This document shows, piece by piece, positions 1 to 64,000 of a DNA stretch of 64,000 bases. Made by a program: the position numbers and the translations under genes. How positions within the stretch are numbered: the stretch's first letter is position 1; every line of letters begins with the position of its first letter. Source of the stretch: Nilaparvata lugens (Eukaryota; Arthropoda; Insecta; Hemiptera; Delphacidae); the NCBI RefSeq assembly GCF_014356525.2, contig NC_052505.1, positions 25,193,432-25,257,431 of the forward strand, in the 5' to 3' direction. The notes under the pieces were generated by a model that was not told the DNA's origin, made no database searches, and saw only the letters and a program-made list of their open reading frames with translations.

Positions 1-665
1 CCTAAAAATGTTAAATAAAAAAATAAATTTTGGAAGTATATTTAAATATTTATAGTCATGAGTTATATTTTAGATGATTCAACAGAAAATTGTTTTTATT
101 CTATTCTATTACTATGCCACATTTGCAGTGCGTGAACGCAGGGCTTTCTATGCTTACAACGGGGAAAAACATACCTCAGGTCTACAATGACAACACAACG
201 TCTAACAACTAATCTTTCAATTTTATCTATTGAACGAGAGGAAAGTGAAAGGCTGATTAAGAACCCTGAAAAAATCTTAGAGGCGTTCAGCAATGTTGGG
301 CAAAGAAGACTACAGTGTTGTTAATATAAAATGTATTACTCTATGTTCTGAATAATGTTAAAGTGTAATAAACCGTTGATTTCATGAATACTAAAATGTG
401 TATTTATTTCAGAAATTTCCTTCGATATTCCAATAATAGCCTATCAAATTGAAATATTATTTGAAAGAATGATTAAAACAGCAAAATTATGGTTGGCCTA
501 TTAGCAAAATAGTTTCGAATTGAACAATTAAATATGAGTATTAACAATTTTTATATTTATTAATACATCTTCATTTAATACCTATATGCTTTGACGTCTT
601 TTTTACATTAATTACTTAAGTAGCCCTACCCTAGGTCTATGAATAGACCTACAGTATGATAAGTT
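1..665. other. AT-rich sequence, no gene seen
   Basis: No convincing coding region, RNA gene or repeat boundary was recognised. Short open frames here lack any family motif. Confidence 0.5.
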
Positions 666-1157
666 TTGCCTACCCAGTTTTTTATGTCTAGAACCGCCAC
701 TGCTAATGAGACACCACATGATAGGATGTTCCGACACTATAGACAATCATCTAATGGTATAGCACTTCCAACCTGGCTTGCCCCTTCAAACAAAGTCCTA
801 ATGAAAGTACCTATACGAAGAAGTAAATTCGATCCATTAGTCGAGGAGGTGGATATTCTTCAAATCAACCCACAATATGCCAAGGTACGGCTTAGTGATG
901 GAAGAGAGACAACTGTATCGTTGAAAAACCTTGCCCCTCGAGGAGAAGAGAGCATTCAAGAAGATAACGATAAAAATCAAGATGATACAAATGCAGGATC
1001 AAGCCTTAGTGATCACGCAGAGCCTGAGAACAATCAAGAAAATTATCATGAAAATCAAGATGAAACAAATACAGGATTCCCCCTCAGTGATGAAGAAGAG
1101 CCTCCTGATGGCACCCTGCAAAGATCTATAGAGAGCGCAAAATGCCTTCTTATTTGA
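666..1157 (+). pseudogene. Ty3/gypsy pol C-terminal fragment
   Basis: A 163-codon frame holds the region that follows the integrase core in many arthropod Ty3/gypsy polyproteins. The marker TPHDRMF lies near residue 17, followed by a basic LKxPIRRSKFDPLVEEV-type segment and then RLSDGRETTVSLKNLAP. The rest is a low-complexity acidic tail with two imperfect copies of a SLSDxxEP-type unit. The frame has no ATG at its beginning and no integrase catalytic core upstream, so it is a 5'-truncated relic. No LTR was seen next to it. Another gypsy copy at 7.3-8.6 kb ends at the equivalent TPHERIF position, but the two sequences differ and are not one split copy. Confidence 0.75.
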
Positions 1158-1499
1158 AAGACTATTCATTGAATTCCTAAAGACGGGAAGAATGTGATGA
1201 TATTGAATCATCATATGACTAGTGTTTTCTTCTTATGTTTCTGTTATCAGATGTTGAACTATTTATTCTAATTTTGAATCTGTTATGAATTCATTACTGA
1301 TCAATAGAACCTAGAATGCAGAGGTTTTTCATTACACAGTGTCAATGATTTCCTTGGGGATAGCTTTGAGAGACTGTGATGCCACGCCATCTTGATTGTC
1401 AAGTTTAAATTTTTTGACGCGATCTATCCGGGAACACCTGGCAAATGATCAAGACTTTGGATATATTGGATATAACTAAACCATGCTCAACTTGATCCA
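1158..1499. other. non-coding, no feature seen
   Basis: AT-rich sequence downstream of the gypsy relic. Nothing identifiable. Confidence 0.4.
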
Positions 1500-1594
1500 A
1501 CAATGTCCAACCTAACCTAAACAGACCCCATCCAACTCAATCTAAGCATGCCTTACCCAACCTAGTCATGTCCTATCCGACCTAACCATACAAG
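1500..1594. repeat. degenerate CCTAACC-rich tract, left side
   Basis: A run rich in CCAACCTAACC, CCTTACCCAACC and CCGACCTAACC words at about 10-bp spacing. It ends just before the ATG of a PHD-type LINE ORF1. A similar CCTAACC-rich stretch resumes at 6918-6985, right after a same-strand LINE 3' end. The two look like sides of one interrupted tract. It resembles, but is not, the insect telomeric CCTAA repeat. Confidence 0.5.
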
Positions 1595-2120
1595 ATGGCT
1601 GACCCTACTAGTGTTTCGTTATGTGGGCTGTGTAAAAACGCAATAAATGTTAGTGATGAAGCTATTATATGTGATGCATTTTGTGTTGAAAAATGGTATC
1701 ATGACAAATGTGTTGATATTTCATCAGTTGATCTCAAGCAAATTGGTGAATTAGGTGACCTTTCCAAATGGAACTGTCCATCTTGTGATTCTAGGTTAGA
1801 AAAGTGTTGTGAAGCCAAGTTCGAGTCAGCTGATATTATTGACTTGGCTATTAAACTTAGTAATATTGTTTCTAAATTAAATGCGATTGATTCTTTTAAT
1901 GAAAAACTGTTTCAAAAAATTGAATCTATGGTTGACGTTAAATTAAAAAGCTTTCTAAGTGGACAATCATGAACATGTTCATGTTGACAGCTTGAATAAA
2001 AGTCTTAAAGAACTGACTGAATACTATGATGGACATAATAGAAATTACAATCAGAAAATTGATTTACTCGATCAGGACAATAACAATAGTGACAGTTACC
2101 TGATCTATATGCATGATTAG
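1595..2120 (+). pseudogene. LINE ORF1 5' part with PHD finger
   Basis: The frame starts at ATG 1595 and is open for 125 codons. Its N-terminus is a C4HC3 PHD finger: CGLC, a CDAFC-type central pair, YHDKC, and a terminal WNCPSC, within residues 10-66. A heptad-like hydrophobic stretch (residues 75-120, IDLAIKLSNIV) suggests a coiled coil. After the stop at 1970-1972, coil-like sequence continues in another frame (LNKSLKELTEYYDG) to about 2120, where the minus-strand LINE begins. PHD plus coiled coil is the known N-terminal design of CR1-group ORF1. The same-strand RT 3' end at 6.17-6.9 kb probably belongs to the same insertion. Confidence 0.7.
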
Positions 2121-2510
2121 TTGAATGATAATCAAATAAAATAAATGAATAAAATTTTATTGTCGAAAAGCCTTTACAGCATAGACAACGTCAATATATA
2201 ACATAGGTAACGATAAGTTTAAGTCACACACTTCTACAGTAGTATATACACAATGCTCATGTAATGCTGGTTAATATTAACAAATAGAATAACAATAAAT
2301 ACATTTGGACGTTTCTACTATAGTATCACAGTTGAGTGATGAAGAGAAGTTGAATTTAGATAACAAGATAATCAGACTAACCAACATTAATACCTTATAG
2401 ACAGGTACTAATTATTTACTAACTTATATTTACTAGGCACTCATCAAATTCAGTCAATTTATAAAACGGATTTAATACTAGCCAACTATATAATTATCTT
2501 TTGTGACACA

Positions 2511-5311
2511 TTATGTAAATGGGAAGGCAGTTTGTTGAACAGTTTTTGTGATCTCAAAACTATTAAGAGATTTTGTCAGTCTTTGGTGCTGTATATCAAT
2601 GCGATTTCTGTACCTAGTGTTAATTGAATGAACATCACTTTTTAACTGCAGACAGGATAGGTTCCTACGGGTATAAATGAGGACATAATATACATACAAG
2701 TTTATCACAGTTGGAATTTTTTGATTAATGAACAATGGTTTGCTATGCTCAAGATATGATGAGTTAGTTATAATTCTTAAAGCTTTCTTTTGAATAAGTA
2801 GAACATCATTGATCTGAGAAGCATTACCCTAAAGGATGAGGCCATAAGATATTATACTATGAAAGAAAGAAAAATAGGCCATTCTTAAATATTTCATATA
2901 GGTACTACACCGGATAGACTTCTGAGCAAATGAATTACTCTGCTGAGCTTTGAGCTGATATATTTGATATGTGGCTCCCATGTGAGCTTTGAGTCCATAT
3001 GAATCCCTAAAAATTTCACACCTGCTGGATTATTCACTGGAGGTCCTCTTTTTAAATTAAAATTAAGTTGTTCAGTTTTACTGTTATTAAGAACAAAGCT
3101 ATTTCAATTGAACCATAGAGATGCTTTTTCCATAGTGAGTTTGCTTTCCTGGCTCAGAATGTTCAGATCACTGTTCAGGTTAAAGAAAGTGGTATCATCT
3201 GCATACAAAATTGTATCAGTCTTAACGAAAGCTGAAATGTCATTGATCGCAACCAAAAATAAGAAAGGACCAAGTATCGAGCCTTGTGGCACACCCGACT
3301 CAACCTTCAACAATGACGACTTGTTGCTAATGCTACCTACAGTTACTAGTTGACTAAGATTCATTAGGTAGGACTTTAAAAATTTAAGAGCATTCTGACC
3401 TGTTCCATAATAGCTCATTTTTTCCAAAAGAATCATATGATCAACACAGTCGAATCCCTTACTTATGTCACAGAAGGTGGCCAGAGCATAGTTTCCCTGT
3501 TCAAATGCTTGCAATACACTCTTAGTTAATTTGAGAAGAGCATCTACAGTAGATTTATTCTTTCTAAAGCCAAATTGAGAAGGTGCTATGATATTTAAAT
3601 GCTCAAAATGTTCAGACAGTTGATTATATACTATAGTTTCAAGTATTTTTGCTAGAACCAATAGATATTGGTCTATAACTACTTGGACAATCTCTATCAC
3701 ACTTTTTTTAAATAGGCACCACCCTCGACTTCTTGAGCTCCTCTGGAAATACTCCTTCCACTAAGCATTTATTTAGACAATGAGTAAGATGCTTCACAAA
3801 ACTAACTATCACCTCCTTTAATAAGTTGACAGACATGCCGTAAATATCACAGCTATTAGAAGATTTAAAACCTTTGACAATGTCTGACACATGTTCAGGG
3901 AGCACTTCACAGAAATTAAAGTTAGCAGTCAAACTGGGTCCCTTAACAGATTCTAGATCCAATGACAATCTACCTGGTCCATTCAATGAGTCTTGAATAT
4001 CTTTAACAGACTTGATAAAATAATTGTTTAGAACATCTGGATGCAGAGGAACACTCTTTCTAGCATTAACATTATTATCAGCAACTGTGTTTATAATTTT
4101 CCATGCAGCCTGACACCTGTTTTTTGATTTTTCAATGTATTCAGTGTTATAGATTTTTTTGCTTCTCTTATTGATTTCTTATACCTATTTCTACATTCTA
4201 TATAAGCAGATTTGGCAGTTTTGAACTTATCATTTAGACTCATTAGTAAAAACATTCGCTGCTTTAGGGCTGCCAACTGTGAACTGTACCAACTGTTTTT
4301 TCTTATTCTGCTTGCCTCTATTGTAAGAAACTTTACAAGCTCTTTCAGGAATGTTATAGTTGAATATTCTTAAAAATTTAGAAAAGAAATATGAAAACAA
4401 ATCATTAGCTGGTTCTTTTTTACTATATATATATATCAGTTATCAGACCAGTCAGTACTATACAACGAATTTCTAAATTTATTTATTTCATCAGCAGTCA
4501 TAGCTCATAGGTCTTGTTTTTACTAGCTTTGATTTGGTATTATATTTTTTAACATTACTACTATGTGCAAGCTCAACAGATTCAATGGTCAGAAAATCAT
4601 GATCCGAGTACGGGAAAGGAAGAACCTTATTTGAAACAACAGTACTCCGAATATTAGTAAATATATTATCAAGACAAGCATTATCTCTTGTATTTACGAC
4701 ATTTGAGAAAGTCATGTTTAATTGCCTTAATAAGTTTTTTAGCTCAAAAGAGCTACGTATATCTCTATTAAAGTCAAAATCTGAGTTCACATCTCCACCT
4801 ACGAATAAATGATAGTTTTTAAATGCTAGCCCATGCAAGAAGTTGAACAGTTCTTCCAATTGTTCCAAGAAAACTCTACTGTTACCATTAGAAGATCTAT
4901 AAATTGATGTAATTATCAATTTGGAAACACGATTGATAACACATGTGGCTTCAAAGTCCAACTCCCTGCAAAGAAAATCTACATTCAAATGGTCAAAATC
5001 CTTAACTGATTTTTTAATAAAGATTGCCACTCCACCTCGAATGTGAAGTGTTCTATAAAAACTATTACAAAGAAAATAATCTTCTAGTTTTAAGACAGTT
5101 GGGACTCTCTACACCAATGTTCACTCACACAAATAATATCAATAGCAAACTCATTTAACAAGTCCTTCTTACTTATTAAACCTTGCATATTAATGAAACC
5201 CATTCTAATTTTTGCAATTCTATTGTTCTGTTCATTACAAAAGGGTTGTGTAAAATTATTCTTATCACATTGAGCATCTAAATTGATTTGATCAGAATAA
5301 ACACCAATCAC
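2511..5311 (-). pseudogene. LINE ORF2 endonuclease-reverse transcriptase, broken
   Basis: The APE-type endonuclease shows GFINMQGL, CVSEHW, SIYRSSNG, GGDVNSDFDF, DNACLDNIF and YSDHDFL. The RT region shows FGFRKNKSTVDALLKL, FCDISKGFDCVDH, GVPQGSILGPFLFL and the catalytic box ILYADDTTFF, that is YADD near position 3.2 kb. The RT C-terminal and thumb region continues in other frames (GIHMDSKLTWEPHI-like, then 2735-2511). Breaks occur around 5.09, 4.49, 4.09 and 3.70 kb, and near 3.1 and 2.7 kb. The product would have nicked target DNA and copied the element RNA. This copy is dead. Confidence 0.8.
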
Positions 5312-5358
5312 AGAATGTCTATCAACAGAAGTGTAATTCGAATCAAATTTTTGCCCAT

Positions 5359-6155
5359 CTACTCTTCTAAATAAGAACTAAGTGAAAGAGTAATGGGAGG
5401 AAATGAGCTCAAATATGAAAAATAATCCTCTACATACTTAACAATCCTATCACCTACATACGCCTTTCCAAAACCATTCAAGTGCAATCCATGACGTGTG
5501 AAAAATCTTCCTCCTAGGTTAGTAATGTCCATGAATTTTACGTGTGGATATAGGCTACATATTTTCAACATTGACCTATTAGTTTCCTTAATCGCGACAT
5601 TGACGCAGGACCAGTCTGCCAGGTCGTACAGAAGAGGAATTGGAAAAAACAAGAGCATTTGTCCTATACAGTGCCGCCAAACTCCGTCGCAACGCTATTA
5701 GAACATCTTCAGCCTCATTCTTGCTTACATCATTTGAGCCGGCTTGAATTATGACAAAGAAAGTCCTTTGTACCAAAGCTATCAAGGTTATTGGGTAAGA
5801 CATCCCGGAACTTCGCACCCGGCTTTACAAAAGAGGTGAAATTGTAGCTGTTATTCTTCATGAACTCTCTGCAGACATTTCTCCCCTGACTATCAGCGTA
5901 ATGATGTATTTTAGCCTCACAAGTGACACTAGCATTAGATTGTCCGGATTGATTCTTGGTCTTTTGATTAGATGACCTCCTATTACAACAATTAGGGATT
6001 TCACCCTTTGACTGTGTTTCTTCATACTTTCCCGACTCAACGTACAATATTGATCATGTAGGGTCCTCCATTTATTAGTCTCTCTTTGCTCCACAACTTT
6101 CTCATTTCTTAAAGCTAAGTTATCCGCCTCCAATGCTTCAATAGAAGTAGACCAA
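5359..6155 (-). pseudogene. LINE ORF1 coiled coil plus SGNH esterase-like domain
   Basis: Minus-strand frames together show an ORF1 C-terminal half. It opens with a charged coil (ALEADNLALRNEKVVEQRE), a Ser/Lys-rich linker, and then esterase blocks. Block I is seen as YADSQGRNVCREF (catalytic-Ser region), block III as QAGSNDVSKNE (GxND-type), and block V as RHGLHLNGFGK (catalytic Asp-x-x-His region, with Arg where Asp is usual). At least two frame changes lie around 5.65-5.85 kb. Esterase-containing ORF1 proteins are known from CR1-group LINEs. Their role is thought to be in ribonucleoprotein formation or membrane-related steps, but this copy cannot make an intact protein. Confidence 0.7.
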
Positions 6156-6164
6156 ATTCACTCT

Positions 6165-6905
6165 GTCTTAACAAGGACAAAACCCAAACGTTGGAGTTTG
6201 GCTTCACTTCTAGTAGTGACAATACAAAATTTGTGGGTATCATGTTACAAAATAATCTTAAGTGAAAGACTCATGTAAACTTATTCAAGAGAGTATCTAA
6301 AAGTTTATTTTTATCGAACCATTTGAAATTTATTGTTAACCTAGCTGTTCTAATTACTGTTCATTATGTGTATGTACATAGCCATTTGTCTTATGGTATT
6401 GTTGCCTGGGGGAATGACACTAACATTAAGAGACTGTTTGTTTTGCAGAAGCGTGCAATAAGAGTGATTGCTCATGTCCATGGTCGGACACATTGTATAC
6501 CTCTATTTCAACAAATGAAAATATTGACTGTTACTGCTACTTATGCTTTTGAGTGTTTAATGTATATAAAGAAGAATTTGGCATTTATTCCTTTGAATAA
6601 TACTGTTCATAATCATTTTACTAGGAATGCGTCAGCACTTACAGTAAATCAATGTAATTATTCATACACACTAAATGGTTTTATTGAGTATGGCATCAGA
6701 CTGTTTAATAATTTACCTGATAATTTTAAATGTCTAGAGACTAAATGTTTTAAGAGTAGACTACAAACTTTTCTTGTTGAAAAATGAACTGTTAGATAAT
6801 ATATGATACATAATCTGTGATCTTATGACTGTTATAACTCATCTATTTTATATGTTTTGACTTTGTTATGCATTTTGAAAAAAATGTTACAGCAATAAAA
6901 GAATT
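6165..6905 (+). pseudogene. LINE RT 3' end (thumb region) on plus strand
   Basis: Open frame 6323-6787 encodes the RT C-terminal region: HSHLSYGIVAWGNDTNIKRL, LQKRAIRVIAHVHGRTHC, then FIEYGIRLFNNLPDN. Sequence just upstream, in another frame, gives KFVGIMLQNNLK, which is the usual strand preceding it, so homology starts near 6170. The element ends with AATAAA-containing AT-rich sequence and ATTTGATTTTATTTGATT at about 6890-6918, a tandem-like 3' tail typical of CR1-group LINEs. It probably pairs with the PHD ORF1 at 1.6 kb as the remains of one plus-strand insertion. Confidence 0.75.
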
Positions 6906-6917
6906 TGATTTTATTTG

Positions 6918-6985
6918 ATTAACTTACCTAACCTTATCATGCCCAACCTGTTCTTGTAAAATCTAACCTAACTGAGCATTTAACT
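6918..6985. repeat. degenerate CCTAACC-rich tract, right side
   Basis: TTACCTAACCTTATCATGCC and neighbouring CCAACC/CTAACC words resume right after the plus-strand LINE tail, matching in style the tract at 1500-1594. Confidence 0.4.
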
Positions 6986-7239
6986 AACAAACTTGACTCA
7001 AGGTAGGTATAAGTGTCTTGTAGCTGTTCAGACCGTATAACTTGGTCAATTACACGTTGGAACACTGCCACCCCATTAGTGACCCCAAACAGAATACGCT
7101 TAAACTGGTAGAGTTGACCACATGCTTCAAATTCTATGTAGTGTTTTTCTTATTTTCTTATCGTAATTTGGTGGTAACCTAACTAGCCTATTAATAATGA
7201 GAAGTCTTCATTTTCATTGAGATCGATCAATTTGTTAGG

Positions 7240-7243
<4 letters not shown>
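6986..7243. other. non-coding, no feature seen
   Basis: No coding or repeat signature recognised between the LINE tail tract and the AT microsatellite. Confidence 0.4.
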
Positions 7244-7304
<61 letters not shown>

Positions 7305-7312
7305 TATATATC
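7244..7312. repeat. (TA)n microsatellite
   Basis: Almost pure alternating TA over about 65 bp. A similar array lies at 10.70 kb, and shorter ones at 11.94-11.99 and 31.30 kb. Confidence 0.95.
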
Positions 7313-8600
7313 CAGCCTGACCCCAGCCGATTGGAATCATTGAAAATTCACCTCCGCCTAGAGACACTGCATCGCTGAGGAGGACCCTTGGTAGGTTTTC
7401 ACATTATGCATCAGTATAATACCAGATTATGCCACTAAGGTGATTCCTCTTGCGTGTACTGCATTTCCCTTGTCTAAAGCAGAGCTACAATCGTTTGAAA
7501 ATATAAAAAGTGAAATCATTGGATCTATAGTAAGCTGCATTGACCCTGAAGTACAATTTATTGTGGAAACTGATGCATCTGAGAGCACCATTGCTGCTAC
7601 TTCGACTCAATCAAACCGTCCAGTTGCATTCTTCTCAAGGATACTTTCACCAGCAAACAAAGTCATTCAAGTTTCGAAAAAGAAGCACAAGCCATTGTAG
7701 AAGCACTGCGGAAATTGCGTCACTACTTGGCTGGCAAACATTTCATTTTACTGAGCAGATGTCGGTAGCTTTTATGTTCGATAACAACCGTCATGACAAA
7801 GTAAAAAATAAAAAGATAATGAGGTGGGAACTGGAATTGTCTTGTATTCATTACGATATGTATAATACGGACCTGGCAGGGATAATATGGCTGCTGATGC
7901 TCTGTCTAGAGTATGTTCTTCAATCCAAATCAGGAAAATCTATTAGTTGATTTACATGAGTCTCTATGTCACCCAGGTGTAACACGTTTGGTTACGTTAA
8001 GTAAAAACTTACCCTACTCAATTGATAAAATTAGATGCATAATAAACTCCTGCAAAGTGTGTGCTGCTATCAAGCCAAATTCTTCAAACACAAAGAAACT
8101 CTGATTAAAGCCACTTCTGCATTTGAACGACTAAATATAGATTTTAAGGGCCCTCTGCCTTCATCAAGTCGGAATCGTTATCTATTGGTAATAGTAGATT
8201 AGTTTTCACGGTTCCCTTTTGCTTGCTCATGTTCAGACATTCATCGTCTACAGTTAAATCAAAACGGAAAACCTTGTTTTCTACGTTTGGGGTTCCTAGT
8301 TAAATCCATTCAGACAGAGGAACATCATTCATGAGTCAAAAGACTTGAAAAATTATCTAAACTCTCATGGAATTGCAACTAGCAGAACCACTGCTTACAA
8401 CCCAGCAGGTAATTGACAGGTTGAAAGATATAATGGTATTCTATGGAAAACGATAGAGCTAGCATTGGAATCACTCAATTTAGAAATAAATCAATAGGAG
8501 TCAGTTTTAGAAGATGCTCTTAGCTCAGTAAGAACATTACTTTGCACAGCCACAAATCAAACTCCTCATGAGCGTATCTTCTTAATTAAATTAATTAATA
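7313..8600 (+). pseudogene. Ty3/gypsy pol fragment: RT end, RNase H, integrase
   Basis: Frames read in order give the connection region (DPSRLESLK, then TLGRFSHYAS-like) and RNase H. RNase H has FIVETDASESTIAAT with its first catalytic Asp, RPVAFFSRILSPANK, and the EAQAIVEALRKLRHYL-type block. The integrase follows: zinc-binding LHESLCHPGVTRL and CKVCAAIKP, then LNIDFKGPLPSS for the catalytic core Asp, and VERYNGILWKTIELAL. At least five frame changes or stops occur, so it is inactive. It stops abruptly at TPHERIF near 8.58 kb and continues into AT-rich non-element DNA. No flanking LTRs were found. Confidence 0.8.
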
Positions 8601-9439
8601 TTTTATTTACTAATTCGAATTGGATTTTGGAGTGATTTACAGCATTTAATTAGGATTTTCGTTTATTGGTAATTATTTGATTTAATCTCTGAATGATATT
8701 GTTATGCAACTAAAAGTACAAATTAATAAAAACTAAAAGTACTAAAACTAAAGTTTTTTTTCAACTAAAAGTACCTCTAAAAATGAGAAGTGACTTGAGT
8801 ATAACGTTGATGATGATGAGGTGAGAATGCTAAGGTGGATTTGAAGGGTGGAATGACAATATTGACAAAAAGTCGAAGAAAAAAAAGAAAAATGAATCAT
8901 TTTCAAATTAACATTATACGAGTATAGGAGAATCACAATTTATTGACTTGGGAAAAATTCTAGTTTTTTGTATCCACATCAGATTCTCTAAATACAGTAG
9001 AATTCTTGAAATAGTTTCACTCACTAAAACTATTATTATTATTAATTTCAGGTGGTGTTGACAGGTAATGGATTGGAGACACAAAATGGATTATAAGGTT
9101 ACAGAGTATAAGGAAAAGCTAGACCACAGCGTACCAAACGTGAGTTTCTCTGATGTTTATATTTTCTGTTGTTTGTTTTTAATTCTTCATGTGAATGTTG
9201 CACTTGAACGTTTTTCTGTATGTTCCCTTGACACACTCATGGTGCGTAAGTTACACACAGCTTTTGTGCTACCAAAGCTCTTTAGAGATACAGTTCTGAA
9301 CTGAGCAAGTACAGTGCAGTACAGATGTAAGCTGTAAGGATAGATGGGATGAGAATACTATAGCGAGATTCACGTTATGAAGTCAGCACCTGATCAACAT
9401 TGGTTTGCTATTCTTGTCTGTCTGTCATTTGATAATCTG
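8601..9439. other. AT-rich sequence, no gene seen
   Basis: Contains low-complexity ATTAATT and AAAGTAC words. The 78-codon frame at 9068 has no recognisable motif. Confidence 0.4.
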
Positions 9440-10570
9440 AAATCCATAATGCAGCTCCCACAGTGAACTTCTGTGGCACAGTAATTCAGGCAAACCCTCA
9501 TCCAACCTATCTGAGGATCACCCTGGACAGAACTCTCACTTTTCGTGAGCACCTGGGGAAAGTGAAAAAGAAAATAACAACCAGGGTGAACTTGTTGCAG
9601 AAGCTAGCTGGATCATCCTGGGGCAGTAGTGCAAACACTCTCAGAACTGCAGCTTTGGCGCTTGTCTACAGTGCTGCAGAGTATGGTGCCCCTGTTTGGA
9701 TGAGAAGCTGCCATAACTCATCTGGTGGACAGTGCTAAATAGTGCAATGCGCGTGGTCACTGGTTGTTTGATGCCAACAGAAACCAATTGGCTTCCAGTT
9801 CTCAGTCACATCCCACCCCTACAACTGACAACTGAGAAGAGAGGAGATTGCTATAAGGGAGGTGACGAAGATCGATGCAATGCTAAAGGTGCGTACAGAC
9901 TTTCGCTCTGCTCCGCAACCGAACGTCACTCCAGCAGAGCGATTGATGATCGACCGGCGAGCAAGAGTGGTTCGACCGGGGAACGCGAGAAGATCTAACA
10001 TCTTCCGTAACGTACATGATGGGTGCGTGGGCGGAGCGACTGTGGTTCGATGGTTGTACGAGGGCGGTACGAGGGAGGAGCTTGCTCGGTGCGGGTTGGA
10101 AGCGCGAATATGTATACGCAGCTTTACACTTCCAATACATATGGATCTACATCCAGATTCTCCTGCTGCATTGCGCCTTAAATCCAGAAAGTCAATCTGG
10201 CTTTACCCCTATGAAGCAGGATTTGCAAACTCCACAGCACAGAAGTGGACTGATATGTGGAATCTCAGGAGGTGAAAAATAAAGAACTTGTGTCTGATCC
10301 AGGCAGCAGAGTTCCGGGATTTGAGTTGCCCCGACAGCAGTGGGTTCGCCTAAACAGGTTCAGAACTGGCTCAGGGAAGATGCTATAAGAGCATGCATAT
10401 TTGGGGATTTACAGAGTCCCCCAATTGCGAGTGTGGAGAGTCTCAAACCATGGACCACATTGTCTCGTCATGTCCATTGTATCATTTTCCTGGAGGGTTG
10501 CCTAGATTGCACCTGGCGGATGAGGAGGCTGTGCTCTGGCTGAGGGAGTTGAACGGCATTTTATGTTAAT
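9440..10570 (+). pseudogene. jockey-like LINE RT C-terminus and 3' end
   Basis: The fragment opens with YLRITLDRTLTFREHL, then TRVNLLQKLAGSSWG and ALALVYSAAEYGAPVW, the RT-end signature of a widespread jockey-like arthropod LINE. It continues with LNSAMRVVTGCLMPT, then REVTKIDAML up to the MITE insertion, and resumes with LHPDSPAALRLKSRKSIWL. The final block, in other frames, gives NCECGESQTMDHIVSSCPLY and ELNGILC, a terminal Cys/His cluster typical of these elements. At least three frame changes are present. It lacks endonuclease and catalytic RT motifs, so it is a 5'-truncated copy. Confidence 0.8.
9884..10126. mobile_element. small TA-flanked MITE inside the LINE relic
   Basis: The two ends are imperfect inverted repeats. 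Left reads TAAAGGTGCGTACAGAC; the reverse complement of the right end reads TAAAGCTGCGTATACAT. About 17 of the first 24 bases match, and TA borders both sides. The interior is unusually GC- and CpG-rich for the window (GATCGACCGGCGAGC). It separates two consecutive blocks of one RT fragment. Size and TA borders suit a Tc1/mariner-type MITE, but no transposase is present to confirm this. Confidence 0.65.
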
Positions 10571-10694
10571 CCGAAAAAAACTGATGTTAGTTCCATGTAT
10601 ATTAATTAATATTTTATGTTATGACAAATCCAAATTGGTAGGCTCCATTGTTTACTCTTGACTTTTGTTGCCCTAACCACTGCGACAGCATACG

Positions 10695-10698
<4 letters not shown>

Positions 10699-10753
<55 letters not shown>

Positions 10754-10757
10754 TTAT
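10699..10757. repeat. (TA)n microsatellite
   Basis: Uninterrupted TA dinucleotide array ending in TTTATTTATT. Confidence 0.95.
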
Positions 10758-11275
10758 TTGACAAAGCATTTAGCTCCATCATTTTCTAGATCCGCACCGT
10801 TGTCAAATTTATTGTTCGGTGGGTACCTTAGGTAAAATATGTGAACTACCAGAATATTCAATCTCAATTATGAAAATGCATTATTAAATCATTAAAATAT
10901 ATTTTTTCTTAGTGAGTGTAATATATTTGAGATATAATTGATAATAATTAATATCAATAATCAGAAATTATTGACATTCTATCAGATGTACGTGATGATT
11001 AGAACTACAGCTAGCCTATCTACTAAATAAAGCGGTGAACAAAGAAAACGGGAAACTATGCCGTCCTATGATTTCCAAATTTTATAACTAGAATCTTACT
11101 ATAGCTGGCCCGTACCGCAGTTCATAATTGCTCCAATAAGAACCAATGTAGCCTATCCGCAAACCGCAATATATTATTTGGATGGTTGGTAGGCCTACTA
11201 CCTACTCAGCCGTCGGAGTAGTCAGCCTACTCTTCATAATAGCCCAGTAAATGAAGGTCCAAAAACGCAGTTTCG
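10758..11275. other. non-coding; possible relic of the 34.7/37.3-kb MITE family
   Basis: The words CAATCTCAATTATGAAAATGC and TAAAATATATTTTTTCTTA at 10.86-10.91 kb resemble the interior of the MITE at 37.33-37.81 kb. No gene is visible. Confidence 0.3.
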
Positions 11276-11858
11276 ATCCGAAAATTAAATAAAAGCTGAA
11301 TCTCTCACCATCGATAGAACCATCTCAGAGGGTCATTCCCCCAAAAGTCCCAAGAAATCCCCCTGGAGCTTTCCCCCAGCCCCCCCAAAGGTGAAAAATG
11401 GTGGTGTTCACGGAAAATCAATTATCTCTGTAACCATTCATCTTAGAAAGTTCCATTATACGTCAATCGATTTTTTACATTATAGGCTACAATATTGGTC
11501 CTTTTAATTTTTTCGATTAAACCTACAGTTTTCTCGATAAAACTATATATATGTCGAAATTTCAGTTTTTTTTATTTGCATTTTTAGTTTTCTTCGATTT
11601 ACTTCTCAGCAAGTGATTTTTTTGGATAAATGAGCTCTCCAAAAAATTTAGCCTCTTTTATTGCGGATCCATTGATGTATATATTCATGTATTTAAGATT
11701 TCATTTGACGCTAAAGGAGGGGAACAGCCGACGCGGCACCGGGCGGCTGAGCCGTCTCACCGTGCTTAACGACTGACTGTTTTTCCGGCGCTATGACGCT
11801 CGCAACTATTCATTTTTTTATTGTATCCAGCATGCGTTGAATCCTCAATTTCAAGTCT
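11276..11858. repeat. left terminal inverted repeat
   Basis: Matches the reverse complement of 17627-18209 nearly base for base from ATCCGAAAATT to the CCTCAATTTCAAGTCT region. It includes a CCCCCAAAAGTCCCAAG segment and a GC-rich block (GACGCGGCACCGGGCGG). Differences are small substitutions and short indels. Confidence 0.9.
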
Positions 11859-11964
11859 AAAACCCCTGTATCGCCAAATTACCAAGCTTTTGTTAATATT
11901 TTTCAATATTTTACCGTCATTTATATATATAAAATATAAATGTATATATATATATATTATATAT

Positions 11965-11996
<32 letters not shown>

Positions 11997-12448
11997 ATGC
12001 TTTTGGTAATATATATGAAGTGTCAGACTCCATCATATAAGTTTTGTCAGCTTTGGTTCAAATTGTATTAGTTCTTTTGAACTGCCCGTGGGCAGGAATC
12101 ATATGTCTGTAAATCGATTTCAGTTCAACAATGGCCGAGTTCAACATGACCAGTTTAACAATTTTGTGATCGAGTGTTAGAATATTAGTCGGTACGTTCG
12201 TGTCTTTGCTCTTTAGTTTTTTAATAAGTGGAATAGTCCTGCATTGAAGAATAACTTATGTGTCATTAATTGTGTGATTCAATTTGATTCATAATTATTA
12301 TTATAATTTATTTCTATACAAAATTATTTGCTATTTGAAAAATGTATTATACGAGGGTTAGTCGGTCTGTTCGAAGACTCTCCATTTAAAACTCAATAAT
12401 TATTTTTTTGTCTCTGTTACTGAATTATTCTTCAATTATTAATAGGAA

Positions 12449-13410
12449 ATGATGAATGGAAAAACTAGTCCATTGTGTGTTTTTTGTGATAAAGAACTTC
12501 AGAGCGACGTGGTTGTCGTGGAAAAAGGATTGAAATTGATAATTGAGGTGAGTCTACAACTCAATGATGGTATTAATAATAAGTTGAATGGATTCACTAG
12601 TATCTCTGTTCATAAAACTTGCAGGCAGAGATATACTCATCCATCAAGGATTCAATCTGTATTAAGAGAGAAAGAAAAACATGTAAATAATCCTCCATTG
12701 TGTCCATTGAAATGTTTGGACAATGAATTTAATTTCAAAAATGATTGTTTCTTGTGTGAAAACCCAGCTATTTTCGATCCTAAAACTCCGCATTATCGTC
12801 GAAAATCTGTACATTTGGTTTCGACTTTAGAGATAAGAGATAATTTATTTAAAAAATGTGATGAACGGAATGATGATTGGGGTAGGAAAGTTAAAAGTAA
12901 ACTTCTTAATGTGACAGATCTTGTAGCACCCGAAGCTCGTTATCATAGAAATTGCTTTAACGATTTCTATAGAGGTTCTCAAGGTAGCAATAGTGTAGGG
13001 AGACCAAGTATCACTGGTGAGGGGTTCATCAAACTTTGTGAGTATATAGAAAAAAGTGATGAGTGTCAGTTTACTGTGGATGAGCTACAGGGTAAAATGA
13101 TTGAACTTTCCAATGGTAAGGAGAATTATTCTCAAAAATATTTCAGAGAAGTTCTGACAGATCACTTCAAGAATCGCCTGCATTTTTCAAAACTGGGGGA
13201 AAAGTGAACATATTGAGCTCTTCATATACAACAAAAGAAATAATTGAGAGAATTACTGGTGGTAAATACAGAGATCATGAAGAAGAACGAATGAGGATAG
13301 TTCTATCTGCAGCTGATATCATGAAGAAGATATTCAGAAAATGCAGTACGAGTCGAATCAGTATCCCAGTATGGAGGATATAAAATCTGGAGGCGAAAAT
13401 TTGATTCCTG
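12449..13410 (+). pseudogene. transposon protein, Cys-rich N-terminal region
   Basis: The ATG at 12449 (with GAAATG context at 12446) opens 252 codons. Cysteine motifs include CVFCDKEL near the start, VHKTCRQRYTHP, CFLCENPAIF, and ARYHRNCFNDFYRGSQG, spaced like a zinc-binding region. The C-terminal part has KLCEYIEKSDECQFTVDEL, a segment I know from the repeated protein family present in many invertebrate genomes. After a frame change near 13200 the protein sense continues (EEERMRIVLSAADIMKK) to a good donor, CCTG|GTATGT at 13411. It probably mediates DNA binding for the transposase downstream. Confidence 0.6.
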
Positions 13411-13687
13411 GTATGTACAAAAGTTTGATTTCATTTGTTCATTTTATTCATAAATAGTTAATTCTAATATTTTATTCACTATTTTTTATAACATTTTTCT
13501 GATAGTATTGCCCACATGAGCTATAGGCTGAATTTTTGAAAGTAATTTGAAGTTTTAATCCAATTCTGAGAATAATACTAAAGAATTTTACTGGAGAATA
13601 ATTTTTCATTTTATTTTTAGCCAAATATTTCTAACTCGAGTGTGTTTCAGTTATATAATACCAAATACATTGTTGGTCATGTTACAG
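13411..13687 (+). other. candidate intron in transposon gene
   Basis: Donor GTATGT at 13411 and acceptor TGTTACAG ending at 13687 enclose an AT-rich, stop-rich stretch. Coding sense appears on both sides. Confidence 0.5.
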
Positions 13688-15641
13688 GCAGTCTCAGAAC
13701 TTTTACAGCCAGACTTTTGTAAAAGAAAAAGACATCATGTGAGAAAACCATTTTAAGAAAATGTGCTGTATTGAACCACGCAATAGTTTCTTCCATAAGG
13801 CCAAGAACATTCATATCTCCAATTCTTATTGCTTTCGGACTGACTATTCACAGACTTTATGGATCGAAACATCTAATTGATTTACTGTCAGCAATGGGAG
13901 TCAGTGCATCGTATAATGAAGTTACGATTTATATGAACTCACTAATAAATGCAGGTTCACCAGAAATAAATAATGAAGCATTCATCCAGTACGTATTTGA
14001 CAATGCTGATGTCAATGTAAGGACATTGGATGGATTGAATACTTTTCATGCAATGGGTGGAATACAATGTATAACACCAATTTCTTGTATTGAAACTCAA
14101 GTGAAGGTGCAACGTTTCAAATCGGGAGCATTCAACTGCGAGACAATTCGAGAACTCTCCTATGCCAAGAGAAAATCCAAGAGTGGACTCTCAAAAATTT
14201 CAATCGAAGATGTAGGGTCATTTTTTCCTTCTGAATGTAATATTGAACTTGATTATCTCATGTTTCCAACTAATATTTTATGGCTAGCTGGATCAAGTAT
14301 TCAACCTGGGTAGAATGGCTTTATGACGTCTATGAAAAGTAAGGAAAGAAACTGTGAGACCACATACGTTTTAGGACTACCTTTCATCAATCTGAGCCCT
14401 AGCAATCCATCAACAATTTTCAGTGCACTCTCGTTTGCATCAGAACAATGCCGGAAAAGGAATAGCTCTTGTATAGTGACTTTTGATCAACCATTGTTTC
14501 TTAAGGCATCAGAAATTATAGCTTCTGCCGAACAAGATAGTGACTTGGCGAGGATTGCAGTAAGGCTTGGAGGTTTCCATCTATTGATGTCTTTTCTAGC
14601 ATCAATAGGGAAAATAATGGAGGGCAGTGGTTTGGAAGAGCTGTGGGCCACTGTGTATGGGCAATCCACAATTAATCACATGTTAAATGGACATTCTTAT
14701 GCAAGATGTGTGAGAGCTTATAATCTGACTGCCGCTGCTCTACTAAATGTAATGAAGGACAGTTTTCCAGATGTGAAAGAATTGCTCGATTCTTTAGAAA
14801 AAAATTCAACTTCTTAGAAATGAGAGGAGGAATCAGATATTCTTCAAGAAGCAGATGTCATTGAAGTCTTGAGGAAGGTGAATGAATGCTTCAATCACAT
14901 AAAATCCTTGAGCAGGACAACAAGGCTGTGGGTGAATCTTATGAAGTGCATCGATCTTATCATGAAATTCATTTTTGCTGAGCGTACAGGGAATTGGGAC
15001 TTGCATATAGCACTACTGTAGAGATGCTGCCATATTTTCATGCTGCAGGACATCTACCATATGCCAAGTCAGCTCAACTTTACGTTCAAAACATGACAAA
15101 AATAGAATCAAAACTTTCTACAACAGATTTAAGAATTTCAAAGAAAATGTTTTTTCACTGTTCGACGAAAAAAGGCATATTAGTCAGGAACATGGACCGA
15201 TATGTGCATAGAGCAGAATGTGATGCGACCAATGAAAGCTGTTGGTGGTCTCACTCATGGTAGGGGTATAACCAGCAGCACTCTCTCCAAATAGATTGTG
15301 GGTACACCCTACTTTCTCAAAGAACACGAGGCAATCGAAGACTTTCTCGGGACTTCTATACAATACAACGAGCAGCACGCAGAATTAAGAGAGTCGAGGA
15401 AGCTGATAGATTCACGAGATTTGAATAAATTCACAACTTGGCTGAATCAACAAAATCCATTTGCGCAGCTCTCCGGTGAACTTGTGTCATTGGCAACTGG
15501 TTTTGTTTGTGATGACTCGGTTAATTGTGATCAGGCTTATGAAATAGGGCTCAGAACTTTGAAGAGAATCGAAGGAAAAACTTTTGGAGAGCTCATATTG
15601 CACAGAAAGGACATGGTAAAAACCCAAAATGAATAAAAAAA
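13688..15641 (+). pseudogene. transposon protein, probable DDE-type transposase core
   Basis: Two long frames (13771-14313 and 14323-14817) and two shorter ones form one protein broken by frame changes. Recognisable blocks are SSIRPRTFISPILIAFGLTI, then YVFDNADVNVRTLDGLNTFH (candidate first catalytic Asp), YVLGLPFINLSPSNPSTIF, IVTFDQPLFLKASEI (candidate second Asp), RLGGFHLLMSFLASIGKIM, and YFHAAGHLPYAKSAQLYVQN. These occur in the same order in a repeated invertebrate protein family. I infer a transposase from the TIRs and acidic motifs; the third acidic residue was not identified. Breaks at 14313, 14817 and about 15250 make this copy non-functional. Confidence 0.6.
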
Positions 15642-17062
15642 GTGAAATGTCGATCTAAAGAAGTTTTTGTGAACTCACAACAGCTCTTTAATCGCATATT
15701 GTGTGTTTGTGACAGTCCAACAAAATTGAAAATGTATTTAGAATACGATCTCTCATCCCTCCCACCATCTATATTCGACGATTTCACGCTTCGGAAGGGC
15801 ACAAAATCCTCAGCAATGAAGATATTTGAGGAAGGTATTGTGATTGGAATGAGTTTCAATAATCCTTATTATGTTTTGGATGGAGGTCATCTGCTTCATC
15901 ATGTGATTTGGACAAAAAATTCAACGTATGGAGAAATCTTGAAAACTTATAACCGGTATGTGAATGAAAAATATGGTAGAAATGTTGTGATTGTTTTTGA
16001 CGGCTATCCTGATGAACCAACCACGAAAAATGAGGAGCAGAATCGAAGGTCAAAATCTTCATGCGATATCCGTTTCGAAAGAAACACAGTATCTGTCATT
16101 CCAAAGGAAAACTTTTTAGGAAACAAGAACAATAAGAAACGCTTTTCAGATTATCTGCAGTTGGAGCTACAAGAGCATGGTTTGAGAGTGGTCAAAGCGC
16201 TGGACGACGCCGATTTAGACATTGGAACAACAGCAATCAATGAAATCAGACCTGATTGTGAAGTAGTAGTTGTGAGCTCAGACACTGATGTCATTATGCT
16301 TCTAATTGCATTGGCCCCTGCTTCAGGAAGCAATATATTTTTCCAAAAAGAGAATGGTTCATCTGTAATGAATTATTCAATAGACACATTGATTGATAGA
16401 TTTAAAAATTCAAGGAAAGCTCTTCTTTTTGCTCACGCCGTGACTGGTTGTGATACCACATATTCATTTTTTTGTGTAGGTAAGCTGAGAGCAATGGAGA
16501 TGTTAAAATCAGCTGAAATACTCGAATCAACAGAGATTTTTCTGAGAGAAAATTCATTGAAGGAGGAATTGATTTTGGCAGGTGAGAAATTTGTTCTGAA
16601 ATTGTATAAATTGAACAAATTTCCCTCTCTGAATGAAGCTCGATACTACAAATTTCTGGCTCTTACTAAAAAGAGTTCATTGAAAAGTGACTTCAATCTT
16701 CCCAAGCTGCCACCAACCACAGAAGCTTGCCACCAGCACCTCTTGCGAGTATATTTACAAGTCCAAAGATGGTTGGAAATAGACTCTCTGCCACGGATTG
16801 GGGATGGAAAGTTGAGAACGTGAGGCAGCTTGGAATTAACAAGAAATCCTTAAAGCCAGTAGTTTCAATAAAACAATTTGTGCCCGAAGAGATTCTCCAT
16901 TAATGCTCTTGCGCTTGTAAAAATGAATGTGGCAAGCATTGTGGTTGCAGAAGAGCAGCCATGATTTGTACTGCTATGTGTGAAAATTGTAATGGACTCT
17001 CATGCTCGAATTCAGCAATCTGCCCTGAAGAAGAAAGTATGGATGCGTATTCAACAGCATAA
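15642..17062 (+). pseudogene. transposon protein, PIN/XPG-like domain and Cys-rich tail
   Basis: The 393-codon frame 15642-16823 carries acidic motifs resembling PIN/XPG-type nucleases: VIVFDGYPDEPTTK (Asp 120), the ALDDADLDIG cluster (Asp 188/189/191/193), VVSSDTDVIMLL (Asp 214/216) and AVTGCDTTYSFF (Asp 271). After a frame change near 16.8 kb the sense continues as CACKNECGKHCGCRRAA and CTAMCENCNGLSC, a CXC-like Cys-rich tail that ends at a TAA near 17060. Domain order suggests one long fusion with the transposase core, or a second protein of the same element. Catalysis is unproven; the likely role is in element excision or repair. Confidence 0.55.
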
Positions 17063-17626
17063 ATGGAATAGATGTGTATATAATGTATAATAGTGTATGA
17101 TAATGCATAATATGTGTGTAAAAATGTATATATTGTAGATATTGACATAGAGGTAGGGTAGATGGCTAAACAATGAACATTTCTAGGGCGGGAGGTGGGT
17201 CCGTGATGCTGATCAGCTCGTATTATCATGTGATAATTACTAGCAAAAGCTGCCGGTTAGGTCAGTCCGGAACACGGCGGGTCCATAGGTGGTGGATGAT
17301 GGAGAAACTCTTACAATTCCATAAAGAGTTAGGGAACAAATAATATCCCCCCGAACCAAAACTGACAAAACTCATATGATGTAGGAGAACTTAATATATT
17401 ATCAAAAGCATTATAGTATTTATTCATATTTATTTTTAGTAGTAGAGTATTATAATATGTAATCAAAAGCTTGGTCATTCGACAATATGGGTGTTTGTGA
17501 TACAGTAGTATATTATTGTGATAGTCACATATTGAAAATGCATGTCATTATTGGTATTCCAACTGGCGAAGAAAGCTTGATTTACATCATCAATTTGGTT
17601 GAATATTTAAAATTCCAATATTTGGA
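17063..17626. other. transposon 3' non-coding region
   Basis: Spacer between the Cys-rich tail stop and the right TIR. It includes short GTATAATG-like repeats (17.07-17.11 kb) and a GGCGGGAGGTGGGTCCG-type GC-richer patch. No gene seen. Confidence 0.5.
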
Positions 17627-18209
17627 AGACTTGAAATTGAGGATTCAACGCAAGCTGGATACAATAAAAAAATTAATAGTTGCGAGCGTCATAGCCGGAA
17701 AAGCAGTCAGTCGTTAAGCACGGTGAGACGGCTCAGCCAGCCGCTCGGTGCCGCGTCGGCTGTTCCCCTCCTTCAGCGTCAAATGATATCTTACATGAAT
17801 ATATACATCAATGGATCCGCAATAAAGAGGCTAAATTTTTTGGAGAGCTCATTTATCCAAAAAAATCACTTGCTGAGAAGTAAATCGAAGAAAACTAAAA
17901 ATGCAAATAAAAAAAACTGAAATTTCGACATATATATAGTTTTATCGAGAAAACTGTAGGTTTAATCGAAAAAATGAAAAGGACCAATATTGTAGCCTAT
18001 AATGTAACAAATCGATTGACGTATAATGGGACTTTCTAAGATGAATTGTTACAGAGATAATTGATTTTCTGTGAACACCTGCATTTTCGAACTTTAAGGG
18101 GTGCTGGGGGATGAAGCTCCAGGGGGATTTCTTGGGACTTTTGGGGGAATGACCCTCTGGGATGGTTCTATCGATGGTGAGAGATTCAGCTTTTATTTAA
18201 TTTTCGGAT
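17627..18209. repeat. right terminal inverted repeat
   Basis: Inverted partner of 11276-11858. Short open frames inside it (17.49-17.92 kb) are by-products of the repeat. Confidence 0.9.
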
Positions 18210-18413
18210 TGAAAAAACCTTTATTGACTGGACTATAAACATACTGAACATTATTATTTACACAGTCTTACAGTAGCGCTCGTAGAGTAAACATCTTAGT
18301 AGTTTAGTTTCACCGTAGTGATAGTTTTCAAAACAATCATCGTTCATCAATAAGTGGGTCACTGGAACATAACCATACAGCAGCTATCTTCATATGTCAT
18401 CGTCGTCGGATAG
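18210..18413 (+). promoter_or_regulatory. LINE leader, presumed 5' UTR and internal promoter
   Basis: About 200 bp of non-coding sequence lies between the transposon TIR and the ORF1 start codon. LINEs of this type normally have an internal promoter here. No specific motif was identified. Confidence 0.35.
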
Positions 18414-19682
18414 ATGAGGTCACCAACCAAACCACCGGATGGACTGATCCCGCAATTCGAGGAGGAGGAAGAAGAGGATAACTTTCCAGGGAACCAAGGA
18501 CTCAAAGTACGAGAACAACCAGATAAAATGGAAACTGTTGAACAATTATTGCTGAGTGAATTCAACACAGACATAATGAACATGAAGAGTATCTCTTCGG
18601 AATTCAAGGAATGGGCTTCGTCAGAATTTAAAAAAAAAACAAGGTTTCCAGAGCCGAATATGATAATTTCTTAGAATTAGTTCAAAAATTAGCATTGGTA
18701 ATCGTGAAAGTAGAAACGAGAGCAGTTACTATTAGCCAAATAAGTGATACTTTAGGGCATCCGAAAATTCATGACTCATTACAGGACATAAGCAAATCTG
18801 TTCAGGAAATTAAAAATAAAGACAGGCCTATTACTTACGCAGACATGATACAACTACCGAAAAAAGCTACTTCAAGCGATCCCCAGTCCAATAATCAAGT
18901 CAGGAAAATCCTTCCAAAAGAACAGGTAGTCTTAATTAAACCCTCAAATTCCACCGGTAATGAGAAACAAGACAGTGAAAAAATAAAAGGAACACTGAAA
19001 ACCAACATCGCGAGAAAGGATAACATTAAAATAAAAAGACAGTACCCGTTAGAGGAGGAGGTTTACTCATTGTTCTGGATTCTCTAGAGGACAAAAAGAA
19101 ATTATTGAAGAATAAAGCTGTAATAATGATCAAATCAAGATAACTGAGCCCCAAAATAAAAAACCCAGGATAATTGTTTATGATGTTCCATCTGATCTCA
19201 CTAACAAAGAGGTAACTGAAGAAATATATAACAAAAATTTTGTCAATTCAGGAATAGAAAAACAAAAATTTGAAGAAGGTTGCAAGCCATCATTCAAATT
19301 AGGGCCGAAAAACAAGGATTCCGTGCATTGGGTAGTAGAATGTGAACCCGAAATTAGGAAAGCAATAATTAATAAGAAAAAAATATTTATAGATATGACA
19401 TCATGTAGAGTTAATGATTACCATGCAGTGCAAAGGTGCTATAAATGTCAAGTCTATGGGCACATCACAAAACATTGTAAAAAGGAAGAAGATATCTGTG
19501 GTCATTGCTCCATCACAGGGCACAACATCAAAACCTGCCCTTCAATCGATAAACCTCCAGTATGTTTTAACTGCAAAAGAGCTGATAAACCCTCAGACCA
19601 CAAAGTAAACTATCTAAAGTGTCCCAGCTATGTGAAAGCATTGCAACAATCAATTGATCGAACAAATTATGGAAGTGCTTAA
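18414..19682 (+). pseudogene. LINE ORF1 with three zinc knuckles, frameshifted
   Basis: The ATG-like start near 18414 is followed by an acidic N-terminus (FEEEEEEDN). The reading sense then passes through changes of frame near 18630 (A-rich run), 19055 (GAGGAGGAGG run) and 19120-19135. The middle has GGLLIVLDSLEDKKKLL, then RIIVYDVPSDLTNKEVTEEI, a gag-like RNA-binding region. The C-terminus has three knuckles: CYKCQVYGHITKHC, CGHCSITGHNIKTC and a CFNCKRAD...H...C form. This layout is the usual nucleic-acid-binding ORF1 of jockey/I/R1-type LINEs. The three frame changes mean either decay or homopolymer sequencing errors. The stop TAA at 19680-19682 overlaps the next ORF. Confidence 0.75.
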
Positions 19683-21591
19683 AAAGATTAAAAATAGAAT
19701 TTCCAGCTCAAAATCATCAAATAAATTCACAGCATCAAATATAAAAATAGATATTCAAGATTTCCTATCATCTATTAAAAAAACAGAATTAATAAAACAG
19801 TCAGCGAAAAGTAGGACGTCTTTGATTTTCAGCTTTGGTCAATATACAGATTTTAATTTATCATTAGCTCGCTGGAATAAAAATTGTTTACGTATTTCAG
19901 AAGGCGTTGCACATTCAATCAAGAAGAAAACGCTGAGTCAAGATGAATACAATAGCTTACCTACTGTTTATTTACGGAACGTAAATAATAGCTCAATTCG
20001 TTTTCATCTTGTTAAAAATTCATTGACATTGATATTAGCGCAAAATAATAACAATGAGGCTCAATTAGGTATCCGTGACCTCTTACTGGTAATAGACGAA
20101 TATGCATCGATAAATAAATACAACATTACGATTGGAATAGATTCTTTTGATATTGACTCCGAGTTTACATGCTTGGACATTTTAAGTTTAGTAATTAAAA
20201 CTAAAAACCTGAATTATGTATTCTATTACAGAGGAATAAACAATCTAAAGTTCTTGGATATACCACATGAAAACGATGGCTCTGAAGATTGTCCAAAAGG
20301 ATACCTACCGTATGATTCTATTCTTTATGCTTATTTGAACAGTATGATAGAACTCAGGAACTTTATTCAACAGTATGATGTTCTGAATGCGGATTTATAT
20401 AGGGGAGTACTATCATCACTGAATAGTAATATCTCTTCTTCAGCAGCATGTATTCAAGAGATAAGGCGAAACGAGATGAACATCTACGACAATCGACTTA
20501 AGACTTTCCTGTGGCCGACATCCACTACATATCGAATGGGCTTCTGTTTAGAAAATGAAGGAAAATACGTACCCTACAATGAAACAACAAAGTCATTCTT
20601 AACTAAGGAAAAGTATATTCTAGTCAGTAGAGACACCCAAATCATGCTGAATGCTGAGCTGCTGAAGAATATTCTAAAAGTTGACATCACAAATTGTAAG
20701 ATGCCAAAAATAACTTGGATGGATGGAGTTCCAGGGTGTGGTAAAACTCACTTTATCCTTCAGCAACATACACCAGGTAAAGATCTCATTTTGTGTCAGA
20801 CAAGAGCTGGAATAAATGAAATTAGGCAAGAGGTGAATAGAATTCACAAAAATAAATATGAAAGAATAATTAAACAGGATTATAGAACAGTTTCATCTTT
20901 TATAATAAACGGATCAAAAAAGCAGTACAAACGTGTTTTCATAGATGAAGCAGTATTAATGCATGCAGGTTTCGTGGGATTTGTCTCATCTCTCGCTGGT
21001 GCTTCTGAGATTATTCTGCTAGGAGATTCAAACCAAATACCTTACATAGAGAGAAGTAAATTAACAGCTGAATGGTCACACATTTCATCTCTCTGTGAGA
21101 AGAGAATCCATCAAACAGTAACTAGAAGGTGTCCAATAGACGTCTGCTACATCCTTTCCAGCTACTACCAGGACATTGGTACGAAAAATGAGGTCCTGTT
21201 ATCCGTCAGACCTCCAATAACAAATGGAGAACTTGGACCACTTGAACCTAACACTCTGATTCTTACATTCACTCAGCTCGAGAAGAAAACAGTGCTAGAA
21301 GAGCTGCAATCAAAACTTCACCCTTCAGTTAAAGTCCATACAATTCATGAAGCACAGGGCTTAACTCACAAGAATGTAGTTCTGATAAGGAACAATAAAA
21401 AACAACTTGGAATATATAACAGCACACAACATGTAATAGTAGCAATGAGCAGACACACACAAACCTTCAGATATATCACAACAGGGCAAGAAGATTTAGT
21501 GCTGACCCTAATTCGAAAACTAAAGGATGTTAGTGAAGAGTTTCTCTTAAGCTGGAATGAAGAAACATGGAAGGGATTAATGAGAGTTTAA
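19669..21591 (+). CDS. SF1 viral-type RNA helicase ORF within a LINE
   Basis: An uninterrupted frame runs from the first ATG at 19669 (the open frame begins at 19636) to TAA at 21589-21591, about 640 codons. Residues below count from codon 19654. The C-terminal 290 residues carry the full motif set of superfamily-1 helicases of plus-strand RNA viruses: I GVPGCGKTH (358-366), Ia DLILCQTRAG, II IDEAV (Asp431, Glu432), III LLGDSNQIPY (455-464), IV-like RRCPIDVCY, V VHTIHEAQG (561-569) and VI VAMSRHT (596-602). Walker A Lys and Walker B Asp-Glu are intact, so ATPase activity is plausible. The first 340 residues match nothing I recognise. It overlaps the ORF1 end by 14 bases. Viral capture by insect LINEs has been reported; this placement before the endonuclease seems different. 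Confidence 0.85.
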   Translation: MEVLKKIKNRISSSKSSNKFTASNIKIDIQDFLSSIKKTELIKQSAKSRTSLIFSFGQYTDFNLSLARWNKNCLRISEGVAHSIKKKTLSQDEYNSLPTVYLRNVNNSSIRFHLVKNSLTLILAQNNNNEAQLGIRDLLLVIDEYASINKYNITIGIDSFDIDSEFTCLDILSLVIKTKNLNYVFYYRGINNLKFLDIPHENDGSEDCPKGYLPYDSILYAYLNSMIELRNFIQQYDVLNADLYRGVLSSLNSNISSSAACIQEIRRNEMNIYDNRLKTFLWPTSTTYRMGFCLENEGKYVPYNETTKSFLTKEKYILVSRDTQIMLNAELLKNILKVDITNCKMPKITWMDGVPGCGKTHFILQQHTPGKDLILCQTRAGINEIRQEVNRIHKNKYERIIKQDYRTVSSFIINGSKKQYKRVFIDEAVLMHAGFVGFVSSLAGASEIILLGDSNQIPYIERSKLTAEWSHISSLCEKRIHQTVTRRCPIDVCYILSSYYQDIGTKNEVLLSVRPPITNGELGPLEPNTLILTFTQLEKKTVLEELQSKLHPSVKVHTIHEAQGLTHKNVVLIRNNKKQLGIYNSTQHVIVAMSRHTQTFRYITTGQEDLVLTLIRKLKDVSEEFLLSWNEETWKGLMRV

Positions 21592-21594
21592 ATA

Positions 21595-24588
21595 ATGAGT
21601 AACAACAACTTATCAAATTTGCTCAGCTTCGAGGATCTTGATTATTTTGAAGAAATAAACGATGAAGTGATCAACAACAGTCAACAACTTTGTGCAGCAT
21701 TGAGTTCTTGTGATTTGAGCATCTTCTGTCTCAATATAAGGAGTATCAGAAGAAATTTTGATGAGCTGATGATTCAATTGTGCGACATTAATTTTTCTTT
21801 TGATGTTATTATTCTAACCGAATGCTGGATTAGGACTGAATTTGTACTCCAGTCCATTCGAGGATATGATGTATTTTCCACCATAAACAACCCATTACAA
21901 AATGATGGTGTAGTTGTTTATGTTAAAGATAGTATAAATGTACAATGTGTTGAGCTACATATTAACCAGGCAAATGTCCTACATATTCGGTTGGATGCAG
22001 CAGACAAAAAGTGGAACATCCTTGCAATATACAGATCACCGTCCTTCAATGATATTACAGATTTCCTGAGTGACTTAGAATCGATCCTGAATGAATTAAG
22101 AGGGCAACAAGTCATATGTGCCGGAGACATGAATATTAACACCCTTCAAATTCGTCCACATCATCAATTGAATGACTACTGCGATCTTCTAAGCGAGCAT
22201 GGGCTCAGACTCTGCATTAAGCAAGCAACCAGAACTACAACAGAAACTGCTTCTTGCATAGATCACATTGCTACCAACTCCAGAGATAATCTTTTTCCAA
22301 TCATTTATGAATCAACAATAACTGACCACTTCACCACAATTCTAGGAGTGCAACATATTTCGAGAAATAGTGCAAATGAAACTGGAACACATGAAATAAA
22401 CGAGAAAATAGACATTAATAGCTTGAAGAATGAACTACTGAATGAGGAGTGGATTCATGTTTTAGAAGATAATAATCCAGATACATCTTATGACACCTTC
22501 TTATCAACTCTGAGACAACATATACAAAATAATATCAAGCAGCATCGGCGGCAGAAGAAGTACAAACCCATCAAACCATGGATCACCAGAGGTATAGTAG
22601 CAGCAATAAGAACCAGAAATCTACTCAACAAAAGAAGAAAGGAAGACCCAACAACATTAACTTAACCAACTTCTATCGTCGGTATAGGAATACACTCACA
22701 GCTTTAATTCATGAAACAAAGGACCAATACTATAGAGAGAAATTGTATGAAGCTGGAAAGGATAATAAAAAAATGTGGAAAGTAATCAAAGATGCTACTG
22801 ACTCTAAATCAAAAACAAAAATGAAATTGAATGCTATTAAAATAGATGATAGGATTTTCAATCTAAAGGAAAATCCAGAAACTGTGCTCAACCACATGAA
22901 TAACTTTTTCACAAATGTAGGTGAAGAAATGGCGGAGACAATAATAGATTCCTTAAGAAAACCACTAGACCAAATCATATCCCAATATAAACCTGTTACA
23001 AGAACTCTACACTCCATCTACTTTCACCCAGTAACTGAAGATGAGCTTCTTGAAGCTATTAGTAGTTTGCGAAATGACAGTGCTCCAGGACTTGATGGAA
23101 TCAATAATAGAACATTGAAGTCGATAAAAAATGTAATTGTAAAACCATTAATTCACATATTTAATTTAAGTCTGTCAAAAGGAATTTTTCCAAAAGCTAT
23201 GAAAGAGACATGTGTTAGACCATTACATAAAGGAGGCGACAAAACAAATGCCACCAATTACAGGCCTATTTCACTTATAAGCAATATTTCTAAGATTTTG
23301 GAAAAACTGGTAAAGAAACGTCTTGTGAATTACATGGAAAAAAACAACTTACTATCTAGGAATCAATTTGGTTTTCGTGAGGGGAGGAGTACAGAAGATG
23401 CGGTATTAGAATTGTCAAATTTTGTCACAGATAAGCTAGAAAATAACAAAAAATGTGCAGCAGTGTTCCTGGACCTAGCAAAAGCTTTTGACACTGTTAA
23501 TCACAGTTTGCTGCTGAAGAAATTAGAAGCCATGGGAATTAGAGGAGTTCCTCTAGCATGGTTTAGATCATACCTCTGTGACCGGCGTCAAAAAGTCAAA
23601 GTTGAAGAACATCTCAGTTCAGAGGAACGATGAAGTTTGGGATTCCCCAAGGAACAGTTCTTGGGCCAATTCTGTATTTGGCATATGCAAATGAGCTATG
23701 TTCAATTAAGATAAGAGGAAGAGTAATAGCTTTTGCTGATGATACGTGTATACTATTTGAAGGAAACACCTGGGAGGAAGTTTTTAATCTGGCACAGGAA
23801 GAATTGATCAAAGTCGATAAATGGTTAAGAGAAAATTTGCTTACAGTAAATGCAACAAAAACGAAATTTTTAGCCTTTTCTCTGACAGAACGGACGAGAC
23901 CACCGGATTCTTCAATAATCCTGCATCACTGTGGAAGCACCAACAACCCGTGTGATTGCCCTTCAATTCAACAAGTCAATGAAATAAAATATTTAGGAAC
24001 AATAGTGGACAACAAATTCAAATGGGACAAGCACATTAATCTATCAATTACCCGGATCAGGAAGCTTCTCTACAAATTCTATCAACTCCGTAAAATCCTC
24101 AACTATGAGACATTAAAAACTGTTTATTTTTCTTTAGTGCAATCAATTTTAAGATACGTCATAATTATCTGGGGAGCTACGAATTTTACACATGTTGAAC
24201 CTCTCTATAAACTTCATAACGAATACTAAAAATAATAGGCTTCAAGGAGAATCAATTCCCCACGAACATTCTTTTCAAGGACAGTAAAGTACTGAGTGTA
24301 AGACAACTCTACATCCAGGCTATCATCACGCGAATGAGGAGAAACAACGAACACATAAGACTGGCAGATCATAACCATCAAACAAGGCAGAGAAACACGT
24401 ATTCAATAGTACCAAGGATGAACACTACATTTGGGCAAAGAAACTACACATATTTGGGACCAAAAATTTATAATTCAATACCAAGTTACATTAGGGAAGA
24501 ATTCAATAGACACAGGTTCAAGAAAAGTTTATTTTCCTGGTTGGTTGATATTGGAGTGGAAAATTGTGAAAATTTAGTTAGACTGTAA
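21595..24588 (+). pseudogene. LINE endonuclease-reverse transcriptase ORF, frameshifted
   Basis: ATG 21595 lies one codon after the helicase stop (TAA ATA ATG) in the same frame. The APE endonuclease shows CLNIRSIRRNFDEL, ILTECWI (catalytic Glu), IYRSPSF, CAGDMNIN, SCIDHIATN and ITDHFTT. A frame change near 22640 leads to the RT: NYRPISLISNISKILEK, NQFGFREGRSTEDAVLEL, FLDLAKAFDTVNH, then after a change near 23625 GIPQGTVLGPILYL and the catalytic AFADDTCI (FADD box). The thumb region follows (YLGTIVDNKFKWDKHI, QSILRYVIIIWG). A last break near 24229 precedes NTTFGQRNYTYLGPKIYNSI. The enzyme would perform target-primed reverse transcription. Three breaks make this copy defective unless they are assembly errors. 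Confidence 0.85.
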
Positions 24589-25095
24589 ATATTGAAACTA
24601 TTTATTCTTCATTCCACTCTTTACTGTTTTTCATTTTTCTAAAAATAACCTTTCTTATTATTATCCTTAATAGAACATTAATATTTATTTACTAATTCCA
24701 TAATTTTGTTTGTTTGTATTATACATTTTTACTAATTTTATTATAAAAAACTTTAATCCCATATCAGTGAATGAAGTTTGTAAATAGTAATTATTACACG
24801 CAATAAGCAACTAATTACTTATACCCCAACACATATAATATATAGTGGGGTGTATATTTATTCATTGAAATTATCATTTATTCATTGTTGAAACACCGCT
24901 GATTTATGTAGTTATATTACAATACTATATTATCAATATTCTAATGTTGCATTCAATCTTCATTGTAATTAATAAGTTTTCATAATATGTGAAATTTGTT
25001 GCATAATTGGCTGTTGTACTGTAATTTATTGTAGATTCGTGTATGAACCAGAATGTATTGTAACTTACTTGAATAAATAAATACAACAATAATTT
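24589..25095 (+). other. LINE 3' untranslated region
   Basis: AT-rich sequence after the RT stop. It ends around TTGAATAAATAAATACAACAAT, which contains polyadenylation-like AATAAA words and probably marks the 3' terminus. Confidence 0.5.
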
Positions 25096-25124
25096 ATATT
25101 CATAGTTGTTCATTTGAGTGACAA

Positions 25125-25272
25125 GGTCCCGGTTGCAGAAAAGCCGGTTAAATTTCAACCGTGATTAATTTCACGAGACTCAATCAAGAATGGTTTTATG
25201 AAAAGACGGCTTCTTATTGTTTATCTTGGAATTATTCATGGTTAAAATTTAATCGGCTTTTGTGCAACCGAC
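25125..25272. mobile_element. palindromic MITE, GGTTGCAC family, copy A
   Basis: A near-perfect inverted structure. The left arm has CCGGTTGCAGAAAAGCCGG, then TTAAATTTCAACCGTGATTA; the right arm ends in AATCGGCTTTTGTGCAACCG. Related copies lie at 25320, 44733 and 49245. Confidence 0.75.
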
Positions 25273-25317
25273 ACTAGGTGTTTCTATAGATGATCCCACT
25301 GCAACACATACTTTGAC

Positions 25318-25400
25318 TAGGGCCCAGTTGCACAAAAGCCGGTTAGATTTTAACCGTGATTAATTTCATGAGACTCAATCAGAGAAGGGTTTTATCTAGC
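25318..25400. mobile_element. GGTTGCAC-family MITE, half copy B
   Basis: The left arm only: CCCAGTTGCACAAAAGCCGG, then TTAGATTTTAACCGTGATTA and CAATCAGAGAAG. It breaks off at about 25400, where the GTTATACG array begins. Confidence 0.7.
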
Positions 25401-25404
25401 ATAG

Positions 25405-25640
25405 TGTACCTGAGGCCCATGTTATACGAGTGCTAATAACGTCGCGCTAATGACGCGAGAAACTGGGCGTTGAATGTCCATGTTATACGTGGCGCTACCA
25501 ACGCTGCGCTAAACACGTAACGCTAACGCGTACCCATGTTATACGAGCGCTAATGTTGCGGCGTCAACGCGGCGTTGGCAATGCTAAACCAAGTTGCTGA
25601 GAGCGTTGACAGCGCGTTGTCTGCACGTCAGCCAATAATT
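25405..25640. repeat. GTTATACG-rich, CpG-rich array (left)
   Basis: At least three spaced copies of CATGTTATACGwG (about 25417, 25470 and 25532) are separated by GCGCTAA, AACGCTGCG and GCGGCGTTGG words. CpG density is far above the neighbourhood. An opposite-orientation counterpart lies at 28130-28240. Confidence 0.65.
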
Positions 25641-26629
25641 GCTCAACAATAAATAGGACACCATCCAGTTGGGCTGCTTCACACGACTGAAAAATATTTT
25701 TCCTCCACCTACTGTCTAAAGTACTTACTTTACTCCCTGAAACATAATACTAAAGTGTCACTTTTTCGCTCTCGGTAGTAAAAAACAGAAAAACTCCCTA
25801 GGGAGTAAAAGTGACTCCATTTAAATAACATGGGAAGCATCTCTATTTTAAAAACTTACATGATAATAGGTTAGAAGGTCTAAGCTCAGATGAGAAAGTG
25901 TAATAGAGGTGTCTGTCATTGAGTCAACTGAATTCAATAACACAACCAGAAATTTGATCAACTCATGAAATATTTTTGTATGATATTATATTCTTAATAT
26001 TAGTAGACATAAAAATTTATACAATTTTTAAAATATTTTATTCTATTCAAAATACCAGCCAACAATATTTTTGATCTGCATTCTGCAATTCAAATCTGAA
26101 CCGCGTGATCTGGAGTCAGCCATTTTTGGTAGCCTGCCCAGCTGATATAATTCTTACAACTTTGGCCGATAGATAGCGCAATCGGCAGTGCCAACAGACG
26201 ACCGGTTTTAGGTTTTAGATTTAGGTTATGTTGTTAGGAAACATTGTCACCAATACGTAAGTTATTAGAATGATTTAATTTGCAGTTTCTATAAAAATGT
26301 AGATGGAGGAAAAATGTTGTGTACATCACGAGCGAAAAATACTTTTTCTCCCTCAGGAAAATTGTTGCCCTCGGCTTCGCCTCGGGCTTCAAACTTTTTC
26401 CCACAGGGAGAAAAAGTCGTACTCTTCACTCTGGATATACAAATAACTATTTTCCCTCAGGGAGAAAAAATGTATCTTTCACTCAAGATATACAGTTAAC
26501 TATTGCAGATTTATACTTGATGAAAATATATAATTTTTGATTTCAACAAAGTTCTTCTCGCCGGAGGTGTGGTGGGAGTGGTAGTGGGTTAATTTAAGTG
26601 GACAGGGTTGGCTCTCAAAACTATAATAC
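25641..26629. other. non-coding with short inverted CTCCCT/AGGGAG repeats
   Basis: Contains palindromic motifs around ACTCCCTAGGGAGT (25793-25806) and repeated TTTTTCTCCCTCAGG / CAGGGAGAAAAA units at 26.34-26.47 kb. The small open frames here are products of these repeats. Confidence 0.4.
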
Positions 26630-28035
26630 TTGACTCTTACTTTTATTGTCCTTTCGTGTGCGAGTCATTTCCTGCCAGGTCTCATAGATAGCCTCCCCAA
26701 CTTTACTCCAGCACTTAGCCTTCAATTGGTTAAATCTTGGTTCAACAAACATTTATTAACACTTAATGTTACAAAAAGTATTTTTATGACCTTTTCTCCG
26801 GATGCAAGGGGCCAACCAAATGATGTGAATTCAATTAAGATCCACTCGCTGAACTGTAATCACACTCCTCAAGCTCCTTGCCAGTGTCCAGAATTAAAAA
26901 AAGTAGATAAGCCAAATATCTTGGTGTTTTTTTAGACCCACATTTAAAATGGGATATACATATAAATAACATGTGCAACCGTGAAATACCTCACTTATAA
27001 ATTTTTTAACCTTAATAAACTTAAAAATTCCAGATTAACAAGAATAATTTACTTTGCCTATGCGCAGTCCATATTACAGTATAGTATTCTGGCATGGGGT
27101 GGAGCAGTGAGTTGTCATTTAAATAAGATATTCACCATACAGAAACATTTAATTAAAAACAATATTAGGCAAGCCTAGACGTTATCCTACTCGCAACTTA
27201 TTTGCAGAGTTCAATGTCTTAACTGTCAGACAACTATACATAAAAAGTTTATTACTGAATATCAACAAAAATAAACATATGTATAATTTACGACAATCAA
27301 TTTATAACCTTAGACCGTCTAGCCTGACTTTTGAGTCTTCCAGAGTAAATTTGAGTGTTTGTGGGAGACAGTTCATGTTCACTTGTTCTAGATTGGTAAA
27401 TTTCATCCCTCATCACTTTATAACAAATAGCATCAATAACAAGCTCATTGTTGAAATGGAAAAATGGATCAAAGAATCTAATATTACAGATCGCCTTTTC
27501 TGAGTGAATGCTTGAATATGGAGGATCAAATACATTTTGGATGAAAAATAAATCTATTATGTCACTTTTTTCTATATATCTTTCTATATTTTCCTTTTTT
27601 CTACTATATCTCAATATTATATTTCTCTATACAGAAAATTTCTTAACTAACTTATCTTTAACAATGCGTTTCGATCAGTTATATTAGTTTTAACTTTCAG
27701 TTTCTTTCTTTATCTATCAGCTCTTTCTGTCTTTTTCTCTTTCTTTGTCTATCAGTTCTTTCTGTCTTTTTCTCTTTCTTTATCTATCAGTTCTTTCTGT
27801 CTTTTTCTCTTTTATTTTTTACAGTTTTTTCATATTCTTCTAGTTTAAATCAAAACATAGCAAATACAGTACGATTAAAAAAATTTGTTAGTAATTTTAC
27901 TTAATGAAAATACAACACTCTTACACTGCGCACGGGTCCCAAGACTTGCAGTGTAAATTCCAAGTAATGAAAAAATGAATATTTTGTATTTTTTGTTCTT
28001 CATGGAAATAAATTGATTTTGATTTTTGATTTGAA
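26630..28035 (+). pseudogene. 5'-truncated LINE RT end and 3' UTR
   Basis: Frames give WFNKHLLTLNVTKSIFMTFS, then a PCQCPELKK segment, YKFFNLNKLKNSRLTRIIYF, QSILQYSILAWGGA, and a final LSVCGRQFMFTCSRLVNFIP. This is the RT C-terminal order of the helicase-LINE type, though a diverged copy. Frame breaks occur near 26.93, 27.18 and 27.28 kb. The 3' UTR is TTTC-rich and ends in AATAAATTGATTTTGATTTT at about 28005-28035. No helicase segment remains because the copy is truncated. Confidence 0.75.
27704..27812. repeat. 37-bp tandem repeat, about 3 copies
   Basis: The unit TCTATCAGTTCTTTCTGTC plus TTTTTCTCTTTCTT recurs three times in the 3' UTR of the LINE fragment. Confidence 0.85.
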
Positions 28036-28089
28036 TTGTCTATTATTAGTATCTATTGTAGTCACTCGATTTGACACGGATAGAAGTAG

Positions 28090-28245
28090 TGAACGGTGGA
28101 GAGTAGTGAAGCACAGTACTTGAAAAACCACTGCGCGTCAACAACGCTGTGTATAACTTGGTCGAGCATTGCCAACACCAGCGTACTCGCCGGCGTTGAT
28201 GACGCTTCGTATAACTTGCACTATGGAAGTACCATAGGACTGCTA
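28090..28245. repeat. GTTATACG-rich array (right, inverted)
   Basis: CGTATAACTTG-type words (about 28150 and 28212) are reverse complements of the GTTATACG words at 25.4-25.6 kb, again among AACGCT and GGCGTTGATGACGC words. Confidence 0.6.
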
Positions 28246-28410
28246 ACCCGACGCTAAAATCGCCGCGTTAAGCGCTGATAAGCTCCCTATCGATAAGATA
28301 AGTTAAGCTCCATCATGCGCCTGCTATATTTCCGTTGTGAAGGTGCTCACTTATTTGAAAGAACCATACTCCTCTAAATAACTATTTATGAGTCTAAATA
28401 TAGCTTCTCG

Positions 28411-30619
28411 GTGGTTCGAAACCCACCTATATATGTAGGTCCAATCATCTCTCATTATCATCCGTCTCATCACCCATGCACAAGCCTAAAGCTCATGCGG
28501 GTGTCATCCTCAGGAAAAATTATGTTTCAAATCTCCTTGAAGCGTACAGTAAGCTTCACCCGCATTAATTTTGTTCTGTTTATTTTCACAGGAAATAAGG
28601 ACACCGGCTTACAAAAGATGGATAAAGAGGCTGTCGATTTTCAAGATGATAAGTGGAAGAAGCTCGTATCAAGATCTGTGGACGAAGTATCAAAGAGGAA
28701 TCTGGGGGAAAAATTGATGCTGCTTATAGTGAAGTGGATTTAAGAATGGAGGTGTACAACAATTGGTGGAAATGTGTTAGGAGTACATGAAGTTTACTGC
28801 GTATCCTTTACTTATGTGCACGTGAAAGTGGCTGGGGACAGTATGAATTATACTTGTGATGTTGTTAGTCGTGTTTTTTGTCGTGGTAGGCCTTCTGCAC
28901 AAATCTTTATTGATAGAGACTGCCGCACTTACAATAGCTGGAGAGAATATAAAGAAAATAATCAACTACCCAAAGGTTTTATGTTCTTACCTGTAGAAGG
29001 TGAATATTCAGCTAACTGTCTAATGTGTGCTGTTTCTACTCCAGCTGGCCTATTCAAGGCAGAGACTCTATGTGCTTTAGATAGTACAGCTCAAGTAGTG
29101 GCAAAAGTAGCTGACATTGTCACTGTCACCTCCCTATTTATACCAGACAGCTTTGGTGTGGCTGTTGTAGCATCTTTTAGCACTTGTAGCATCGGTGATT
29201 TCCAATTGCTATTCCGCATCTCGCACTGCAAACAAGCTTCTGGATAGATATGAACACAATCAGAGCATTAGTTTCAGTGATGCAGAAGCAAGGCAACTGT
29301 GGGTTACTGCAGCTATTTATGGTTTCAGTGCTATAACTGCAGGAGTATCATTGAAAACGGGTCCATCAGCACTTTTAAAAGGGTCCACTTTATTCAGCAG
29401 GTCTGCCAGATCAGCTATACTCGTCAATTGTGGAATGTCAGTATTTAGAGAAAATCTAATACTTGCTCTTGATTTGTGTCCTACTGATTCTACTCTTGCA
29501 GAGATGAGTTTGAAAAGTTTCAAGGAGAAATGCTGTTTGTACTTCAATATTCTTTCACCGCATCATGAGTTTGTAAAAACCCTCGAACATGTCAGAGGTT
29601 TGACTTCTTTTCTGAAAATAATCACTGGTAAAACATGCGGTTATTTAAGATGGGTACATTATGACCTAGGCATTACTGGCACTGTTGTGAAACAGCCTTT
29701 GCATTTTATCAAACGATTTATTGAAATTGGTGGAAAGTTCACTATTAACATAAGTTTGATCAAACTTGAATCCCTTTATAGCAATATATTGAAGAGCATA
29801 ACTCATTTTCTGAACGGTGATGTTGATGAATTTGATGCAATGATGAGTTCAACGTGCAAAGAAATCTTGTCGGAGTTTCAGTTTGCATGGCAACAAGCAC
29901 AGAAAGAAATTCTAGAGTGAAAAATTCATTTTCAAAAGAAGTGATTTGGATTCTGAAGATGTTAGAAATATTTGTTTCATGTTGGATGGCATTGAAGAGT
30001 GTTTTGGGAAATTGAAGAAGAGATCAAAGATTAAGCTTTTAACCTTAATGGATGCTTTTTTAAAAGAACTGCAAGGTCCTTCAATATACTTTTTTGTAGA
30101 TCATTCTCCTGCTGAACATCTGAAAAGAGTCAAAGGTTTCTGTTTATTCTTAAGTAAAGAGGTTGAAACCAAAATAGTTGAAAAATATGAGAATGAGAAA
30201 ATGGAAGCAATGATTAATCAACAGAGCTTCTCACTGGAAAAGGATGATTTTGAAACTACCTGTTGTGAAGATGTCATTGATAACTTCAACATGGAGAAGT
30301 GTGTTGAAGTTTACAAAAAAATTTCATCTTCTTCAAATGTTGCAAGCTTGGTTGTTTCACAGACTTGGTAGAGATGCCTAATGTAAGCCAGTATTTATTT
30401 GTCAAGGACAAAACCAAACTCGATGACTTTGACTATTTGAATATCCTTGAAGAGAAAGCATACGGAACTTTCAACGTGGATCATGAAGATACACTAGTTG
30501 CACGAATGGAAAACACAGTTATTGTTGAATGTGGTGATACAAAAGCCTTGGCAATCTTCTTTACTCAGAGAAGACATAACAAAATAGAAGGTGTTCTAAC
30601 TTGCATCAATGACGGTTAG
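28411..30619 (+). pseudogene. DUF4781-family protein, frame-broken
   Basis: Coding sense begins after a good acceptor (TTTTCACAG at about 28590). Frames then overlap in series: 28591-28740, about 28750-29200, 29195-29920, 29925-30371 and 30365-30619. The family mark is FIDRDCRTYNSWREYKENNQ followed by LPxGFMFLPVEGEY. Next come a Gly/Ala/Val-rich hydrophobic segment and SASRTANKLLDRYEHNQSI with SDAEARQLWVTAAIYGF, an order I associate with insect DUF4781 proteins of unknown function. The C-terminal half is helical and charged. Three one-base frame changes without visible introns suggest a pseudogene, unless they are homopolymer errors. Confidence 0.65.
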
Positions 30620-31298
30620 CGATTTCTTGTAATGTTTTACAATAATGCATTTGATGATTAATTATTGTTTAATAGCTCCTAATTAAAAACCTAGCTCTAA
30701 TTTTGCAAACTTTGAAGATAATTTTAGTTTGGAGAAACTCTAAAAAGAATGAAAATTGATCTGTATGCTTTTCCTGTGGATAAAATAGTATGTGCTATTT
30801 TTCTATTAGACCTATTGATATTAAAATCGTTCATAACATTCTACTTTCCGCTTTTTTTATCCAGTAGATAATCAAGGTTTTTGGGTGGATACGTTAAGCG
30901 GCGATTCCTGCTAAGATGAAATTTGTGAGGCCCGCATAGATGGCTGCAATATTCTTCGAGCTTGAACTCACTTAAGGGACTTAATAAAACAACACGATTA
31001 TAATATTAGGTATTACTACATTATTTTTCTAATACTAGCATTACTTTTTATATTTGATTTCTACCTGAAGGTGGTAAATGTTAACCACCGGTCGTTCATA
31101 CGCAATGAAGCTTTATTATAATAATTGCATTCCAACACAGACATAGTGCATAATTATTATCGCTGTGAACAAATAGTAACATTCTCTCTTGACCTTGGCT
31201 GTGAAATCTACTAATCTGCCATCTATTGGTTAATTATCGGCATTATACAATGATATACGAGTATAATCCCAAAATTTAGAATGGATGAAAATCCATTT

Positions 31299-31349
<51 letters not shown>

Positions 31350-34300
31350 ATAAATGTACCTACATATCAGGAGCTAAACCTTCATTTTTCTTTTTTCTCT
31401 CTTGATATTAAAATATCCTGAGTATTTGATTATTAAAGACAAAATAGAAGTTTTGGACGATAGCCTGTGTTTTTTCTTTCTGAAAATTGTATTTGTTTGG
31501 TTCATCCAGTAAATAAAAATGGTTGTAATCTATGATGATTATAGTTGATGGTTATGAGCGTTGGCAGTACACATATATGCTTGATTTATGTAGAAATAGC
31601 CCAGTCGATAAAGACATTGATGCGCAACAAATTATGGGAAAGTTGAATTATGGAAGGGTGATAGTATATACATAGTAGATTGCCTGGAGCCGAAGAGTCC
31701 CCATCGTTACACCGCCTGCTTCCCCCCCCCCCCCCCAGTAGCCAACCAAAGTTTGAAACTTCATTGGTTTCTTAGAACAAGTATATTTCGGCTCCAAATC
31801 AATATATCGACCTGACTCTGATTTAGTCCTTTCAAGAATGAATAGGTCTACAATTAATGTTATATAGTACTCTATCGTATATATATATTTTTCAGAAAGC
31901 TATTTCCATACAAAGCCAGAAAATTGGGAAATTTTCACATCATCATTTTATATTATGTTAAGTTTTGAAACGACAGGAAGTGTATTTTTTTGTTGTCATA
32001 GCAATCCACCTCGGAAGCACTTGGTGATAGAGAATTGAATTTGGTCTCAAATTGTGTACCAGGACTTTTTCTTTCACGTGCATTAAATTACATTGAGAAT
32101 AGGCTAAGTAGTTTTGAAATGTATTAGGTAAGTTTAAAGAAGCCAAAGATGTCGAGAAATATATCCTCTCTCCAGAGTTCAAGCCATTTTCAATCAATGG
32201 AAGTGGATGGAGACAAGTAATTGGTATAGAATTGACTTAGGGAATTTTATCCTCTTTGATCTCAAATTTGTCTTCATCCACTCAGCTTGATTGAAAAATG
32301 GCTTGGACTCTGGAGTAACCTTTTATAGTAACCTCTACCATTATAACTTATATTCCAGCTGCTACAAATTGAATAAATAGACAATGCATTTTATGAGTGA
32401 TTTATTATAAGAATACGTTCAACAATGTTTGTATTTTCTGACGGCTAGATAAACAAATCCAATTAAACTCATGCAAATTGATTTTGACTACTGTATTCAA
32501 TAACTTTTTGTTGATGGTTTAATTTATAAATTATTCTAAACCATAGCAAATACAGCACATTCTGTTAATAGGGCGACATACGCTATTATCAAAATAGAAA
32601 TACTAATACATAAAACAGGTAACTAAAGATCTAGGAAATAGAAAATTTCTCAAAGACAAACAATAATAAACAATAGTGCAACTCAACATAATAAATAAAA
32701 CATATAACAAACAACAATAGAATTATTTTAAAACAAAATAGCTTAATGAACATTGACGAGTCATTACAATATGTGATGTACGGTATTTGTCCATACAATA
32801 ATGTAATTATCGTATGATAATAATCGTTTTCACTAAGATTACTTACTTGAAACTATACATATGAGAACTGATAATAATGTATGATTATTTTTCGAGTGAG
32901 TGTTAATTACTTTGGATGCTAAAATATTCTGTCTATTCAAATATTCAGTTCTAAAAGTACCGGTACATACAAACATTCTCAATTTATTACAGACAAAGAA
33001 GCTCTTTCTGACATTTCATACCTGAACCATTTCATCAGCACAAAAAAGGAACCTGTTTAAAGGAAGTTAGATACTGGCATAAAGTTAGACAATGCCTTTT
33101 TCTTAATTTCATTCAGTAAAATAAATATACTGAGATCAGTACCGTGTTACACCCATTTTAAATGGAAAACAGAACAATCGATCGGGAACTTACGTATCAT
33201 AACTAGTATTGACAAAATGATATGTGTAACTAAAAAATAAGAATAATATTCAATTATTATCATTGTTACAGTAGGTACCAGAATTATTACGGAAATAAGC
33301 TACCACATTTATACATTCTTAGAATTCGGTTCCTGTTTACATTAGCTTATCATTAGGCACTTGAATAGAGAATCTAAAATAGTATTTTTGGTATCCTAGC
33401 TGATTAAAATAATATAACTCCATAGAAAGTGCAAAAAAACTTGAAAGTTTGCTTTTCTAAGAGGCTTTATCTTGATCAGGAAGCAAATATATCAATGGTA
33501 ATTATTAGAAGCTGTCATTCATTTGGAAAATCAGTGAAGCACAAAGAAAGTATCATTCCTCATCAATCGATTGACAAAATTTCAATGATTGTCATTTATC
33601 AATCCAATATTAAATGCTATACGTTTTTCAAAGCTGTGAAGTATTGGAACTTTCATTGATGACTTTCCCACTATTGATTGTTGATAACAATATTTCTGGG
33701 AGGCTACTAGTTGAAGTATTAAATATTGTCATCAATAAGTGGAAATTACATTTCAATCTTAATTGAATTTGAGAAATTGTTTCAAATACCGTACTCTAAT
33801 TTTCATAGGAAGAAGTAAGCTGGAAGCACAAAATGCAAGGGATTTCATCTACGTTGAGCTTCTTTTGGAAACTGATATACACAATTGACTACTATAATAC
33901 AAAATTACATACGGAATTTCTTTGGCATAACTATATTTTTCAATATTGTACTTTATAAAAATTAATATCATTGGATTCAATTATTATTACAAAATGAGTC
34001 TCAATCACTTTTCATACAATACATGTTACTGTACCTGAGCTAACTACATACGGTAATTAAAAAAAATTAATAACGAGAAAATCAATAATTATATTACAAT
34101 GTTAATTTAGGTACTTCATCCACGAAGTAATCATTGGGAATTTTCATAGTTACAAGTGATACATGTAAATTCAAATAGTTAACTGAATTAACTATAGTTA
34201 ATAGTAACTTAAATGAGGATTAGTTATTTTTTCAATTAATCAATATAGTAAATAATATTCAATTTGACATTATTGTTATTGGTATTGTCTTGTGTGCGCT

Positions 34301-34684
34301 TATGCAGGCATTTGATTTACTACTTGTTCCGACTGAAGTTGGAGTGCCACACTTGGAGAGAAAAGCATCCAATTTTTGAAAAACTGTAAAGAACCATGAA
34401 AACGAATAATTAGTATCAATTGATGAAATTGCAACTCTCCAGTAAAGGAAACTATTTTTTCATGATGATTGTCATTGAATCTAGTCTCAAAGACTAACCA
34501 TTTATTTTCATTTCACTATGAATCTTATATACACTAGGGAAAAATTATAAAACTATGAAATTGTACAATAGGTACCATAATCATCCATTGATGAAGCAAG
34601 TAATTGTGAGGTTATGATGAGTGAAATTCACTTCACAATGTCAACTTTCTTTATATTTAACATTCACATTCAACCAATGCTGAT
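30620..34684. other. non-coding, AT-rich intergenic region
   Basis: No family-recognisable frame on either strand. It includes a (TA)n array at about 31302-31345 and a poly-C run of about 20 bases at 31718-31737. Short open frames at 31958 and 33429 have no motifs. Confidence 0.5.
31302..31345. repeat. (TA)n microsatellite
   Basis: About 44 bp of alternating TA. Confidence 0.95.
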
Positions 34685-35043
34685 ATATTGAGATCCACAT
34701 TATAATGGCAGTGTCTGATTAGCAATGGCATTGCTATCCTTGTCTATCATTCAACACAGTGGATGGCGCTGTCCTCTTTCTCGCTTTGCTCTGTTGCCAG
34801 ATCGTCTTTTAACAATGTAGAAGTTGTAATTAATTAACAAATTATTTTATCTTAATTATTAAATTATTGAAAAATATAATTTCTTGCTTAATAAAATTTA
34901 ATTGATTATTTTAAAAGAGAATGAACAGTTAATATTACCGTATATCATCAGCTACCGTCTATAGAAGGCATTGACAAGACAGGATCGGCAACGTTTTTCT
35001 CCTATCTTTCTCCACTGCCATTATAACGTGGAGCTCACTATAG
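34685..35043. mobile_element. TIR element, CTATAGTGAG family, copy 1
   Basis: Begins near TTGAGATCCACATTATAATG and ends with CATTATAACGTGGAGCTCAC and TATAG. The two ends are inverted repeats of about 30 bp. The interior is AT-rich, with CTTGTCTATCATTCAACAC and AACAATGTAGAAG words shared with copy 2 at 37.33 kb. Confidence 0.8.
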
Positions 35044-35554
35044 TTTCAAGTAAATCCCACTATACATTATTCGAATTATAACATCAAGCAACGGATAGTT
35101 GACATAGGTAGGCCTACTGTATGTTTTCAATTTTTTTTTTGAAAAATACAGATAACTTTTAGTTTCAGGAAGTCAACACTCATATCTCGATAACAGATAG
35201 CATATAAATTTCCAGAACAGATAGTCAATTGTTGTTTTCGATTAAGACAGTGTTGAAACTCTTTACTTCCAGTTAATTTGAAGAATTGAGTTTAATTTAT
35301 TACAGAGATCCATGCAGGCAATAGTGATAGTTTGACAATAATGAAATTATTAATAACTAAGTAACAATTCGCTAACTTGTGACATCGTCGTTATATTATA
35401 TTACAAAATTCTGAATAGACCGAAAATTAAATTGTAAAACTGTAAGAAATTTATGATTGAAACGAATCATATGAATGATAATGTCAAATAAACAGTGAGT
35501 AAAATAACACTAGATGTTAGGTGAAGGAATAAAAGCAGCATATGCACACACAGG

Positions 35555-35695
35555 GACAATAGTCGCTTCCACTATAGCTGTCGCGGGAACGCGGAATTGG
35601 AAAAGTCCTTGCACAATGACAATGCAAAAGGCATTTCCAATTCCGTGTTCCCACAAAATCTAGTGGGCACTTGATGGAAGGCTGGAAGCTACTAT
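35555..35695. repeat. hairpin-forming inverted repeat
   Basis: The arms GGGAACGCGGAATTGGAAA and TTTCCAATTCCGTGTTCCC flank a loop of about 30 bases. Weaker complementarity extends outward (CTTCCACTATAG against CTAGTGGGC...GGAAG). It is probably a small palindromic MITE. The open frame across it is incidental. Confidence 0.75.
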
Positions 35696-36757
35696 CGTCC
35701 CTCGTCATCAGCGTGATGAAGAGTATTGAGCAGGTAATCTAATGTTCATAGGTACTCACTTTCAGCTGAACTGTTGAAAGCCGTGATTACATTGTCACCT
35801 TAATTAACATCAGACAAGTGACTTGATAATATTAGTTGATGGAAATTCAATAGCAAACTCGATGTGAGTCTTTTTGTTGCAGTATACTATCCTCATACGC
35901 CCTTAGACCAGCTCCTGCTCAACCAAAGTTCATGCTTTTAAAACTGGGCTAGAACATATAACGTAAATCAAAAAAAGAATTTATTTGAAAATGTATAACA
36001 CTTCATAGACAATAACAAAAGTTAAGTAAATCAAACTGTAAAACTCCACTCACAACTCAACTTATGCATCTTCATAGGCAATCTCAACAAGAGAAACCTC
36101 AGAAACCAGAATAACGTGGCAGGAAGTCAAAGTCATATTACTAATCAGGTCTGCATAATATTATCGAAGAGCTTTCAAGGTAAAAGTTACATGTGTAAAG
36201 TTTTACACATGGAATAGTTGTATTACTGTAAGGAATAAAACGTATGTACCTGTAAGAATATCATAAAAATAAAAATATAATAAGCTACTACAATAATCTG
36301 TACATTGTGTAATACAGGATTATTCGAATGATGGACCATTTTGAAAAATTTAAATTCACTGAAGTAGGCTACCTTCAACATGAACAATCATCATATGAAG
36401 AGTGTTTCTAAGATAAGTGTTTGTAAATTTGTTTCTGATTTTATTGGACGACATGTATAAGTGACGACTGTTTAAGTACCAGTGATGACAATGGACTGAG
36501 TTTTGATTTTTACCTTCGTTTATGCGATAATGTGTAGGCTATATCATTAAATATTATGTAATCATATAAGATAATAATATTGATGTGTATTTACATATCA
36601 AATTATGTAAACAGCGTTTTTTAAATGTGTCACTTTTTCATAATCTAATATTTTGTAGCTGAAACCAACAATTTCAGTAAGTTACCGGTATAGGCTGCGT
36701 AATCCGGTTGCACGTCTATATTAAATTCAACTATTATTATCTTGGATAACATTCTAT

Positions 36758-36952
36758 GGCCCAATTCACACAGAAGTAGTGCAACGCGGACGTGACTGAC
36801 TTTTTGCCACTTCTACGCCACTCCTATGTAACTATAATATGATCCAATGCATCAGAAGGGGCGTTTCGCCACGCCACTTCTGTTGGCATTCAACCTTATG
36901 TTTATGAAATTTGAAAAAGTCAACGCCACATCACTTCTGTGTGAATTGAGCC
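36758..36952. mobile_element. 195-bp MITE, GGCCCAATTCACACAG ends
   Basis: The left end is GGCCCAATTCACACAGAAGT; the reverse complement of the right end is GGCTCAATTCACACAGAAGT. The arms match for about 45 bp with some mismatches. The interior has further inverted CGCCACTTCT words. No target duplication is obvious. Confidence 0.85.
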
Positions 36953-37332
36953 TAAAACCTCAAATAAACGGGCCCCATAGAGGCGCTGAATTTATTTCGC
37001 GCGTCTTCAGAATGCATTGCCTCTTATGGTGAGAGCGCCTACTTTGCTCTTCTAGTGAACCCACCCCATAAGAGACAATTCATCCTTGCGGTTAACGAAC
37101 AAAAACAAAATTCCGTCGAGTATGGTTGGGGCATTAAAAAACAAATTCAACAAAAATCAATAAGATGATGACATCAACGATGCGAAGACATCATTAATCA
37201 GTGTTCAATTGCAATTAAATGCAAATAGGCCTACTGAACATTTTCATAAACTTTTTATTTTTCACATTCCGGGTAGGCTATAAACGAACCCATAAATTCA
37301 TCTCCGTTTAAACGCATATGGGCCTTTGGATT

Positions 37333-37809
37333 CTATAGTGAGGTCCACGTTCTAATGTCAGTACTTGATTAACTGTTTTTAGATAGATTAAATAATAAAA
37401 AACATTGGTTTTGATATCCTTGTCCATCTATCAGAAAGCAGATAGCCCTATCCTTTTCTACCTCCAAATCGTTGCCAGTATGGTTTTTAACAATGTAGAA
37501 ATATAATTATTTAACAAAGTATTTAATCTCAATTACGAAAATTCTTTATTCAATGATTGTAAAATATATTTTCTTGACGAATAAAATATAGCCTAGGCCT
37601 AATTGATTATTATGGAACATCAATGGAAAATTATCATTACATCAGATATTCCGGTATGAGATATTTATTAATTTAATTATTCAATGATTATAATAATAAA
37701 TTTATAATAATAAAGCAATCCAAGTAATAAGTTTTCTCTATAGAAGGCAGAGAATCGGCAACGCTGCTTATCTTTCTCCACTGTCATTATAACGTGAACC
37801 TTACTATGG
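37333..37809. mobile_element. TIR element, CTATAGTGAG family, copy 2
   Basis: The left end is CTATAGTGAGGTCCACGTTC; the reverse complement of the right end is CCATAGTAAGGTTCACGTTA, with continued TAATGwCAGT identity. The AT-rich interior is shared with copy 1. It lies just downstream of the CAP terminal exon. Confidence 0.85.
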
Positions 37810-37874
37810 TAGACTAATGAACTATTTCAAGTAGTATGTGAAATGGGTAATTAATTGTGATGAGGGTGGCGGTG

Positions 37875-38052
37875 CTAACCTGTGGGTAGCCTCTGAACAT
37901 AGTTGCCAGGGAAGGTGCCAAAGCAGGCGGTGCGCTGACTGCTGCCCACATACCAGCCGTCATCACACTTCTCCATCACATACACCAAATCGCCCTCATT
38001 CAGCTCCAACTCGTCGTCATTCTGCGGCTTGTAATTGTACAGCGCGCGGTAA
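37875..38052 (-). CDS. CAP: CAP exon 8 (terminal): third SH3 domain
   Basis: After acceptor TTGATTGCAG the exon completes a Tyr codon with its first base and reads [17 protein letters not shown], then [15 protein letters not shown] and [14 protein letters not shown] before TAG at 37875-37877. This is a full SH3 fold: ALYNY, the acidic RT loop, the WY specificity pair and the terminal PGNYV. Sorbin/ponsin family proteins end just after this third SH3, so the stop is credible. The sequence at the stop also resembles a donor (CACAG|GTTAGC), leaving a longer form possible. In flies CAP binds vinculin and other adhesion or actin regulators; this SH3 would contribute partner binding at cell-matrix junctions. 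Confidence 0.9.
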
Positions 38053-40713
38053 CTGCAATCAAAATCAAACAATCAACTTCCAAGGGCCAAAACATAACAT
38101 AGAGCGGCCAAGGTACAGTCATAGAATGAAACAATCTTTAAGTATAAGTTTTCTCTGCTAGAGTGTAGCAGAGATAGTCCAGTCCCGAAACAAATTCAAA
38201 TTCAGATTGTTTATTGTTTTCATCAGTTTAAAACAAAATACACCACATCAACCAATCATCCCATCAGATATAAATAATAATTAAAATTAGACAATTCTCA
38301 ACATATTTAATATGTGATAATAACAATGAATCAATGTTGTATCTTGTATTAAACAATATGATTTACTTCAAACTTATAATACTTTGAACATAATTTTAAT
38401 TATAATCCTGGGACGAAAGTACAAGATAAAAACCGCCGAAATATTTTTTTCGTCGGTTCCATGTATGAATTTTGTGGTGTTGAATTCGAATATGAAATTT
38501 ACTGACACGCCAGAGGGCAGCTTCACCCCTAAAACTCCGCAAACATTCAAATTATGGAAGGTTTTCATTTTATTTCGATAACCTTGGGTTTTTCGAAAAA
38601 AAAGGATTTTCTACAAAATTGAAGACAATAAAATTTTCTAAAAATTGAGATCTCGCGCAGGATTCAACGATTTCTGGTTTTGGAACTACTACAAATTTTG
38701 AGAAAAGGGGTATTTCTCAAGGTTTTTAAAACATTCTGGAAACTTTCATCTTCCACTCTCTAAAACTTAAAAAACTTTGAGTATTATACAGTAATGATGA
38801 AAAATCACATAACATGTGAAAATACAATCAATTTTGAACAAGATTACTGGACTGGACTAAGAAGGTACAAATCTAATCTGACAAGTTGATCCCTTATTTG
38901 TTTTGGCGTAGTTTGAAGAAATAAGCCAACTGTCAAGCATGCCTGAGTCTGACTACTTTATATTCTCAATTAGGATATCAATCTAGGCTGGGATTGGCTC
39001 ATAGATGATTAGCTGGCAACAACTCAGCTGTTGGACTAATTTTATGCAATTAAGTAGCACCTAGATGCTGTGGAAGCGAGGGGTGAATCAGTCCAGGGAT
39101 CAACTCTTGAGACCATATGACTGTAGCTGAGAGTGTTGAAGATAATGCATGCATCTATTGAATGTCTCCGGTTCCGCTGACCGCTCTCTTCTACCTTCTA
39201 CCCCAGATTCACAGCTCCACCATAAATTGCCCGTAAGTGAATTCACAGAGAGATCTATCACGTCAACGCTGGACGTTTGCGCTCATATTATACATATTAC
39301 ATTATTACCATCATTTTATTATATAGGTATTATGAGTATAATTATATTGAATTAAACATGAAGCTTTTGAATTATAAAATTTTAAATTGATGAAATCTTC
39401 TATCTCTATATATAAAAATGAATGTCTTTAGCATCTAAAGTTACCAGCTGTATAATAAACACGTCACCCTGTGATCAATTGTGTACTGGTATTAAAACGG
39501 TGGTTTGGAGTTGAAGTTAGTGTACCGTAGTTGATTGGTACCAGCTGTAGATAATCGTTCCTTAGAAGACCTATACAAATAATTATCACTCCCCTATCAT
39601 TGAGAAACTGGAAAATAATTATTCATCTCATGAAAGAGAGTTGTTCATATTGCAATCATCAATTACTGAAGAATGGCAGACTAAATTGATTTTTTTTAAA
39701 TTTAGCTTAGCTTATATTCATCCTAAAATTGAAGATGGAAAAATATGGAATTCTATGTAATTCATCGTACATTGCATATTTCCTGGACCATCTATTGACA
39801 ATCAACAACTATGAAAACATTAAATTCATCCTTGAAACACTAATTTAACCTATATATTTTTTTAATTCAACACTTTACTGATAGTTATTACTACCAATTG
39901 ATCGAGAATATGTTGCAATGTCGGAATAATATATGCTGCATGACTAAGCAAATAGGAAGTCCGTATTGAGATGTAAATGAAAATATTGATTGTCAGATAA
40001 ATTTCATGATTCACCAAATAAAGTCAAGTGTGACATGAGATACATTGACTTTTTGGCGGTACGAAGTTCGCCGGGTAAGCTAGTAACAACTAAAATTCAA
40101 AAAGCGGCAACACTTTTCTGTTGAAAACACGAGGAACTCGGAAATAGCAGACTAATTTTCAGTGTTTCGAAGTTAAATCCTCTTTTCAAGGTTAATTGCC
40201 AGAAGGATGAAGAGCACGAAGCTTTTGAACTAGTTGAAAATCAATTTACAATTTTTTTAAATGGAAGAAGAGGGTTAGAATAAATAAACAAGATTGTGGA
40301 GCAACATGTTGAAATTATATAGATTGAACATATATAATATATAAGTAGATACGGTACCTATACAACCTCACACACAGACTCGTTCTAGGTGAGGAGTACT
40401 ATTCTTTCAAATTATTGTAAAATTAACATTTCAAATGTTAGTAACATGCTGCTTTTTGAGAATAGACTTTTTAATTAATTCATTCATTAATCCAAGTTGA
40501 ACGAATCGCTGAAAATATTTTATTTTACTGACTAGGTTCCAAAAACTGCTGATACTGCGATATTCTGCTCTTTAGTTTTATGGTATAATCGCATGAAATG
40601 TCATCAAAGATGTACTGCACAGAAATATTTCTAACATGTTCGGAATTTCACATGGTACTTGAAGTTATAAAAGTCAAAGTACGGTAGGCCTACATGATGA
40701 AAAGTCAACTTAC
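38053..40713 (-). other. CAP: CAP intron 7
   Basis: Bounded by donor GTAAGTTG at 40713-40706 and acceptor GCAG at 38056-38053 (minus strand). It contains the Helitron at 39403-40083. Nothing else recognisable. Confidence 0.8.
39403..40083 (+). mobile_element. non-autonomous Helitron
   Basis: The 5' end is TCTCTATATATAAAAATGAA, preceded by A at 39402. The 3' end has a short hairpin (GGCG...CGCC within TTGGCGGTACGAAGTTCGCC), then GGGTAAGCTAG, followed by T at 40084. This gives exact A|TC...CTAG|T insertion between A and T, the Helitron signature. No Rep/helicase coding is present in its 681 bp. Confidence 0.8.
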
Positions 40714-40796
40714 GGCACAGGCTCTGATTGCGTGTCAATGTGTAGTGCTTGATTGACAGGTGCTAGATCTTGTTTCGACGTCTTTGTAGGCCGTGA
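40714..40796 (-). CDS. CAP: CAP exon 7: linker before third SH3
   Basis: An 83-bp exon between acceptor TGTTGCAG and donor GTAAGTTG. It reads SRPTKTSKQDLAPVN, then QALHIDTQSEPVP, and leaves two bases (CC) that join the T of exon 8 to make Pro. The HIDTQSEPVPYRALYNY junction is a conserved sorbin/SH3-family arrangement. Phase 0 in, phase 2 out, matching both neighbours. Confidence 0.9.
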
Positions 40797-41688
40797 CTGC
40801 AACACAAAACAAACATAATAATGAATGATCAAAAATAAAATAAAAATGATAAAAAAATATTTTCATACCGTACTCGGCAGATAGTAATTTTAACATCACA
40901 ATCCATCATTAATGAACTGGACAATGATAAAAATACAGAATTAGACAAGAGATAGTCTAGTTTAGTTCAGTATTTCTACCATAACATTTGAGATTGATTA
41001 CAACAATTTTCAAAATAACTAGCCAGGCACTATTTTTGCTCGACCATTTTCTTATTTTGAATACTTTATTTTCCCATAAGTTTTTCATCATTCATAAACT
41101 ATTTTTAAAATCTACTACCATTTGATAATATACTTACATTCATTTAATATAGAGTATTTTCAATAATCTAAGTACAATACCATAGAGAAAATGTAGCTTA
41201 AGAAGATATCCCATGATATAGGGCATTCTCACTGTTAACTCATGCCGATAATCCTAGTAGTTTTTTTCGTGAAGCTATCTGACGCTTGTAGTCTTTCATA
41301 ATGTGCCGTTCTTACACTCTCACCTCAACAAAACAGTAATATCAGACAGTATCCGACAGTAATCTGCTAGATTTAACAAAAAAGTCAGTCTCGAAATAAT
41401 TGAAACATAAACGATATATGCCATCGATATCTTCTTATGTTATCTTTTCTCTAAGACAATACTCATTTCTATACTTGAAGTATTTTAAAGAATCTTAGTA
41501 CCATATTTATTTCTATACTTAGAGTATTTTCAAGAGTCGTAGTACAATATTTACGTTGATTCATTTATTATATAAATGAATGGTTTATATGGTTTCTATT
41601 TAATAGAAACCAAACAGTATATAGAATTCTGGTAGAATATTTATTTCTATGTTTAGAGTATTTTCTAAATAAAGTGGAGTGTACTAAC

Positions 41689-41831
41689 GAGTGATGTGTA
41701 GCTGACAGGGGGCGGGGGGGTGTAGTGATGGTGGGTTGACGAGTTGCGACCGCCATTCAGAATCATCGAGTGGGAGGCTGGGGAGGCCACCGGTTTACTG
41801 GAGGCGGGGGTTGTCGGTCTTACAGGACTCA
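41689..41831 (-). CDS. CAP: CAP exon 6: proline/serine linker
   Basis: A 143-bp exon, acceptor TTTTTTCAG, donor CTC|GTTAGT. It encodes VSPVRPTTPASSKPVAS, ASHSMILNGGRNSST and HHHYTPPPPVSYTSL, a low-complexity Pro/Ser/His linker between SH3-2 and SH3-3. The incoming phase completes the GCA G| codon of exon 5, and the outgoing phase is 0 into exon 7. Confidence 0.85.
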
Positions 41832-41955
41832 CTGAAAAAATCAATCAACACATTATAAAACATCAATTTCTTATAATATTATGGGAGGCATGTAAAAATT
41901 TGTATAAAAAATATTTTTAAAAAACCTAGAAAGTGATCAATTGATAAATCAATTT

Positions 41956-42599
41956 ATATGAAAAAATTAGAAAGTAATCAATTGATAAATCATCCATATC
42001 TTTTAGCATCATCTCTATCAGTCCTATTTATCCTAATAGTCCTGAAAATTAACAATGAGAAAACGGCTGAAATCGAATTAACACTATAATTTCATTTCTA
42101 TATTCTATTTCAATTAGACACTATCAATATGTCTTGCAAAATGGCAATAAAGAGAACGCTCACATCAATCAACTTTCAATCATTTATATTTAGCAAAACA
42201 CGATTGAAATTCAAATTTTGTGCAACCGGACCCAAGACTCGAATTTTCATTCTTAATAAATGATAATTCACAGGTTTGATTGATTCAAGATAATCCATTT
42301 TTTAAAATTAAAAGATGTGGAGAGTAAAGTGAACTGACCTGCCCTTTCGCCTGGTTCAACCAAGACCTCCACGTAGGACACCGGGAAAATGCCTTTCCTA
42401 TTTCCAATTCTTCCTTCAAACCAGTTCTCATCTACTCTCCTTGTAAGGACAACTAGTTCTCCTGTAATAATGGGAAAATTGGGGATATATTATTTGCGTT
42501 AAAAAATTAGGGACATATTTGTGTTCAAACTGTAATAAACGGTGAATAATACATAATTATCATATTGAGGTGAAGATATAAATAGTACATCCATTTCTA
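41956..42599. repeat. duplicated segment X, copy 1 (holds exon 5')
   Basis: This segment of about 640 bp recurs at 43593-44223 with only a handful of substitutions and an 11-bp indel (ACTTTCAATCA-type word near 42.17 kb). The exon, both splice sites and the flanking intron are included. A LINE fragment separates the copies. Confidence 0.95.
42339..42461 (-). CDS. CAP: CAP exon 5, copy 1: second half of SH3-2
   Basis: A 123-bp exon, acceptor ATTATTACAG, donor GGCAG|GTCAGT. It reads [20 protein letters not shown], then [20 protein letters not shown], containing the SH3 ALxxLxx-type RT-loop end, the WFEG specificity segment and the PVSYVEV strand. Phase 1 at both ends, so it can be skipped or doubled in frame. 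Together with exon 4 it builds a complete SH3. The exon is identical to the copy at 43964-44086. Confidence 0.9.
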
Positions 42600-43592
42600 C
42601 AGTAAATAGTACAGCATCAAACCGATAGTAATTAAATTCGTACGTCGTCAAGATAAGATGTCATGGATGGGTCATTTTCGTCTAGCATCTTCGCAGGACA
42701 ATAGTGGGGCTGGTATATCGGCGAAAAACATTTCAGCTGTTCTACCTGAAACAAGGGTGATGGCTTACGAACATTTGATACCTTCAACGCTTGAACTGCT
42801 AAATACGACCAGAACAATCGCTCGGGAGAAAGGATATCGCTTTGTGTGGGTACGTGATGGTAATATTCTTGTCAAAAAAGACGAAACCAGTAAGAATGTT
42901 TTACATATTAAAAGTGATGTGGACCTTTCTAAGATGTAAGTACTAAAGACTTGTTTAACAATGAACAGTAAAATAATTTTATTATGGACATTTTTGAAAA
43001 TTTAGATGAATTCGATGAAGTTGAGACATTATGTTTGAATAACTCTAATGATTATTACAATATTATTTCTAATCAACCCAGTGTAAATTTTGATATAATT
43101 CATAGTAATATCAGATTCATTGGAAGAATTTAGACGAGTTCTGTTTAGAATTTGCTAATGTATTGCCATTTATAGACATGATTGTATTATCTGAGACGGG
43201 TCACCAAGGTGTTAGGCCCATAGGGTGTGATATACCTGGTTTTAATCAGTACTATTCAATGAATCACACAAATAGAAATGGGGGTGTAGTAGTTTACTTG
43301 AAAAAAGATTATGATCATGTTCATGTGCGGGAATGCACAATAGTTGGGGCTAGTTGTCTCGTGATAGAGCTGAAAATTTTTGAGGAGGAGTGGGTTATTG
43401 TTTGTGCTTACAGATCACCTAATGATAATTGCCAGGACTTTGTTAACTCTTTAGCTGAGCTGCTTTCGAATTTAAATTTAGGAAAAAATATTATATTTGT
43501 AGGAGATATAAATATTGATATCTTGAATAATAGAAATAACATCCACACTGAATCTTATTGAATTTATTGAACGAAAATGGGCTTATATCTTA
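42600..43592 (+). pseudogene. LINE fragment: FP-like ORF1 end and endonuclease start
   Basis: Frame 42658-42939 encodes an ORF1 C-terminal domain with LLNTTRTIAREKGYRFVWVR and DGNILVKKDETS, like the baculovirus FP-related domain found in many LINE ORF1 proteins. It is followed by an ORF2 start (MDIFENLDEFDEVETL at about 42984). Frame 43163-43561 holds endonuclease blocks: IDMIVLSETGHQG, GGVVVYLKKDYDH, VCAYRSPND and FVGDINIDIL. It is cut at both ends and stops where duplicated segment X copy 2 begins, with a short shared word (TATGTGAAAAAATTAG against TATATGAAAAAATTAG). Confidence 0.8.
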
Positions 43593-44223
43593 TGTGAAAA
43601 AATTAGAAAGTAATCAATTGATAAATCATCCATATCTTTTAGCATCATCTCTATCAGTCCTATTTATCCTAATAGTCCTGAAAATGAACAATGAGAAAAC
43701 GGCTGAAATCGAATTAACACTATAATTTCATTTCTATATTCTATTTCAATTAGACACTATCAATATGTCTTGCAAAATGGCAATAAAGAGAACGCTCACA
43801 TCAATCATTTATATTTAGCAAAACACGATCGAAATTCAAATTTTGTGCAACCGGACCCAAGACTCGAATTTTCATTCTTAATAAATGATAATTCACAGGT
43901 TTGATTGATTCAAGATAATCCATTTTTTAAAATTAAAAGATGTGGAGAGTAAAGTGAACTGACCTGCCCTTTCGCCTGGTTCAACCAAGACCTCCACGTA
44001 GGACACCGGGAAAATGCCTTTCCTATTTCCAATTCTTCCTTCAAACCAGTTCTCATCTACTCTCCTTGTAAGGACAACTAGTTCTCCTGTAATAATGGGA
44101 AAATTGGGGATATATTATTTGCGTTAAAAAATTAGGGATTATTTGTGTTCAAACTGTAATAAACGGTGAATAATACATAATTATCATATTGAGGTGAAGA
44201 TATAAATAATACATCCATTTCTA
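43593..44223. repeat. duplicated segment X, copy 2 (holds exon 5)
   Basis: Partner of 41956-42599. Confidence 0.95.
43964..44086 (-). CDS. CAP: CAP exon 5, copy 2: second half of SH3-2
   Basis: Same 123 bp, splice sites and phase as 42339-42461, and the first of the two reached after exon 4. It joins exon 4 as SLVKG|ELVVL, giving an uninterrupted SH3-2. Including both copies would repeat 41 residues, from RT-loop end to last strand, which should disturb the fold. Either one copy is used, or the duplication is an assembly artefact. Confidence 0.85.
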
Positions 44224-44532
44224 AAAACAGAAAATTAATGAATGAGTTAACTGAATTTTATAAACAGTAAAATCTTGCAGTAAAAAACAGTAAAATCTTG
44301 TGTGATTACATAACCTTAACTTTTGGACAAAATTAACTTTTTATCAACATTATTGGAGAGAAATAGTACAGGCTCAGCCTAGTTTTTCCTTCAATGTCAT
44401 AATTATATTATGATTGTAGTATTTTGTAAAATAAAAAAAATAAGATATTATAGGAAATGGAGAAGAAATCTCACTGCGCATTCAAACAATGAACATTAAA
44501 AAATATTTGATCTTCAAAATAGAGTACTGTAC

Positions 44533-44644
44533 CTTTGACTAATGAGAGTTCCAGGTGTGTTTGAGCTTGAAAGTTGAATTTCGCCCTGGCTTGGCCTTCA
44601 CTCGATCTCTTCGGCATCGATCGGATTCCATCGTATGGAATAAT
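44533..44644 (-). CDS. CAP: CAP exon 4: end of SH3-1 linker and first half of SH3-2
   Basis: A 112-bp exon, acceptor TTATTTTAG, donor AAAG|GTACAG. It reads IIPYDGIRSMPKRSSEG, then QARAKFNFQAQTHLELSLVK. The second part is the ALYDF-equivalent (AKFNFQA) plus the acidic/hydrophobic RT loop of SH3-2, nearly invariant in sorbin/SH3-family proteins. Phase 0 in, phase 1 out. Confidence 0.9.
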
Positions 44645-44732
44645 CTAAAATAAAATTAAAAAATAATATTTCATGTTTGTAATCAATACATGTTTCAATA
44701 TCAACTGAAATCAAAAGCCTCAACCACTATTT

Positions 44733-44868
44733 TGCCGTTTGCACAAAAACCGGTTAAATTTCAATCGTGATTAAATTCCGTGAGAACCAATCAGAGAAGC
44801 CTATTTTCCGAGAAAGCCTTCTCTGATTGGTTCTCGTGATTAACCAGTTTTCGTACAACCGGGTCTAA
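44733..44868. mobile_element. GGTTGCAC-family MITE, copy C
   Basis: The left arm is GCCGTTTGCACAAAAACCGG, then a TTAAATTTCAATCGTGATTA word; the right arm is TTCTCTGATTGGTTCTCGTG, then GTACAACCGGG. It is an intronic palindrome between CAP exons 4 and 3. Confidence 0.75.
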
Positions 44869-45115
44869 GATGTTAGTTGATGAAAAGCGATTTAGATAAG
44901 ATGAACGGCACTAGGCTTAAAAATCTTTTGAAACAAACTATCCAAAATTGTTATGGGAAAATGGGAAATAAATAATCAGCAAAAAGACAGGATGCTGTAG
45001 AGTTCTTGAATTGATACTCTACTCCAAGAAGATAATCGGATTAAAAATCCTATCTGTTGGATAGCTGGGAGAATGAAGTGATTAAAACTATAGAATTATA
45101 AATTGATATAGGTAC

Positions 45116-45231
45116 CTCAACGTGATTGAGAGGGAATAGACCGATCATCGCGTTGTGCTCTCCCTCGAACCAGTTCTTATCGATTTTGTCTTCTCACGTA
45201 GATTATATCTCCTCGCCGAAACGTTAGTTCT
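45116..45231 (-). CDS. CAP: CAP exon 3: second half of SH3-1, with 1-bp frameshift
   Basis: Acceptor TTTTTCAG, donor GAG|GTACCT. From the phase set by exon 2 it reads ELTFRRGDIIYVRRQ and then breaks. An AAAA run (CAAAATCGATAAG) carries one base more than the frame needs and causes an immediate stop. In the shifted frame the sense resumes as DKNWFEGEHNAMIGLFPLNH, ending VE in phase 0 as exon 4 requires. The exon is 116 bp where neighbouring phases require 115, so the extra base is certain in this sequence. Homopolymer error is likelier than true loss, since all other exons are clean. Confidence 0.85.
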
Positions 45232-48200
45232 CTGAAAAATATGAATAAATAAGAATGATTTATTGAATTGCATTAATTATTAATTGATTTCAGAAATATC
45301 TGTCATATGATGACAGATATGTCTCATATCTCATGTCTCAATTTAATCCAATTAAACCTTTTATGGATTACATTTTATAATATCCTTGTCGCTCTTGTCG
45401 CTTACCAATATACTTGTTAATACGGTGCCACTTTCTGAACTCTTCTTTTGTAATATTAAAATTGCAAATCAAACCACATTAGCAGTATATTACATTCACT
45501 TCAACTTAATTTCAAATAATTATGAATCAGAGTTCAATTCAGCAGTAGTTCATCATGCTTCTCTTCATTTATGTTTGAAATTATATTATTCATATTAGAA
45601 CAGTTCAATTACCTTAGGTACCATTTAATGAATCCTACTCTCTAATTATGTTAATGGAACTATGATGAACTAATAAATTGATCCGTACCCTGTACCAATC
45701 AAGTAATAAAGTGTTATATTCAATTTAAAAAGTGTGTATCAAATGTCAATAGCCTGCTAGAAAAAACACAGCACAAATCAATTTCCAGATATAGCTCAAA
45801 ACGATCTTATTACTTTTCTCCTTGTCTCACTCCTGTAAAAGTTTGAAAACTTCCCGAGGACACTTCTCTGGATTTCACATATTACTTCTGTTGGTTTCTG
45901 GTCGATTAGATTTTTTGTTATTCTATCTAAGTTGAATTCCGTCAGAACATTCAAAAGATCTATAAAATCATAGGCTTTCTTAAAATCCACAAATGTTACC
46001 GTAGAGTTCTTTTCTCTTATCTTGAAATTGGAAACTACAATTTTCAGCATGGAACTATCGAACTATACTTATTCAATATATTTGTGTTTTTCATATAGAT
46101 CCTTGCGGATTGAATTACGGGCGACACCTGCTCGTCTTATATAAATGTAATAGCTATCTAAAGATTTGTATAGCTTTTATAAATGCATATTCGCTCATAA
46201 GACCTATGAATCTGTTGACTGAGAGCCTTATACTTTGAAATTTTGATGACGAAGAATGATGATGAAAATTTATGATTATAATAAGCTAAATAATGAAAAC
46301 ATATACATATTTAGAGTTGTAACATATTTTAATTTGGATAGATAAATAAAAATCCCTAGCTGAAATATTTATAGGTCTAAGTGAAGTAATTGGCTAATAT
46401 CGCCAAAGAGATAACAAAAAGATTAGATAATATCAGACGTCCTGGCTAAACTGTACAACAGCCTAAGAGGAATGGAAATAATTTTGCTAATATATAATAT
46501 TATATAAAATATTGAAAATTGAGGTTAGGCATAAACATTTAGTGATCGGCGACCTAACAATCGACCGAGCCATACAACGTAGAATCTGACCAAACACCTT
46601 GGCAGAAATTTATTGTGGCAAAACGGTATGCAATTTGAGGAACTAAAGGTCTCACGTGGCTAATTATTATGATGTATGAAACAAATAATAACCTATAAAA
46701 AATTACTTAGCATGCAGAGAGCATATTTAAAAACCCTAACAAAAATAATTAAGTATTAAGGAAGTAGGAGGTTACTGGGCGCATGAATACTGTAATAATT
46801 TGCATGCACCAATCAAATAGTGGCAATTGATAGGCGGCAATAGTGAGCCGATTCAAAATATTTGTATATATTTCTACAAATAAATAGAATTTATAAAAAA
46901 ATTGTTGTATAGTCTATGTTTTGGATATGGCCCGAAGGCAAAGAATTATTAAATATATAACATAAGTAATAATTTAATATTTTAATATGGTCTATTTGAG
47001 CCTTGAATGGCGGAGGACTAGAATATTCAAATTTTATGCAAATTTGAAAATCGGAAATGAGAATTGTAAAATTGAGAAACGAGAATGACACTCGCCTGCC
47101 AACTGCCACCATGAGAGGTCACTAAAAATTATAGAGCGTAATACCTTGCTATATCTTGTGATAATTTAAAGTTAAATTGAATTACTAAATTTCTTATAAG
47201 ACTTTGTGATGCTCTTATAAAGCAAAAGTCATTTTTAAATAATTTTGTAACCCCTTGGAAGAGACGACTCCGGCTACAATAATCCAGGACCACCAGGAGT
47301 TGGATCGACATCAGCAGCTCATAAGAAAATTCCGACACGTGAGTGAAAAATATTGAAATAGTGATAGGGCGCCCTCAGTGCTTCGAAATTAAATAAGAAT
47401 CAAAGCTAGCTCGTCGAAAGGGTTTCTTATAAATTAAGAATTTGGTAAAAAATACTTGCGCAAGTAAATGTAGTATTAAAGGTATTTTATTAGAAAGTAA
47501 CGAATCAATCTACATATCAGAAGATCTATAAATCAAAGAAGTATAAAATCTAGGCTGTTAATACACATTCATATGATCATTAATTTCTGCAATATAATTT
47601 GCGATAGTTTGTTGTAGCTCTGATTCACTAGATGAATTGCTCCATTTATTCCGTCAGGTGCCGAATCTCGCACCCTGAGATAAAATATATATTCATTACA
47701 AAGAAATCTATTAGATACCATAGAATTTAATATATATATTTGGATTACTAGTTGTCAATTTATCAAGCTGGTTTTCAGAATTTAGTTTTAAGGGAATTGT
47801 CCAAGTCGACAGGTATTAGCAAGCTGATATCGCAGCTACATGCAAATAAATGCATAATATGATCATAAAAATAAAAGCACATGGTAACGTTTCGTGCTGG
47901 TAGAATTTAGAGAATAGTATTTAGCCTGTGATATTTTATTGACTTCGATTTTATTGTTCTATTTTATATTATATATTTTTTATCGCTCTATATATTTTTG
48001 CTCTGATTTATTTTTTGCAATATTTGTTAATATATGTATCAAATTGTTTATGGTGTGCGATTTATTTTTTATTCCTCAATACTATAGGATAAGTACCATA
48101 TATATATTTCTTAATAAATTATCAGTATTATTTTTATAAGCTCCTGTATGAGCCCATTAATGTATGATGACAAGAACATGTCGTACTAAAGTGAGTCTGT

Positions 48201-48340
48201 ATCCTATAAAAAACCACGACCTGATTTTTATAATTATTAAAATATTTCATGCTCTACCGACTGATGCCAAGCTAATCGTTATTTAACTATAAAAATAACG
48301 TGACAGAGTACATTTAGAACTCATAGATGAGTTGATTTAC
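45232..48340 (-). other. CAP: CAP intron 2
   Basis: Between donor CAG|GTAAATC (48340) and the exon 3 acceptor. It contains a minus-strand LINE RT scrap at 45.79-46.06 kb. The rest is AT-rich without recognisable features. Confidence 0.75.
45790..46060 (-). pseudogene. LINE reverse transcriptase scrap
   Basis: Reads IREKNSTVTFVDFKKAYDFI and NVLTEFNLDRITKNLI, the RT block around the first catalytic Asp (FVDFKKAYD), and ends soon after. No YADD/FADD box follows in the remaining sequence. Confidence 0.7.
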
Positions 48341-48487
48341 CTGGATGATTGTCCGACAAAGTTGTAGAGTGCCCTGGCAACGAGCTTTGGCTCGGGGGTG
48401 CGGTCCCTTGACTTGAGTGTCGAGTGGTGACTGTCATTCGGGAAGTCATCGTACCGGTTCAACGGAATCGGCGACTTTTGTGATGGA
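48341..48487 (-). CDS. CAP: CAP exon 2: linker and first strand of SH3-1
   Basis: A 147-bp exon, acceptor TTGTTGACAG, donor CCAG|GTAAATC. It reads PSQKSPIPLNRYDDF, then KSRDRTPEPKLVARALYNF and VGQSSR. The PSQKSPIPLNRYDD motif follows HTDNF of exon 1 in sorbin/SH3 proteins, and ARALYNF is the first SH3-1 strand. The phase-1 remainder (AG) joins A of exon 3 to give Arg. Confidence 0.9.
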
Positions 48488-49244
48488 CTGTCAACAAAAA
48501 GATACAACAACAAATTCAGAATATTATACCAAGACTAAGAATATACTAATATTTTATGAATCAAGAAATTACAATTAACTAATTTTGGTTGGGAACACAG
48601 TTTTTGTGTAACATGAACAGCGGAAGTATAAAATGGTTGATTCTAATAAAATTCAATAAAAAAACCCCACCAGCACATCACATTCAACCAATGCTGAAAA
48701 TGTCTAAAAGCTTCCTTCGTTTCCCTAAGTGTTTTCCCAGACTGTCAATAAATGTATTCATTTATCTAAAAGTATTTTTCAGACTGTTCCTTTTCATTCA
48801 AATGCATAGATTTATTTTGATTTACCATTATCACATTTGTTCTCATTTGTGGATTTCATTCCTTTCAAGTTATTTTAAGTAGACTACTCCACTGAGGAAT
48901 CTCTTGAATAAGTAGTATACTAAGAAGAATCTCAGTATACAATCATTGTCAAGAACACAGATAAAATTCAGTTAAATCATATTCAGAGCGGCGCACAAGT
49001 CACTGGAAAGTTGATTAGAGCAAGACTAGATCTATTTGAAAATATTTCTTGTTACGAACAATATTTACGATTATTTCTATGTTAAAATTGTTCTACATTT
49101 TTATTAGCACTTTTTCAAGGTCATTTGGGAACTCTGTTTCGTTTATTATCATTTATTCACAACATCACAGGCTAGAACTATTTTACTAGGTCTTGCTTTT
49201 ATTTTTAATTTTTTCAACTGTCCAGTGACTTTTGCGCCATTATA
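48488..49244 (-). other. CAP: CAP intron 1, proximal part
   Basis: AT-rich intron sequence with no recognised element. The open frame at 48589 has no motif. Confidence 0.5.
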
Positions 49245-49393
49245 AGCCGGTTGCACAACATCCGGTTAAACTTTAACCGTGGTTAATTCCACGAGAACCA
49301 ATAAGAGAAGCCGTCTTTTCAAAAACGCTCCTCTCTGATTGGTTCTCGTGAAATTAATCACGGTTAAAATTTAACCGGCTGTTGTGCAACCAG
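49245..49393. mobile_element. GGTTGCAC-family MITE, copy D (best palindrome)
   Basis: Left GCCGGTTGCACAACATCCGG and CCACGAGAACCAATAAGAGA; right TCTGATTGGTTCTCGTG and AACCGGCTGTTGTGCAACC. The arms are almost perfectly complementary around a short GTCTTTTCAAAAACG centre. Confidence 0.85.
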
Positions 49394-49491
49394 GCATATG
49401 TTTATTAGTGGAGTGCGCGATATATTTCTTCAGTTTTTCTTTTGTATTTTTATGTTATCATACAAGGATAATACAGAACTTTGTCTGTGAG

Positions 49492-49860
49492 CCTTTCTAT
49501 AATCACGTTAATAAATAAATAGCCTAAGCCTAATAAAAGCTAATAAATAGCCTTTCTATAGACACGTTAATAATAAATAGCATAAGCCTAACAAAATCTA
49601 ATAAATAGCCTTTCTATAATCACGTTAATAAATAGATAGCCTAAGCCTAATAAAAGCTAATAAATAGCCTTTCTATAGTCACGTTAATAAATAATAGCCT
49701 AAGCCTAATAAAATCTAATAAATAGCCTTTCTATAATCACGTAATAAATAAATAGCCTAAGCCTAATGAAAGCTAATAAATAGCCTTTCTATAATCACGT
49801 TAATAAATAAATAGCCTAAGCCTGATAAAGGCTAATAAATAGCCTTTCTGAAATTACGTT
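49492..49860. repeat. 59-bp minisatellite, six copies plus partial
   Basis: The unit begins CCTTTCTATAATCACGTTAA, continues through TAGCCTAAGCCTAATAAAAG and ends CTAATAAATAG. Copies differ by a few bases. Located in CAP intron 1. Confidence 0.95.
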
Positions 49861-49876
49861 AGGACATAATCTTAAA

Positions 49877-50215
49877 ATATGTTTGTATCTAATAAATAAA
49901 TTTGAGTGCAGTACAGGAACCAATTTTAAATCCCTCTAAAACGAGAAATGTCAGAACTTTGTGAGCCTTTCTATGAATATGTTTGTATCAAATAAATAAA
50001 TTTGTTTGCATTATAACAAACAATTTCGAATCCCTCTAAAACGAAAAATTTCTGAACTTTGTGAGCCTTTCTATGGTATGTTTGAATCAAATGAAAAAAA
50101 TAAATTTGTGTGCACTGCAGGAACCAATTTTAAATCTCTCTAAAACGACAAATGTCTGAACGTTGTCTGTGAGAGCCTTTCTATCATGTTTGTATCAAAT
50201 AAATAAATTGATGTT
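49877..50215. repeat. about 100-bp tandem repeat, three copies plus partial
   Basis: The unit starts GTTTGTATCAAATAAATAAA, includes AATCCCTCTAAAACGA and ends TTTGTGAGCCTTTCTATG. One full unit is also carried in the duplicated segment at 51.72 kb. Confidence 0.9.
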
Positions 50216-50246
50216 GCTTTCCATGACGAAAAACTATATAATAACT

Positions 50247-50500
50247 GTGTTGTAGATCAGACACGGTGTTACTTGTGAATATTTGAAAAAACACTTACTT
50301 TTCTTGGAGTATTGAGGAATGCATTTCACTCCTAAAGAGGAGCTTCATCAGCCCAGCTCCCAGCTGCCTAACAAGCCCATCAGCTAGCCCAGCTGATGAA
50401 GCTCCTCTTCAGGAGTAAAATGCATCCCTCAATACTCAAGAAAAGTAAGTGTTTTTTTTCAAATATTCACACGTAACACAGTGTCTGAACTACAACAAAG
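50247..50500. repeat. long palindrome next to CAP exon 1 (copy A)
   Basis: Arms of over 100 bp: ACACTTACTTTTCTTGGAGT and GAGGAGCTTCATCAGCCC pair with GGGCT...GATGAAGCTCCTC and CTCAAGAAAAGTAAGTG. The outer sequences, TGTAGATCAGACACGGTGTT and its complement, also pair. It is probably a palindromic MITE. Confidence 0.9.
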
Positions 50501-50566
50501 TTAAAAAAAATGGTGTGCACTACAAGAACGAATTTCAATGAGAAATGACAAATATTTTACACTGAC

Positions 50567-50771
50567 ATAAAGTTGTCGGTGTGTCGGCGACTGTACATGT
50601 CCTGCAGTTCTTGCAGGTACTTGCGTCGTCGCTCCTCCTGGTAGATGCGTCGCATGGTCTCCGCCTGCCGCTGGGCCAACTCTTCCTCGGAGAGCGCCTC
50701 CTTCGCCTCGGCACGCACCGGACTCTTGTAGTGGATCGTCACCTCCGACTCCACATAGCGGTGTGGCGATT
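50567..50771 (-). CDS. CAP: CAP exon 1, copy A: basic linker
   Basis: A 205-bp exon, acceptor TTGTGTCCAG, donor TTTAT|GTCAGT. It reads SPHRYVESEVTIHYKSPVRA, LSEEELAQRQAETMRRIYQE, then ERRRKYLQELQDM and SRRHTDNF. The EELAxRQAExMRRIYQEERRRKYLQELQDM block is a hallmark of CAP/ponsin/vinexin proteins. It is a charged helical stretch before SH3-1, adjacent to vinculin-related interactions. The last two bases (AT) join T of exon 2 (Ile). It is 205 bp, so using both copies in one mRNA would shift the frame. Confidence 0.9.
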
Positions 50772-50919
50772 CTGGACACAAACACACCAAACGTTCAAAA
50801 ATCCATTCACCAAAATAAACTAGCTGACCTAAGTCTTTCGACTCCGCACACAAACGTTGTCAATAATAAAACACTAGAATATTGTCTAAAAATATCACTG
50901 GAAAAATTACTGGGTGGAA

Positions 50920-50956
<37 letters not shown>

Positions 50957-51080
50957 GAAGGGACGGATTCAAGGATCCAAAGGTTCAAATAACCTCAAAC
51001 AACAACCGAAGCTTATTGTGTTCCCAAGTAGTATGTTAGTTAGGCAAACCAATACCTGTGCCCTTTACAAGAACCAGGAA

Positions 51081-51208
51081 AAGTAAAAGCCCTACTACCA
51101 TAGGTAAGGAAAGTATTGCTTTCCAAAAAAAAATTAAGGTACCCCAATTTCAAGTTTTCTATACGTTTCAAGGTCCCCTGAGTCCAAAAACATGATTTTT
51201 GGGTGTTG

Positions 51209-51254
<46 letters not shown>

Positions 51255-51718
51255 CTGTATGTCTGTGAACACGATAACTCCATTTCTAATTAACCGATTG
51301 ACTTGAAATTTTAAACTTAAGGACCTTATACCATGAGGACACGACAATAAGAAATTCAATAAAATGCAATTCAAGATGGCGGAAAAATGGCGGATAATTA
51401 CTAAAAAACCATGTTTTTCACGATTTTCTCAAAAACGGCTCTAACGATTTTCTTCAAATTTATACCATGGATAGCTATTTATAAGCCCTATGAACTGACA
51501 TGAGTCTCATCTCTGGGAAAATTGCAGGAGCTCCATAATATTCATGAGAAGAATGAATTTTGTTGAATTTCTATCATGATTTTCTCAAAAATGACTTGAC
51601 CGATTTTTTTAAAATTCATACCCTGTATAGTTATATATCAGCTCTAGTAACTGGAATGAGTCTCCTCCCTGAGAAACTAACAGGGGGTCCACCCCATCCC
51701 TGAGAAATTTACTTTGTA
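51081..51718. repeat. repeat-like spacer between copies of segment Y
   Basis: Starts near CCTACTACCATAGGTAAGGA, contains a (GT)n array (51213-51250), then CACGATAACTCCATTTC and two diverged internal units with ATTTTCTCAAAAA and GACTTGACCGATTT words. It looks like a dispersed repeat; its class is unknown. Confidence 0.5.
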
Positions 51719-51909
51719 ACCCTTTCTATGGTATGTTTGAATCAAATGAAAAAATAAATTTGTGTGCACTGCAGGATCCAATTTTAAATCTCTCTAAAAC
51801 GACAAATGTCTGAACGTTGTCTGTGAGCCTTTCTATCATGTTTGTATCAAAGAAATGAATAAATAAATAAATTGATGTTGCTTTCCATGACAAAACACTA
51901 AAATAACTT

Positions 51910-52172
51910 TGTTGTAGATCAACACTGTGTTACTTGTAAATATTTGAAAAAAAACACTTACTTTTCTTGGAGTATTGAGGAATGCATTTCACTCCTAAAG
52001 AGGAGCTTAATCAGCCCAGCTCCCAGCTGCCTAACAAGCCCATCAGCTAGCATCAGCTAGCCCAGCTGATGAAGCTCCTCTTCAGGAGTAAAATGCATCC
52101 CTCAATACTCAAGAAAAGTAAGTGGTTTTTTTTCAAATATTCACACGTAACACAGTGTCTGAACTACAACAA
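51910..52172. repeat. long palindrome next to CAP exon 1 (copy B)
   Basis: The same palindrome as 50247-50500, with a 9-bp duplicated CATCAGCTAG word at its centre. Confidence 0.9.
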
Positions 52173-52242
52173 AGTTAAAAAAAAAATGGTGTGCACTACA
52201 AGAACGAATTTCAATGAGAAATGACAAATATTTTACACTGAC

Positions 52243-52447
52243 ATAAAGTTGTCGGTGTGTCGGCGACTGTACATGTCCTGCAGTTCTTGCAGGTACTTGC
52301 GTCGTCGCTCCTCCTGGTAGATGCGTCGCATGGTCTCCGCCTGCCGCTGGGCCAACTCTTCCTCGGAGAGCGCCTCCTTCGCCTCGGCACGCACCGGACT
52401 CTTGTAGTGGATCGTCACCTCCGACTCCACATAGCGGTGTGGCGATT
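52243..52447 (-). CDS. CAP: CAP exon 1, copy B: basic linker
   Basis: Identical in sequence, splice sites and phase to 50567-50771. It is the first copy reached from the upstream 49-bp exon. Only one of the two can be included in a frame-preserving transcript. Confidence 0.9.
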
Positions 52448-52762
52448 CTGGACACAAACACACCAAACGTTCAAAAATCCATTCACCAAAATAAACTAGC
52501 TGACCTAAGTCTTTCGACTCCGCACACAAACGTTGTCAACAATAAAACACTAGAATATTGTCTAAAAATATCACTGGAAAAAATACTGGGTGGAATAATA
52601 ATATTATTTTTGAAGGGACGGATTCAAGGATCCAAAGGTTCAAAGAACCTCAAACGACAACCGAAGCTTATTGTGTTCCCAAGTAGTATGTTAGGCAAAC
52701 CAATACCTGTGCCCTTTACAAGAACAAGGAGTTTTTCCATATGCTAACATCCTATCCATCAC

Positions 52763-52811
52763 CTGGTTGCTTGTCGCAATCCACTGTGATATGCTTGGCA
52801 GTCTCTTCAGA
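52763..52811 (-). CDS. CAP: CAP upstream micro-exon
   Basis: 49 bp between acceptor TTCCACCCAG and donor CCAG|GTGATG. In phase 0 it reads SEETAKHITVDCDKQP and leaves G, which with AA of exon 1 makes Glu (QPESPHRYVE). Phase agreement and clean splice sites support it. It lies only 33 bp beyond the end of duplicated segment Y. No conserved domain; it extends the linker. The exon before it must end in phase 0 and was not found. Confidence 0.65.
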
Positions 52812-55235
52812 CTGGGTGGAATATAAGATAAGTCATTAATATAATATAAAAATAAGGTGTAATAATAATTGTTTTTTCTGTAACTCTTTCAATTTTGAAG
52901 TTCTCTTAAGATTGGTTCATTATTAGTTGAATTACATTAGAAATCTCGGATCATCACACTGTAAGAAAAATACTATACAGAAAGATGCATTATTTGAATC
53001 CGCGGTATCAAGAAGAAATGATATATTCGTATAGGTATTCAACGTGGGATGAGCTAACTCACATACATTTATTTATTCGTTACTGTTTTGGTCGAGATAC
53101 ATGCTTTCTTTCTCAATCACAATCACAGCTAGAACCAGTCAGTGATGTACTGACGGACGAACCGGATAACTCGACTATAGAGTGAGAATGCAGGATAGTT
53201 CGGCAATTCGACGCCACAGATAGTGAGGGTCTGAATGATTCATTCCACTTTGATAAGATTGTTTTACTGAGCTTCCGAGTAACTGCCTAATCGATAAGAA
53301 CAGTAAAAGCTTTTCTCGACTTTTAGAAAGACCTCGATCACTGATGGAATGAAAGACTTGCACTGTTCTCACAAGGAATGTGGAACGCATATTGGAACGA
53401 CCTTGTTGGCTGGTTTGTGGCTATATTTATCGGCGTTTGAAGGAATCCAGATGCTGTCGCAAGTTATAAATATTTGTATCGTAACGAGCAGTACGGTAGA
53501 TTTGAATTCAGAGAACAGGAGAATAACCATTAACGATGAAGATATAATTTGAAGTTTTTCAATAACAAGCAACATACACACGATTAGATCGTGATGAGGA
53601 AATAGGTTCCGTAGGTATCACACCAAACTTGTTCCAAAATGCTTCATTTGAAAAAAAATAGTAAGGAAGATTTCAATCTAATATGCTTCCTATATATGAA
53701 AATATGTAGGCCACTTCACGAAACCTAGCGTCTTTGCCTAATTAATACCTTCTAAAACTGATGTATATACAGAGTTCAACGTAGTTCTGTAATATATGAG
53801 AATAGTTTCTAGCGCTTCAAATATTCTTAAATGGAAAAGGGACCAGAGACCAAAGACTAGATGAAAATATTACTAATCACATTGTTGAAACCAGGTTAAG
53901 TTTACAGTAACATAATAAAAATAACAGATTAGTTTCACCATATTTTATCAACAAAATCTCAGTTGTAATCAATAAATTGTTGATAAGAATTGTTGAAGTA
54001 TCATTAATCAATAAATTGAAGAATAAATAAAAGAGTAATCAGTTGTAATCAATAAATTGTTGATAAGAATTGTTGAAGTATCATCTATATGAGTAGTGCA
54101 GCAGTAAATATTTATTCATGTTGAGTGTAACCCAAATCACTGCTATTTATTATAAGAATTCTGTGGAATGACAGTATTGTGTGAACAAATGCTCAAGGTG
54201 TGTAGAATAGTGTTAACAAAACTATTTTCAACAACGACAAGATAATACAATTGTTGTAGAAGCCATAAAGAAAGTTTCCATTCTGAAATTGTTTGATTGC
54301 GTTGAATGGAAAGTTTGCATTTTTGCAGTCGCGAGTAAAAGATTTCCACATACATATATCTACTACATACTACAACACTCAACAGCCTGTTAGAAAGTTG
54401 TCTTGCATGACACTACGTTTCTTCTGCTATTATAAAACTATTAAAAAGTAGAAAACAAGTGTTTTCGGTTCTCACAGTAGGTCAGAAGTGTTTCATTCTT
54501 AATGAAGCGATTAATGTTAATTGAATGAATGGAAAGAGTTCTAAATATACTAATTCGGTAATGAAGTACTGTATTTTGGATATAGACGATTTTTCCAAAA
54601 TTGTGAAGTTGAATAGGCTAGTTATTATTCCATTTTTCAGTTTTACATGGTGTAATGGAAGTTGAAAATAAAGATCATAGATACCGGAACTCTATTGTCT
54701 TATACATTCCTAGCAAATTCCTAACGTTGTTTCAGTTGATAGAAAAAGGTTTTCAAATATAGAACTTGACAGATACTCAAGTGGCTGAAGGATATACCAC
54801 TCCCTTACGAGGGCCTGAGATTCGAGCGATAGGCCTATCCCTTGTTTCAGACTCTTGAGTCTAAAGAATTTAAACGAAACTCTTGGCGTCAGGAACTCAT
54901 CAAGGAGTTTCCTTCGTTACTTTGTTGAAATGGGATTGGTGAAAGGAATGTTGAAGTGTGTTGAATGTATGTGTAGAAGTTAAGATAGTAGAAACCATTC
55001 ATTACATCTAGACACTCTGAAAGGAAATATTCCACTCACTGTACTATACTATAGGGACAGTTCTACTATCAGTATCTATGTAGTTATACTACACTGAACT
55101 ATTCTGTGATTCTCACGAAGATAGAAATATGGCTCCGAGGAAAAGGAATCTTTTTCAAAATCTAGAACAACAGCTTTTAGAATAGTGAAAAATTTTAGGA
55201 TCCCAGAACAGTTTTTTCTCAATAGAATTTTGATG
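52812..55235. other. non-coding, presumed CAP intron
   Basis: AT-rich. It contains a 50-bp direct repeat (CAGTTGTAATCAATAAATTG, at about 53958 and 54035). No coding exon recognised. Confidence 0.45.
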
Positions 55236-55472
55236 TTATAATAAAGGAAAAAACTGGCTTATTCACGTACGGGATAGGGAAATTTATTATGTTTGACGCA
55301 TCATCATGTCTGAACTACTGGACTGATTAACTTTAAATTTTGCATAAAGATTCTTAATTAACCAAGGATGGTTATAGGCCTATTTTCAATTCAAGATGTC
55401 ATTAGTGTACATCAAGTTTTCAGTTTGTAAAGTTTTAAAATAGACCCTTGCGGAGCACGGGTTAACTGCTAG
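55236..55472 (+). mobile_element. candidate Helitron-like 3' end
   Basis: Ends AGACCCTTGCGGAGCACGGG, then TTAACTGCTAG followed by T. The terminal CTAG|T and the GC-rich segment just before it resemble Helitron 3' ends. The 5' limit is a guess. Confidence 0.4.
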
Positions 55473-57100
55473 TTTAGAATAATATTTGGGACAAATTAAT
55501 GATATCACTTCTTTATTATTATTCTAGAACTGTAGAGAATATTATAGGCCTATTATAATCATATCAATATTATATAATTATTTATGTAGTCAAATCAATT
55601 TCTATATACTTGGATAATGTTTTGGAATATAATCTTAATAATATTAATGCCAAATATAAGGCTTAACCTTCTACTCCATTTCATAAACATCGTTTTCAAA
55701 TTATGAACCTTCTTTGAGATATTTTTGCAGCCCAAACCTTATTTTTCAAGGTCAATGTTATAGTAATTTGATATTCTCAGTTTCTGAGTTCTTTGTATCG
55801 GAGATTGGAATCTACAGTACTTCAATTTTGGACTATGATTGATGAGTACACAATTGTTATCTCACTACAATGAGGAACAAAACTACAAGGCCAAAGAAGG
55901 CGAACGAGAAGATCAACACAACAAAAAATACCAAACAATAAGACAGCAAAGACGCGAACGTGTAGAAGATCTGTATCTGTTATGGATCACTGGAACGCTA
56001 AATGAATGAAAAATGAATTCAGACAACGAACATCAACTTACGTCTACAAACAAGTGAACCATTAACAACGATGCCTTACCAGAACAAAGAAAAATGGAAC
56101 GTTGCCTTCATGGGGAATGAAGCAGTTCGAAGTTTCACCCATGTTTTGTTGGATGGCCTAAGAGCAATTTATCAATGTGGTAAGTTGTATGACATTACAA
56201 TACATAGTATCTACAGATTCTTGCTTGAGAGTTGAATGAATCAAGTCAATGAATTCAATTAACAATATTATTGAAAGTGATTTTAGAGGCTGTAGGTTGT
56301 AATTCATGACAATTAAACAAAATTTCATGAATGGATAAATGGATTTCCAGATGAAATATGGTAACATATTTATTGTTATTATTATGTTGACATGTTTGCT
56401 TACTTTTTTATCAAAACGTTTTCATAACAATTAAAGAGTAATAAAAAACCTCAAATAATAACCCTAAAATAAATTATTCAATAAAATTTATAGCATAAAA
56501 TCATCTTAAGCAACTTCAAATGATAATATATTGGATTCAATCAAGAAAATCTGAAATAGGCCACTGCAAGAATGACCGAAAAGGCCAATAATTGAATTAC
56601 GATAGCAAATTAGGCTAATGAGGCCAAATGAGGTGAAGAGCAACAATGAAAGCCTGCTACGGTAACAGAGGGTAATTCGACTTGCTAAGAGCATCAGCTG
56701 ATTACCATGTTAAAGGCTTTGAAACGTAACCGTTTACTACACGCTATAATAAAATGGTAGAACGTTCTCTGCTCCATCATTCCACCTACTCATTTACTTA
56801 CTACTCCTCTACTGCAACTTCTTTCAGTGCTTTCATCTTCTACTCAATCTTCTTTCAACTCATTCTTTTATGTCATATCTCTTATTTTCACATTTATTCC
56901 TTTCACTTCTCAACTACGAACTGTACTTTGTTTTTCACTTCTATTTTCACTAGTAGTTCTGTGAACAGTAGACCTCACGCTGTAAGCTCATTCTCAAGTA
57001 GCTGATTGAAACTATAGACCTTATGGAAATACAGCAATAGACTGACTTTTCCACACATCTGTGTAATCACTAGTCAGCTGATTTATGATGAATAATTCTA
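55473..57100. other. non-coding, no feature seen
   Basis: AT-rich sequence without recognisable exon, RNA gene or element. Confidence 0.4.
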
Positions 57101-57352
57101 TAGTCTGATTTTTACTCTAATATTGGCGTATGAAGGAGGCTCCTTTTTCCTTTTATATTATCCTTGAAATGCAAAATTTCCAAAAACCTTGTATATACGT
57201 CGACGCGCAATTAAAAAGGAACATACCTGTCAAATTTCATGGAAATCTATTACCGCGTTTCGCCGTGAATGCGCAACATATAAACATTTAAACATTAAGA
57301 GAAATGCCAAACCATCGACTTGAATCTTAGACCTCACTTCGCTCGGTCAATA
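57101..57352. repeat. dispersed-repeat-like segment
   Basis: Contains TATACGTCGACGCGCAATTA, TTACCGCGTTTCGCCGTGAA and ACCTCACTTCGCTCGGTCAA, a CpG-richer block unlike its surroundings. I associate such words with a common planthopper repeat. This rests on memory only. Confidence 0.35.
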
Positions 57353-57770
57353 ACTTCTTCTTTTCTTCGTCTGTTCTACTATCTCCACCTTTTATTTTCA
57401 TAACTTTCGTCGTAAATTCTACTATCTCAACCCTTCTTCCTCTTACACCTACTTCAATTTTCTTCTTCTTATTTCCTAGTTATTTTATATTCCTTTCCCC
57501 TCTTCTATTTTACCGTTCTTCTAATTCTTCCTCTTCTTCACCTTTTTTAACTTCCTTTTCTTCAACTTTTACTTCTTCGTTTTCTTTTTCTCGTCAGCTT
57601 TACAGCACTTCTCCCACTTCTTCTTCTTCTTCTCTTCTTCTTCTTCTTCTCTTCTTCTTCTTCTTCTTCTTCTTCTTCTTCTTTCTTCTTCTTCTTCTTC
57701 TTCTTCTTCATCTTCACAACTTTTCCTTTTCTTCAACTGCCACTTCTTTCTGTTCTTCGTAGGTACTTCT
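57353..57770. repeat. pyrimidine-rich tract with (CTT)n array
   Basis: The plus strand is almost free of purine runs over about 400 bp, with a core (CTT)n at about 57625-57712. Confidence 0.85.
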
Positions 57771-59728
57771 TTACTTACCCACTATTCCATGAAGACCGGA
57801 AGCTTTTACGAGAATTATTGTGAAAAGCGTGAGCGACCGTGAGAATGGAGCAGCGTTCGTGAGACGTTTTATGCAGGAGAATAGATTGAGAATGGAAAAG
57901 ATCGGTCGTTGTTTATAGTGAGTGGTAGATGGTAGTTGGGGTCTTGACCTTGTGAAAAGTAGGTCTCCATGGTACTGAAGACCTAAACAAACTACACGCA
58001 ATATTATCGATTCCAATACTATTCGACAGCAATATAGATATAGAATCAAGCAATCAACGAATATAGGTACCTTCAAATGGCATAGAATATAGGTATATTG
58101 TATAGCAATGGAAGAATTCTGTGATAACCGGTTCGATTCGACTCTCCTCAGATCTGGTGAGAGACTATCAATGAAGAAAGTGATGACTGAATTCTACTTC
58201 TGTGAAATAACTTTTTCACTTTTTGAATGAAAATGACTAAGAAATTGTCAAACTTTTTCACTTTTTATCGGCACTGTTTCTCTATCATTGTAAGCAATTT
58301 ATAGATTATTCAACGTTAAAAGTTACGTTAACAGCAAAACATTATTTTTTCAATGTTCACTTTGGTCTGAAGTTATTTGTTTTTCAATTAGAATGATAGG
58401 ATATTTTATAAAGATCAAGTAGGAAATGGGTAGTCCTGCCTACTGTCATTTCACTAAAATTGACTGTTCAATTATTCTCTTCTTCATTAAAATAATATTG
58501 GCAATGAAAAATGACTTAATTTCAACCATCATAGATGTATGGGAGTTTTGATGAAACAGTGTAACATAAATTGTATATTTTCATTCCAATAGGGTGTGAA
58601 TGGACCACAACCAGTTCAATCACATAGAAGAATGAACGCATATACAATAAGAGAACGTACATTCATGAATTTTTATTAGAATCCTTAATTATCACATTTG
58701 AAATGAATTATTGAATTTTAATTGAGTTTTGAGCTTCAATTTGGGTAAATAACCTCAAAATTTTTAACGAGTACTCTCATTATTCACTCAATATATTTTG
58801 TTTGCAGTTTCTCTAAACAAAATTGTCTAGAAAATATTGTTTATTGGGAGGTCAATACCTTCCTGCTCATTGAAGACTACTAGAGAGCAGGTTCCTTCAA
58901 CTTGCTTAGTTTCGAAAGTTGAACGGACGTTTCACTGCAGATCACGACTCTTCAAACTTACAAAACCACTTTCTCATGTTTTCATTCATTTCCTGAGCAT
59001 CAAACATTTCTTCTCCTACACCAATGAATAAAACACTTTCTGCGAGCTGACGTGATAATACTATGCGTATGCGATCGTTATGATATATTGTGTTTGTGTT
59101 CGAGGGATGGTAGTAGATCAGTGAACTTAAAGAACTACTCATTAACAGTGAACTTGAAAATCAGAGAACTGTTGAGCTACAAATCTATATCTAAAATGAT
59201 TCAAGTGGAGAGTTTGAAATATTTACATCTAGATCTCCAGGATGAAAGCTTGAACATATGAATGAAATGTGAGTGAACTCGAAGGCGATGGGGATAAATA
59301 GAAAAAAATCCTTGTGTAAAATGTTGAATGATTCATTCAAGAATGAATGATACAATTCCAATTGACTTTTTCATCTACTAAAATCGGTATCAACTGATGA
59401 AGCAAAGGTGAGACAAGATTTTCTCCATGAATTCCCGGTCAGAGGATATTATAGCCTCAGAGGATTTTCTTCAGGAATATGCTCTCTGAAGGATATCATT
59501 TTGAGAATAATATTGAATTATAAAAGCAGACATGAAGTACAGGTGAAAAAGATTCAAGATGTGTTCAACTTAATCAAACTGATAGTGCAAAAGGAAATTT
59601 TGTGAAAAAGTCTAAGCCTCAATAGCCGTGTCAACCAAAGATTGGTGCAAGCAAATGTAATTGTGTGATAACAGGAAAGTGATGCTTGGAAAATCAATGA
59701 TTTATCATGATTTTTTTGAGTCACTTAC
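57771..59728. other. non-coding, presumed CAP intron or upstream region
   Basis: No recognisable exon. Open frames of 64-101 codons on both strands lack motifs and splice support. Confidence 0.4.
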
Positions 59729-59813
59729 TGTAAGGGGACGGCCCCAGCAGAAAGGAAGGCAGACTGACGGATCGAGTTGGTAGAAGGAGACGGGCTCCGT
59801 TCACTTCTTGCAT
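59729..59813 (-). CDS. candidate alternative first coding exon of CAP
   Basis: ATG at 59813-59811 opens MQEVNGARLLLPTRS, then VSLPSFLLGPSPY. It runs to an excellent donor, ACA|GTAAGT at 59728, ending in phase 1, the phase that CAP exon 1 needs (A|AA TCG). A TGA lies in frame six bases upstream, so the ATG would be the true start. GC content is higher than in the flanks. Splicing from here would skip the micro-exon at 52763 and give a short three-SH3 isoform. The support is one donor, phase and composition only. Confidence 0.25.
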
Positions 59814-61367
59814 GTCTCAATCACTTAATTGATTGATGATCACTTAATTGAAGGTCACTCAAAGAACTGATCACTTAATTAAAAGAAACCCAACTCACAC
59901 ACCACCTAGGATGACAATCTTCACAGTCCACTCCACTGAGAAATGTCTAGTTCCCATAGATATCCAACATGTTTGGTCCTCCAAAAAATCCTTATAATGA
60001 ATAAAAGCCAAATGAAAATCTACTACTACCATCACCACTAGTTATTGAACTATTGTGATCGGTTCCTTACTTATGAACGATTAATTGAATTATAACAAGT
60101 TGCATATTTTTCTGGTTTGGTTTTTTTTCTAATCACTCAGCATTGTTTCAAATTAATCATGGTTATAGAACGCAAAATTCAAAGTAAAATCATTTTCTGA
60201 AGATCCAAATTCAAATTTCCTATGTCATATATTTTTGAAGTGATAGTTTTACTAAATTTGTAGGAATAGGTTGAAACATAGCCCTATTTTTGAAGCATTT
60301 CATTATTGAAATATGGAAGAGAAACAGTTATATGCTGAGCCTAATGATCTCTCACACTTTGCATGTGCACATATTAATGGATAATTAAATGTGAAACGTT
60401 GAACCCAATCTGAAGAAGTTACAAGATACAATAATTTTTTTTTGTAATTGGGCATAATAAGAGCAATTGAAAATTTGAAGGAAATTTTGTTTGTCAAGCA
60501 AAATGTTGTCAAATTTGCATCATGTCAAAATGTTGTACTTTTAACAAAACAATGCGGAGATAGTACAGAGGGTAGACAAGTCTGAATGTTTTGCGGCTTC
60601 TATTTTGCATTCCATACTGCACTAAATCCATTGATTTTCGGGCGTTACTTTCAAAGTATGGTCGCATTCCTGCTTCTATTAAATTAAGTCATTGTCTAGT
60701 CGCAGGTGCGTGAGCTCATTAGAAATTCGAATGAAAAATTCCTAGTCAACACATTCTTTCGTGTATAGCATAGTTCAGTCCCACACGTGTGCTTTTTATG
60801 GCTTCTTTGTCAGACACTCTTTGAGCGTGGATTAGTTTGAAACGTTATTACGAATAAGAGCATTATTAAATTCCTAATAAGAATATGGTCAATTTACAGA
60901 GTTCTAATTCTACAAAACCGTGCATTTTCATAGCAGTACTCTCACTAACATTTTTGGATTTTGGGGCCGTATCCATGGGCGTTTGATATTGAACTTTGAA
61001 TCATCAAAACGCATTTTTGTGTACTTTCAACCACTAGTTTAAAGCCACGATTGAAAATACTTATATTGGAGTACGAGTTATAGCTTAGCAAAACTGTCGT
61101 TCTTTGAGTTAATCGACAGAATAGTTCATAGACTAAATATGTGTTGTTTGAAAAAATACCGTTTTACACCTATCCATAGTATGATGTCAGCCATGTCACA
61201 AGTAGAATTAAATTTGTTTGTTTAACTACAAACTCACTGAGAAGTAGCCTATGTAGTTTCGGAAGCACTTTGGACAATGATCAGTATTGTTTAAGAAGAT
61301 AATAACAGTTTTTTAGCGGTACTCGTGTGACCTAACCTTAGGCTAACCTGATAGACCAGCACTCTGC
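59814..61367. other. non-coding, no feature seen
   Basis: Begins with three TCACTTAATT repeats (59.82-59.88 kb). Nothing else recognised. Confidence 0.4.
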
Positions 61368-62060
61368 ATGCTCCATTCATATGCTTCTTCTTCCACTCTT
61401 CATTCTTCTATGCTCTTATCTCTTTTCTACCCTCCTCTTCATATCCAATACATCTTCGTCCTTCTCCTCTTCCATTTCTTCCTTATCCTCATACTCATCT
61501 CTAAAGAAAAAAAAACAGTAGTATATTATAGTAATAGTAGTGTAGTATTTGAAAGTACATTTCATCGGTTTTTAGTTTTTCTATTTCTGTTGATTTCTAT
61601 TCCACAGTTTGTAAACTTATTTGTCATTTCTTACCTATATATTCGTTTATTAGAGTTTATCAAGTTTACCTATATATTCTTTTATATAAGTCAGCACACA
61701 TATTGAAATCTGCATTATTTTAATCCAAGTCTGAATCTTCCTTTTTCTTTTACCATTCTCTTTTCTTGTAATAGCTCTTTTTTGAATTGTTCATCTTCTT
61801 ATCTGTCACCTCAACTACTCCCCTCCTCTCCTCCTCTTATAACCATTTTTATACTAACTTGTTCCTCTTCTTCTTCTTCCTCATTCTTCTCTTTTATTTC
61901 TTCTTCGTAATTTCCAATTCCTCTCCTTTTACTTCTCCATCCTTCTCACTCGTCTCCTTCCTCCTCACTCTCCTTCTACTTCTCCATCATCTCCCCTCCT
62001 TCTTCTCTTCCTCCTCCTCCATGATATTCCTCTTGTTCTCTATTCGGTTGGTTGAGTTTG
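61368..62060. repeat. pyrimidine-rich tract
   Basis: The plus strand is dominated by CTT, CTCC and TTC words over much of 61.37-61.51 and 61.74-62.03 kb. The two open frames here are compositional artefacts (Ser/Phe/Leu-rich). Confidence 0.7.
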
Positions 62061-62084
62061 CGTTCTAGGAGGCGCGTGTTGAAT

Positions 62085-62300
62085 TATTCTAGTTGTCATT
62101 CAGCTGCTGCCGCTGTTCGCCGATAATTTTCTACTTTTCGGCTATTCTATTTCGTTTTTCCGGCACTGTCATTGTCATAGTCATTGTTTCGAATGTCGTC
62201 GCCAGCGCCGTGACAAATCAGTCGCCGTCAGCCGGCGTCAGTCGACCGCGTAAGCTGACATTTTTCACTTGTCCGACGTTTTTTGCCGTTAATCGACGAT
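62085..62300. promoter_or_regulatory. CpG-richer segment, possible promoter or 5' exon
   Basis: GC and CpG rise sharply here (GCTGCCGCTGTTCGCCG, GTCGTCGCCAGCGCCGTGAC, GTCAGTCGACCGCG). On the plus strand ACCGC|GTAAGC resembles a donor, and CAGTC/TCAGT-like initiator words precede it. It could be the 5' end of a transcript on either strand. Confidence 0.3.
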
Positions 62301-63034
62301 TGAATGTGGCAAACAAAGAGGAAAGAGAGGTGACAGAGAGAGATGGAGTAACGATTGGAAAAATATCAGAATTAGTGCGATGGAGATTCTGTATTAGTGC
62401 AGAATTAAATTCTCGGAACACTTGTGAAATTAAAAAAATTCTCAACTAGATTCATTATTTTATCCACCAACTACCGTTACTCATATTGGCAAACAGAAAG
62501 AAAAAAATAATTTTTCATCATAAATATTGACAAAAATGTAAATATCAGGGGAATTCGAATAAAATTTAATAGTTGCAATATCCAATTTTCCTCCTATAGT
62601 TCGAGATTCAAGAGGACTATACCGTACAAATAATAAAATTGATCAAGTGTGTGAGAGAGTGAGGAAGATTCTTAGGAGGATTAGATTAGGTGAGATGATC
62701 AGGTTACTTCTATTCATACGAATATGTAGATAAAACTATCTCTGCTTATATTCTGGTTTACGGTTGCTTCTGGAGGAGTGAATGTGTGATGGGAATGGCA
62801 AAAATGTTCTAGTAGTTGGTCAAACCCAGATTCTTCAACATGGAAAAAATTCAAATATTTTGAAACAGAATCCGACGTAGAACGTGATCTTCTGAGACAG
62901 CATTCAACGCTAAACTAGGTTTAATAGAAGATATAGTCGCACTTACAGTATTATGTAACTTGTTACATTTCGGGTTTAAACAAAAATATGATAAAATCAA
63001 TCAATCTCCATTTAAAAGTGATATGGACCTAAGA
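62301..63034. other. non-coding, no feature seen
   Basis: AT-rich after the CpG-richer segment. Nothing recognisable. Confidence 0.4.
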
Positions 63035-63168
63035 GTCTAAAGGAAGAGAGCGGTCAGGCGTTTCGAGTTACCGCGGTCCTTTGAGGATATAGATATATGG
63101 ATAATTATATCTGTATCCTTCTAAGACCGCTCTGACCGCTGACCTCTCTCTCTGTGCACACACCCTAA
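63035..63168. repeat. hairpin-forming inverted repeat
   Basis: The left arm is AGAGAGCGGTCAGGCG...ACCGCGGTCCT, then GGATATAGATATA. The right arm is TATATCTGTATCC, then AAGACCGCTCTGACCGCTGA. It is probably a small palindromic MITE. Confidence 0.65.
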
Positions 63169-64000
63169 AATAGAGCTGAGTTTACGTGATGAAAACAAGG
63201 GTCAATTGATAAGGTCAAATGTGAAGAGAGAGTAGGATAAAATGGACAGACATGTCCTCTTCAGCACAATAGTTTTATTGTAGCAGAGATGAAGGAGGAC
63301 TCAACTACTACCCTGTTTTATTTTTGAGAACGTAATATAGCCTTTCAACCATTAATTTAGTAATTGTCTTTCCCTTTCTCCAATTTTATTTGTAACTGAA
63401 AATGCAGGTTCTCCACAAGCAAATAACGTGTTATTCAAGCAAAGCTAGAGCTATCTTAATGGAAATGTGTGTTTTCGTAAGAGTGTGTCATACCTGTACC
63501 TACAAGTATGTTGAAAGTTTAGTGAGAATAAAAGAAAATAGATTGAAGAGAGTAAAGTCTCCTACATTGATTCTGACTATTTCTAAATACATGTAGAGTT
63601 ATAATTGATACTTAATATCGATTCAGCTTCAAAAATTATTTCAAGTCTAAGGAACAAAATCAATATACTATTTTGCTGGTTGAAATTGTTCTTGTGAGTT
63701 TTAAAAACAAATCCGATTCAATATTTTCCTGTTTGAAGTTACTCCAAGTTGTAGGAAATTTCTACAAAGAAAATACAAGAAAGTGAATTCATAAGTTTGA
63801 AGATCATTTATAAGTTTATAATCATAAAGTTTATTTACTGCATTGAACAGGATATGGCAGGGAGATCGATCAAACAGTAGTTTATACGAGAGATATTCTG
63901 TTATTGAAAACATTCTGGAAGTAAAAGGGAATTCTTTCAGAACTCTATTCTTGTTGACTATCGATTTTTCGTCCGCCCTTCTCTCAAATCACTGCCTTTG
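63169..64000. other. non-coding, no feature seen
   Basis: No exon or element recognised up to the window end. Confidence 0.4.

What the first reader, a model, noticed from the sequence alone, without database searches (positions are those of the whole stretch)
19669..21591. A virus-type SF1 RNA helicase ORF sits between ORF1 and the endonuclease-RT of a LINE
The ORF has all SF1 helicase motifs (Walker A Lys364, Asp431-Glu432, motifs III, V and VI) and is flanked on the same strand by a zinc-knuckle ORF1 and an APE-RT ORF. Motif wording is closest to alphavirus-like (virga/tobamo/beny-type) replicase helicases. From memory, a 2015 report described tobamovirus-like helicase domains at the C-terminus of R1 LINE ORF2 in insects. 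Here it is placed before the endonuclease, as part of a third ORF, so it may be an independent capture or an undescribed lineage. A helicase could unwind the RNA template or counter RNA silencing.
Basis: partly seen in the sequence, partly recalled or inferred. Interest (0 to 1): 0.92.

Follow-up and report, generated by a model that had tools for sequence, protein, structure and literature searches.

The report
Planthopper LINE carrying viral helicase gene
A jumping gene in what is almost certainly the brown planthopper carries its own copy of an RNA-virus helicase as a separate middle gene; such elements were reported in this insect in 2017, so the finding is real but not new, though its three-gene layout and its apparently separate origin from a leafhopper version add detail.

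Summary
Window 19669-21591 (+) encodes a full virus-type SF1 helicase (Pfam Viral_helicase1, E 3e-41) inside a LINE spanning 18263-25081. It is not a chance integration: 20 further copies, 97.7-99.8% identical, carry it. The genome holds at least 163 helicase places, and five lineages (39-51% helicase identity) keep the order ORF1 - helicase - endonuclease/RT. Adjacent ORFs overlap by 14 or 11 nt and by 8 nt, suggesting coupled translation. Trees of the three ORFs share one deep split.

Morozov et al. 2017 (PMC5563155) already described helicase ORFs very close to or overlapping ORF2 of Jockey-like LINEs there, so the headline is known.

What I add: a stand-alone middle gene behind a separate zinc-knuckle ORF1; a conserved N-terminal region of unknown family; and a helicase clade separate from a Homalodisca-type PHD-ORF1-helicase fusion (AU p 0.005, groups named after seeing the tree), suggesting two captures. 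Function is unproven; I favour an RNA helicase of the LINE ribonucleoprotein. Against it, recently diverged copies show weak constraint on the helicase.

The parts
18263..25081 (+). full LINE element; of 20 fetched copies 14 share the 5' end (within 6 nt) and 16 the 3' end (within 13 nt)
   Evidence: blastn against 20 copies, 97.7-99.8% identity over the long matches
18263..18413 (+). 5' leader of the element
   Evidence: shared 5' end to the first ATG of ORF1
18414..19682 (+). ORF1, zinc-knuckle (gag-like); broken here into frames 18414-18674, 18632-19087 and 19116-19682; one 422-aa frame in 10 of 21 copies
   Evidence: CCHC motifs by eye; no Pfam family over its cut-off
19669..19682 (+). 14-nt overlap of helicase ATG with ORF1 stop (14 nt also in A, A2, D, D2; 11 nt in C and F2)
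19669..21591 (+). stand-alone SF1 helicase ORF, 640 aa here (644 aa in 11 of the 13 copies with a complete frame)
   Evidence: PF01443 E 3.4e-41; 19 relatives covering 91-99% of it at 34-49% identity
19786..20313 (+). conserved N-terminal region of the helicase protein (about residues 40-215), no named family found; model confidence 63-85 per ten residues, 50 at residues 201-210
   Evidence: alignment A1, AlphaFold model, Pfam scan
20314..20673 (+). pre-helicase accessory region (about residues 216-335), aligned in a single-sequence search with the part of the tobamovirus chain before its helicase core
   Evidence: match to 3wrx from residue 230 of a query that begins at 19639, that is about 220 from the ATG; the profile search covers only 341-620
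20719..21480 (+). SF1 helicase core (Viral_helicase1)
21595..24588 (+). ORF2: endonuclease (21595-22665), RT (22533-23633 and 23606-24229), C-terminal part (24220-24588); one open 995-999 aa frame in 8 of 21 copies
   Evidence: PF14529, PF03372 and PF00078
24589..25081 (+). 3' untranslated region; many copies continue into an (ATTTGA)n-type tail (read by eye), absent in the window copy

Best explanation
A recently active non-LTR retrotransposon, very probably of N. lugens, with three genes on one RNA: ORF1 (zinc-knuckle RNA-binding protein), a stand-alone SF1 RNA helicase of RNA-virus origin, and ORF2 (endonuclease-RT). Shown: gene order, multicopy state, near-identical copies, open frames, helicase motifs, conserved stop/start overlaps, and one deep split shared by the three ORFs. 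Inferred: (1) the helicase and ORF2 are made by termination-reinitiation at the overlaps; (2) the helicase was captured once in this LINE lineage, before its five lineages here split, together with or followed by gain of its N-terminal region; (3) it acts in the LINE ribonucleoprotein, opening structured or double-stranded LINE RNA so that it can be translated and reverse-transcribed and is a poorer substrate for Dicer. I put the anatomy at 0.95, the single old capture at 0.8, coupled translation at 0.7, and the RNP-helicase role over a pure silencing suppressor or a passenger at about 0.45.
For: Helicase family and solved relatives. 150 of 150 scored places (807 first-look candidates) pass the cut-off; a second query lists 39, 13 of them new (compared by eye). 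20 copies at 97.7-99.8% identity with shared ends. Five lineages with ORF1-HEL-ORF2 in order. Identity between lineages: HEL 39-51%, first 460 residues of ORF2 27-53%, ORF1 32-53% (partial ORF1 frames in B and C); HEL and ORF2 identities correlate, r 0.84 over 10 non-independent pairs. Split A,B,D | C,F supported 100/100 (HEL), 100/100 (ORF2 part), 99/99 (ORF1). HEL/ORF2 overlap 8 nt in 7 of 9 sequences and in all five lineages (in B by the third of three ATGs); the two exceptions have a shortened helicase frame. ORF1/HEL overlap 14 or 11 nt in 7 of 7 sequences with a readable junction (in D by the second ATG). Deep pairs dN 0.43-0.55 with dS over 2 in the 2 of 6 pairs where it is defined (lineages A-D only).
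Against: Recently diverged pairs give helicase dN/dS of 0.97, 0.45, 0.78 and 1.01, against 0.31, 0.32, 0.09 and 0.25 for ORF2: few changes, but no sign of strong present constraint on the helicase. Minor letters per letter in 21 A copies: HEL 0.0018, ORF2 0.0012, ORF1 0.0023, 3' UTR 0.0057. No target-site duplication in any of 21 copies, 13 of them with both ends, which is unusual for a LINE (recalled). One of eight copies of other lineages, L036, gave no ORF1 match in the stretch fetched. No expression, enzyme or translation data here. The copies were picked by helicase score, so helicase-free relatives would be missed. Inside A, B, D the branching is weak or differs between ORFs (57/37, 89/89, 52/56).
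Confidence: 0.6

Rival explanations
1. The helicase is mainly a silencing suppressor: it unwinds or sequesters LINE double-stranded or small RNA and so blocks siRNA/piRNA control, with no direct part in reverse transcription.
For: Proposed by Lazareva 2015 and Morozov 2017; a Plutella LINE helicase moderately promoted movement of a suppressor-deficient plant virus, which the authors call preliminary (PMC4686597 section 6; PMC5563155 section 10).
Against: That test used a Lepidoptera helicase in plants; nothing here tests it. The conserved stop/start overlaps with ORF1 and ORF2 fit a structural partner equally well.
Confidence: 0.3
2. A chance viral integration in one LINE copy, as in the reader's refutation.
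For: The helicase is plainly of viral type.
Against: At least 163 places, shared element ends, five lineages with the same order.
Confidence: 0.01
3. A passenger: the captured gene is tolerated and amplified with the LINE but gives little benefit now; only ORF1 and ORF2 are needed.
For: Helicase dN/dS near 1 in two of four young pairs and 0.78 in a third. The review PMC6338049, by the same authors as the 2017 paper (section 1, part 1 of 4 read), calls the function only accessory.
Against: Conservation at 39-51% identity over the whole protein in five lineages, and 19 relatives of similar length.
Confidence: 0.2
4. One capture by an ancestor of both this LINE and the Homalodisca-type PHD-ORF1-helicase LINE.
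For: Both are LINE-borne; Morozov 2017 treats the Hemiptera and Orthoptera cases as Jockey-family elements on a branch apart from TRAS (abstract).
Against: The Homalodisca-type helicases sit with RNA viruses at 99/96 and 99/97; forcing one clade costs 29.2 log-likelihood units, p-AU 0.0048, with the groups named after the first tree. ORF1 type also differs: zinc knuckle against PHD-like.
Confidence: 0.15

Closest known systems
SF1H-encoding Jockey-like LINEs of Nilaparvata lugens (Morozov, Lazareva and Solovyev 2017, PMC5563155)
   Same: Very probably the same species and the same kind of element: helicase ORF very close to or overlapping ORF2 (EN-RT), dozens of sequences, full motif set.
   Different: That paper calls the helicase ORF 'ORF1' and gives a 2-nt overlap with ORF2 in one contig; here a separate zinc-knuckle ORF1 precedes it and overlaps are 14/11 and 8 nt. 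Its contigs were not compared here, and Figure 4 was not seen, only its legend.
TRAS (R1 clade) LINEs of Lepidoptera with C-terminal helicase (Lazareva 2015, PMC4686597; abstract and section 6 read)
   Same: Virus-type SF1 helicase carried by an insect LINE.
   Different: There it is fused to the C-terminus of ORF2; here it is a free-standing ORF before ORF2. No confirmed TRAS helicase entered my trees.
PHD-ORF1-helicase fusion LINEs of Homalodisca vitripennis and unnamed sources (P0024, P0030, P0039, P0040, P0028)
   Same: Helicase upstream of an endonuclease in a hemipteran LINE (endonuclease in P0040 under Pfam's cut-off, in P0028 read by eye).
   Different: Helicase fused behind a PHD-like or PWWP, coiled-coil ORF1; separate clade grouped with RNA viruses. 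Not shown to be the same elements as Morozov's Homalodisca ones.
Tobamovirus replicase helicase (ToMV, 3vkw/3wrx) and invertebrate virga-like replicases
   Same: Helicase core aligns, and in one search part of the region before it.
   Different: No methyltransferase or RdRp attached; own N-terminal region of about 200 residues.
SART1 stop-start translational coupling (Kojima 2005, seen only as a mention and reference entry in PMC5563155)
   Same: Stop and start codons of neighbouring LINE ORFs touch or overlap.
   Different: Here two such junctions in a three-gene element, with 14/11- and 8-nt overlaps.

Membership tests
Viral superfamily 1 helicase (PF01443) | profile match over the curated cut-off, with conserved motifs | tested here: met
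   142 bits against 21, profile positions 3-228 of 228; Walker A and DE columns invariant in 20 sequences. The cut-off also passes in 9 of 14 prokaryote controls, so virus type rests.
Non-LTR retrotransposon (LINE) | APE-type endonuclease and RT in ORF2 | tested here: met
   PF14529, PF03372 and PF00078 over cut-off in the window frames; in an open copy RT E 1.3e-39, while both endonuclease families fall just under their cut-offs
Non-LTR retrotransposon (LINE) | multicopy, shared 3' end, 5' truncation | tested here: met
   16 of 20 copies share the 3' end; truncated copies L037, L038, L039
Non-LTR retrotransposon (LINE) | target-site duplication | tested here: not met
   0 of 21 copies exceed the maximum of 30 shuffles, 13 of them with both ends; common but not obligatory in LINEs (recalled)
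Jockey clade | RT phylogeny within Jockey | not tested
   taken from Morozov 2017; no RT tree was made here
SF1H Jockey-like LINE of N. lugens (Morozov 2017) | helicase ORF directly upstream of or overlapping ORF2 | tested here: met
SF1H Jockey-like LINE of N. lugens (Morozov 2017) | host is N. lugens | tested here: inconclusive
   1,085,386,871 bases and a 77,631,935-base contig against 1087 Mb and scaffold N50 77.63 Mb quoted in PMC11507613; no named record compared
TRAS-SF1H LINE | helicase at the C-terminus of ORF2 | tested here: not met
   the helicase is a separate ORF upstream

The most novel reading that the evidence does not exclude
A LINE lineage with a true third gene: a viral helicase kept as an independent, translationally coupled middle cistron, with an N-terminal region of unknown family, captured independently of the PHD-ORF1-helicase LINEs of leafhoppers and (per Morozov 2017) of the TRAS helicases. 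Insect LINEs would then have recruited the same virus enzyme at least three times in three gene positions, which points to a recurrent benefit.
Probability: 0.55. Interest if true: 0.6.

Novelty: already known. Interest (0 to 1): 0.38.

Why it matters
Repeated capture of one virus enzyme by different LINEs makes it testable whether LINEs gain from a helicase of their own in RNA handling or in escaping small-RNA control. The three-gene layout with conserved overlaps also offers a natural test of coupled translation of three genes on one insect RNA. The existence of helicase-bearing LINEs in N. lugens was already in print in 2017 (PMC5563155).

Tried and rejected
Chance integration: rejected. 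Helicase-free sister copies: an RT DNA query gave 40 copies at about 100% identity (40 of 245 candidates scored); 15 had no listed helicase 1-3.5 kb upstream; three of these 15 were read and are 5'-truncated, one also with an internal deletion. The matching ORF1 query did not complete, so copies with ORF1 and ORF2 but no helicase are not excluded. A lower dS in the helicase than in its neighbours was followed with 21 aligned A copies plus L033 and did not hold up. IMG/VR gave no relative: 15 pattern matches, none confirmed. Target-site duplications: none. The fold of the N-terminal region could not be searched (fold search busy). In the Pfam scan of 20 members no family outside the helicase/P-loop groups is listed for more than one member (25 of 29 families shown; best single one E 3.4e-4, place not shown). 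A profile of residues 40-215 gave one weak match, E 3.3e-5 in a 54-sequence set with filters off, inside the helicase core of a tobamovirus protein, left unexplained. Tree rows dropped for short coverage: P0023, P0036, P0038, P0042, P0046, P0047 (6 of 54); P0021 and P0048 were also dropped as long branches; P0046 was put back. The ORF context of P0001-P0019 was not seen, so the three-ORF layout is shown only for the five lineages of the window's own genome.
Full report
What is there. The frame at window 19636-21591 (+), with its first ATG at 19669, encodes a 640-residue protein whose residues 351-604 match Pfam Viral_helicase1 (positions 3-228 of 228, E about 3e-41). The family's cut-off alone is not virus-specific: it is also passed in 9 of 14 prokaryote control genomes. 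Among solved structures the four matches up to E 10 are all virus chains: the tomato mosaic virus replicase helicase at about 1e-38 over residues 230-636 of a query that starts ten codons before the ATG, and nsP2-type helicases at about 1e-17. A profile of 20 relatives ranks the same chains first but covers only positions 341-620 in the best one.

The element. Twenty further copies, the first 20 of 150 rows in a helicase search of the window's own genome, match the window at 97.7-99.8% over up to 6.8 kb. Fourteen of 20 share the 5' end at window 18263 within 6 nt and 16 of 20 the 3' end near 25081 within 13 nt, where many continue into an (ATTTGA)n-type tail (tails read by eye). No target-site duplication exceeded the maximum of 30 shuffles in any of 21 copies, 13 of which have both ends. 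In 21 copies, the window's included, a 422-aa ORF1 is open in 10, a helicase frame of 651-655 aa in 13, and an ORF2 of 995-999 aa in 8; copies with all three open exist. The window copy has ORF1 and ORF2 broken into several frames.

Copy number and lineages. All 150 scored candidates (of 807 in the first look) pass the family cut-off; a different helicase query listed 39 places, of which 13 are new (compared by eye), so at least 163. I fetched six copies of other types and two more. With A they fall into five lineages, here A, B, C, D and F. L033 is a close sister of A (98.8% in DNA) and L034 a copy of C. In seven of these eight copies ORF1, helicase and ORF2 matches follow each other in that order; the eighth, L036, gave no ORF1 match in its stretch. 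Between lineages the helicase is 39-51% identical, the first 460 residues of ORF2 27-53% and ORF1 32-53% (partial frames in B and C); helicase and ORF2 identities correlate (r 0.84 over 10 non-independent pairs). Trees of the three ORFs all support the split A,B,D against C,F (100/100, 100/100, 99/99), while the order inside A,B,D is weak. The simplest reading is that the helicase was present before these lineages split and has been inherited with the LINE.

Gene junctions. In all five lineages the helicase stop overlaps an ORF2 ATG by 8 nt (7 of 9 sequences; in B it is the third of three ATGs; the window and L033 have shortened helicase frames), and the ORF1 stop overlaps a helicase ATG by 14 nt (A, A2, D, D2, window; in D the second ATG) or 11 nt (C, F2), in 7 of 7 sequences with a readable junction. 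Conserved overlap with changing sequence suggests termination-reinitiation. Stop-start coupling is known from SART1 (Kojima 2005, seen only as cited in PMC5563155). That these junctions are used so is inferred.

Selection. Deep pairs among A, B, C and D have dN 0.43-0.55; dS is undefined in four of six pairs and 2.1 and 4.0 in the others, so long-term constraint is likely. Among recently diverged pairs the helicase ratio is 0.97, 0.45, 0.78 and 1.01, against 0.31, 0.32, 0.09 and 0.25 for ORF2. These rest on few changes and include mutations after insertion, but they speak against strong present-day selection on the helicase and keep the passenger reading alive. Minor letters per letter in 21 A copies are 0.0018 (helicase), 0.0012 (ORF2), 0.0023 (ORF1) and 0.0057 (3' UTR).

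Relatives. A protein search found 19 proteins of 637-754 aa, none with an organism name, that cover 91-99% of the helicase protein at 34-49% identity, so the N-terminal part belongs to the protein. P0001 is nearly identical to lineage D and may come from the same species. The AlphaFold model of the whole protein has mean pLDDT 80.8. For residues 40-215 no Pfam family was found in the window's protein, and none outside the helicase/P-loop groups is listed for more than one of 20 members (25 of 29 families shown). Fold search could not be run.

Other LINE helicases. Two further searches brought RNA-virus helicases and a second LINE type from Homalodisca vitripennis and unnamed sources, in which the helicase follows a PHD-like or PWWP, coiled-coil ORF1 in one frame (P0024, P0030, P0039, P0040; PHD in P0024 and endonuclease in P0040 are under Pfam's cut-offs, and the PHD-like start of P0030 and P0040 and the endonuclease-like tail of P0028 were read by eye). 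In a 48-row helicase tree the window type forms one clade of 25 rows (100/99), while the Homalodisca type groups with P0027, P0033 (Pemphredonvirus) and P0034 (99/96). Without two long branches the picture holds, and holding the two LINE types together is rejected (p-AU 0.0048; the groups were named after the first tree); adding the butterfly protein P0041 to them is rejected far more strongly (2.4e-69). With P0046 added, the window-type clade plus P0046 is 99/98. The position of tobamovirus-type helicases next to it is weak (72/39 and 72/32), so I do not name a donor. No confirmed TRAS helicase was in the set.

Organism and print. The genome has 1,085,386,871 bases in 6870 contigs, one of them 77,631,935 bases long; a review quotes 1087 Mb and scaffold N50 77.63 Mb for a brown planthopper assembly (PMC11507613, passages only). 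For N. lugens, Morozov et al. 2017 (PMC5563155: abstract and outline, Results parts 1-2 of 3, section 10 and search passages seen; figures not seen) report dozens of sequences with the helicase ORF very close to or overlapping ORF2 of Jockey-superfamily LINEs, with the example AOSB01072940. They call the helicase ORF ORF1, and the passages found for zinc, CCHC, gag and upstream mention no separate ORF1 before it. Of PMC4686597 I saw the abstract and section 6, of PMC6338049 section 1 part 1 of 4. Nine paper searches listed no title or abstract start that describes the three-ORF layout; the library lacks most subscription papers.

Verdict. What remains as addition is the separate middle cistron with conserved overlaps, the depth of the lineage within one genome, the unnamed N-terminal region, and the evidence for a capture independent of the Homalodisca type.

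Noticed in passing
window 12449-16823 (+): A run of same-strand frames (252, 180, 164 and 393 aa); the first and last were scanned and have no Pfam family over its cut-off.
   Followed up: partly
window 25119-25392: A 79-nt direct repeat (85% identical) with an overlapping 57-nt inverted repeat (82% complementary), just downstream of the LINE's 3' end.
   Followed up: no
proteins P0024, P0030, P0039, P0040: A second helicase-bearing LINE type with a PHD-like or PWWP N-terminal domain fused to the helicase; P0031 from Homalodisca is annotated as a cadherin-type receptor, probably a gene model fused with such an element.
   Followed up: partly
protein P0046: A diverged relative of the window-type helicase whose motif II reads HD rather than DE (by eye); groups with P0019 at 82/67.
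   Followed up: partly
protein P0041, Pararge aegeria: A butterfly protein whose helicase pairs with that of P0026, a helicase-RdRp protein (100/99); no RT domain found in it, so an endogenous viral element or another capture.
   Followed up: no
copies L009-L028: Young copies lack detectable target-site duplications, and many end in (ATTTGA)n-type tails of varying length.
   Followed up: partly
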